Shown: one piece after another, positions 1 through 31,059 of the stretch | Layout of the letters: the number at the start of each line of letters is the position of its first letter | Numbering within the stretch: the stretch's first letter is position 1 | IMG/VR virus record: IMGVR_UViG_3300022188_000037 | Coordinates: 1-31,059 of that record | Source: a virus | Direction: 5' to 3' (one strand) | Length of the DNA: 31,059 bases | Made by a program: the position numbers and the translations under genes | Notes under the pieces: model-generated | Databases searched by the model: none | Seen by the model: only the letters and a program-made list of their open reading frames with translations | What the model was told of the DNA's origin: nothing

Positions 1-38
1 TTATCATTATGTATTTTCGACATGTATTCATTTCATCA

Positions 39-593
39 TTTTGTATTCCCAATAAACGCCCGTCCTATCGTTTTGTATTCCCGCCGATCTTGGACATCAT
101 TTTGCGATTTTACCGGACTGATCCGGGCGATTTTCAGGCTAATTTTGCCTATTTTGTTCGATTGTTCACAAGCAATCAAAAATCGCTCAACCATGCGGTT
201 TTGCGGGCAGTCAGTAATTTTTCTGGCAATCAGTACTGGCAAAGTTGCCAATCTTTGAATTTATCTTGGACATCGTTTTGAAATTTTACCGGAGCGATCC
301 TGACGTTAAATTTTTTAAATTTTTTAGAGTTTTGCCATAACTATCTGATTTTTAAGTGAAAAGTATTGGTATGCTAGTTTTAGCAAGAGTAATACACAGG
401 CTAATTTCAGCGGATTTTCGAGAGTTTCGCAATTTCAAAAAATTGGCAAAGTTGCCAATTCTGAATGATTTGGTTTAGATTGTGAACTGAAGAACAAATT
501 TGTATCGGTGAGAGTTTTGTATCCCAATAGTTTTGTAGCCTAGTGGTTTTGTATTCCCAGCTATTTTTGTAGCCCTAGTTATTTTTGTATCCC
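39..593 (+). repeat. Seven TTTTGTA(T/G)-type iteron-like repeats
   Basis: The motif TTTTGTATTCCC and close variants (TTTTGTATCCC, TTTTGTAGCC) start at 39, 71, 515, 531, 547, 565 and 583. The last five are spaced 16, 16, 18 and 18 bp apart on the same strand. Regular direct repeats of this size resemble initiator or repressor binding arrays. No replication initiator gene is in this window, so the binding protein is unknown. Confidence 0.6.
87..300 (+). repeat. 38-bp imperfect direct repeat (87-124 and 263-300)
   Basis: Both copies begin ATCTTGGACATC and end GATCC, and contain ATTTTACCGGA. They differ at five of 38 positions. The distance between copies is 176 bp. They lie among the iteron-like repeats and have no recognisable coding role. 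Confidence 0.6.
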
Positions 594-705
594 CCCGGCG
601 GGTTTGGCATTTGTTTGGCAATGTTGCCAATTTTTGGCAATTTATTGGTAGGGTCGGTTCGGTTTTACTATCGAAACAACCCCGCCAATTGGCAATATTG
701 CCAAT
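236..705. promoter_or_regulatory. Four TTGGCAA-NN-TTGCCAA dyad operators
   Basis: Inverted repeats with arms TTGGCAA/TTGCCAA (first left arm CTGGCAA) separated by 2 bp occur at about 236-252, 441-460, 615-630 and 688-705. The 441-460 copy has 9-bp arms. The last, ATTGGCAATATTGCCAAT, is a perfect 18-bp palindrome that stops 4 bp before the GTGCAAAC operator of the first promoter. A further half site lies at 634-640. The conserved dyad spacing is typical of a dimeric helix-turn-helix repressor, but the protein is not identifiable here. Confidence 0.6.
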
Positions 706-709
706 AATA

Positions 710-725
710 GTGCAAACATTTGCAC
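710..725. promoter_or_regulatory. LacI-family-like operator, copy 1
   Basis: GTGCAAACATTTGCAC lies about 9 bp upstream of the -35 box of the first gene. It differs at one central base from the perfect palindrome GTGCAAACGTTTGCAC seen three more times in the window. The AAACGTTT core matches the general LacI-family operator pattern, such as PurR-type boxes. Confidence 0.65.
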
Positions 726-734
726 TTGAAAGAG

Positions 735-764
735 TTCGACATTTTGCGGGGATTTTGCTATAAT
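735..764 (+). promoter_or_regulatory. Sigma70-like promoter of the first gene
   Basis: A -35 box TTCGAC (735-740) and a perfect -10 box TATAAT (759-764) are separated by 18 bp. The start codon at 811 follows after a short leader with a strong GGAGGAG ribosome binding site. The operator copy just upstream suggests regulation. Confidence 0.65.
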
Positions 765-810
765 TCGCTTCACAAAATGGGTTGAAGATTTTAATTAAAA
801 GGAGGAGACC

Positions 811-1341
811 ATGAAAGTTTTTGAATGTTCCGCAAAGTCGCTGATAGAATCAGAACATCTCGGGCTTTGTGAGTTCGACGACATTCCTGGTTGTCGGTAT
901 TTTCAAAACGACCCTGACGCAAAGTTGGGGGAATTATGCAGGTGCTACCCTGATGACTGCGTTTATAAAATCTTGGAAGATTTTGGCGGGTATCTTGTTA
1001 TTATTAACGAACAGCATTCACTTTTACCCACGCAAGAAATACTTTTAAAGGACAAGCCTATTTTCCTGATCAAAATCCCCGCAAGCGGGCTTGTTCTTGA
1101 AGACCAATTTTATCTAGCCAAAACTTTGGTGGGAATTTTAGACCGTTATCCTTTGACAACGTTAGTTTTCGCTTCCCCAATTCCGTTTTTGCTAAGGGAA
1201 GTGATGGTAGAAGTGATGTTTCAAGACAATGCTAACTACACTAGAGTTAGAATCTTCCACAACGACAGGCGGGAAAAGAAAGAATTGCCTAACGGAAAGA
1301 TAATTTACACAATTCCCACTGAAGGCTGGAAATTGGTTTAA
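811..1341 (+). CDS. Hypothetical protein, 176 aa
   Basis: I do not recognise this protein. The start is well supported by AAAGGAGGAGACC just upstream of the ATG. It is a soluble-looking, mixed alpha/beta sequence with several cysteines in its first third (C6, and the cluster ELCRCYPDDC around residues 46-55), which could bind a metal, though no standard zinc-finger spacing is evident. It stands alone between its own promoter, with a LacI-type operator, and a strong terminator at 1365-1398, so it is a single-gene transcription unit. Position next to the control region suggests an early function such as host takeover or regulation, but no DNA-binding motif is visible. Confidence 0.75.
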   Translation: MKVFECSAKSLIESEHLGLCEFDDIPGCRYFQNDPDAKLGELCRCYPDDCVYKILEDFGGYLVIINEQHSLLPTQEILLKDKPIFLIKIPASGLVLEDQFYLAKTLVGILDRYPLTTLVFASPIPFLLREVMVEVMFQDNANYTRVRIFHNDRREKKELPNGKIIYTIPTEGWKLV

Positions 1342-1364
1342 TTCAAAAAAATTTTTCACTACCG

Positions 1365-1398
1365 AAAAAGCCTGCCTTATCAAAAGGCGGGCTTTTTT
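1365..1398 (+). terminator. Rho-independent terminator after the first gene
   Basis: A 14-bp stem (1365-1378 with 1384-1397, one G-U pair) contains AGCCTGCC/GGCGGGCT, has a 5-nt loop and ends in a run of six T. It closes the first transcription unit. Confidence 0.85.
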
Positions 1399-1519
1399 AG
1401 TTTCGTCAGTCAGTCTTGTAGTTCCGAAGCCGTTTTATGCGAATCGATTTTTATTGTCTTGTCTTCGTTGCGTTGCGGGATTTGTCTTAACTTCGCTATT
1501 TGGGCTGGCAGTTTTGTCG

Positions 1520-1717
1520 TTATGCAATAGTTATGCCAATTTGGTTGTCTTGTCGGATTTTTTCCAGTTTGGTTGTCTTGTCTGATTATGCAATAACCAT
1601 GCCAGCTTTGTATGTCTTGTGTGTCTGATTATGCAATAACCATGCTGATGCTTCCCAAGATTTTGGCGTCAGATTGCCTATATAATAAGGATATAGATTG
1701 CAAAAACTATGCCAATT
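1520..1717 (+). repeat. ATGCAATA(N)3ATGCC direct repeats
   Basis: Copies at 1520-1539, 1586-1605 and 1629-1648 share TTATGCAATA followed by a short variable stretch and ATGCC or ATGCT. A weaker copy lies at 1698-1717, and a fifth at 3501-3520 in another spacer. Between the first copies lie two TTGGTTGTCTTGTC direct repeats. The repeats are direct, not palindromic. Confidence 0.55.
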
Positions 1718-1742
1718 ATTCCTGCGGGATTGCGATTTTTTA

Positions 1743-1758
1743 GTGCAAACGTTTGCAC
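1743..1758. promoter_or_regulatory. LacI-family-like operator, copy 2
   Basis: A perfect 16-bp palindrome GTGCAAACGTTTGCAC lies 44 bp upstream of the -35 box of the 1.87-kb operon. At this distance it could serve activation or looping rather than simple occlusion. Confidence 0.65.
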
Positions 1759-1802
1759 AAAATTTTTTACAATTTTTTTTTTCAAAAAATTGATTTTTTT
1801 AC

Positions 1803-1831
1803 TTGACAACGCAACGACGGCTTGATATAAC
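1803..1831 (+). promoter_or_regulatory. Strong sigma70-like promoter of the small-gene operon
   Basis: A consensus -35 TTGACA (1803-1808) and -10 TATAAC (1826-1831) are separated by exactly 17 bp. The start codon at 1871 follows with an AGGAGG ribosome binding site. Confidence 0.75.
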
Positions 1832-1870
1832 GCAAGCAACAATAACAACAAAAACAAGAGGAGGTTAAAA

Positions 1871-2119
1871 ATGAGAAAGAAGACCAAAATTTTCGATTTC
1901 AACTACCCGTATAGTGGTCGCTACGACGCTGCTGAGACAGCGTACCACCTACGTCGGAAATACCCAACTCTCCCTGAAGGTTGGGTATTTAACTTATACC
2001 CCGCTACGGGGATAGTTTATTGGGAATTGGTAACCTCTAGCGGACAGATCGTCCGTGAGGGAGTATATGACCTCTACACCGCCAAGGTTAAACATTGGGT
2101 GGTGAATAGTTACAAGTAG
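1871..2119 (+). CDS. Hypothetical protein, 82 aa
   Basis: Unrecognised small protein, with an AGAGGAGG ribosome binding site. The sequence is basic at its N-terminus (MRKKTK), then aromatic- and beta-rich, with a central YPATGIVYWELVTSSGQIVREG stretch that looks like a beta hairpin. No signal peptide or membrane segment is seen. The coding DNA carries several perfect inverted repeats, including an 11-bp pair (1958-1968 with 1980-1990), a 6-bp pair (1926-1931 with 1938-1943) and CCCCG/CGGGG near 2000. It is first in its operon and followed by a strong terminator-like hairpin, so it may be expressed more strongly than the genes behind it. Confidence 0.7.
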   Translation: MRKKTKIFDFNYPYSGRYDAAETAYHLRRKYPTLPEGWVFNLYPATGIVYWELVTSSGQIVREGVYDLYTAKVKHWVVNSYK

Positions 2120-2127
2120 TTAAATCT

Positions 2128-2171
2128 CCCGGCTGGCGGGCACAAAAGCCCGCTAGTCGGGGTTTTTATTT
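2128..2171 (+). terminator. Rho-independent terminator (possibly partial) within the small-gene operon
   Basis: A 14-bp GC-rich stem (2128-2141 with 2148-2161, two G-U pairs) with a 6-nt loop is followed by GTTTTTATTTT. The next gene starts only 23 bp later with no clear promoter, so read-through would be needed to express it. Confidence 0.8.
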
Positions 2172-2193
2172 TAAACCAAGAGGAGGTATAGCT

Positions 2194-2490
2194 ATGAAAG
2201 AAATAATAGAAAAATGGTTAAAAGAAAAGCTTCCACAAGGAAGCGGATTTTCACTACGAGGTATAGAATTTAAAAAAGATCACGTGGTAGCCTACATGGA
2301 CTACCACGTGATGAATGACGTAGGATATTACGTGGGGTATGTGGATTTTAGCATCCGCATACCTTATACATATCCTGACGAAGATTTTAAAGTGATAATT
2401 CATGGGAAACGCTCGCATTATCTCACAAAGAAGTATCTCTTGCGAGAGTTTATCGAAGATACAATCGCACTTTCTTTAGAGGAGGATTAA
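2194..2490 (+). CDS. Hypothetical protein, 98 aa
   Basis: Unrecognised. The start has an excellent AGAGGAGGT ribosome binding site. The N-terminus is helical and charged (MKEIIEKWLKEKLPQG), followed by a beta-rich middle with alternating aromatic and valine residues (YVGYVDFSIRIPYTYPDEDF), and an acidic C-terminal helix ending SLEED. The gene ends 3 bp before the next start, so translation is probably coupled. Its DNA carries three strong inverted repeats (2229-2244, 2281-2310, 2336-2363). It resembles the next gene in size and general pattern (N-terminal helix, beta-rich core, acidic C-terminal helix), but I see no clear sequence identity. Confidence 0.7.
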   Translation: MKEIIEKWLKEKLPQGSGFSLRGIEFKKDHVVAYMDYHVMNDVGYYVGYVDFSIRIPYTYPDEDFKVIIHGKRSHYLTKKYLLREFIEDTIALSLEED

Positions 2491-2493
2491 GAA

Positions 2494-2775
2494 ATGAAAA
2501 AAGAACAGATCGTGAGAAAACTATTGGATGAAATCATTTTCGTGGAAGCCAGGCTTCAACACATTTATTGCGGTGATGATTATATCACCGCAATTTTCAC
2601 AATCGATAATTTGGAGATTACCGCTGTAATCCCTCTGGATAATCCCAGGGATTACAACGTTTTTTATCCTCACGTCCCCGAAGTTTTTGAACGTTGGGGG
2701 GGAGAACATTCATTTTGGTGTTTGGTAGAGGGTATGCTCGACGAAGTAACCTATCAAGAGGGGGTGACAAAATGA
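2494..2775 (+). CDS. Hypothetical protein, 93 aa
   Basis: Unrecognised small acidic protein. The ribosome binding site AGAGGAGG lies in the end of the preceding gene, and the stop overlaps the next start as ATGA. The pattern is an N-terminal helix (MKKEQIVRKLLDEI), a beta-rich centre (YITAIFTIDNLEITAVIPLD) and a C-terminal helix, similar in outline to the gene before it. The DNA carries two long perfect inverted repeats, 2567-2594 (11-bp arms) and 2625-2656 (10-bp arms). It is probably co-translated with both neighbours. Confidence 0.7.
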   Translation: MKKEQIVRKLLDEIIFVEARLQHIYCGDDYITAIFTIDNLEITAVIPLDNPRDYNVFYPHVPEVFERWGGEHSFWCLVEGMLDEVTYQEGVTK

Positions 2776-3146
2776 AACAAACAATGTTACTAGAAAAAAA
2801 CACCGTCCTGGAGGGCAACAAGCCCTCCAACATGGGATTGAAAATCCGGGTATTAAAATCTGGCTTGGTAACAACCGGTCAGATAAACCTACCGTTTAAA
2901 ATCGAAGCGGTAGGCAATGGTTATTATAGTCATCTTTTGGAGACAATACTCCAAGAAATCGGCAAGAAAGAATTCAAGGAAGCCAAGGAATTACTAACCT
3001 TAGCCTCCGACAAAAAATGGGAATACTTATGGCCCCCTGCTGGTCGGCTTAAAAGAAGAGTACCACCAAAACATATCCTAAACCTGAATATGCTGGAGGT
3101 GGTTAAATTGCCTCCAGCAAAAAAGAAGAAAAAGGATAAAAAATAA
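2772..3146 (+). CDS. Hypothetical basic protein, 124 aa
   Basis: Unrecognised. I chose the ATG at 2772, which overlaps the previous stop (ATGA) and follows a GAGGGGG sequence. A longer frame from 2694 would bury the first 26 residues in the upstream gene. The protein has a beta-rich N-terminal half, a helical segment around residues 58-80, and a strongly basic tail ending in repeated lysines (PPAKKKKKDKK), which suggests nucleic-acid or ribosome contact. That is inference. Inverted repeats at 2809-2829, 2888-2914, 2935-2956 and 3091-3119 lie in the coding sequence. A terminator follows. Confidence 0.7.
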   Translation: MKQTMLLEKNTVLEGNKPSNMGLKIRVLKSGLVTTGQINLPFKIEAVGNGYYSHLLETILQEIGKKEFKEAKELLTLASDKKWEYLWPPAGRLKRRVPPKHILNLNMLEVVKLPPAKKKKKDKK

Positions 3147-3167
3147 CTAAACCTTTATTGCCTACCT

Positions 3168-3204
3168 AGCCGTCAGCCGTATCCTGGTTGACGGCTTTTC
3201 TTTT
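3168..3204 (+). terminator. Rho-independent terminator after the small-gene operon
   Basis: An 8-bp perfect stem AGCCGTCA/TGACGGCT (3168-3175 with 3189-3196) is followed directly by TTTCTTTTGCTT. It closes the transcription unit that starts at about 1840. Confidence 0.75.
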
Positions 3205-3342
3205 GCTTATCTTTCTTTCACTTCATTATCATCAAACTTCAATCCTTTACACACATACATACATAGCATTATACACTATATCACAACACACATAACAAGC
3301 AGCAAGCTACAATTTGATTTAACCCAAACTAAAGACAATCAC

Positions 3343-3356
3343 GTTTCACGTGAAAC
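3343..3356. promoter_or_regulatory. parS-like ParB-binding palindrome
   Basis: GTTTCACGTGAAAC is the conserved core of the bacterial chromosomal parS site bound by ParB/Spo0J. With its right flank it matches 15 of the 16 bases of the classic TGTTTCACGTGAAACA (the first base is C here). It lies between genes. No parA or parB gene is present in the window, so it would use host ParB or a phage ParB encoded elsewhere. Confidence 0.6.
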
Positions 3357-3568
3357 ATTTATATTGCTTGCGTATGATTCTGACTAACCAGATTGATAAT
3401 GATTATTGGAATTATTTCCGATTATTTTGGCTATGGGTTTGGGTAGTCTAGTTGATAATGGTTATTAAATTCATTCTTAAATGAATTGGTAAGATTATTG
3501 CTAATGCAATAGGTATGCCCTTGCATGGAACACTGGGGGGATGGTTTGGCAGGGGGCGCTACTGCCCC

Positions 3569-3822
3569 AAAATTGCCAGTAAAATTTTGAATACCTTAAA
3601 AAATTTAATTTTTTTTAAAAAGGCAAAAATTGCTGACAAAGTTTTGAGTATCTTAAAAAATTTAATTTTTTAACCAACGATAATATTGCCAAAAATTGCT
3701 AATAAAATTTTGAATGTTTTAAAAAATTTAAATTTTTTAGATGACAAAAATTGCTAGTTGTTTTAGAATATTCTAATAGAAAATTTGAACACCTTAAAAA
3801 TTTAATTCTTAGAAGACAGAAA
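3569..3822 (+). repeat. Four AT-rich tandem repeats, 55-66 bp period
   Basis: Copies begin with AAAATTGC at about 3569, 3625, 3691 and 3746. They share a following (T)AAAATTTTGAAT-like block and the palindromic stretch TTAAAAAATTTAATTTTTT. The fourth copy is more diverged. The unit is nearly pure A/T and would be curved and easily melted, fitting a DNA-unwinding element or a nucleoid-protein binding region. Confidence 0.55.
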
Positions 3823-3852
3823 AGGGCTACTTAAAATTCCAACTCTTTTGGA

Positions 3853-3881
3853 TTGCTTTTCTTTTGATTTAGTAGTATAAT
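3853..3881 (+). promoter_or_regulatory. Sigma70-like promoter of the 3.9-kb gene
   Basis: TTGCTT (3853-3858) and a perfect TATAAT (3876-3881) are separated by 17 bp. No GTGCAAAC operator is near this promoter. Confidence 0.6.
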
Positions 3882-3913
3882 TCCACTTTAATTTAAAGAT
3901 GGAGGGAAGAATT

Positions 3914-4324
3914 GTGGAAGTAAGACTGTTATCAGAAATCCCCGATTTTGATGAGTTTTTGTGTGAGGTGGAGTTAAGTGGCGGGAATGTATTTATTTGC
4001 CCCGCTGAGGAATTGGAAGTTTATTTTAGGGGTGAGAATGGAGAGGTTAGAAGCTCCCTTGATTCGGGATTCCCCGCCAGGGTGGGGGCTGTTAGGTTTT
4101 TACAGGATTTAGTTGTGGTTGATTATAGTGTTGTTAATATGGTTAAGTTGATGTTAGATTCCCCGCCTGAGGTTAGAGAGACAATCTTGGTTGGGGATGT
4201 TACGGTGTACGTAAACAACCCCATCCCCGCCACATGGAAAGTATTGGGTATTCGGATTAAAGATGTTCTCTTTCAAGTGCAAACGTTTGCACTTGAAAAA
4301 AATTTGACTTTTTTGGCGGATTAG
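3914..4324 (+). CDS. Hypothetical protein, 136 aa (GTG start proposed)
   Basis: Unrecognised. I favour the GTG at 3914 because GGAGGG lies 8 bp upstream of it. The alternative ATG at 3899 (141 aa) has no ribosome binding site and would be almost leaderless, as the -10 box ends at 3881. The product is acidic and hydrophobic, beta-rich in its first half (VRLLSEIPDFDEFLCEVELSGG) and has no membrane segment. Its last codons are also regulatory DNA: a 28-bp perfect palindrome (4271-4298) and the -35 box (4304-4309) of the next operon lie inside the reading frame, and the stop comes just before the -10 box. It has its own promoter and may encode an early regulator, but no helix-turn-helix is recognisable. 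Confidence 0.65.
   Translation: MEVRLLSEIPDFDEFLCEVELSGGNVFICPAEELEVYFRGENGEVRSSLDSGFPARVGAVRFLQDLVVVDYSVVNMVKLMLDSPPEVRETILVGDVTVYVNNPIPATWKVLGIRIKDVLFQVQTFALEKNLTFLAD
4271..4298. promoter_or_regulatory. LacI-family-like operator, copy 3 (28-bp perfect palindrome)
   Basis: The core GTGCAAACGTTTGCAC (4277-4292) is extended symmetrically by TTTCAA and TTGAAA to a 28-bp perfect palindrome. It ends 5 bp before the -35 box of the SpeD-paralogue operon and lies inside the 3' end of the preceding gene. Confidence 0.7.
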
Positions 4325-4332
4325 GGTATAAT
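4304..4332 (+). promoter_or_regulatory. Strong sigma70-like promoter of the SpeD-paralogue/dUTPase operon
   Basis: TTGACT (4304-4309) and TATAAT (4327-4332) with a 17-bp spacer. The first start codon is at 4374 behind AAAAGGAG. The genes from 4374 to at least 6377 are closely spaced and likely form one transcript. Confidence 0.75.
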
Positions 4333-4373
4333 TCCCCCGCAAACTAGGATGAAGATCACAAAAGGAGAACTAA

Positions 4374-4751
4374 ATGCGTGTCCCCATCAAAAAGCAAAAA
4401 CAAAGGTTGGTAGTTGATGCTTTTGGTTGTAAAGCGTCTAATTTAGATTCAGTTGAATTTGCTCATAGTTTGCTAGAAGCATTAAGTCAGATTGTTGATT
4501 CGCATACGGTCCATGTTCAACTAGATACAAACAATGATTGTATAGTAAAAAGTACTATCTCTTGGTTTGACAATAAAGCACAACTTTGCGTATACCCAAA
4601 ACATCAATCTTTAACTTTAGACATTCTTTCGTGTAAGTTGCTCGATAGCGAGCTTATTCAGAATTTTGTTATAGACAAAGCTATACCCGATCGGGTAGTG
4701 GTTTCAGAAGCTATTGAATATTATACGGATTTCATAGAAACGGATGGGTAA
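4374..4751 (+). CDS. SpeD (AdoMet decarboxylase family) paralogue, apparently catalytically dead
   Basis: This 125-aa protein is clearly related to the N-terminal domain of the protein at 10377-10985: both begin M(R/H)VP(I/V)K and share DSVEF/NSVEF, LTLDI(L/F)SCK and DRVV/DHVV. That domain matches the short prokaryotic AdoMet decarboxylase family, in which a Glu-Ser bond self-cleaves to form a pyruvoyl cofactor. Here the key residues are changed. The processing Glu-Ser pair is D66-N67, the conserved His is C72 (in LCVYPKH, against LHTWPEY in the other copy), and the GxSG serine is K59. Only C87 is kept. It should therefore not self-process or decarboxylate. A structural or regulatory partner for the active copy is possible, as known for the trypanosomatid AdoMet decarboxylase prozyme, but that role is inference. 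It is first in the operon, under the strongest operator-promoter pair seen. Confidence 0.75.
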   Translation: MRVPIKKQKQRLVVDAFGCKASNLDSVEFAHSLLEALSQIVDSHTVHVQLDTNNDCIVKSTISWFDNKAQLCVYPKHQSLTLDILSCKLLDSELIQNFVIDKAIPDRVVVSEAIEYYTDFIETDG

Positions 4752-4782
4752 ATTACCCCGCCAACTTAGAAAGGAGGTTCTT

Positions 4783-5343
4783 ATGAAACGCTTCGAAATT
4801 CACCCAATTGAAGGTGAGTTTGATTGGGGCACTATGTCAATAATCGAACTTGGAGAATCTGGCAGAAACCGCAGGTTAGTGTACGTTCCCTACCATGCAC
4901 CTGATGATGCAGAGTTTCTTGAAATTGGAACTACCCGCTCGGGAAGACCGAAGATAATAAAAAGCGAATCCCCCGAAGGGTGGCTTGCAGTCGTTAGTGG
5001 TAGCGGAACATACACCCGTGGCACTTATGGAACAGCGTATTGCCTTGAATCAGATAAAGATAAAATTCAAATCATCGAATACGGTAAAGGTGCATTTGGA
5101 CAAGCCGGTCGAATTGGTAGTTGGTATGAATTTCTTATTGCGATTCCTGATGACATCTTTATCAGAATCCGCCCCGCTGGTGGGTCTCACAAAATAGCCC
5201 GTTATTGGTTATTTTTCGGTAAAGAAAAAGCCTACAAGATTTCAGATAATGAAATTGATTTATTTTGTGAAGCTCGTGACATAGAATTCCCGTCTTTGGA
5301 AAACCTAATAGATTTGATAGAGTTTGTAGATGAGAAGAAGTAA
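4783..5343 (+). CDS. Hypothetical phage protein, 186 aa
   Basis: I chose the ATG at 4783 because AGAAAGGAGG lies just upstream. A longer frame from 4744 overlaps the preceding stop and lacks a ribosome binding site. The protein is beta-rich, with a glycine-rich central segment (VVSGSGTYTRGTYGTAYCLES), followed by YGKGAFGQAGRIGSWYEF and RPAGGSHKIARYWLFFGKEK. The aromatic and glycine pattern looks like a compact beta domain. I cannot assign a function. It lies between the SpeD paralogue and dUTPase in one operon, which suggests an early or nucleotide-metabolism setting. Confidence 0.7.
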   Translation: MKRFEIHPIEGEFDWGTMSIIELGESGRNRRLVYVPYHAPDDAEFLEIGTTRSGRPKIIKSESPEGWLAVVSGSGTYTRGTYGTAYCLESDKDKIQIIEYGKGAFGQAGRIGSWYEFLIAIPDDIFIRIRPAGGSHKIARYWLFFGKEKAYKISDNEIDLFCEARDIEFPSLENLIDLIEFVDEKK

Positions 5344-5357
5344 AAAGGAGACGAAGG

Positions 5358-5828
5358 ATGATTCTTAAAATCAAACAACATGATCCAAACATGCCACCTT
5401 TAAAGCAGTATGGGAATTGGATTGATCTTTACTTTTGCGGGATTCATCCTGCATCCCCCACCAACCCCAGAGAATGGGATATGGGGGATAATTCTTATTG
5501 CTTTTTCCCTGATGATTTTTACATTCTATCATTAGGAATTTCTGTTGAAATCCCTAGTGGCTATGAAGCACATATACTACCCCGCTCGTCGCTTTTCAAG
5601 CGACACGGCATTCTGTTAGCCAATTCAATGGGTATTATCGACAATTCATATTGCGGTGATGACGATATATGGGGCTTCCCTGCTTACTTTACTCGTTATA
5701 CGATCCTTCGTTTATATGAGCGTATCGCTCAGTTTCGTCTTATAAAAGTGATGCCTCCAATCGAAATTGAGTATGTCCAGAAGTTGGGGAACAAAAACCG
5801 TGGGGGATTTGGCCGAAGCGGGAATTAG
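5358..5828 (+). CDS. dut: dUTPase (deoxyuridine 5'-triphosphate nucleotidohydrolase)
   Basis: A trimeric-type dUTPase of 156 aa, which hydrolyses dUTP to dUMP and pyrophosphate, keeping uracil out of phage DNA and supplying dUMP for dTTP synthesis. Family motifs appear in order: PRSS (R76-S78, phosphate binding); GIIDNSYCG (residues 92-100), matching the GxIDxxYxG uracil-binding motif with its catalytic Asp at D95; RIAQF (about 122-126), matching motif IV; and a C-terminal RGGFGRSG, the glycine-rich arm that closes over the substrate. A spacer of extra residues (DDDIWGFPAYF) follows motif III, which is slightly unusual. The ribosome binding site is AAAAGGAG. It sits in the operon starting at 4374. 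Confidence 0.9.
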   Translation: MILKIKQHDPNMPPLKQYGNWIDLYFCGIHPASPTNPREWDMGDNSYCFFPDDFYILSLGISVEIPSGYEAHILPRSSLFKRHGILLANSMGIIDNSYCGDDDIWGFPAYFTRYTILRLYERIAQFRLIKVMPPIEIEYVQKLGNKNRGGFGRSGN

Positions 5829-5846
5829 ACCCAAAGGAGATAACAA

Positions 5847-6377
5847 ATGATAGTTAATCTTCTTGAAGAAACATTAGAAGTTTTGAAGAAGCACGGTAAA
5901 TCGCCTAAAGATGTTAGATGGGTTGGTTCTAAAGATGGAAAGTATGCTATCACGTGGAGTGAATTCAAAAAACTAGCAGATGTTATATATGACAACGGTT
6001 ACGGCAATCAAGAAGTAGCGAAAGACTTAGTTGTTGTTGGAGAAGACTGGTGGCTTGAACGATGTGAGTATAATGGATCTGAATGGTGGGAATTTAAGAC
6101 TCTTCCAGTAAAACAACCAGAAGCTATAAAGTTTACAAAAGTCTTAATTACTTCATTCGCTTGGAATCTCGATGAGATCAATCGCTTAACAATGACAACT
6201 TTAGAAAAGATCGACAAGATTGAAAAGGAATTAAAAAGATTTACCAGACGAATAAAAGCTTGCAAACAACGTTTAAAGGAAGATCCTAGGTTAGCTGGGT
6301 GTAAAGAAATCGTTGCTCTAAAAGAGACGAGTAAGGATCTTTCGAGAGTATTGGTAGAATTACGGAAACCTTTTTGA
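5847..6377 (+). CDS. Hypothetical phage protein, 176 aa
   Basis: The first ~85 residues (LLEETLEVLKKHGKSP..., VRWVGSKDGKYAITWSEF, then GEDWWLERCEYNGSEWWEFKTLP) form a tryptophan-rich small domain that I associate with uncharacterised phage proteins. The second half (about residues 110-170) is a charged, heptad-like helix (LEKIDKIEKELKRFTRRIKACKQRL) consistent with a coiled coil. No catalytic motif is visible. The ribosome binding site is AAAGGAG. It appears to be the last gene of the dUTPase operon, since the following spacer holds a hairpin and a repeat junction. Confidence 0.7.
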   Translation: MIVNLLEETLEVLKKHGKSPKDVRWVGSKDGKYAITWSEFKKLADVIYDNGYGNQEVAKDLVVVGEDWWLERCEYNGSEWWEFKTLPVKQPEAIKFTKVLITSFAWNLDEINRLTMTTLEKIDKIEKELKRFTRRIKACKQRLKEDPRLAGCKEIVALKETSKDLSRVLVELRKPF

Positions 6378-6391
6378 CTAGATTCTTGTTG

Positions 6392-6421
6392 TCAACCACC
6401 CCGCCCTTACGGACGGGGTTT
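6392..6421 (+). mobile_element. Ends-only relic resembling the IscB element termini
   Basis: TCAACCACCCCGCCCT (6392-6407) is identical to the first 16 nt of the IscB element at 26751. Four bases later GACGGGGTTT (6412-6421) matches the right-end sequence at 28239-28248. Together they form a hairpin (CCCCG/CGGGG plus CC/GG) with one A-C mismatch, as do the subterminal hairpins of IS200/IS605-type elements. No omega RNA or IscB lies between them. The hairpin may also act as a weak terminator. Confidence 0.45.
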
Positions 6422-6447
6422 GAAAGAACTTTGTCCGTAAGATGGCT

Positions 6448-6478
6448 GGCTTATTGCTGAATTGCAAAAAGATTTAAA
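6448..6478 (+). repeat. 31-nt exact copy of the 3' part of the small gene at 8653
   Basis: The 31 bases from 6448 to 6478 are identical to 8744-8774, and both are followed by a similar AGGAGACA ribosome binding site. At 8744 the sequence is inside a small gene; here it is non-coding leader. This indicates duplication or mosaic recombination upstream of the hexapeptide-repeat gene. Confidence 0.7.
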
Positions 6479-6492
6479 CAAGGAGACACAAA

Positions 6493-7470
6493 ATGATTAA
6501 AAAGTATGAATTGCTAAAAGATGACTTTATTGAGTGGTCTGGTGTAAGACTCTATCGAATTAGAGCTTGCAAAAGCTTTGGAGATGTAGCAAAAGGAACT
6601 CTTGGTGGATACATTGAAAAAGAATCAAACCTCTCTCACAACGGTAATTGTTGGATTTATGATAATGCTAAAGCATTCGGTAATGCTAGAGTAGCCGACG
6701 ATGCCAAGATTTATAACAATGCTGAGATTTCTGAAAATTCTGAAATATATGGTAACGCAAAAATTTGGGATAATGTCCGTGTCGGGGGTAATGCTTATGT
6801 ATTTGAGAATGCTGAGATTCGAGAAAATGCAGTAATTAAAGATAATGCTAAGGTACATGGAAATGCTAAAGTAAGGGGAGAGGCTTTAATTCGGGACAAT
6901 GCGTCAGTCAGGGATAGTGCTCAAATTTATGGGTGTGCTATAATTCGAGACTTCGCCAAGGTTGGTGATGATGCCGAAATATTTGGCTTTGCTGAAATTT
7001 ACGGTTTTGCTGGAATCTTTGGCAGAGCGAGAATTTATGATGGAGCAAGAATAGGTGGCGACGTTAAAGTTTGCGGAGATGCAGAAGTCTATGGAAGGGC
7101 ACAGATTAAGTACGGCTTGTTGACCCAAGATATTAAGAAAGATTTAATTCAGTACATTGCGTGCTCACTGAACATCTATCCAGTTAATGGGAAATATATC
7201 CTATACAAAAAAGTCAATAAGAAAGCACTTGGGGTATATACTTCTCTCTATGATCCTTATTTCGAATACCGTGATGGCGAATACGCTGAAGTTGATAATC
7301 CAAACTTGGACTTCCTAGAAAGTTGCGGCGATGGCATACATGTTTCAACACCTTTTTACTGGAATGGAGGCGACACGTTAATTGCTGTGGAAGTAGATAT
7401 TGCTGATGTTATTACATGTATGGAAGGAAAGTTAAGATGCAGAAAAGTAAAAGTGATAGGGGAAGTTTAA
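6493..7470 (+). CDS. Hexapeptide-repeat (left-handed beta-helix-like) protein with C-terminal domain
   Basis: A 325-aa protein. The N-terminal ~50 residues (LYRIRACKSFGDVAKGTLGGYIEKESNLS) lead into about 25 six-residue repeats of the type GNAKVY or DNAEIR, running to about residue 205. The six-residue period with a small residue and a beta-branched residue at fixed positions predicts a left-handed parallel beta helix, as in bacterial acyltransferases, but no catalytic His is obvious. The C-terminal ~110 residues contain YILYKKV, YAEV and CGDGIHVSTPF and resemble a small domain found on many phage proteins (I think DUF7666; tentative). The ribosome binding site is AAGGAG. Function is unknown; similar phage proteins are common. 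It follows the duplicated 31-nt leader. Confidence 0.7.
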   Translation: MIKKYELLKDDFIEWSGVRLYRIRACKSFGDVAKGTLGGYIEKESNLSHNGNCWIYDNAKAFGNARVADDAKIYNNAEISENSEIYGNAKIWDNVRVGGNAYVFENAEIRENAVIKDNAKVHGNAKVRGEALIRDNASVRDSAQIYGCAIIRDFAKVGDDAEIFGFAEIYGFAGIFGRARIYDGARIGGDVKVCGDAEVYGRAQIKYGLLTQDIKKDLIQYIACSLNIYPVNGKYILYKKVNKKALGVYTSLYDPYFEYRDGEYAEVDNPNLDFLESCGDGIHVSTPFYWNGGDTLIAVEVDIADVITCMEGKLRCRKVKVIGEV

Positions 7471-7534
7471 ACTACAGGAGCGGGTAAAGAGAAACTACCA
7501 ATGATTGACTAAACTTTAAAAGGGAAGATTTAAA

Positions 7535-8605
7535 ATGAACAGTTGCTCCTACAAAGATTATGCACCAGAAGGATTTAGATATCCATCTACTCGTTACTTT
7601 GGTAGTAAAAGAAAACTTTTAGATTGGATTTGGGAACATGTAAAGGATTTGAAATTTGATACTGTGTTGGACTTATTTGGAGGAACAGGAAGTGTAAGTT
7701 TAATGTTTAAACGATATGGGAAACGGGTATTTTATAATGACCTTCTTAAATTTAACCAATTGATTGGTATGGCAATAATTGAAAATAAGAATATTTTTGT
7801 CTCAGATTCAGATATAGATAAAATTTTAAATTTTGACAACAAGAAGGATTATCCAGATTTCATTCAAAAAAATTTTAAAGATATTTTTTTCTTAGACCAT
7901 GAAAATGAATGGCTGGATAAGGTTACAACCAATATATTGAATTTAAAAAATAGATACAAAAAAGCTATATTATTTGCCTCTCTTTTCCAATCTTGTTTGG
8001 CTAAACGTCCTTTTAACCTTTTCCATAGGGCTAATTTGTATATGAGAATCGCTAATGTCCCAAGAAGTTTTGGAAATAAAACTACATGGGAAACACCCTT
8101 TGAACAGCTTTTAAGAAGGTTTGTGAAAGAATACAATAGAGCAGTATTTGACAACGGGAAAAGGAACTTAGTCATCGGAGGGTACGATGCTATTTCTGCA
8201 CCTAATGGTGTGGATTTAGTGTATATTGATCCCCCTTATTTTTCTCAAAGAAGCGGAGGAACAAATTATATAGTTTTTTATCATTTCTTGGAGGGATTGG
8301 TTGATTACAAAAATTGGGAAAAACGGATCAAGAACTTTAATACAAAAATAAAAAGAATAAAAGATAGCCCTGAGATTAAAGCATGGACTCACAAGGAACA
8401 GATCAAAAATTCCTTTAGAAAAGTTATTGAGAGATTTCAAGATGCTATCATTGTTTTATCATATCAAGAAGGCGGTATTCCATCAAAAGATGAGATTTTT
8501 GTAATGTTAAAATCATACAAGAAAAATGTTAAAGTTTTATCTATGCCTCATCGCTACGCTCTGAGTCCAACTCCTAAAAATGAATTGTTATTTATAGCGA
8601 CGTAA
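7535..8605 (+). CDS. DNA adenine-N6 methyltransferase, D12 class
   Basis: A 356-aa Dam-like methyltransferase transferring a methyl group from AdoMet to adenine N6. Motifs in order: TRYFGSKRKLLDWI (about residues 19-32) is motif X; DLFGGTGSVSLMF (about 46-58) is the FxGxG AdoMet-binding motif I; VYIDPPYF (around D232) is the catalytic DPPY motif IV. The order X-I-IV is that of the alpha/D12 group. The middle, about residues 90-225, would hold target recognition. No restriction enzyme gene is adjacent, so it is probably an orphan protecting phage DNA from host restriction or marking it. Specificity cannot be read from sequence. The ribosome binding site AAGGGAAG is moderate. Confidence 0.88.
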   Translation: MNSCSYKDYAPEGFRYPSTRYFGSKRKLLDWIWEHVKDLKFDTVLDLFGGTGSVSLMFKRYGKRVFYNDLLKFNQLIGMAIIENKNIFVSDSDIDKILNFDNKKDYPDFIQKNFKDIFFLDHENEWLDKVTTNILNLKNRYKKAILFASLFQSCLAKRPFNLFHRANLYMRIANVPRSFGNKTTWETPFEQLLRRFVKEYNRAVFDNGKRNLVIGGYDAISAPNGVDLVYIDPPYFSQRSGGTNYIVFYHFLEGLVDYKNWEKRIKNFNTKIKRIKDSPEIKAWTHKEQIKNSFRKVIERFQDAIIVLSYQEGGIPSKDEIFVMLKSYKKNVKVLSMPHRYALSPTPKNELLFIAT

Positions 8606-8652
8606 AGGTTAAGGGAAATGAGAGTAATTCCGAGCGGGGAAAAGGAGAAATC

Positions 8653-8796
8653 ATGATAAAGAAATTGCAGGCATTGCGTGAATGTATAAGAAAACTGCCC
8701 GCAATCGCAAAAGATGAAATCGAGGTAAAAGAAGAAGCATTAAGGCTTATTGCTGAATTGCAAAAAGATTTAAATGCAACAGGAGACAAGCCATGA
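8653..8796 (+). CDS. Small helical protein, 47 aa
   Basis: A short gene with a strong AAAGGAG ribosome binding site whose stop overlaps the next start (ATGA). The product is a predicted amphipathic helix rich in Lys and Glu (IKKLQALRECIRKL, then EVKEEALRLIAELQKDL). Function is unknown. The last third of the gene is the source or twin of the 31-nt repeat at 6448-6478. Translational coupling and position suggest it works with the small membrane protein that follows, but that is only inference. Confidence 0.6.
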   Translation: MIKKLQALRECIRKLPAIAKDEIEVKEEALRLIAELQKDLNATGDKP

Positions 8797-9038
8797 TGTT
8801 ATATCTACTATTAAGCTATATAGCTGGGTTTGTGACTGTATGGTTATTTACTTTTTGGGTATCTTACAAAGCAAAATCTTACGTTACAATAGGAGATTGT
8901 GCAGTAATAACGATAATTTCGTGTTTCAGTTGGATTGGATTGTTGCTAATCACTGGTCTTTGGTTTTACGTTCATGTTTACCGAAAATATGAAGATAAAG
9001 TTATTTTTGGAAAGAAAGGATTTGAAAAGAAAGAATAA
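8793..9038 (+). CDS. Small membrane protein, 81 aa, two transmembrane segments
   Basis: Two hydrophobic stretches, about residues 3-25 (LYLLLSYIAGFVTVWLFTFW) and 36-62 (ending LLLITGLWFYVHV), are followed by a basic and acidic cytoplasmic-looking tail (KYEDKVIFGKKGFEKKE). There is no signal-peptide cleavage motif. The start overlaps the preceding stop and an AGGAGAC ribosome binding site lies in that gene. It is not near lysis genes such as an endolysin, so calling it a holin is unsupported; superinfection exclusion or another membrane role is possible. Confidence 0.6.
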   Translation: MMLYLLLSYIAGFVTVWLFTFWVSYKAKSYVTIGDCAVITIISCFSWIGLLLITGLWFYVHVYRKYEDKVIFGKKGFEKKE

Positions 9039-9059
9039 AATGAAACCAAGAAGTACAAA

Positions 9060-10286
9060 ATGAATGAAGGGAAAAACAAAGTAAAAATCAGAAATATTTT
9101 GAGCCTTTTTGACGGAATTTCCTGCGGGAAGCTGGCGCTTGACAGAATTGGTATTGGATACGAAAACTATTACGCTAGCGAAATAGATAAGTACGCAATC
9201 GCAATAACAAAGTATAATTTTCCAGATACCATATTCGTTGGCGATGTAAGAAATCTGAATGGAAAAGACTTTGATAATGTTGATTTGATAATGGGAGGTA
9301 GCCCTTGCCAAAGCTTTTCCTTTTCGGGCAAAAGGCAAGGAATGGTAACCAAGACTAAGATTGAAGTTACCACGCTTGAACAATACCTTGAATTGAAAGA
9401 GCAAAACTTCGACTTTGAAGGTCAATCATATTTATTCTGGGAATTCGCTAGATTGCTAAAGGAAATCAAGCCTAGATGGTTTTTGCTTGAAAACGTAAGA
9501 ATGGCCAAAAAATGGAAAGATGTAATTACGAATACCCTAGAAGTAGAACCTGTTGAAATCAATTCTGCTTTAGTTTCAGCTCAAAATAGAAGAAGGCTTT
9601 ATTGGACAAACATTCCAATCAAGGGATTACCCGAAGATAAAGGCATACTATTAAAAGACATATTAGAAAATGAAGTTGATGAAAAATACTATTTGCGAAA
9701 AGATATTGCTGTAGAAATTTATAAAGACATTCGCATTTCACATGTACCAAACAGAATCGGAATTGTTGGTAAAGGCTATCAAAACGATAGGGTATTTTCT
9801 ATCTTCGGAAAAAGTGCTTCGATAACAGCGTCAGGCAGGAACACTGGAGGTCATACTGGGTTATACTTAGTAGGCAAGCTAAATATTAAGGGGCAAGATT
9901 GCATTAAAAGGATTTATAGTTCAGAAGGTAAGTCTCCAACATTAACAACAATGCAAGGCGGATACAGACAACCTAAAATTCTCGTGGATAAGACTAAATC
10001 TTACTGTATAGACGCTTGTTATTATAAAGGAAGTAATTTAAAGCAATATTTTGAGAAAAAAAGAAGACAGTTGGTATTCCCGTTCGATAAAAATGGAAAC
10101 ATTAGAATCAGAAAATTAACCCCTCTTGAATGTGAAAGATTACAAACTCTTCCTGACAATTACACTCAATATGGTCTGTTTGACGACGGAAAAATAAGAA
10201 AAATTTCGGATACTCAAAGGTATAAAGTGATAGGAAATGGCTGGACTGTGGACATAATAGCTTGGATTTTAGATTTCATTAAATAA
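9060..10286 (+). CDS. DNA (cytosine-5) methyltransferase
   Basis: A 408-aa C5-cytosine methyltransferase with the usual motif order: LSLFDGISCGKLAL (about residues 14-27, motif I, AdoMet binding); GGSPCQSFSFSGKRQG (about 80-95, motif IV with the catalytic Cys in PCQ); LLENV (about 142-146, motif VI ENV); NRRRLYWTN (about 176-184, motif VIII); LTPLECERLQTLPDNYT (about 358-374, motif IX); and YKVIGNGWTVDIIAWI (about 389-404, motif X). The stretch between VIII and IX is the target-recognition region. It is second in a pair with the adenine methyltransferase, so the phage can mark both bases. Upstream of the ATG the ribosome binding site is weak. No cognate endonuclease is visible. Specificity is unknown. 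Confidence 0.92.
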   Translation: MNEGKNKVKIRNILSLFDGISCGKLALDRIGIGYENYYASEIDKYAIAITKYNFPDTIFVGDVRNLNGKDFDNVDLIMGGSPCQSFSFSGKRQGMVTKTKIEVTTLEQYLELKEQNFDFEGQSYLFWEFARLLKEIKPRWFLLENVRMAKKWKDVITNTLEVEPVEINSALVSAQNRRRLYWTNIPIKGLPEDKGILLKDILENEVDEKYYLRKDIAVEIYKDIRISHVPNRIGIVGKGYQNDRVFSIFGKSASITASGRNTGGHTGLYLVGKLNIKGQDCIKRIYSSEGKSPTLTTMQGGYRQPKILVDKTKSYCIDACYYKGSNLKQYFEKKRRQLVFPFDKNGNIRIRKLTPLECERLQTLPDNYTQYGLFDDGKIRKISDTQRYKVIGNGWTVDIIAWILDFIK

Positions 10287-10303
10287 ATAAAGGAGGTCAA
10301 CTA

Positions 10304-10423
10304 ATGCAAATAACAATTTGCGATGTTTGTGGTACAGACAAAAATAAAGGAAAGGTTTCTGAGAAAGGAGGGTTAAATGCATGTGCCTGTCAAAAGACAA
10401 AGACTGATAATCGAGGCTTTTGA
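10304..10423 (+). CDS. Possible 39-aa Cys-rich mini-protein overlapping the speD start
   Basis: The ATG at 10304 has one of the best ribosome binding sites in the window (AAAGGAGGTC). The product has CDVCG near the N-terminus and a second pair CAC at residues 27-29, a CxxC...CxC layout that could bind zinc. It overlaps the next gene out of frame by 47 bp, and that gene has its own AAAGGAGGG site, so coupling is likely. The second cysteine pair and the C-terminus are encoded by DNA that also encodes the SpeD N-terminus. It may be a real small regulator or a translational leader. Confidence 0.45.
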   Translation: MQITICDVCGTDKNKGKVSEKGGLNACACQKTKTDNRGF

Positions 10424-10985
10424 ATGCAAAACACCCACACTTAATTCGGTTGAATTTGCTTACAATTTGTTGGAAGAATTGAGCCAGGTTATTGACATGC
10501 GCATTGTTATCCCGCCCCAGGTGATTAGAATCCCAGTGGCAAACGCCGTAGAACAAATAGCTACAAACGCTGATTATGGAATAAGCGGTACTGTTTTGTG
10601 GTTGGAAAGTGGAGCACAGCTACACACATGGCCAGAATACCGTTTTCTGACCTTGGATATTTTTTCCTGCAAATCATTTGATAGTAATCTTGTTCATGAC
10701 TTCGTTACAGACAAAGTTAAGCCAGACCATGTAGTAGCATATGGCCCCGCAGGAATGATGAAATCTGTTGCAAAAAGCCTTCAGTATCAAGTTGGAGGTT
10801 CCCACTATAAAAATTTTGCAATCCAACCGGTTGAATTTATTAAAGCCAACGAATTAGGTTTTATCGAGGGCAACATCATAAAATACATCTGCCGTTACAA
10901 AAATACACAACAAAAAAGAGATTTGGAAAAAATCAAACATTATGTGGATTTGCTCATAGACTTAGAGGAGAAAAACGATGTTTGA
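10377..10985 (+). CDS. speD: SpeD-family pyruvoyl decarboxylase fused to a DUF3310 domain
   Basis: A 202-aa fusion. Residues 1 to about 130 match short prokaryotic AdoMet decarboxylases: YGISG (67-71), LESGAQLHTWPEY with the predicted self-cleavage bond E77-S78, H83, and FSCK with C98. Spacings from S78 to H83 (5) and to C98 (20) equal those I recall for Thermotoga SpeH (S63, H68, C83). It should form a pyruvoyl group and decarboxylate AdoMet for spermidine synthesis; some family members instead decarboxylate ornithine or arginine, so the substrate is open. Residues about 137-200 (QVGGSHYKNFAIQPVEFIKAN, then EGNIIKYICRYKN and DLEKIKHYVDLLIDL) match DUF3310, a small phage domain sometimes labelled nucleotide kinase without proof. 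The catalytically degenerate paralogue at 4374 lacks DUF3310. The stop overlaps the next gene. Confidence 0.82.
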   Translation: MHVPVKRQRLIIEAFECKTPTLNSVEFAYNLLEELSQVIDMRIVIPPQVIRIPVANAVEQIATNADYGISGTVLWLESGAQLHTWPEYRFLTLDIFSCKSFDSNLVHDFVTDKVKPDHVVAYGPAGMMKSVAKSLQYQVGGSHYKNFAIQPVEFIKANELGFIEGNIIKYICRYKNTQQKRDLEKIKHYVDLLIDLEEKNDV

Positions 10986-11220
10986 AAAAACTTTAGAAAG
11001 AATCAAAGAAAAACTTTCTAAAGCACAAGAATTAACTGAAGACAGTATTAGCGTAGCGGTAGACACCGCCACGGATGAAGTTCTAAACGAATTTCTTTCC
11101 GATTGCATCCCCGGATTTGACTTAAACGACGAAAACCCCGAAGAATGGGACGAAGATTGGCTGAAATTCATTGAAGAACTAAAAAACTACAAAAAATCAA
11201 AGTGCAAACGTTTGCACTAG
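10978..11220 (+). CDS. Hypothetical acidic protein, 80 aa
   Basis: Unrecognised. The start overlaps the speD stop by 8 bp behind AGAGGAG, so it is translationally coupled. The N-terminal half is a charged helix (MFEKTLERIKEKLSKAQELTE), the middle is very acidic (LNDENPEEWDEDW) and the C-terminus is basic. The last six codons read through an 18-bp palindrome (11201-11218), the fourth LacI-type operator, so the C-terminal sequence KCKRLH may be a by-product of the operator. It closes the metabolic operon before the structural genes. Confidence 0.65.
   Translation: MFEKTLERIKEKLSKAQELTEDSISVAVDTATDEVLNEFLSDCIPGFDLNDENPEEWDEDWLKFIEELKNYKKSKCKRLH
11201..11218. promoter_or_regulatory. LacI-family-like operator, copy 4
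   Basis: AGTGCAAACGTTTGCACT is an 18-bp perfect palindrome lying in the final codons of the preceding gene and about 200 bp upstream of the first structural gene. Confidence 0.65.
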
Positions 11221-11240
11221 AAAATCCCGCCTTTGCAATA

Positions 11241-11260
11241 CCCTCGCCAATTGGCGGGGG
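11241..11260. other. GC-rich hairpin in the leader of the structural operon
   Basis: CCCTCGCC/GGCGGGGG with an AATT loop gives an 8-bp stem with one G-U pair. No T-run follows, so it is not a typical terminator. It could be an RNA element in read-through transcripts or part of an operator. Confidence 0.4.
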
Positions 11261-11318
11261 TAACCCGTCTTTAAAGTAAACTACATTTATACAGAATTTA
11301 CATAAAATTATCCCGCCA

Positions 11319-11348
11319 CCGACAAATTCCTAATTTTTGTGTTATATT
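11319..11348 (+). promoter_or_regulatory. Weak candidate promoter of the structural operon
   Basis: CCGACA (11319-11324) and TATATT (11343-11348) are separated by 18 bp. Both boxes deviate from consensus, as expected for a late promoter needing an activator or alternative sigma. No better candidate is seen between 11221 and 11415. Confidence 0.3.
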
Positions 11349-11415
11349 TATGGCGAAATTTCTGTAAAAATTCCAAAATATACCAGCCACTTATTCTTCG
11401 GCAGGTAGGAATTTC

Positions 11416-11976
11416 ATGGCATCGGACTATATTTATGTATATGGGGAAACATATATCCCGCTGGAAGTAGATTCCGACGGGGAATCTATTACGCCCGCAG
11501 ACATAGAACAAATGGCTCATGACTTTTTGGCTAAAGGTTGGACTAAAAAAGTAGATGTAATGCACAATAACATCCCCTGCGGAGCTGAAATAGTAGAGTC
11601 TTTTATAGCCAAAGAAGGTGATCCTGAATTCACTCCCGGTGCTTGGGTTGTAAAAGTTAGAATCCCCCGAAATAGTGAAATAGCCAAAGCCATTATAAAA
11701 GGTGAATTGAACGGTTTTTCCTTACAGATGCAGGCGTTCAAAGTCCCAGTAAAAGTAGCAGTCTCCATAGCTAAAATAGTAGTAGGAACGACTGAAGTAA
11801 ACACAGACGAAGAAATTCCAGCGCATAGTCATGACTATTATATTGAACTAGACGACAATGGAAACGTTTTATTTGGAATCACAGACGAAGTTTTAGGACA
11901 TAAACATACAATTTCGGGAACAGTAGTTACAGATGTTTCCGAAAACCACAATCATAGATTTTTCGTGGAGATATAG
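11416..11976 (+). CDS. Prohead protease, XkdF/peptidase S78-2 type, with His-rich C-terminus
   Basis: A 186-aa protein. Residues about 5-125 match the XkdF-like putative serine protease domain: VDVMHNNIPCGAEIVESFIA (H50 as probable catalytic His), PGAWVVKVRIP and KGELNGFSLQMQA (S102 as probable nucleophile). Such proteases cleave scaffold and capsid proteins during prohead maturation. The last ~55 residues are unusual: AHSHDYYIELDDNGNV, LGHKHTISGTV and HNHRF give a cluster of seven or more histidines in HxH patterns, suggesting metal binding. The ribosome binding site is weak (AGGTAGG). It starts the structural cluster directly before a scaffold-like protein and the capsid gene. Confidence 0.75.
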   Translation: MASDYIYVYGETYIPLEVDSDGESITPADIEQMAHDFLAKGWTKKVDVMHNNIPCGAEIVESFIAKEGDPEFTPGAWVVKVRIPRNSEIAKAIIKGELNGFSLQMQAFKVPVKVAVSIAKIVVGTTEVNTDEEIPAHSHDYYIELDDNGNVLFGITDEVLGHKHTISGTVVTDVSENHNHRFFVEI

Positions 11977-11978
11977 AT

Positions 11979-13340
11979 ATGGTAAAGCTTAATAAAACTG
12001 GGTACAGTCATGCAAGAAGCCTTATAGAACAAGGCAAAGTAAACAAAACGTCTTCATGGTCTTTTAGTGCAGATGATGGAAACAAAATACTAGGAAAAGA
12101 CAAAGACTGGAGTGAATACAAGAAATGGTTTTTGGGTATCGACCCCGACGCTCCAGATGATACGAAAGAACATTACAAATTTCCCTACGGAAAGAATGGT
12201 AAAGTTTACAGATCTGGTGTTATAGCAGCAAAACAGAGAGCTGCTCAGTATGGTTACACCGATATTGAAAACGCTGCGGATAAACTGTTGCAGATGATCG
12301 ACAAAGACGAAACAAAGAAAGAAGCAGTTGAAATAGAACAAAAGGAAAAAGAAGTCGTATTTTTAGTCGAGCCTGAGGCGCAGTTTGTTTCGCTGGTAAC
12401 TAGAGGAGCTAATAGAGTTCCTTTCAAAGTTATTAAATCCGATAACAAGGAGAAACCTATGCGTGTAGTACAGTCTATTATAGCCCCCGCAGATCTTTCC
12501 AGAGAAGATCTGTTGAAGATCTTCGGGGAAGATCTCAAAGAAGTTGTAAAATTCGATAAAGCAACTGGAACAAAATTTAAAAATTACGAACAGATTCCAA
12601 GAGACGCTTTCGATGAAAATTCATTCGAGCTGGTAAAACTGACAGACGACATCATGGCTGTATGCGGTTCTCTTAAAGATGACAGTGGGTTTATTTCCAA
12701 AATCTTTAAGAAAACCAAGCAGGAAAAAGGAATCGAAGTTCCCGAAGAAGTTGAAAAGCTGGACGACAAAGAAATAGCGCTGAAGATTTCCGAAATAGCG
12801 TACACGGAACTTTGCAGTCTGTATGCTGCTGTGGAAGGTGTTCTCACTACCCCAGGTATAGATTCCAACGACAGAATAGAAATGCTCAAGAAAACTTTTG
12901 ATGGATTTTCAAGCTATATAGAAGGCTTGCTTTCCGCATCACCTGTTTCTAAGCTGGACTTTGAAGAGGTAAAACGTCTTCGAGAAAGTAATAAAGCCGA
13001 AAGCGCTACCGAAAAGGATCAAGAAACCCCCGACGAAGAAGAGCCTGTTGCAGATTCTACCAAAGAAGATTCCACTAAAGAACAGACTAAAGACGATTCT
13101 GTTAAAGAAGAAACTGAAAAAGAATATGAAACCTTGAAGTCGAATTTGGAAAATATTGCCGAAAAGGTTTCGGAACTCACGGAATCGTTCAAGAACGAAA
13201 TTAAAAAGCTAGAGGAAAAAGTTGAAAATCTGGAAGCATCTATTCCGGTAACAGTAAGTGTAAACACAGATTCCGATCCGTCCGTTTCCAATAAGTCGGA
13301 ATCTGTGGTGTTTAAAGGTGTTCTCTTTGGAAGAGAATAA
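11979..13340 (+). CDS. Scaffold-like prohead protein, 453 aa, with coiled-coil tail
   Basis: The N-terminal ~110 residues (YSHARSLIEQGKVNKTSSWSFSADDGN, then FPYGKNGKVYRSGVIAAKQRAAQYG) resemble the segment found on many phage prohead-protease/scaffold proteins. Residues about 130-155 (EPEAQFVSLVTRGANRVPFKVIK) and about 165-175 (APADLSREDLLKIFGED) are short conserved phage motifs. From about residue 340 the protein is a low-complexity Glu/Lys/Asp/Ser-rich stretch followed by a predicted coiled coil (YETLKSNLENIAEKVSELTE), typical of scaffolds that are degraded or expelled during head assembly. It starts 2 bp after the protease stop and precedes the capsid gene. I infer a scaffolding role; a second protease-related function is possible. 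Confidence 0.65.
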   Translation: MVKLNKTGYSHARSLIEQGKVNKTSSWSFSADDGNKILGKDKDWSEYKKWFLGIDPDAPDDTKEHYKFPYGKNGKVYRSGVIAAKQRAAQYGYTDIENAADKLLQMIDKDETKKEAVEIEQKEKEVVFLVEPEAQFVSLVTRGANRVPFKVIKSDNKEKPMRVVQSIIAPADLSREDLLKIFGEDLKEVVKFDKATGTKFKNYEQIPRDAFDENSFELVKLTDDIMAVCGSLKDDSGFISKIFKKTKQEKGIEVPEEVEKLDDKEIALKISEIAYTELCSLYAAVEGVLTTPGIDSNDRIEMLKKTFDGFSSYIEGLLSASPVSKLDFEEVKRLRESNKAESATEKDQETPDEEEPVADSTKEDSTKEQTKDDSVKEETEKEYETLKSNLENIAEKVSELTESFKNEIKKLEEKVENLEASIPVTVSVNTDSDPSVSNKSESVVFKGVLFGRE

Positions 13341-13399
13341 TACAAAGCCAATCAATGTCAAAAACGCAATAAAATTTAGTAGATGAAAGGAGAGTACAG

Positions 13400-14311
13400 A
13401 TGGGTATGTCCACGAAAGAAATACTCAAAAAGGCAGATATTGCCGTAGCGGATCTTCAATCAGGCGGTGGGTATCTTAACCCCGAACAGGCGGACAGATT
13501 TATTGATATGGTTATTGATCAGCCTACCATTCTTAAAGAAGTTCGTACGGTTAAGATGAACGCTCCCCAGCGCAAGATTGAAAAAATCGGATTCGATAGT
13601 CGAATCCTCCATGTAGCACCTGCTTCTGGTACTGCTTTGGACGAAACAAAGCGATCCAAACCTACCACAGACAAAATTGAACTGAACACAACGGAATACA
13701 TTGCAGAAGTTAGAATCCCCTATGATGTGCTTGAAGACAACATCGAACGTGAAAATCTTGAAGATACCATTATGAGGAATATGGCAAAGCGGGTATCGCT
13801 TGATCTTGAAGAAATCCTTATAAAGAGCGATACCGCTTCGGGTGACCCCGACCTTGCTGCAAAAGACGGTCTTCTGAAGCTGGCCACTTCTCACGTTGTT
13901 GATATGTCTGGTGATCCTATAAGCAAGGCTGTCTTTAAAGCTGGCGTTAAGTCTATGCCTAACAAATATCTCCGAGCAAGAGATCAATTCCGATTCTGGG
14001 TATCTCCTGATCAAGAAACCGAATATAGAGATCAGCTTTCTGATAGAGAATCTGCTCTGGGCGATGCTGTTCTCGAAGGATATAGACCTGTCTTTGCCTA
14101 CGGCGTTCCCGTAGTTCCTGCGTCGCTTATGCCCGCAGATACTGTTCTGTTTACTCATCCGCAAAACATCGTGTTCGGTGTACAAAGGCAAATTTCCGTA
14201 GAAACGGACAAAGATATTTCTGCTAGGATGTATATCATAGTTTTGACCCTCAGGATAGACTTCAAATACGAAACAGAAGATGCTGTGGTTAAAATCATCA
14301 ACGTTGGTTAA
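13400..14311 (+). CDS. Major capsid protein, HK97 fold
   Basis: A 303-aa protein of the size and pattern of phage major capsid proteins. The N-terminal helix (STKEILKKADIAVADL) is followed by GGGYLNPEQADRFIDMVIDQPTILKEVRTV, a region common at the capsid N-arm. Later elements are EVRIPYDVLEDNIERENLEDTIMRNMAKRVSLDLEEILI (spine helix) and GYRPVFAYGVPVVPASLMPADTVLFTHPQNIVFGVQR, which resembles the P-domain strand before the C-terminal beta elements. There is no long N-terminal delta domain, consistent with a separate scaffold upstream. The ribosome binding site is GAAAGGAG. A terminator follows directly, suggesting a controlled expression level relative to the genes downstream. Confidence 0.82.
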   Translation: MGMSTKEILKKADIAVADLQSGGGYLNPEQADRFIDMVIDQPTILKEVRTVKMNAPQRKIEKIGFDSRILHVAPASGTALDETKRSKPTTDKIELNTTEYIAEVRIPYDVLEDNIERENLEDTIMRNMAKRVSLDLEEILIKSDTASGDPDLAAKDGLLKLATSHVVDMSGDPISKAVFKAGVKSMPNKYLRARDQFRFWVSPDQETEYRDQLSDRESALGDAVLEGYRPVFAYGVPVVPASLMPADTVLFTHPQNIVFGVQRQISVETDKDISARMYIIVLTLRIDFKYETEDAVVKIINVG

Positions 14312-14316
14312 TTCTG

Positions 14317-14341
14317 AAAAGCCCCTCACAAAGGGGCTTTT
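14317..14341 (+). terminator. Rho-independent terminator after the capsid gene
   Basis: A perfect 10-bp stem AAAAGCCCCT/AGGGGCTTTT with a 5-nt loop, followed by C. The T-run is part of the stem. It may attenuate rather than end transcription, since the tail genes follow without an obvious promoter. Confidence 0.7.
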
Positions 14342-14384
14342 CAAACTGTGATTACATCTAAAGACCTTCAAAAAGGAGACTGAA

Positions 14385-14663
14385 ATGTATCAAGGACCAG
14401 GTGTAAATACCGCCAATAAAAACCTTTGCACCAACGTAGCCCTAGTGAGCGGGACTACGGCGGATACTGATATAACGGTAAACGGTATTAAATACAACAA
14501 AGACGCTCTTTTAGCTGTAATAGGACTTGATCCCGACAATGCCACCGCAGATGATCAAGTAAAAGATTTTACAGCATCTGCTAGTGTTACTGCTGATAAT
14601 ACGATACAAGTTTCCACAGACACTTCTGATTACAAGTTGCTAGTTTTTTGGCAAAAGGTTTGA
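14385..14663 (+). CDS. Small beta-rich protein, possible capsid decoration protein (92 aa)
   Basis: A Thr/Ala/Asp-rich 92-aa protein with alternating beta patterns (LVSGTTADTDITVNGI, then TASASVTADNTIQVSTDTSDYKLLVFWQKV). There is an AAAAGGAG ribosome binding site. Lying directly after the capsid gene, it is placed where decoration or head-fibre proteins usually are. That placement and composition are the only evidence; no family is recognised with certainty. Confidence 0.5.
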   Translation: MYQGPGVNTANKNLCTNVALVSGTTADTDITVNGIKYNKDALLAVIGLDPDNATADDQVKDFTASASVTADNTIQVSTDTSDYKLLVFWQKV

Positions 14664-14680
14664 TAAAGGAATAAAATAGC

Positions 14681-15292
14681 ATGCTTCTTGTAACTGATAT
14701 AGCATCTTCAGAAGCTAATAGCTATGTAACTATAACTGAAGCTGATGACTACTTGAGCACCCGCCCAGGTATTGATACCACCGAGTGGTATAATTTAGAT
14801 GACGATAACAAAGCATTTCGCCTTGCTATGGCTACAAAGCTGATGAATTCACTGATGTATCGGGGAATCAAAGCAACAAGAGACCAATCACTATCATTCC
14901 CCCGACTGTTTCAAGCGTCAGATTTGTGGCCAAAAGATTCTTTGGGCAAACCGATTTCGATGTGTTTTTATGGTTATGAAACCTGGGATGATTTGCTTCA
15001 AGTAGCTAACTACTTAGGTATTGACCCCCCGACTATTCCGACTGATATAAAACATGCTCAAATAGAAATAGCATTTAATGTAGTTCATAACAAAATCTTG
15101 AAAAAAGAAGACGATTCCCCGTTTTTCGTAAATTGGTTGCAGATGGGAGCGGTAGCTTTTACAGTAAAGAATGTGGCAGATATTCGCAAACCTGCTTATA
15201 CCATTTTCAATAACGAAGCATTGAATGCCTCGTCTCCAATATACTTTCTACTAAAACCGTATCTCTGCGTAGTAAAAGGTGGCATAGTATGA
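14681..15292 (+). CDS. Head-tail connector (DnaT-like head completion protein)
   Basis: A 203-aa protein with the pattern of the phage head-tail adaptor family often annotated DnaT-like: SEANSYVTITEADDYLSTRPG (residues about 9-29), then AFRLAMATKLMNSLMYRGIKATRDQSLSFPR (a helix ending in the LxFPR signature), and a C-terminal helical region. In siphoviruses this protein forms the ring that docks beneath the portal. Weak ribosome binding site (AAAGGA). It overlaps the next gene by 4 bp (ATGA), the start of a run of overlapping neck genes. Confidence 0.7.
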   Translation: MLLVTDIASSEANSYVTITEADDYLSTRPGIDTTEWYNLDDDNKAFRLAMATKLMNSLMYRGIKATRDQSLSFPRLFQASDLWPKDSLGKPISMCFYGYETWDDLLQVANYLGIDPPTIPTDIKHAQIEIAFNVVHNKILKKEDDSPFFVNWLQMGAVAFTVKNVADIRKPAYTIFNNEALNASSPIYFLLKPYLCVVKGGIV

Positions 15293-15690
15293 GTTCGTTT
15301 GATATTGCTCTTGAAGCTCTAGCTAGAACGTTTGATAACGTAGTCAAATCTTCCCCAATGGCAATAGATATAACATATCGGAAATGGACAGGTAAAGGAG
15401 ACTACGACCCAAATATAGGCTACGCTCCAGATACTTATGAAGATATAACTACAAAAGCTGTTCTTTCAGGAAAAATATACAATGAATATGAAAAAGTCAA
15501 ATCTTTTGAAAAATCAGCACGACTTTCAACCTATGGAATCCGAATAATAGTCAAACAATCCGATTTGCCAGGGGTTGATGACCTGTCTGCTAGAGGCAAA
15601 GATAAAATCCTAATAGGAAACGAACTCTATTCGGTTTCAGAAATAACCAAAATACAGGATATTTTATATATCATTGAGGCAGAACGATGA
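15289..15690 (+). CDS. Head closure (stopper) protein
   Basis: A 133-aa beta-rich protein with an N-terminal helix (FDIALEALARTFDNVVKSSP), then ITYRKWTGKGDYDPNIGYAPDTYEDITTKAVLSG and a C-terminal IGNELYSVSEITKIQDILYIIEAER, in the style of head-closure proteins that seal the connector. Its position between the connector and an HK97-gp10-like protein and its length fit. It overlaps both neighbours by 4 bp. Family assignment rests more on gene order than on diagnostic residues. Confidence 0.6.
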   Translation: MSSFDIALEALARTFDNVVKSSPMAIDITYRKWTGKGDYDPNIGYAPDTYEDITTKAVLSGKIYNEYEKVKSFEKSARLSTYGIRIIVKQSDLPGVDDLSARGKDKILIGNELYSVSEITKIQDILYIIEAER

Positions 15691-16124
15691 TAACTTTGAG
15701 ACTGAATGTTTCCAAAGAACTAGCCGAAGCAGCAAAAGCGCTGAATTACAAAACATTCATCAAAGCTGTTCATGATGCTGCCTCAAAAACAAGCAAGCAG
15801 TTTTTCAAAGTTTTAAAAGAAGCTACTCCTGTGGATACTGGGCATGCTAGAAATTCTTGGTATTCTCGAATGGCTTCTCAGGAAAATTCGACGTTGATTC
15901 TATTTACGCTGGACGTACCTTACGGACTCCCGCTCGAAAAAGGGTCTGTTGTTGGAAGAAAACCCTGGCCTTCTGTGGGACCTCGAACAGTTTTACATGG
16001 AGGTAGAATTTATTCATCCCAAGCCCCTGGCGGGATAACAGAAAAAGCTTTTAAAATTATGAGTAAAGAAGAATTGAAAAGGAAATTCTTAGAGAGCTTT
16101 CGATGGTACGGCGGGAAGAAATAA
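15687..16124 (+). CDS. HK97 gp10-like neck/tail component
   Basis: A 145-aa protein with the HK97-gp10 pattern: an N-terminal helix, then KEATPVDTGHARNSWYSRM (residues about 46-64; the TPVDTGxxRxSW signature is typical), LDVPYGLPLEKGS (Y-x-x-xLExG, about 78-90) and a C-terminal helix with a basic end. These proteins act at the head-tail junction or in tail completion. The 3' end overlaps the next gene by 22 bp, the longest overlap in the neck region. Confidence 0.75.
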   Translation: MITLRLNVSKELAEAAKALNYKTFIKAVHDAASKTSKQFFKVLKEATPVDTGHARNSWYSRMASQENSTLILFTLDVPYGLPLEKGSVVGRKPWPSVGPRTVLHGGRIYSSQAPGGITEKAFKIMSKEELKRKFLESFRWYGGKK

Positions 16125-16549
16125 TTAGAGAATTGGAAAGCAGATTGTGGGAAATAACCGAAAGTAATGGATTCGCTTACACCGTGGCTTCGGTCGCTAG
16201 AAATCCAATAGACGTTTCCACGGAATTTCCCTGCTGCAACATTTATGAAATGGATGACCGAGTATTAAGTGATGACGGTAAGAAAACAGTATTCCCTGTG
16301 TATAAACGGGAATTGGAAATTATTTTGGAATTGATAATAGAACCGGCGATGGAAGCTTCCGCTTCTGTGGAATTGATGAATTTTTACGAAAATGTAAGAA
16401 AGGCTATATTCAAAGATGGAGATGCCTCCCTCAACGGGAAGTGTAGATTTTACGAAAAAGCCGTATCAAGACCCATAGCAATTCCGTCAAACAAGACATT
16501 TGCTCTATGGGTACTCTATGGAGCAGAATATGTAGATAAAGTTGCATAA
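16103..16549 (+). CDS. Tail terminator/tail completion protein
   Basis: A 148-aa protein with an N-terminal helix (REEIIRELESRLWEI), a central PCCNIYEMDDRV segment, then KRELEIILELIIEPAMEASASVELMNFYENVRKAIF, and a beta C-terminus. This alpha/beta pattern, size and position directly before the major tail gene fit the terminator that caps the tail tube. The start lies inside the preceding gene, so expression is coupled. Other starts are possible but the ATG at 16103 gives a complete N-terminal helix. Confidence 0.6.
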   Translation: MVRREEIIRELESRLWEITESNGFAYTVASVARNPIDVSTEFPCCNIYEMDDRVLSDDGKKTVFPVYKRELEIILELIIEPAMEASASVELMNFYENVRKAIFKDGDASLNGKCRFYEKAVSRPIAIPSNKTFALWVLYGAEYVDKVA

Positions 16550-16599
16550 AATTTCTTTGCAAATACGCCAAAATTTGAAAAGAAGGAGGATATTTATCA

Positions 16600-17352
16600 A
16601 TGGCTGTAAAACAAATAAGCTACATCGGAAGAGGAACAGTGTATCTTGAACCCCGTGGAGAAGCTAACGCCAAACTCACTCCGATAGGGAATATCTCGGA
16701 ATTTAGTATATCGATTGAAGAAGATGTGAAAACGATGATAGACTACATGAACCCCGGCGGTGGTGAGCTTGATCGAGTAACCCGAATCACTGGTGTTTCT
16801 GCATCTATGACATGTTACAATTTAAGCCCAGAAAACATTGCAGTAGCTGTGTTTGGTTCTATCGATGCTCTTGAGGGCGGTGCTGTAACTGATGAAGAAC
16901 ATACTGCATACAAAGGCAGTTTGGTAGTCTTGGATAAGCTTTTCGATAAGTCTCAGACTATTACGGTAACTAACGATGACGGCACGACCACCTACGAACC
17001 GAATGTTGATTATGAAGTTACCAATGCTGGGATTTATATCTTAGAAAGTGGCTCTATCACTGATGGTTCTACCATTAAGGTATCATATACAGCATACGCT
17101 ACGGATGTAATTCAAGCTCTGACCGAACTTGGCAAAGAATATAAACTAGTTTTTGATGGACTTAACGAAGCCCGAAGCGGAGAGCCTGTGGTCGGAATTT
17201 TCCATCGTGTGAAGTTCTCCCCAACCAAAGGTCTCGGCTTCATTACAGACGATTTCGGCACTCTGGATTTCGATTTAGCTGTTCTAGCCGATACCTCTAT
17301 AAGCGGAACTGGTATATCTAAATACTTCGTAATCAGAAGAAAAGATGTATAA
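16600..17352 (+). CDS. Major tail (tube) protein
   Basis: A 250-aa beta-rich protein with a strong AAGGAGGAT ribosome binding site. GRGTVYLEPRG and EFSISIEEDVKTMIDYMNPGGGELDRVTRI near the N-terminus, and a middle VLDKLFDKSQTITVTNDDGTT followed by YEVTNAGIYILESGSI-type strands, match siphovirus tail-tube proteins. The middle part (about residues 105-170) may be an inserted domain. The size, abundant-expression signals and position between the terminator and the chaperone pair support the call. Confidence 0.75.
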   Translation: MAVKQISYIGRGTVYLEPRGEANAKLTPIGNISEFSISIEEDVKTMIDYMNPGGGELDRVTRITGVSASMTCYNLSPENIAVAVFGSIDALEGGAVTDEEHTAYKGSLVVLDKLFDKSQTITVTNDDGTTTYEPNVDYEVTNAGIYILESGSITDGSTIKVSYTAYATDVIQALTELGKEYKLVFDGLNEARSGEPVVGIFHRVKFSPTKGLGFITDDFGTLDFDLAVLADTSISGTGISKYFVIRRKDV

Positions 17353-17370
17353 AGTGAGGTGGTAATCCGT

Positions 17371-17829
17371 ATGGAAAAAAATAAAGTCGAAAAGCCTGTG
17401 CAGACGTCTGCACAGGCTTCAAAAGAACAAAAAAATGCATCTTTAGCAGATGTTCTCCCCAAAGAAGCCACTGTGGAATTAGGCGACAAGAAGATAACCT
17501 TCAAAGAATTTACTGTGGCTAATTTAAACAAGGTTTATTCTGTTCTTGCTAATGCAGATCTTACAAAGTTATTGGTGGGGGGCGGGATTACCCCCATGTC
17601 CATTATGGCCGCCATAGAATGGAACGACCTTGTGAAGTTGCTAGCTATATCTAGCGGAGAACCTGAGGAAACATTCTTAGCATTATCTTCCGTAGAAGAC
17701 GTGCTGGAAGTCGTTGGGGCATTTTGCCGAGCAAATTTTGGTTTTTTCGTCTTCAATTTCAAGAGCATCGCCTCGACAGCAGACTTAGTAGAAAAAGCTA
17801 TACCAATTCTGAACAAAGCCCTTCCGTAG
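17371..17829 (+). CDS. Tail assembly chaperone, short (gpG-like) form
   Basis: A 152-aa protein read from the ATG at 17371, which has GAGGTGGT upstream; the frame also opens with a GTG at 17359 but that lies in the ribosome binding site. It is predicted to be a soluble helical protein that binds the tape measure during tail assembly (EWNDLVKLLAI, SSVEDVLEVVGAFCRANFGF). The product is the unshifted form; a -1 frameshift near 17742 extends it (see the next entry). Position between the major tail protein and the tape measure is the classic location. Confidence 0.75.
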   Translation: MEKNKVEKPVQTSAQASKEQKNASLADVLPKEATVELGDKKITFKEFTVANLNKVYSVLANADLTKLLVGGGITPMSIMAAIEWNDLVKLLAISSGEPEETFLALSSVEDVLEVVGAFCRANFGFFVFNFKSIASTADLVEKAIPILNKALP

Positions 17830-17975
17830 AATTAGATTGGGCGGACTATTTTACCGTCCTCTTAATGACAGGACATTCCTATCAGGATATCCTTTCCTAC
17901 ACCATCACCCAATTTGTAACCTTCGTATCATCCGCTTTAAAATTCATACACTTGAGGAGTCCAGATGGAAGATAG
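17371..17975 (+). CDS. Tail assembly chaperone, frameshifted (gpGT-like) form
   Basis: The -1 frame after the slippery site stays open to 17975 and ends with a compact, well-formed segment (SVELDWADYFTVLLMTGHSY..., QDILSYTITQFVTF) that has no start of its own and overlaps the tape-measure start by 11 bp. A ~201-aa fusion would result. Lambda-type gpG/gpGT pairs behave this way, with the T part needed to contact the tape measure or tube. The reading-frame arrangement is seen directly; frequency and exact slip site are inferred. Confidence 0.7.
17733..17748 (+). promoter_or_regulatory. Candidate -1 ribosomal frameshift site
   Basis: In the gpG frame two heptamers fit the X-XXY-YYZ pattern: AAATTTT (17733-17739) and TTTTTTC (17742-17748). 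Both would shift ribosomes into the T frame. The second is the more T-rich and closer to the end of gpG. No strong downstream hairpin was noted. Confidence 0.6.
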
Positions 17976-20900
17976 ACTCCAACTAGCGATAGAAATAATA
18001 ACGAAGAATGCCGATGCTATAAATAAAGTATCGAGGCAACTAAATCAGCTCAATACTAATGCTGAATCTTTCAATAAAAATTTACGAAGCCTTGATCGTA
18101 CTTCAACTAAAGTTTATTCGGCATTTAACCAGCTTCATTCTTCTGTTCGTGGATCTAATTCTGCTTTCGCTACACTTCAACGAACTGTCGGATCTACACA
18201 GCGACATCTAGTAGAATTAAGAAATACGACAAGAGAAACATCAAGGTCTTTATCTTCGCTGAATCGCTCCGCTATCAGTCTTAATGCAAGATTCTCTCAA
18301 CTAGTTAAGGATTCCGAAAAAGCAAGTAGAGCTTTGGTAGATTTCGAACGAACTACCAGATCTACCAAAGCCTTTGTAGAAAGACTAGCTCGTGCTATTG
18401 AAAAAATATTTAAATCTGTACTGGAATTTCACAATCAAATAGTCAAAGCGACAAGAGCGGTTGCACAATTTACCCGCCAAGTGCAAGTAGGAGCTACTGT
18501 CCTGGAAAGACAGAAAAAACTCACTGACGAAGCTGCTACATCTTTGCGAGAATTCCATGCGGGAATGAATCAAACTGATTCTTCTACAAAAAAAGCATCG
18601 AGAAGTCTATTAGGCTTCATAGGAAGATGCGTAAAATTCACTCTTGTTTTCACAACAGTTTATGAAACAATCCAATTAGTTGGGCAAGCTTTAAAAGAAT
18701 TCGTTTTGAGTGGAGCAAGATTCAATGAAACCATAGATGCTGCTAAAATAGGTATAGCGGCACTAGTTGCTACAAATACAGAACTAGTAGATGCTTTCGG
18801 AAGAGTTGTACCTGAAACTGAACAATTTCAAATCGCTTTGAAGGGTGTTGATTCTCAAATAGCTATTCTGAGAAGGGGCGCAATACAAACATCTGCTACG
18901 CTGGGAGAATTAGTTACTGCTTATCAGATGGCAGTCGGTTACGGTCTTAGCGCTGGGCTATCTCTTGAACAAATAGCTGACCTCACTGTAAGAATCACCC
19001 AGGCAGCGGAAGCGCTCCGTATGCCTTTCCATGGTGTATATGAAGAAATCCGTTCTATCTTAGCAGGAACTATCACCCAGCATTCTTTAATCGCCAAAAT
19101 GCTGGGGCTTTCTAATGCACTGGTTAATCAGTGGAAACAACAGGGAATCCTTTATGAAAAACTTTCAGAAAAGCTAAGAGCCTTCGTCGCAGCGGGTAAA
19201 GAGTATCAGAACACCTGGTCTGGAATATTTTCCAGAGTACAGGATGTTTCCTCTCTTTTCATGGGACTTGCCACATCAAGTATATGGAAAGAACTGAAAG
19301 CCAAAATCAAAGACGCATTGTCTAGTCTATACGACTTTAATACAGATACTTTCAATGAAAAACTTCGTGGATTGGCAATGCTTATCCACGACACCCTCAG
19401 CGTTTTAAGTATATGGGTAACTAGAATTTTTTCCATTATAGGAAAACGTCTTATAGATCTCTCTGTGGCGTACGAACGCCATCGAAACATAGTGATAACA
19501 ATATTAGAAAAAATAGGGAAAGCTTGGGCATGGCTTGCCGGTAATATAAGAACTACTATCAATGCTGCTTATATCATTAACGATGTTTTTACTCAACTTG
19601 GAGATACCATAGCTATAATAGTTATAGCACCGTTATCTAAACTTTTGCAACTAACAGCTAATCTAATCGGAAAAATTCCTTTCCTAAGAAAAATATCTGA
19701 AGCCCTACGAAAGGTAGCAGAAGAAGGACTTAACTATGTGAATTTCTATGTGAATCAATTCAACGCAACCACCATTGATATGGAAAAGAGGTGGATTGCA
19801 ATAGAAAAAGAAGCTTTAGGATACGACTCCATTCTATCAAGATTGCCTGAAAGCACTCTACGACTTCGAGGGGAACTTGCCGCTCTTTCTGTTCAATTAG
19901 GTGTAAGCATAGATTCCGTAGATAAATTGAATTTCCTTCTTCAAAACGGTATAGCCGTATGGGACGAAACTACCAACCATTACCGCCTTGCAGAAATTAA
20001 CCTACAAGCACTGTCTGAAAGATTAGGAGTTTCCGTAGACAGTTATGGAACTTTAATCGAACTATTGAAATCAGGTGTTGTAGTTTGGGATTCTACTATT
20101 AACCAATATGTAACCGCAGAAGAATTCCTGAACAAAATCGCTGTCCAAACAGGACTTGCAATAGAAAAATACAGCACATTCAAACAACTGTTGGAAAGCG
20201 GCGTTATAGTATGGGATGCCCAAACCAAACAATATTCATTAAATGCGGATGCTCTTGATGCTATAAATGTTGAAATCGGACAAACATATTCCACCTACGG
20301 TGAACTGCTTAACGCCATAGAAAACGGCAGGGTGGTTTGGGATGCCAATAGACAACAATGGGTAGACGCTGGAAACATTTTAACGAATTTAGAAGGTGGC
20401 GTCTTATCAACAGCAGATGCTTTTTCTAAGTTGGGCACACAAACTACCCAGGCAACAGATGTGCTGAAAAAAGCCACACAGGAATTTTCGGAAGTTCATA
20501 AAGAACTAAAAGCCGTATTAGACCTCCAGCTTTCTACAATTGAAGATACATTTGAACAACTGAAAGCCGCTGGGCAAGACCCCGACGTTAAAGCTATATT
20601 GGACTTAGCAGAAAAACAAGCAGAAGCAATTACAACCTATTTTGCTAAAGCTACCGCAGCAGCAAATCACTATTTCAGCGCCGCAAAAGGCGGTGAAGCT
20701 AAACTTTTAGAAGCAAGAAAAGAAATTTATACAAACACTTATAATTCTTACAAAGCTCTAATAGACAAACTCATTGCAGAAGAAAAGAAACGCAGAGATA
20801 AAGCAAAAGAAATAGAAGATTACATAAAAGACCTCCGCAAAAGCACCTCTGAGTGGATCAGAGATCTTAAGCGCAAAGAAATGGATGCGGAGGACGAATA

Positions 20901-22632
20901 TTACGATAGAGTTGAAGAAATAGAAGAAAACATAAGGAAAGCCAGGAAAGCAGAAACAGAAGGTTCACTCAAAGTCGCACAGAAATACTATGAAACTGCT
21001 TTAGAAAAAAGTAAAGAATTAGCTACCAGCATCACTAAAGATGAAAAGGTAGCAAAAGAAGCTCGTGAAGAAGCAATAAGCTATGCAATAAGGCTAACAG
21101 AGGATTTAGCTAGAGTTGCAGAAAAGGCTGCACAAAAAGAAAAAGAAGAAGCTGATCTACTGCATAAACGCTACACAGAATTACAAGGAACTCTTGGTAA
21201 TGTTAAAAAAGAACTCGACCAAATATCGCAACAGAAGCTTTCTATATCCCTTGACCAAGAAAAAATAGCAAGAGAAGTAGAAAGAGCCAAAGCAAAAATA
21301 CGTGAACTAGACGGTATAGTAACACATTCAACTCACATAATTCATGTTAAAAAAGTAGAAGAAAAAGCTTATGGTGGACTCATAGATAGTATTAAGAAAT
21401 TCGCATCGGGTGGAGTAGTATTTAGACGGCTACTTTCCCGCTACATCCCCGGCTGGGGTAGTAAAGATAACGTTCCTGCTCTACTCCAGCGAGGCGAATA
21501 CGTCATACGCAAAGAAGCTGTTAAAAAATATGGTCTTGCCTTTATCGAAGCCATCAACAAGATGCGATTACCTGTTCCAAAGTTCCAAGCAGGCGGTGCG
21601 GTAGATGAAGAAGCATACCGAATAGTTACAAAACAGCTCGAAAAAATAATAAAAACAATTCGCATGGGTACATATTTTTACCCACACATGTGGCTTAAAG
21701 ATCCAGAACCTCTTTCAGCCCATGCTAGGTTTCGTTCTTATCTCGAAAAACTAAGAAAACTAATACTCGCTGGTTTCCATATAGAAAAAGGTGATTTGAT
21801 AGATCTGATTAACGCTTTTAGAGGAATTTCTTACGCTGGAGCGGGGATTCCTGGTATTGGTGCATTAACAGTAAGCTGGGCTGGCGATGTAATAAAACAT
21901 ATAGAAGACATGTACAATGTTTCTTTCAGTAGATGGACTTTCAAAAAACCCACCGGAAAAGGAAAACCGGAAAAAATAGCAACAGTAACTTCCACAGACA
22001 ACTTCGTAGATACAATAAATGAAAAGCTACGCTTGGTAGAAAAAGCAATGCTTGTTGTAGAAGCTAATCAACGTCGCTGGTTAGGTTTTCCTTCTAAGAC
22101 ATATACAACGTTCGTAGCTGTAAAAAAAGCCCTTGAAAAACTAAAGGATTTCATAGAAAGAGGACGGCTTTCCATAAGAGAAAAAGACCTGAAAGATTTA
22201 GTTGACTCTCTATGGAAATACGCATTTTATACTTACAAAGGTAAGGGGATAGATACCAAAGCTGCTAAAGCAATAATAGATGAAATAGTAAAAAAATACA
22301 ATCTTCCCGTAACCTTCCGTTTTGCGAAAGGCGGTTTGGTAGATACTATCCCAGCCCTGTTATCTCGTGGCGAATATGTACTAAACCGTGATGCAGTAAA
22401 ATACTATGGATTAAGTTTTATAGAATCGCTAAACAAAATGCAAATACCGAAGTTTGCAACTGGTGGGTTTGTTGGAACATCCCCCGCAACGTCTAGCACT
22501 CACAATAGTATAACACTAAATATAAACATAAACGCTACTCAATCTACAAATCTGAACGACAGAACTTTCTGGGAAAGGATTTTAAAAGAACAAATAATAC
22601 CCCAATTAGAAGAAGCAATGGGGATGGCATAA
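17965..22632 (+). CDS. Tail tape measure protein, 1555 aa
   Basis: The largest gene. It begins with a long helical coiled-coil region (KVSRQLNQLNTNAESFNKN...), as expected of a tape measure that sets tail length. At roughly 0.15 nm per residue it predicts a tail of about 230 nm. Hydrophobic stretches lie near residues 212-240 and 540-565, compatible with later membrane insertion. Residues 646 to about 811 are four 42-residue repeats (see findings). Residues about 920-1120 are Lys/Glu-rich coiled coil. The C-terminal part holds two copies of a motif PALL(Q/S)RGEYV, then an AVKxYGLxFIExxNKM stretch near 1173 and 1465, common in tape measures. Its ribosome binding site GAGGAG lies in the frameshifted chaperone gene. 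Confidence 0.88.
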   Translation: MEDRLQLAIEIITKNADAINKVSRQLNQLNTNAESFNKNLRSLDRTSTKVYSAFNQLHSSVRGSNSAFATLQRTVGSTQRHLVELRNTTRETSRSLSSLNRSAISLNARFSQLVKDSEKASRALVDFERTTRSTKAFVERLARAIEKIFKSVLEFHNQIVKATRAVAQFTRQVQVGATVLERQKKLTDEAATSLREFHAGMNQTDSSTKKASRSLLGFIGRCVKFTLVFTTVYETIQLVGQALKEFVLSGARFNETIDAAKIGIAALVATNTELVDAFGRVVPETEQFQIALKGVDSQIAILRRGAIQTSATLGELVTAYQMAVGYGLSAGLSLEQIADLTVRITQAAEALRMPFHGVYEEIRSILAGTITQHSLIAKMLGLSNALVNQWKQQGILYEKLSEKLRAFVAAGKEYQNTWSGIFSRVQDVSSLFMGLATSSIWKELKAKIKDALSSLYDFNTDTFNEKLRGLAMLIHDTLSVLSIWVTRIFSIIGKRLIDLSVAYERHRNIVITILEKIGKAWAWLAGNIRTTINAAYIINDVFTQLGDTIAIIVIAPLSKLLQLTANLIGKIPFLRKISEALRKVAEEGLNYVNFYVNQFNATTIDMEKRWIAIEKEALGYDSILSRLPESTLRLRGELAALSVQLGVSIDSVDKLNFLLQNGIAVWDETTNHYRLAEINLQALSERLGVSVDSYGTLIELLKSGVVVWDSTINQYVTAEEFLNKIAVQTGLAIEKYSTFKQLLESGVIVWDAQTKQYSLNADALDAINVEIGQTYSTYGELLNAIENGRVVWDANRQQWVDAGNILTNLEGGVLSTADAFSKLGTQTTQATDVLKKATQEFSEVHKELKAVLDLQLSTIEDTFEQLKAAGQDPDVKAILDLAEKQAEAITTYFAKATAAANHYFSAAKGGEAKLLEARKEIYTNTYNSYKALIDKLIAEEKKRRDKAKEIEDYIKDLRKSTSEWIRDLKRKEMDAEDEYYDRVEEIEENIRKARKAETEGSLKVAQKYYETALEKSKELATSITKDEKVAKEAREEAISYAIRLTEDLARVAEKAAQKEKEEADLLHKRYTELQGTLGNVKKELDQISQQKLSISLDQEKIAREVERAKAKIRELDGIVTHSTHIIHVKKVEEKAYGGLIDSIKKFASGGVVFRRLLSRYIPGWGSKDNVPALLQRGEYVIRKEAVKKYGLAFIEAINKMRLPVPKFQAGGAVDEEAYRIVTKQLEKIIKTIRMGTYFYPHMWLKDPEPLSAHARFRSYLEKLRKLILAGFHIEKGDLIDLINAFRGISYAGAGIPGIGALTVSWAGDVIKHIEDMYNVSFSRWTFKKPTGKGKPEKIATVTSTDNFVDTINEKLRLVEKAMLVVEANQRRWLGFPSKTYTTFVAVKKALEKLKDFIERGRLSIREKDLKDLVDSLWKYAFYTYKGKGIDTKAAKAIIDEIVKKYNLPVTFRFAKGGLVDTIPALLSRGEYVLNRDAVKYYGLSFIESLNKMQIPKFATGGFVGTSPATSSTHNSITLNININATQSTNLNDRTFWERILKEQIIPQLEEAMGMA

Positions 22633-22633
22633 C

Positions 22634-23014
22634 ATGGCAATACAGCTGAGCAATTCACAACGATCAATAGAATTACCTAGCGATTTAGAATGGGTAGATG
22701 AATTTGAATGGACTGCTGTCCGAGACGATGTGAAATATACACTCACAGGGGCACTTGTTATCGAAACATCCACTGCCCAAGCTGGAAGACCTATCACATT
22801 AAAAGGTGGATCAAATTATGCCTGGTTGACCCGTGATCAAATGAATACCCTCAGACAAATGATGGACGATGGCGAAAATATGACCCTCACCTTAGAAGAT
22901 GATCGGACATTTACTGTCAGGTTTGCTTACAGCAACAACCCAGTTTCGGGGACTCCCATATTCCCAAAGCACGACTATTTCAGTGATGTTACAATAAAAT
23001 TGGTAGAGGTGTAG
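22634..23014 (+). CDS. Distal tail-associated protein, 126 aa
   Basis: A 126-aa beta-rich protein starting 2 bp after the tape-measure stop. IELPSDLEWVDEFEWTAV, GALVIETSTAQAGRPITLKGG and MTLTLEDDRTFTVRFAY form a pattern I associate with small tail proteins encoded directly after the tape measure in Mu-like and siphovirus genomes. A role at the tail tip or as a distal tail adaptor is plausible from position. Exact function is unknown. Confidence 0.65.
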   Translation: MAIQLSNSQRSIELPSDLEWVDEFEWTAVRDDVKYTLTGALVIETSTAQAGRPITLKGGSNYAWLTRDQMNTLRQMMDDGENMTLTLEDDRTFTVRFAYSNNPVSGTPIFPKHDYFSDVTIKLVEV

Positions 23015-23018
23015 CAAT

Positions 23019-26000
23019 ATGGCTATTAAACTCCCAGATGATATAAAATTGATGGCATCGGAAAGAATGGACGACACCGATGAAGGCGGCGGTCGCATGA
23101 CCGGCAACGAAATAATTGGCGGTCAGACCAATAATATCTTCCCCGACATATCTCGATTGGATAGAACATACGGCAGAGTATCTCTGCGAAAAGTATACGC
23201 AGCATGCCTATCAGACAATCAAGATACATATTATGGAGCGCATGTTATTATTACTGATCCTCCAGATGATACTAATGTAAAATGCTGGATGCTTACAACT
23301 GATTCAGCTACCGATAGAAGAATCGACGCAAAAAATCGGATAGAAAGCTATGTAATCCAAGACGGACGGTTTATTGGCTATCTGTGGGGCGATCATCCCG
23401 CAGGGCTATCTGTCCTTAGAATAGTAATGCCACCAAACGAAGTAGATCCTGATGTCGGTAGTGTTTTATATCTGTCGTATCAATCTTATTCGCAATTTGT
23501 TAAAATTATTTCAGTATCATCTGAAGTTAAACAATTTACAATTAGTACCGGTATAGTCACACGCAAAATACTCACAGCGGAAATCACCCCAGACCTAAAA
23601 TATGATTTTGCAGGATGCGATATATTGGAAACAACCTTACCTTCACCTGGGGTTGTTACTGACATATATAAAACCTTCGGTGTTGATAGGACTAAATACT
23701 ATGGTGTAGCTACATTAACACAATCAGCGTCAGCAGGTGACTTAAATGTAGTAGTGGATCATATTTTTACTCAGATTGTGCCTGTAAATCGTGCAGAATC
23801 ACCGCTGACAGATGTTACGCTTTCTGAAATCAGACCCAATAGTGCAAACTTAATTGTTGACGATTCAGAGCAAACAATCCCAACATGTACTTACTCGGTG
23901 TCTGTAAATATTACGTCTGGACTCACCCTTTATACAGGAGCAGCTATTTCGCCAAGAACATTGACTGTATCCACAAGTATAGATTCATGGACAGACGATG
24001 GAAGAGGCAATCTAGTGAGAAATGACGTTACAGAAGGTTATGTTGATTACAATACAGGTCAAATAACCTTTCTAACACCGTCTATCACAGGACCGCATAC
24101 TGTAACAGTTACATTTAAAAATGCATCAAAACTTTACAAAATAAGATTTAGCCAATCTCAAGAAGTTACAATTTCGACACAAGGTTCTACATGGATATTC
24201 AGTTTGCAGCCATTACCTCAACCAGGGACAGTTGTAATTGACTTCTTATCACAAGGTAGATGGTATAGATTAGTTGATAATGGAAAAGGATCGTTATCTC
24301 CTGAAATACCAGGAACTGGCGGTGGGACAGTAAATTATACAACAGGCAGCGTTGTAGCTACATTTAACGCTCTTCCTGATATTGGATCTGAAGTTATCTG
24401 TTACTGGGACAACCCAGACGAACGAATTGCTTTTCATTACCACAAAACAGACGTTACCCACAATGATATGTGGTTTGAGTATACAACTTCTAACAAACCT
24501 ATTTCGAAAAATACTGTTACGATAACATGGCAAGAAGATTCTACAACCAAAACTTTAACCGATGATGGTAACGGTAATCTAACCGGTGATGGAAGCGGTA
24601 CAGTCAATTACAACACAGGTCTTATAAGGTTTCTGCCTGCAAATTTAGTTGAACCGAATACAGAATTTAACATATCATATAATTACGGCGATCCTATTGT
24701 AGAAACCTTTGAACATCCAGCCATAACTGAATTCGTACGCGATGGTGGAACTTACAGAGATAGAGACGGTACACAAAAGGAAAAGATAGACTACGGCTGG
24801 ATTGATTTAGTTTTGTCAGAAGCTCCGATAGCAGGCACAGTCAAAGTCGAATACGATTGTGATTATGTCCAAGGAGCTGAATATTACTACGATAACTACG
24901 TATATAGAAGAATACGAGATGTAGTAGATCCGCATATTACATTATATGATGATGGAAATGGCGTCCTTAAATTAGCAAGTGATATTTCTGCAAAAATGAA
25001 TACATCTGGGGACAAGTCAAACCCCAATTTTGTTGATTTTTCGATAGATTACGCAAATAATAAAGTACGCATCGGCACATATTTGACTATATATCAGAAT
25101 GTTACTGTATCTCGTATTTACCCTCGGGGGCACTATCGTATAATATCATACGACAGGACACGAATAGATTATGTTGACTATGTAATCGATCCAGAAGTTG
25201 TAACAGTTACAGTAACTTACTATTCTCAAACTGGAAGCACTAGTGCACAAGAAACATTTTCGTCTCCGCTTTATATCGATTTGTCAGGCAATTATTTTAA
25301 GGTAAGGTTATCTACTAACAGCACAATGATATGCATGGGTACACTATCCACTCCGCCTTCCAGTCTTAACTTACTATCGGATGGGGTAGCTTATGACTAT
25401 GATGGTATTTTATACAGATTGAACTTTTCTAATGGCGAGTTTTCCCAACAAGCCATAGGAACTATAAATCGAGATAAATGCTTGGCAGCGCTTACCGTAT
25501 GGAATTCGCAAACAGGAAGACCTGATCTATCGCTCGTAGGCGAATATACTATACCGTTTTATCCTGTTTATTCCGCTGTTTTCAGAATACCCGCTCCAGT
25601 TCGGCCTGCCAGTTTTATTTTAAGTTTCTATGCAGAAGGTCAACAATATACTGTTACAGCTTCTGCTAACGGAGACATTAACGATGAATGGATTGAAGGT
25701 AAAATAGATTATAACACAGGAATTGTAAGAGTTAGGTTTGGGAAATGGGTAGATAAAGATACATTCGTTGATGCTCCCTGGTATCACGAAGATCTCGTTG
25801 ACGGCGATCTAGTATGGCAACCCATTCCAGTTGATGCTGAATCTATCAAATATAGCGCCGTAACTTATAGCTTTATCCCGATAGATCCTGAGCTAATCGG
25901 ACTTGACCCAGTGAAGCTTCCGATTGACGGTAGAGTCCCAATCTTTCGACCAGGCTTTGTTGCCGTTGTACATAATACTAAATCCGAACAGTTGCCGAAT

Positions 26001-26750
26001 GACCTCCAGGCAGGTCAGCAAATACAGCTATCACGGGGAAATCTGACCTATTGCGATCTATACGATTACAATGGCATATATGTTGATCCAAATTTATACA
26101 CCGTGGATTTGGAAAACGGGATTATCACAATGGCAGATCCGCTTGATCTAAGCGAGTATACACAACCGCTTACAGCGATACACCGCATTGAAGATATGAA
26201 AGTAATCTCCAGAGTTGATATTAACGGTTATATTTATTTCACAAGTCCATTAAAAAATGATTACACAGCAGGAGATACTTATGTGTCAAGTGCTCTCGTA
26301 TGTGGCGACCTAAAAGCACAAGTCTATAATGTATTTGATCAGAAAACTTGGACAGGCGATTGGTCTGACTCCCGCATAGGAGATCCTTGCACAGCAAACT
26401 ACAATACTGTTGATTATCCCATCACGACTACAAACAAAGGTGCAATAAAAGAACGCTGGGCAATTATCTTTACATCAGACACAGATTTTAAAGTTGTAGG
26501 CGAGACCGTAGGTGAAATAGCGTATGGAAATACCGCAACTGACTGTGCTCCTATAAACCCTGCAACGGGTGTACCTTATTTTTACATTCGACACGAAGGT
26601 TGGGGATCTGGTTGGGCATCCGGAAACGTACTAAGATTCAACACAGATGCTGCACATTATCCAATATGGTGCGGTAGGACAATCCTTCCTGGCGAAGCTG
26701 TATATGATGAAGATTCCTTTACATTACAAATTCGAGGAGACGCTCACTGA
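23019..26750 (+). CDS. Large distal tail/tail-tip protein with repeated beta modules, 1243 aa
   Basis: The N-terminus (IKLPDDIKLMASERMDDTDEGGGRMTG, then PDISRLDRTYGRVSLRKVYAAC) matches a family of large tail proteins that follow the small post-tape-measure protein in several phages. The rest is mostly beta-structured. A module with DxGxGxL, then (V/I)(N/D)Y(N/T)TGxV, then a hydrophobic strand occurs at least four times (around residues 325-360, 425-460, 515-550 and 890-910), looking like tandem beta-sandwich domains of a tail fibre or baseplate-like hub. The C-terminus (YFYIRHEGWGSGWASGNVLRFNTDA, then PIWCGRTILPGEA) looks like a compact capping domain. The gene ends exactly at the insertion point of the IscB element, and its ribosome binding site is AGAGGTG. 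Confidence 0.7.
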   Translation: MAIKLPDDIKLMASERMDDTDEGGGRMTGNEIIGGQTNNIFPDISRLDRTYGRVSLRKVYAACLSDNQDTYYGAHVIITDPPDDTNVKCWMLTTDSATDRRIDAKNRIESYVIQDGRFIGYLWGDHPAGLSVLRIVMPPNEVDPDVGSVLYLSYQSYSQFVKIISVSSEVKQFTISTGIVTRKILTAEITPDLKYDFAGCDILETTLPSPGVVTDIYKTFGVDRTKYYGVATLTQSASAGDLNVVVDHIFTQIVPVNRAESPLTDVTLSEIRPNSANLIVDDSEQTIPTCTYSVSVNITSGLTLYTGAAISPRTLTVSTSIDSWTDDGRGNLVRNDVTEGYVDYNTGQITFLTPSITGPHTVTVTFKNASKLYKIRFSQSQEVTISTQGSTWIFSLQPLPQPGTVVIDFLSQGRWYRLVDNGKGSLSPEIPGTGGGTVNYTTGSVVATFNALPDIGSEVICYWDNPDERIAFHYHKTDVTHNDMWFEYTTSNKPISKNTVTITWQEDSTTKTLTDDGNGNLTGDGSGTVNYNTGLIRFLPANLVEPNTEFNISYNYGDPIVETFEHPAITEFVRDGGTYRDRDGTQKEKIDYGWIDLVLSEAPIAGTVKVEYDCDYVQGAEYYYDNYVYRRIRDVVDPHITLYDDGNGVLKLASDISAKMNTSGDKSNPNFVDFSIDYANNKVRIGTYLTIYQNVTVSRIYPRGHYRIISYDRTRIDYVDYVIDPEVVTVTVTYYSQTGSTSAQETFSSPLYIDLSGNYFKVRLSTNSTMICMGTLSTPPSSLNLLSDGVAYDYDGILYRLNFSNGEFSQQAIGTINRDKCLAALTVWNSQTGRPDLSLVGEYTIPFYPVYSAVFRIPAPVRPASFILSFYAEGQQYTVTASANGDINDEWIEGKIDYNTGIVRVRFGKWVDKDTFVDAPWYHEDLVDGDLVWQPIPVDAESIKYSAVTYSFIPIDPELIGLDPVKLPIDGRVPIFRPGFVAVVHNTKSEQLPNDLQAGQQIQLSRGNLTYCDLYDYNGIYVDPNLYTVDLENGIITMADPLDLSEYTQPLTAIHRIEDMKVISRVDINGYIYFTSPLKNDYTAGDTYVSSALVCGDLKAQVYNVFDQKTWTGDWSDSRIGDPCTANYNTVDYPITTTNKGAIKERWAIIFTSDTDFKVVGETVGEIAYGNTATDCAPINPATGVPYFYIRHEGWGSGWASGNVLRFNTDAAHYPIWCGRTILPGEAVYDEDSFTLQIRGDAH

Positions 26751-27008
26751 TCAACCACCCCGCCCTGAAGGGTGGAGCTTGTAGCTCCGTGGTTGACTAG
26801 GGGGCATGGTTATGATTTTACCATGCAGCCGTTATTCCAGTCATGGCACCCTGGGGTGTTCCGCAAGCTCCAGGCTCTGCCGCCAGTGGTTAAACAGTCC
26901 TGTCGGGGTAGGGGCAGTGCTACTGGCAAAACAAGCTGGAATAACTCCCCCGATGCAGGCCCTTACCTGCCTTCGGGCAGAGAAAACTCCTTTTTGTTAG
27001 GAGGATTC
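26751..27008 (+). ncRNA. IscB omega RNA (HEARO-type)
   Basis: A roughly 255-nt highly structured stretch before iscB. A 5' stem TCAACCAC/GTGGTTGA (26751-26758 with 26789-26796) encloses two hairpins (CCGCCC-TGAA-GGGTGG and GGAGCT-TGT-AGCTCC). Then come GCATGGT/ACCATGC, a long-range pair TTATTCCAG/CTGGAATAA (about 26832 and 26935), GCCAGT/ACTGGC, and CTGCC-TTCG-GGCAG directly before the iscB ribosome binding site. In IscB systems this RNA binds the nuclease, and its guide is the ~16 nt transcribed just upstream of 26751, that is, the end of the tail gene. Confidence 0.78.
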
Positions 27009-28259
27009 ATGGTTGTCTATGTATTGAATAAACATGGTAAACCTTTAATGCCATGTCATCCTGCAAGAGCAAGAATTTTGCTTAAACAAGGAAAAGCAAA
27101 GGTAGTTTATCGGACTCCTTTTACTATTCAATTACTCTATGGTAGTTCAGGTTACAAGCAACTTATAACATTGGGAGTGGACAGTGGTTACAAGTATATT
27201 GGATTATCTGCTATAACAGCCAAAAAAGAAATTTATTCAGCTGAAGTTCAGCTTAGGACGGATATTTCCAAACTTCTTACGGAAAGAAGACAACACCGTA
27301 GGTTTAGACGTTATCGTAAAACTTGGTATCGTAAGCCACGCTTTCTTAATCGAAAAAAACCTGAAGGCTGGTTGCCTCCTTCTATACAGCATAAGTTGGA
27401 TAGTCATATCAAGGTTATTGAACATGTAAAGAAAATACTACCTATAACTAAAGTCAATATTGAAGTTGCAGCTTTTGATATTCAAAAAATCAAGAATCCT
27501 GATATTTCAGGCAAAGATTACCAGAATGGAGAACAAAAGGGTTTTTGGAATGTAAGAGAATATGTTCTCTACCGAGATAAACATACTTGTCAAATTTGCA
27601 AAGGCAAATCTGGAGATAGTGTATTAGAAGTTCATCACATTATTCCAAGAAGTAAAGGTGGAACAAATAGACCAGATAATTTAATTACTTTGTGCAGAAC
27701 TTGCCATCAAAATCTGCACAGAAATAATTTGAAAGTTAGTTTGACAGCGAATAAAAATTTCAAGGCCGAAACTTTTATGTCAATTGTCAGATGGAAACTA
27801 GTAAATAGATTAAAAGAATTAGGTAATGCTATGTTTATAACTTATGGTTATCTTACTAAACAGAAACGATTAGAACTAGGATTACCAAAAAGCCATATCA
27901 ACGATGCGTTCGTAATAGCAGGGGGAAGCAAGCAGAAAAGAAGCTCTGTTTACTACTTCATCAAGCAGGTAAGAAAGAGCAACCGCAAGCTGTTTAAGGG
28001 GATCAGAAGCCGCATTCGTAATACTGCTGAGAGGTTTGTAAAGGGATTTCAAAGGTTTGATAAAGTAAAATATAGAGGCACAGAGTGCTTCATAGCTGGA
28101 AGAAGAAAAACAGGCTACTTCAGTCTGAAAAAACTAGATGGAACTGTTGTTTCTAACTCTGCAAGTTACAAAGAGCTAAAACTTCTTGAAAGTTTCAGAA
28201 CCTTTTTAACCGAAATGCACATCCTCCCTGCCATGAATGACGGGGTTTCTAGCACTTAA
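27009..28259 (+). CDS. iscB: IscB RNA-guided nuclease (RuvC + HNH), 416 aa
   Basis: I chose the ATG at 27009 (GGAGGATTC upstream); an open frame from 26772 only translates the omega RNA. Domains in order: PLMP domain (GKPLMPCHPARARILLKQGKA, residues about 10-30); RuvC-I LGVDSG with D58; an Arg-rich bridge helix (RRQHRRFRRYRKTWYRK, about 92-108); RuvC-II NIEVAAFD with E152; HNH with CQIC, EVHHIIPRSKGG (H209/H210), DNLITLC and CHQNLH; RuvC-III SHINDAFVIA with H296 and D299. All catalytic residues are present, so it should cut both strands of DNA matched by its omega RNA. IscB is the ancestor of Cas9. In a phage it may serve as a homing nuclease against related genomes lacking the element. Confidence 0.92.
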   Translation: MVVYVLNKHGKPLMPCHPARARILLKQGKAKVVYRTPFTIQLLYGSSGYKQLITLGVDSGYKYIGLSAITAKKEIYSAEVQLRTDISKLLTERRQHRRFRRYRKTWYRKPRFLNRKKPEGWLPPSIQHKLDSHIKVIEHVKKILPITKVNIEVAAFDIQKIKNPDISGKDYQNGEQKGFWNVREYVLYRDKHTCQICKGKSGDSVLEVHHIIPRSKGGTNRPDNLITLCRTCHQNLHRNNLKVSLTANKNFKAETFMSIVRWKLVNRLKELGNAMFITYGYLTKQKRLELGLPKSHINDAFVIAGGSKQKRSSVYYFIKQVRKSNRKLFKGIRSRIRNTAERFVKGFQRFDKVKYRGTECFIAGRRKTGYFSLKKLDGTVVSNSASYKELKLLESFRTFLTEMHILPAMNDGVSST

Positions 28260-28270
28260 AAGGAGTAAAG

Positions 28271-29218
28271 ATGACAGTCGCTAATTTTTACTGCAACAGT
28301 GATCCATACGCACCAGCTTTAGGCAATTCGTGGTATGATATAGCGTCTTTACTACGTAAATGTTTGTGTGATGGTTACGGTGGCTCCGCCCCCGCCGGGT
28401 GGACATGTGAATGGTGGGATGAAACTAATGAAGTAGCAGTTTTCAGAATACCTGTGTCATCTCAGTTCTTTCTACGAATAGCTGGCTATGCAGAAAATTC
28501 CCACATGAGAGCTGTCTATGCATCAATTTACCAAGCAATGGGAGATCAGAACACAGGATCTGGACGCAGACCCGCAGATGAGACGAAATCGATTCTGTTG
28601 GGTGTAGATCCTAATACACCTTATTGGTTTGTCGTAGCTGATTCTCGATCTTTTTGGCTTGGTTGCGGTGGTGAATACAGCGGTTGCACTTTCTTTGGAG
28701 AATTGGATTCAATAGTGCCTGACGATCTATACAGTTTTTCGTTTCCCGGTAAAAATGCTATTGTAACAACAGGAGATATTTCGCCTGACACACCGTTGCT
28801 AGACTTCTATTATACTGATTCTGGGCACTTTCCTTTATACGCATATGATTCCGCATTTTCTCCAACTGGAGACTGCGTCAGCTTAACATATAGACGCCCT
28901 GGAGGAGCTGTAAACAGTAACAGAACTCAAATAGGGCAAACGGACGGTTCACCACCATGTCCATATTTAGGTGGAGCATTACTTTACAGCAGAATTCCTA
29001 TAATAGAAACAGACCATATAGACAGGTTTAGAGGTTTCATACCAGGATTGTTGGAATTGCAGCATAACCGTGTTGACCTTTTATCTCTTGTCCCATCCGA
29101 TCGAGGATATATCTTGCGAACTTTAGGTAATAAGCAATTGGTTCTTGTTAAGATGAATTATTATAATACTGTTATGGCAATAGACCTCAACAAATATAGA
29201 ATCTTAGAAGGTTCGTGA
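28271..29218 (+). CDS. Distal tail/tip protein, 315 aa
   Basis: A beta-rich 315-aa protein, ribosome binding site AAAAGGAG. The N-terminus (NSWYDIASLLRKCLCDGYG, then PAGWTCEWWDETNEVAVFRIP) matches a phage family where one gene of this type follows the large tail protein, so the IscB element has split two genes that normally adjoin. LDFYYTDSGHFPLYAYD and the C-terminal LVKMNYYNTVMAIDLNKY suggest strand-rich domains. No enzymatic motif is seen. A role in tail-tip or receptor-binding assembly is inferred from context. Confidence 0.65.
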   Translation: MTVANFYCNSDPYAPALGNSWYDIASLLRKCLCDGYGGSAPAGWTCEWWDETNEVAVFRIPVSSQFFLRIAGYAENSHMRAVYASIYQAMGDQNTGSGRRPADETKSILLGVDPNTPYWFVVADSRSFWLGCGGEYSGCTFFGELDSIVPDDLYSFSFPGKNAIVTTGDISPDTPLLDFYYTDSGHFPLYAYDSAFSPTGDCVSLTYRRPGGAVNSNRTQIGQTDGSPPCPYLGGALLYSRIPIIETDHIDRFRGFIPGLLELQHNRVDLLSLVPSDRGYILRTLGNKQLVLVKMNYYNTVMAIDLNKYRILEGS

Positions 29219-29547
29219 TGGACGTTGACTTCACATTACAATTTTCAGGGTTTGTAAAAAACACATATTACAAAGTAGATGCTAAAGTGCAGGTTGTAGG
29301 ACAAACAACCGTGCGCCACAAAAGAGTATGTGTAATGGATAGAAGAAGTTTTACTGTATTAGGATACACAACCCCCGCTCATGATGGATCTGCTACACTA
29401 AGATTTCCCGCCAACGCACAGGAAATATCAGGAGATTACGTACTGCTCGTTGCAGTAGATGACAGCGGGAAATACAACGCTGAAGTTGCTGATTACGTAA
29501 CACCTTCAGAAATAGAAGTAATAAACCAGTTTCAGGAGAATCAATAA
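29218..29547 (+). CDS. Small beta-sandwich-like tail protein, about 109 aa
   Basis: I take the ATG at 29218, which overlaps the preceding TGA (TGATG); a GTG at 29215 would add one residue. The sequence alternates hydrophobic and polar residues (TLQFSGFVKNTYYKVDAKVQVVG, then SFTVLGYTTPAHDGSATLRFP and GDYVLLVAVDDSGKYNAEV), a carboxypeptidase-regulatory- or Ig-like beta sandwich pattern. Such domains occur in tail fibres and adhesins. No ribosome binding site of its own is clear, so coupling to the upstream gene is likely. It ends one base into the start of the next gene. Confidence 0.6.
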   Translation: MDVDFTLQFSGFVKNTYYKVDAKVQVVGQTTVRHKRVCVMDRRSFTVLGYTTPAHDGSATLRFPANAQEISGDYVLLVAVDDSGKYNAEVADYVTPSEIEVINQFQENQ

Positions 29548-30497
29548 TGGCTAAAACAGCTACTGCACATACTTTAGACCAGACTCTTAGCTATATAAAA
29601 CAGGCGGATACGTTAGTATTATTGTCAAAACCACCACGTAAATATCAACATGCCTGTTTTCCACCGCTTTGGCAAAGCGATACGACATATAACATTGGCG
29701 ATATTGTAAGACCGTCAACGTGGAACGGTTTTGTTTACGAATGTACAGGAGCAGGCACTTCTGGAAGCCAAGAACCCGGCTGGGCTACGAATGATGGGGA
29801 TGTAACCACAGATAACACTGTCACGTGGGTAGCTCACGAAAATTATACACTGGCTGCGGATTCTGTTTCAGAAACAGAATTTTCTTTCGCTAACGATCCC
29901 CCGCTATGGCAACCAAATACATCCTATCAAATAGGAAATAGAGTAACAGGCAGTTTTGTGTATGACGGGTTGGTATATGAATGCACCGCAGAAGGAACTT
30001 CAGGCGATACTGAACCCGTGTGGCCGTTAGAAGCACATCCCCAAACCATCGAAACTTGGCAGGCTGACACAAATTATACCCAAGATACTCTAGTAAGACC
30101 AACAACGCCAAACGGCTTTGTTTACAAATGTATTACTGCTGGGACATCTGGTAGCAGCGAACCAGATTGGAATACAGAAATCGACGGGGCAACCAACGAT
30201 GGTACAGTAGTGTGGGAAACCCACTATGATGATATTATTACAGATGGTACAGTAACATGGAAAACGATTGATCCCACAGATTTATCAGAACGCCCCCGCC
30301 GGGTAGTTACAATGTCGAAACATCAAAACATCTTAATTCACAACACGGGAAAAGCAACCCATATAGCATTGCTCGACGACACAAATAAAAAAATCGTATT
30401 GGTTTTAGAATCTTTAACTGCTCAAAATCTATATCAAGGCTACGTAGCAGATTTAGAATCGTGGGAATATTATATTTGGTATCCGTTTGGAGAGTAA
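29547..30497 (+). CDS. Tail fibre-like protein with three carbohydrate-binding-like repeats, 316 aa
   Basis: Ribosome binding site CAGGAGAAT. Three repeats start at W42, W121 and W171 and share W-x2-(D/N)T-x-Y, a (F/L)VY(E/K)C element, GTSG and EPxW. The repeated aromatic residues resemble carbohydrate-binding (chitin-binding-like) modules found in phage adsorption proteins. The C-terminal ~70 residues (HQNILIHNTGKATHIALLDDTNKKIVLVLESL) look like a different beta domain. I infer a receptor-binding or fibre role; the sugar cannot be told from sequence. Confidence 0.65.
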   Translation: MAKTATAHTLDQTLSYIKQADTLVLLSKPPRKYQHACFPPLWQSDTTYNIGDIVRPSTWNGFVYECTGAGTSGSQEPGWATNDGDVTTDNTVTWVAHENYTLAADSVSETEFSFANDPPLWQPNTSYQIGNRVTGSFVYDGLVYECTAEGTSGDTEPVWPLEAHPQTIETWQADTNYTQDTLVRPTTPNGFVYKCITAGTSGSSEPDWNTEIDGATNDGTVVWETHYDDIITDGTVTWKTIDPTDLSERPRRVVTMSKHQNILIHNTGKATHIALLDDTNKKIVLVLESLTAQNLYQGYVADLESWEYYIWYPFGE

Positions 30498-30498
30498 A

Positions 30499-31059
30499 AT
30501 GGCCTATACGCACTATTATAGAGATATAACAATTCAAAACAATGAATCAGAAGATTTAACAGATTATCAAGTGTGTATTGAAATTAGTGATGCAGATTTT
30601 TTCATCAAAGCTGATCCAAACAACCTAGTAATTATCGACGGGGATACAACCCTCCCTTATTGGGTAGAAACATGGAAACGCCCTGATGGTAAAGCGAGAA
30701 TATGGACTAAAGTAAACCTACCTGCGTCTGGGTCTAAAACGATAAAGTTGTGTTACGGGGGATATGTAGATTGGATAAATCAGAACGGTGATGACGTATT
30801 CGAACTCTTCGATGATTTTGAAGGAGAAACGCTAGATACTAGTAAATGGGATCTCTGGTTGGAATTAACTGATGCAAGCTATGAAATTGCAGACTCTCAT
30901 CTTATAATTCATGCAAAGACTGGGGGATCTGTATTAAAGAGTAGTACTGTATTCGGGAAAGGTTATTGTTTTTCTTCTTTTATCAGAACAAACGGTCAAA
31001 ATGTGAATCTTATCAAGTTAGAATATAAAGAAGGAAGTTCTTACACTAACTATACTACG
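30499..31059 (+). CDS. DUF2341-like tail fibre/adhesin protein, 3' incomplete
   Basis: An open frame from the ATG at 30499 runs to the end of the window without a stop (187 codons seen). The N-terminus (YYRDITIQNNESEDLTDYQVCIEIS, then DADFFIKADPNN) and DTTLPYWVETWKRPDGKARIWTKV, with SKTIKLCYGGY and FELFDDFEGETLDTSKWDLW, match the DUF2341 pattern followed by the start of a lectin-like domain. Such proteins are often tail fibres or surface-binding proteins. It follows the preceding gene after 1 bp. The C-terminus lies outside the window. Confidence 0.7.
   Translation, partial: MAYTHYYRDITIQNNESEDLTDYQVCIEISDADFFIKADPNNLVIIDGDTTLPYWVETWKRPDGKARIWTKVNLPASGSKTIKLCYGGYVDWINQNGDDVFELFDDFEGETLDTSKWDLWLELTDASYEIADSHLIIHAKTGGSVLKSSTVFGKGYCFSSFIRTNGQNVNLIKLEYKEGSSYTNYTT

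What the first reader, a model, noticed from the sequence alone, without database searches (positions are those of the whole stretch)
26735..28259. IscB element placed directly after a tail-gene stop, with a guide drawn from that gene
The element begins at the base after the TGA at 26748-26750, and its excision would restore the gap between two tail genes with a perfect ribosome binding site. In IscB systems the guide is the sequence just 5' of the omega RNA, here 26735-26750 in the 3' end of the tail gene. The nuclease would therefore recognise related phages that lack the insertion, a homing strategy giving an advantage in coinfection. All catalytic residues are intact and there is no transposase.
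Basis: partly seen in the sequence, partly recalled or inferred. Interest (0 to 1): 0.72.

Follow-up and report, generated by a model that had tools for sequence, protein, structure and literature searches.

The report
RNA-guided homing element between phage genes
A small mobile element encoding a complete IscB RNA-guided DNA cutter and its guide RNA sits exactly between two tail genes of a phage; a close relative has the same site without it, and the guide and neighbouring motif match that empty site, so the element probably spreads by cutting relatives that lack it.

Summary
The element is real: an intact IscB gene (27009-28259) preceded by a HEARO/omega RNA (26750-26966). Its junction CACTG|ATGACAG sets the insertion at 26750-28270 (1521 bp, 2-nt ambiguity). 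The 24 nt before the omega RNA match the empty site at 23 positions and are followed there by ATGACAG. Related IscB elements have ATGR at the right boundary in 36 of 37 cases with a recognisable right-end hairpin, so a suitable TAM is present. Three distant phages have the two tail genes overlapping without an insert, so the window gained it. No Y1 transposase is in the contig. Homing is well supported at sequence level, but activity is untested, and the one guide/target mismatch (position 6 from the TAM) is a real caveat. One claim is wrong: excision would not restore a gap or a ribosome-binding site. The empty site is a TGATG overlap; AAGGAG lies inside the element's right end and replaces the native site that the insertion cut off. 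That translation-restoring right end recurs in the closest relatives at other sites and may be new.

The parts
23019..26750 (+). Upstream tail gene (1243 aa); its 3' end supplies the guide
   Evidence: ORF; PHROG 6128 full length; related to annotated tail proteins of other phages
26734..26739 (+). GAGGAG, native Shine-Dalgarno of the downstream tail gene, now cut off from it by the insertion
   Evidence: 10 nt before the start codon in empty relative G001; also present in Pseudomonas phage Lodos
26733..26749 (+). Presumed 17-nt guide of the omega RNA
   Evidence: Directly 5' of HEARO position 1; 23 of the 24 nt 26726-26749 match the empty site; guide length from PMC9640706
26750..28270 (+). 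Whole inserted element (1521 bp, 2-nt GA ambiguity at the ends)
   Evidence: Comparison with the empty site in G001
26750..26966 (+). HEARO / omega RNA scaffold
   Evidence: Rfam RF02033, 134.9 bits, model 1-211/211; folding z-score -2.57
26999..27004 (+). AGGAGG, Shine-Dalgarno of iscB
   Evidence: Read from sequence
27009..28259 (+). iscB, 416 aa RNA-guided nuclease (PLMP, split RuvC, arginine-rich RRXRR region, HNH)
   Evidence: dN 0.13 with saturated dS against L011
28226..28245 (+). Right-end hairpin (CCCTGCCATGAATGACGGGG)
   Evidence: Read by comparison with right ends of L011 and others; not folded separately
28260..28265 (+). AAGGAG, element-borne Shine-Dalgarno, 5 nt before the downstream start codon
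   Evidence: Absent from the empty site; similar right ends in L011, L036, L037 at other sites
28271..28277 (+). ATGACAG: right flank, presumed TAM, and start codon of the downstream gene
   Evidence: ATGR follows the right-end hairpin in 36 of 37 related elements
28271..29218 (+). Downstream tail assembly gene (315 aa)
   Evidence: PHROG 9600 tail assembly protein; 86% identical in G001

Best explanation
A transposase-less IscB/omega-RNA (OMEGA/HEARO) element that acts as an RNA-guided homing element of phages. Transcribed with the tail genes, its omega RNA would begin with about 17 nt copied from the 3' end of the upstream tail gene. IscB loaded with this RNA would recognise the uninterrupted site of a co-infecting relative (guide match followed by ATGACA), cut it, and be copied in by recombination with the flanks. 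Its own genome is spared because there the guide is followed by ATCAACC. The ATGR motif puts such elements directly 5' of start codons. Here the element lies between an overlapping stop and start: its first base completes the upstream stop codon and its right end carries a new Shine-Dalgarno, so both tail genes stay usable. Shown by sequence: element, boundaries, empty site, arrangement of guide, target and motif, direction (gain), intact constrained nuclease, no Y1 transposase in the contig. Inferred: expression, cleavage, copying, advantage in co-infection.
For: Empty site in a 92-95% identical phage; guide/target match 23 of 24 followed by ATGACAG, unique in the sequences searched; ATGR at 36 of 37 related right boundaries; uninserted outgroups; intact nuclease under purifying selection; full-length omega RNA; no Y1 transposase; target lies on conserved coding sequence plus start codon, as in Lodos AGAGGAGACGCGGACTG|ATGACC; presence/absence polymorphism of IscB elements among closely related Staphylococcus phages.
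Against: No activity data. Only one occupied and one empty allele of this site. The mismatch at TAM-proximal position 6 (guide U opposite target-strand G) might block cutting of G001: in OgeuIscB mismatches at positions 1-14 abolished cleavage (PMC9640706). The 81%-identical copy sits at an unrelated site in an otherwise unrelated phage, so movement to new sites also occurs, which homing alone does not explain. No conversion tract stands out at the junction. The contig may be incomplete.
Confidence: 0.62

Rival explanations
1. A non-autonomous IS200/IS605-like (ISC) transposon moved by a Y1 transposase acting in trans from the host or another element; IscB serves to restore the element after excision (retention) rather than to home between phages.
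For: Right-end hairpins and a strict ATGR right flank look like transposon ends and target preference; close copies sit at unrelated sites. Both roles can coexist.
Against: No Y1 transposase in the window, G001 or G002; Goltsman et al. report few HEARO nucleases next to TnpA (PMC9755519).
Confidence: 0.25
2. An immobile or decaying passenger inherited with the phage, with no present activity.
For: One known carrier of this insertion; scaffold position 1 departs from the consensus (A for G).
Against: Intact frame and catalytic residues, dN 0.13 with saturated dS, near-consensus omega RNA; the A completes the upstream stop codon, which points to accommodation rather than decay.
Confidence: 0.07
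3. A phage weapon kept for excluding competing phages: cutting of the relative's tail region matters, copying does not.
For: The target is conserved at a tail gene junction in distant phages; G001 carries a different IscB.
Against: The guide comes only from the insertion site, so it cannot be aimed elsewhere, and an occupied allele is protected; this is the signature of site-specific homing. Exclusion may be a by-product.
Confidence: 0.06

Closest known systems
IscB OMEGA systems (OgeuIscB and ISC elements of the IS200/IS605 superfamily)
   Same: Protein domains, catalytic residues, HEARO/omega RNA directly upstream, guide position 5' of the scaffold, right-flank motif compatible with NNRR
   Different: No TnpA in the contig; in a phage; at an overlapping stop/start; right end carries a Shine-Dalgarno for the interrupted operon
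Virus-associated HEARO nucleases (Goltsman et al. 2022, PMC9755519)
   Same: IscB/HEARO on viral contigs; over 16% of their fragments were viral or prophage-derived
   Different: In the sections read, that paper gives no empty sites or homing role; here an occupied/empty pair fixes ends, guide and motif
TnpB gene drive in plasmids (Mears et al. 2025, PMC11870625)
   Same: A transposon's RNA-guided nuclease cuts element-free copies of its own site and biases inheritance
   Different: Cas12-type TnpB of an IS element, in plasmids; here Cas9-type IscB without TnpA, in a phage, not tested experimentally
Free-standing phage homing endonucleases (for example PMC10448857)
   Same: Small selfish nuclease genes between or near essential phage genes, absent in relatives
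   Different: Target recognition by an RNA guide copied from the insertion site instead of a protein DNA-binding domain

Membership tests
IscB (OMEGA nuclease) | Curated IscB protein model | tested here: met
   NF040563 401 bits against a cut-off of 175
IscB (OMEGA nuclease) | PLMP motif, split RuvC (D, E, H, D), arginine-rich region, HNH | tested here: met
   P12-L13-M14-P15, D58, E152, H296, D299, H209/H210 in the alignment; OgeuIscB D61, E193, H340, D343, H247
IscB (OMEGA nuclease) | omega RNA directly upstream with guide at its 5' end | tested here: met
   HEARO 26750-26966; that the transcript includes the tail-gene end is not tested
IscB (OMEGA nuclease) | RNA-guided DNA cleavage next to a TAM | not testable with these tools
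   Sequence arrangement fits; needs an assay
HEARO RNA (RF02033) | Covariance model above gathering score | tested here: met
   134.9 bits against 83
Autonomous IS200/IS605 (ISC) transposon | Own Y1 transposase TnpA | tested here: not met
   PF01797 absent from G000, G001, G002, with positive controls in five named genomes; contig may be incomplete
Homing element | Same site uninterrupted in relatives, insertion derived | tested here: met
   G001; outgroups S1, Lodos, AS1
Homing element | Nuclease recognises the empty but not the occupied allele | tested here: inconclusive
   Guide and motif are intact only in the empty allele, with one seed mismatch; no activity data
Homing element | Copying into the empty allele above Mendelian rate | not testable with these tools
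   Needs mixed infection or a plasmid assay
Group I intron / IStron | Self-splicing intron around the nuclease gene | tested here: not met
   Only HEARO reaches a gathering score in the window; the insertion lies between genes

The most novel reading that the evidence does not exclude
Phage IscB elements are a class of RNA-guided homing elements adapted to gene junctions: the ATGR motif puts them at start codons, the guide covers the native ribosome-binding site, and the right end evolved to give the interrupted gene a new translation start. In Silviavirus this goes as far as a synonymously altered start of the resolvase gene that no longer matches the guide, a natural counterpart of the recoded rescue used in engineered gene drives.
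Probability: 0.4. Interest if true: 0.8.

Novelty: new variant of a known kind. Interest (0 to 1): 0.58.

Why it matters
IscB is regarded as the likely ancestor of Cas9, yet what stand-alone IscBs without a transposase do in nature is open. An occupied/empty pair in sister phages, with guide, motif and direction readable, makes the homing hypothesis directly testable in vitro. It also shows how such an element can sit in an essential late operon without breaking it, and would extend RNA-guided drive from TnpB in plasmids to IscB in phages.

Tried and rejected
Flank co-conversion: identity at the junction (97-98%) is hardly above the 92-95% background, and the fall in the middle of the 1243-aa tail gene is most simply ordinary tail-gene mosaicism. 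Host: no match to the tail gene in 19 genomes of the order of the Hippea MAG that carries a 75%-identical IscB; that search had no positive control, so the host remains unknown. More empty sites: an exact degenerate scan of IMG/VR found only the one. Motif from memory: I first recalled a longer OgeuIscB motif; the paper I could read gives NNRR, so the recalled one was dropped. A recalled 2009 report (Weinberg et al.) of HEARO integration next to ATGAC/GTGAC could not be opened and is only a lead. Two first calls used a wrong reading frame and failed. Literature on phage IscB homing: none found in nine searches of the held open-access library, which lacks most subscription papers, so novelty is not established. 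The excess of right ends with a Shine-Dalgarno (12 of 51 against 2.4 by shuffling) is not a clean statistic: elements are related, and 15 of the 51 boundaries were placed by eye, several with the motif in view. Group I intron and intein readings were rejected because the insertion lies between genes and only HEARO is found.

Full report
What is there. The window is a 31,059-base virus record. Between two tail genes lies an element made of a HEARO/omega RNA (26750-26966, 134.9 bits, full-length model) and a 416-aa IscB (27009-28259; NCBIfam IscB 401 bits against a cut-off of 175; Pfam RRXRR and HNH; closest solved structures are IscBs such as OgeuIscB). PLMP, the RuvC residues D58, E152, H296 and D299 and the HNH histidines are present (OgeuIscB residues from PMC9640706). 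Against the 81%-identical copy L011, dN is 0.13 with dS saturated, so the protein is under constraint.

Empty site. A search with each flanking tail protein found the same phage, IMGVR_UViG_3300021495_000012 (G001), holding both genes and no insert between them. It is 92-95% identical to the window over most of the late region. Its junction reads GAGGAGACGCCCACTGATGACAGTC. The window reads GAGGAGACGCTCACTG|ATCAACC ... AAGGAGTAAAG|ATGACAGTC. The insertion is therefore 26750-28270, with a two-base GA ambiguity. In G001 the upstream stop and downstream start overlap (TGATG).

Direction. Three distant phages with the same pair of genes (Stenotrophomonas phage S1, Pseudomonas phage Lodos, Marinobacter phage AS1; tail protein 32-39% identical) also have overlapping stop and start codons and no insert (homology of the downstream gene was tested for S1 and Lodos, the latter weak, and not for AS1). 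The empty state is most simply ancestral and the window gained the element.

Guide and motif. HEARO position 1 is base 26750, so in a 5'-guide system the guide is the preceding 17 nt or so, 26733-26749. The 24 nt before 26750 match G001 at 23 positions; the one difference is position 6 counted from the motif (guide U opposite target-strand G). In G001 they are followed by ATGACAG, in the window by ATCAACC. No other place in the sequences searched of either phage has 5 or fewer mismatches in 16 before ATGR. Of 99 related elements from viral and cellular contigs, 37 have a right-end hairpin that a simple rule recognises, and in 36 of these ATGR follows 2-18 nt after it (34 within 3-18 nt), mostly at 6-9 nt. 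Chance would give roughly one in eight for such a stretch (inference from ATGR at 1 in 128 positions). ATGR fits the NNRR motif reported for OgeuIscB (PMC9640706). The same paper reports that mismatches at positions 1-14 abolish cleavage, so the present G001 allele may be partly or wholly resistant. This is the main evidence against homing into that particular relative.

How the neighbours survive. The element begins with A where the HEARO consensus has G; that A completes the upstream stop codon, while with G the gene would read seven residues further. The native Shine-Dalgarno GAGGAG of the downstream gene lies 10 nt before its start in G001, and the same sequence stands there in Lodos; in the window it is inside the guide, 1.5 kb away. 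The element's right end provides AAGGAG five bases before the start codon. The closest relatives, at unrelated sites, have the same kind of right end: L011 AAGGAGATAGGAG|ATGA, L036 AAAAGGAGG|ATGG (spacing zero, so of doubtful use), L037 AAAGGAGGGAGAA|ATGG. About half of all boundaries (26 of 51) open a frame of at least 50 codons, against 28% for other ATGR sites. Twelve of 51 right ends carry a Shine-Dalgarno against 2.4 expected by shuffling, but relatedness and hand-placed boundaries weaken this number. That the right end is selected to restore translation is an inference.

Mobility. No Y1 transposase is found in the window, in G001 or in G002. The 81%-identical copy L011 lies in a phage (G002) with no other similarity to this one, so elements do reach new sites. 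G001 has a different IscB elsewhere and G002 has a second one. In Staphylococcus myophages the pattern is seen in a population: seven Silviavirus genomes carry an IscB element at a site that is empty in about 43 relatives, and JDF86 carries one where phiSA_BS1, with 99.7% identical flanks, does not. In the Silviavirus case the element lies just inside the resolvase gene and its right end supplies a new start in which AAT AGT AAA AAA is replaced by AAT TCG AAG AAA (VL10) or AAT TCG AAA AAA (CIFT phages), while the empty genomes examined have AGT or AGC. The altered copy no longer matches the presumed guide. It could have arisen by selection against self-cutting or by recombination with a relative such as vB_SscM-1, which has TCA there. 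The omega RNA of these Staphylococcus elements is only weakly matched by Rfam (about 32 bits).

Judgement. The element, its boundaries, the empty site and the direction are shown by comparison. That IscB uses the tail-gene end as guide follows from the established anatomy of the family. Cutting of the empty allele, copying into it and an advantage in co-infection are inferred. I hold RNA-guided homing at 0.62, with transposition in trans plus retention as the main rival; the two can coexist. Virus-borne HEARO nucleases are known (PMC9755519) and RNA-guided drive is described for TnpB in plasmids (PMC11870625). The phage setting with a readable empty allele and the translation-restoring right end appear to be the new parts, within the limits of the literature that could be searched.

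Noticed in passing
L150 (OP940114.1, Silviavirus VL10) about 2160-3800; L154, L155, L163, L164, L166: IscB element inside the start of the resolvase (RusA-like) gene; its right end supplies a new start with a synonymously altered N-terminus (Ser AGT to TCG, three bases) that no longer matches the guide. Seven occupied genomes, about 43 empty relatives.
   Followed up: partly
L153 (OQ129426.1, JDF86) against L157 (MH078572.1, phiSA_BS1): IscB element inserted in the Shine-Dalgarno of the next gene; flanks 99.7% identical to an empty relative; the right end regenerates AAGGAGGAG.
   Followed up: partly
L065 11249-11332 and 14510-14594: Directly right of the L011/G002 IscB element lies an 84-bp partial copy (90.6%) of the start of another gene of the same phage, as if the element had moved together with part of an earlier right flank.
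   Followed up: no
L064 5873-7354 (G001) and L066 4811-6315 (G002): The empty-site relative carries a different IscB (45% identical, weak HEARO) elsewhere, and G002 carries a second IscB (34%), so these phages hold several unrelated IscB elements.
   Followed up: no
L004 and L005 (both from metagenome 3300006674): Near-identical IscB elements with the same right-hand gene but different left flanks, hence different guides.
   Followed up: no
window 23334-25934: The middle of the 1243-aa tail gene falls to about 30-60% identity with the sister phage while both ends stay near 90% or above, like an exchanged receptor-binding module.
   Followed up: no
window 6493-7470: Protein with many short DNA-type repeats (resembles a left-handed beta-helix); the sister phage has two tandem copies of the gene region where the window has one.
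   Followed up: no
window 7535-8605 and 9060-10286: Two putative DNA methyltransferase genes close together: one adenine-type judged from its motifs only, one C5-cytosine (Pfam PF00145).
   Followed up: no
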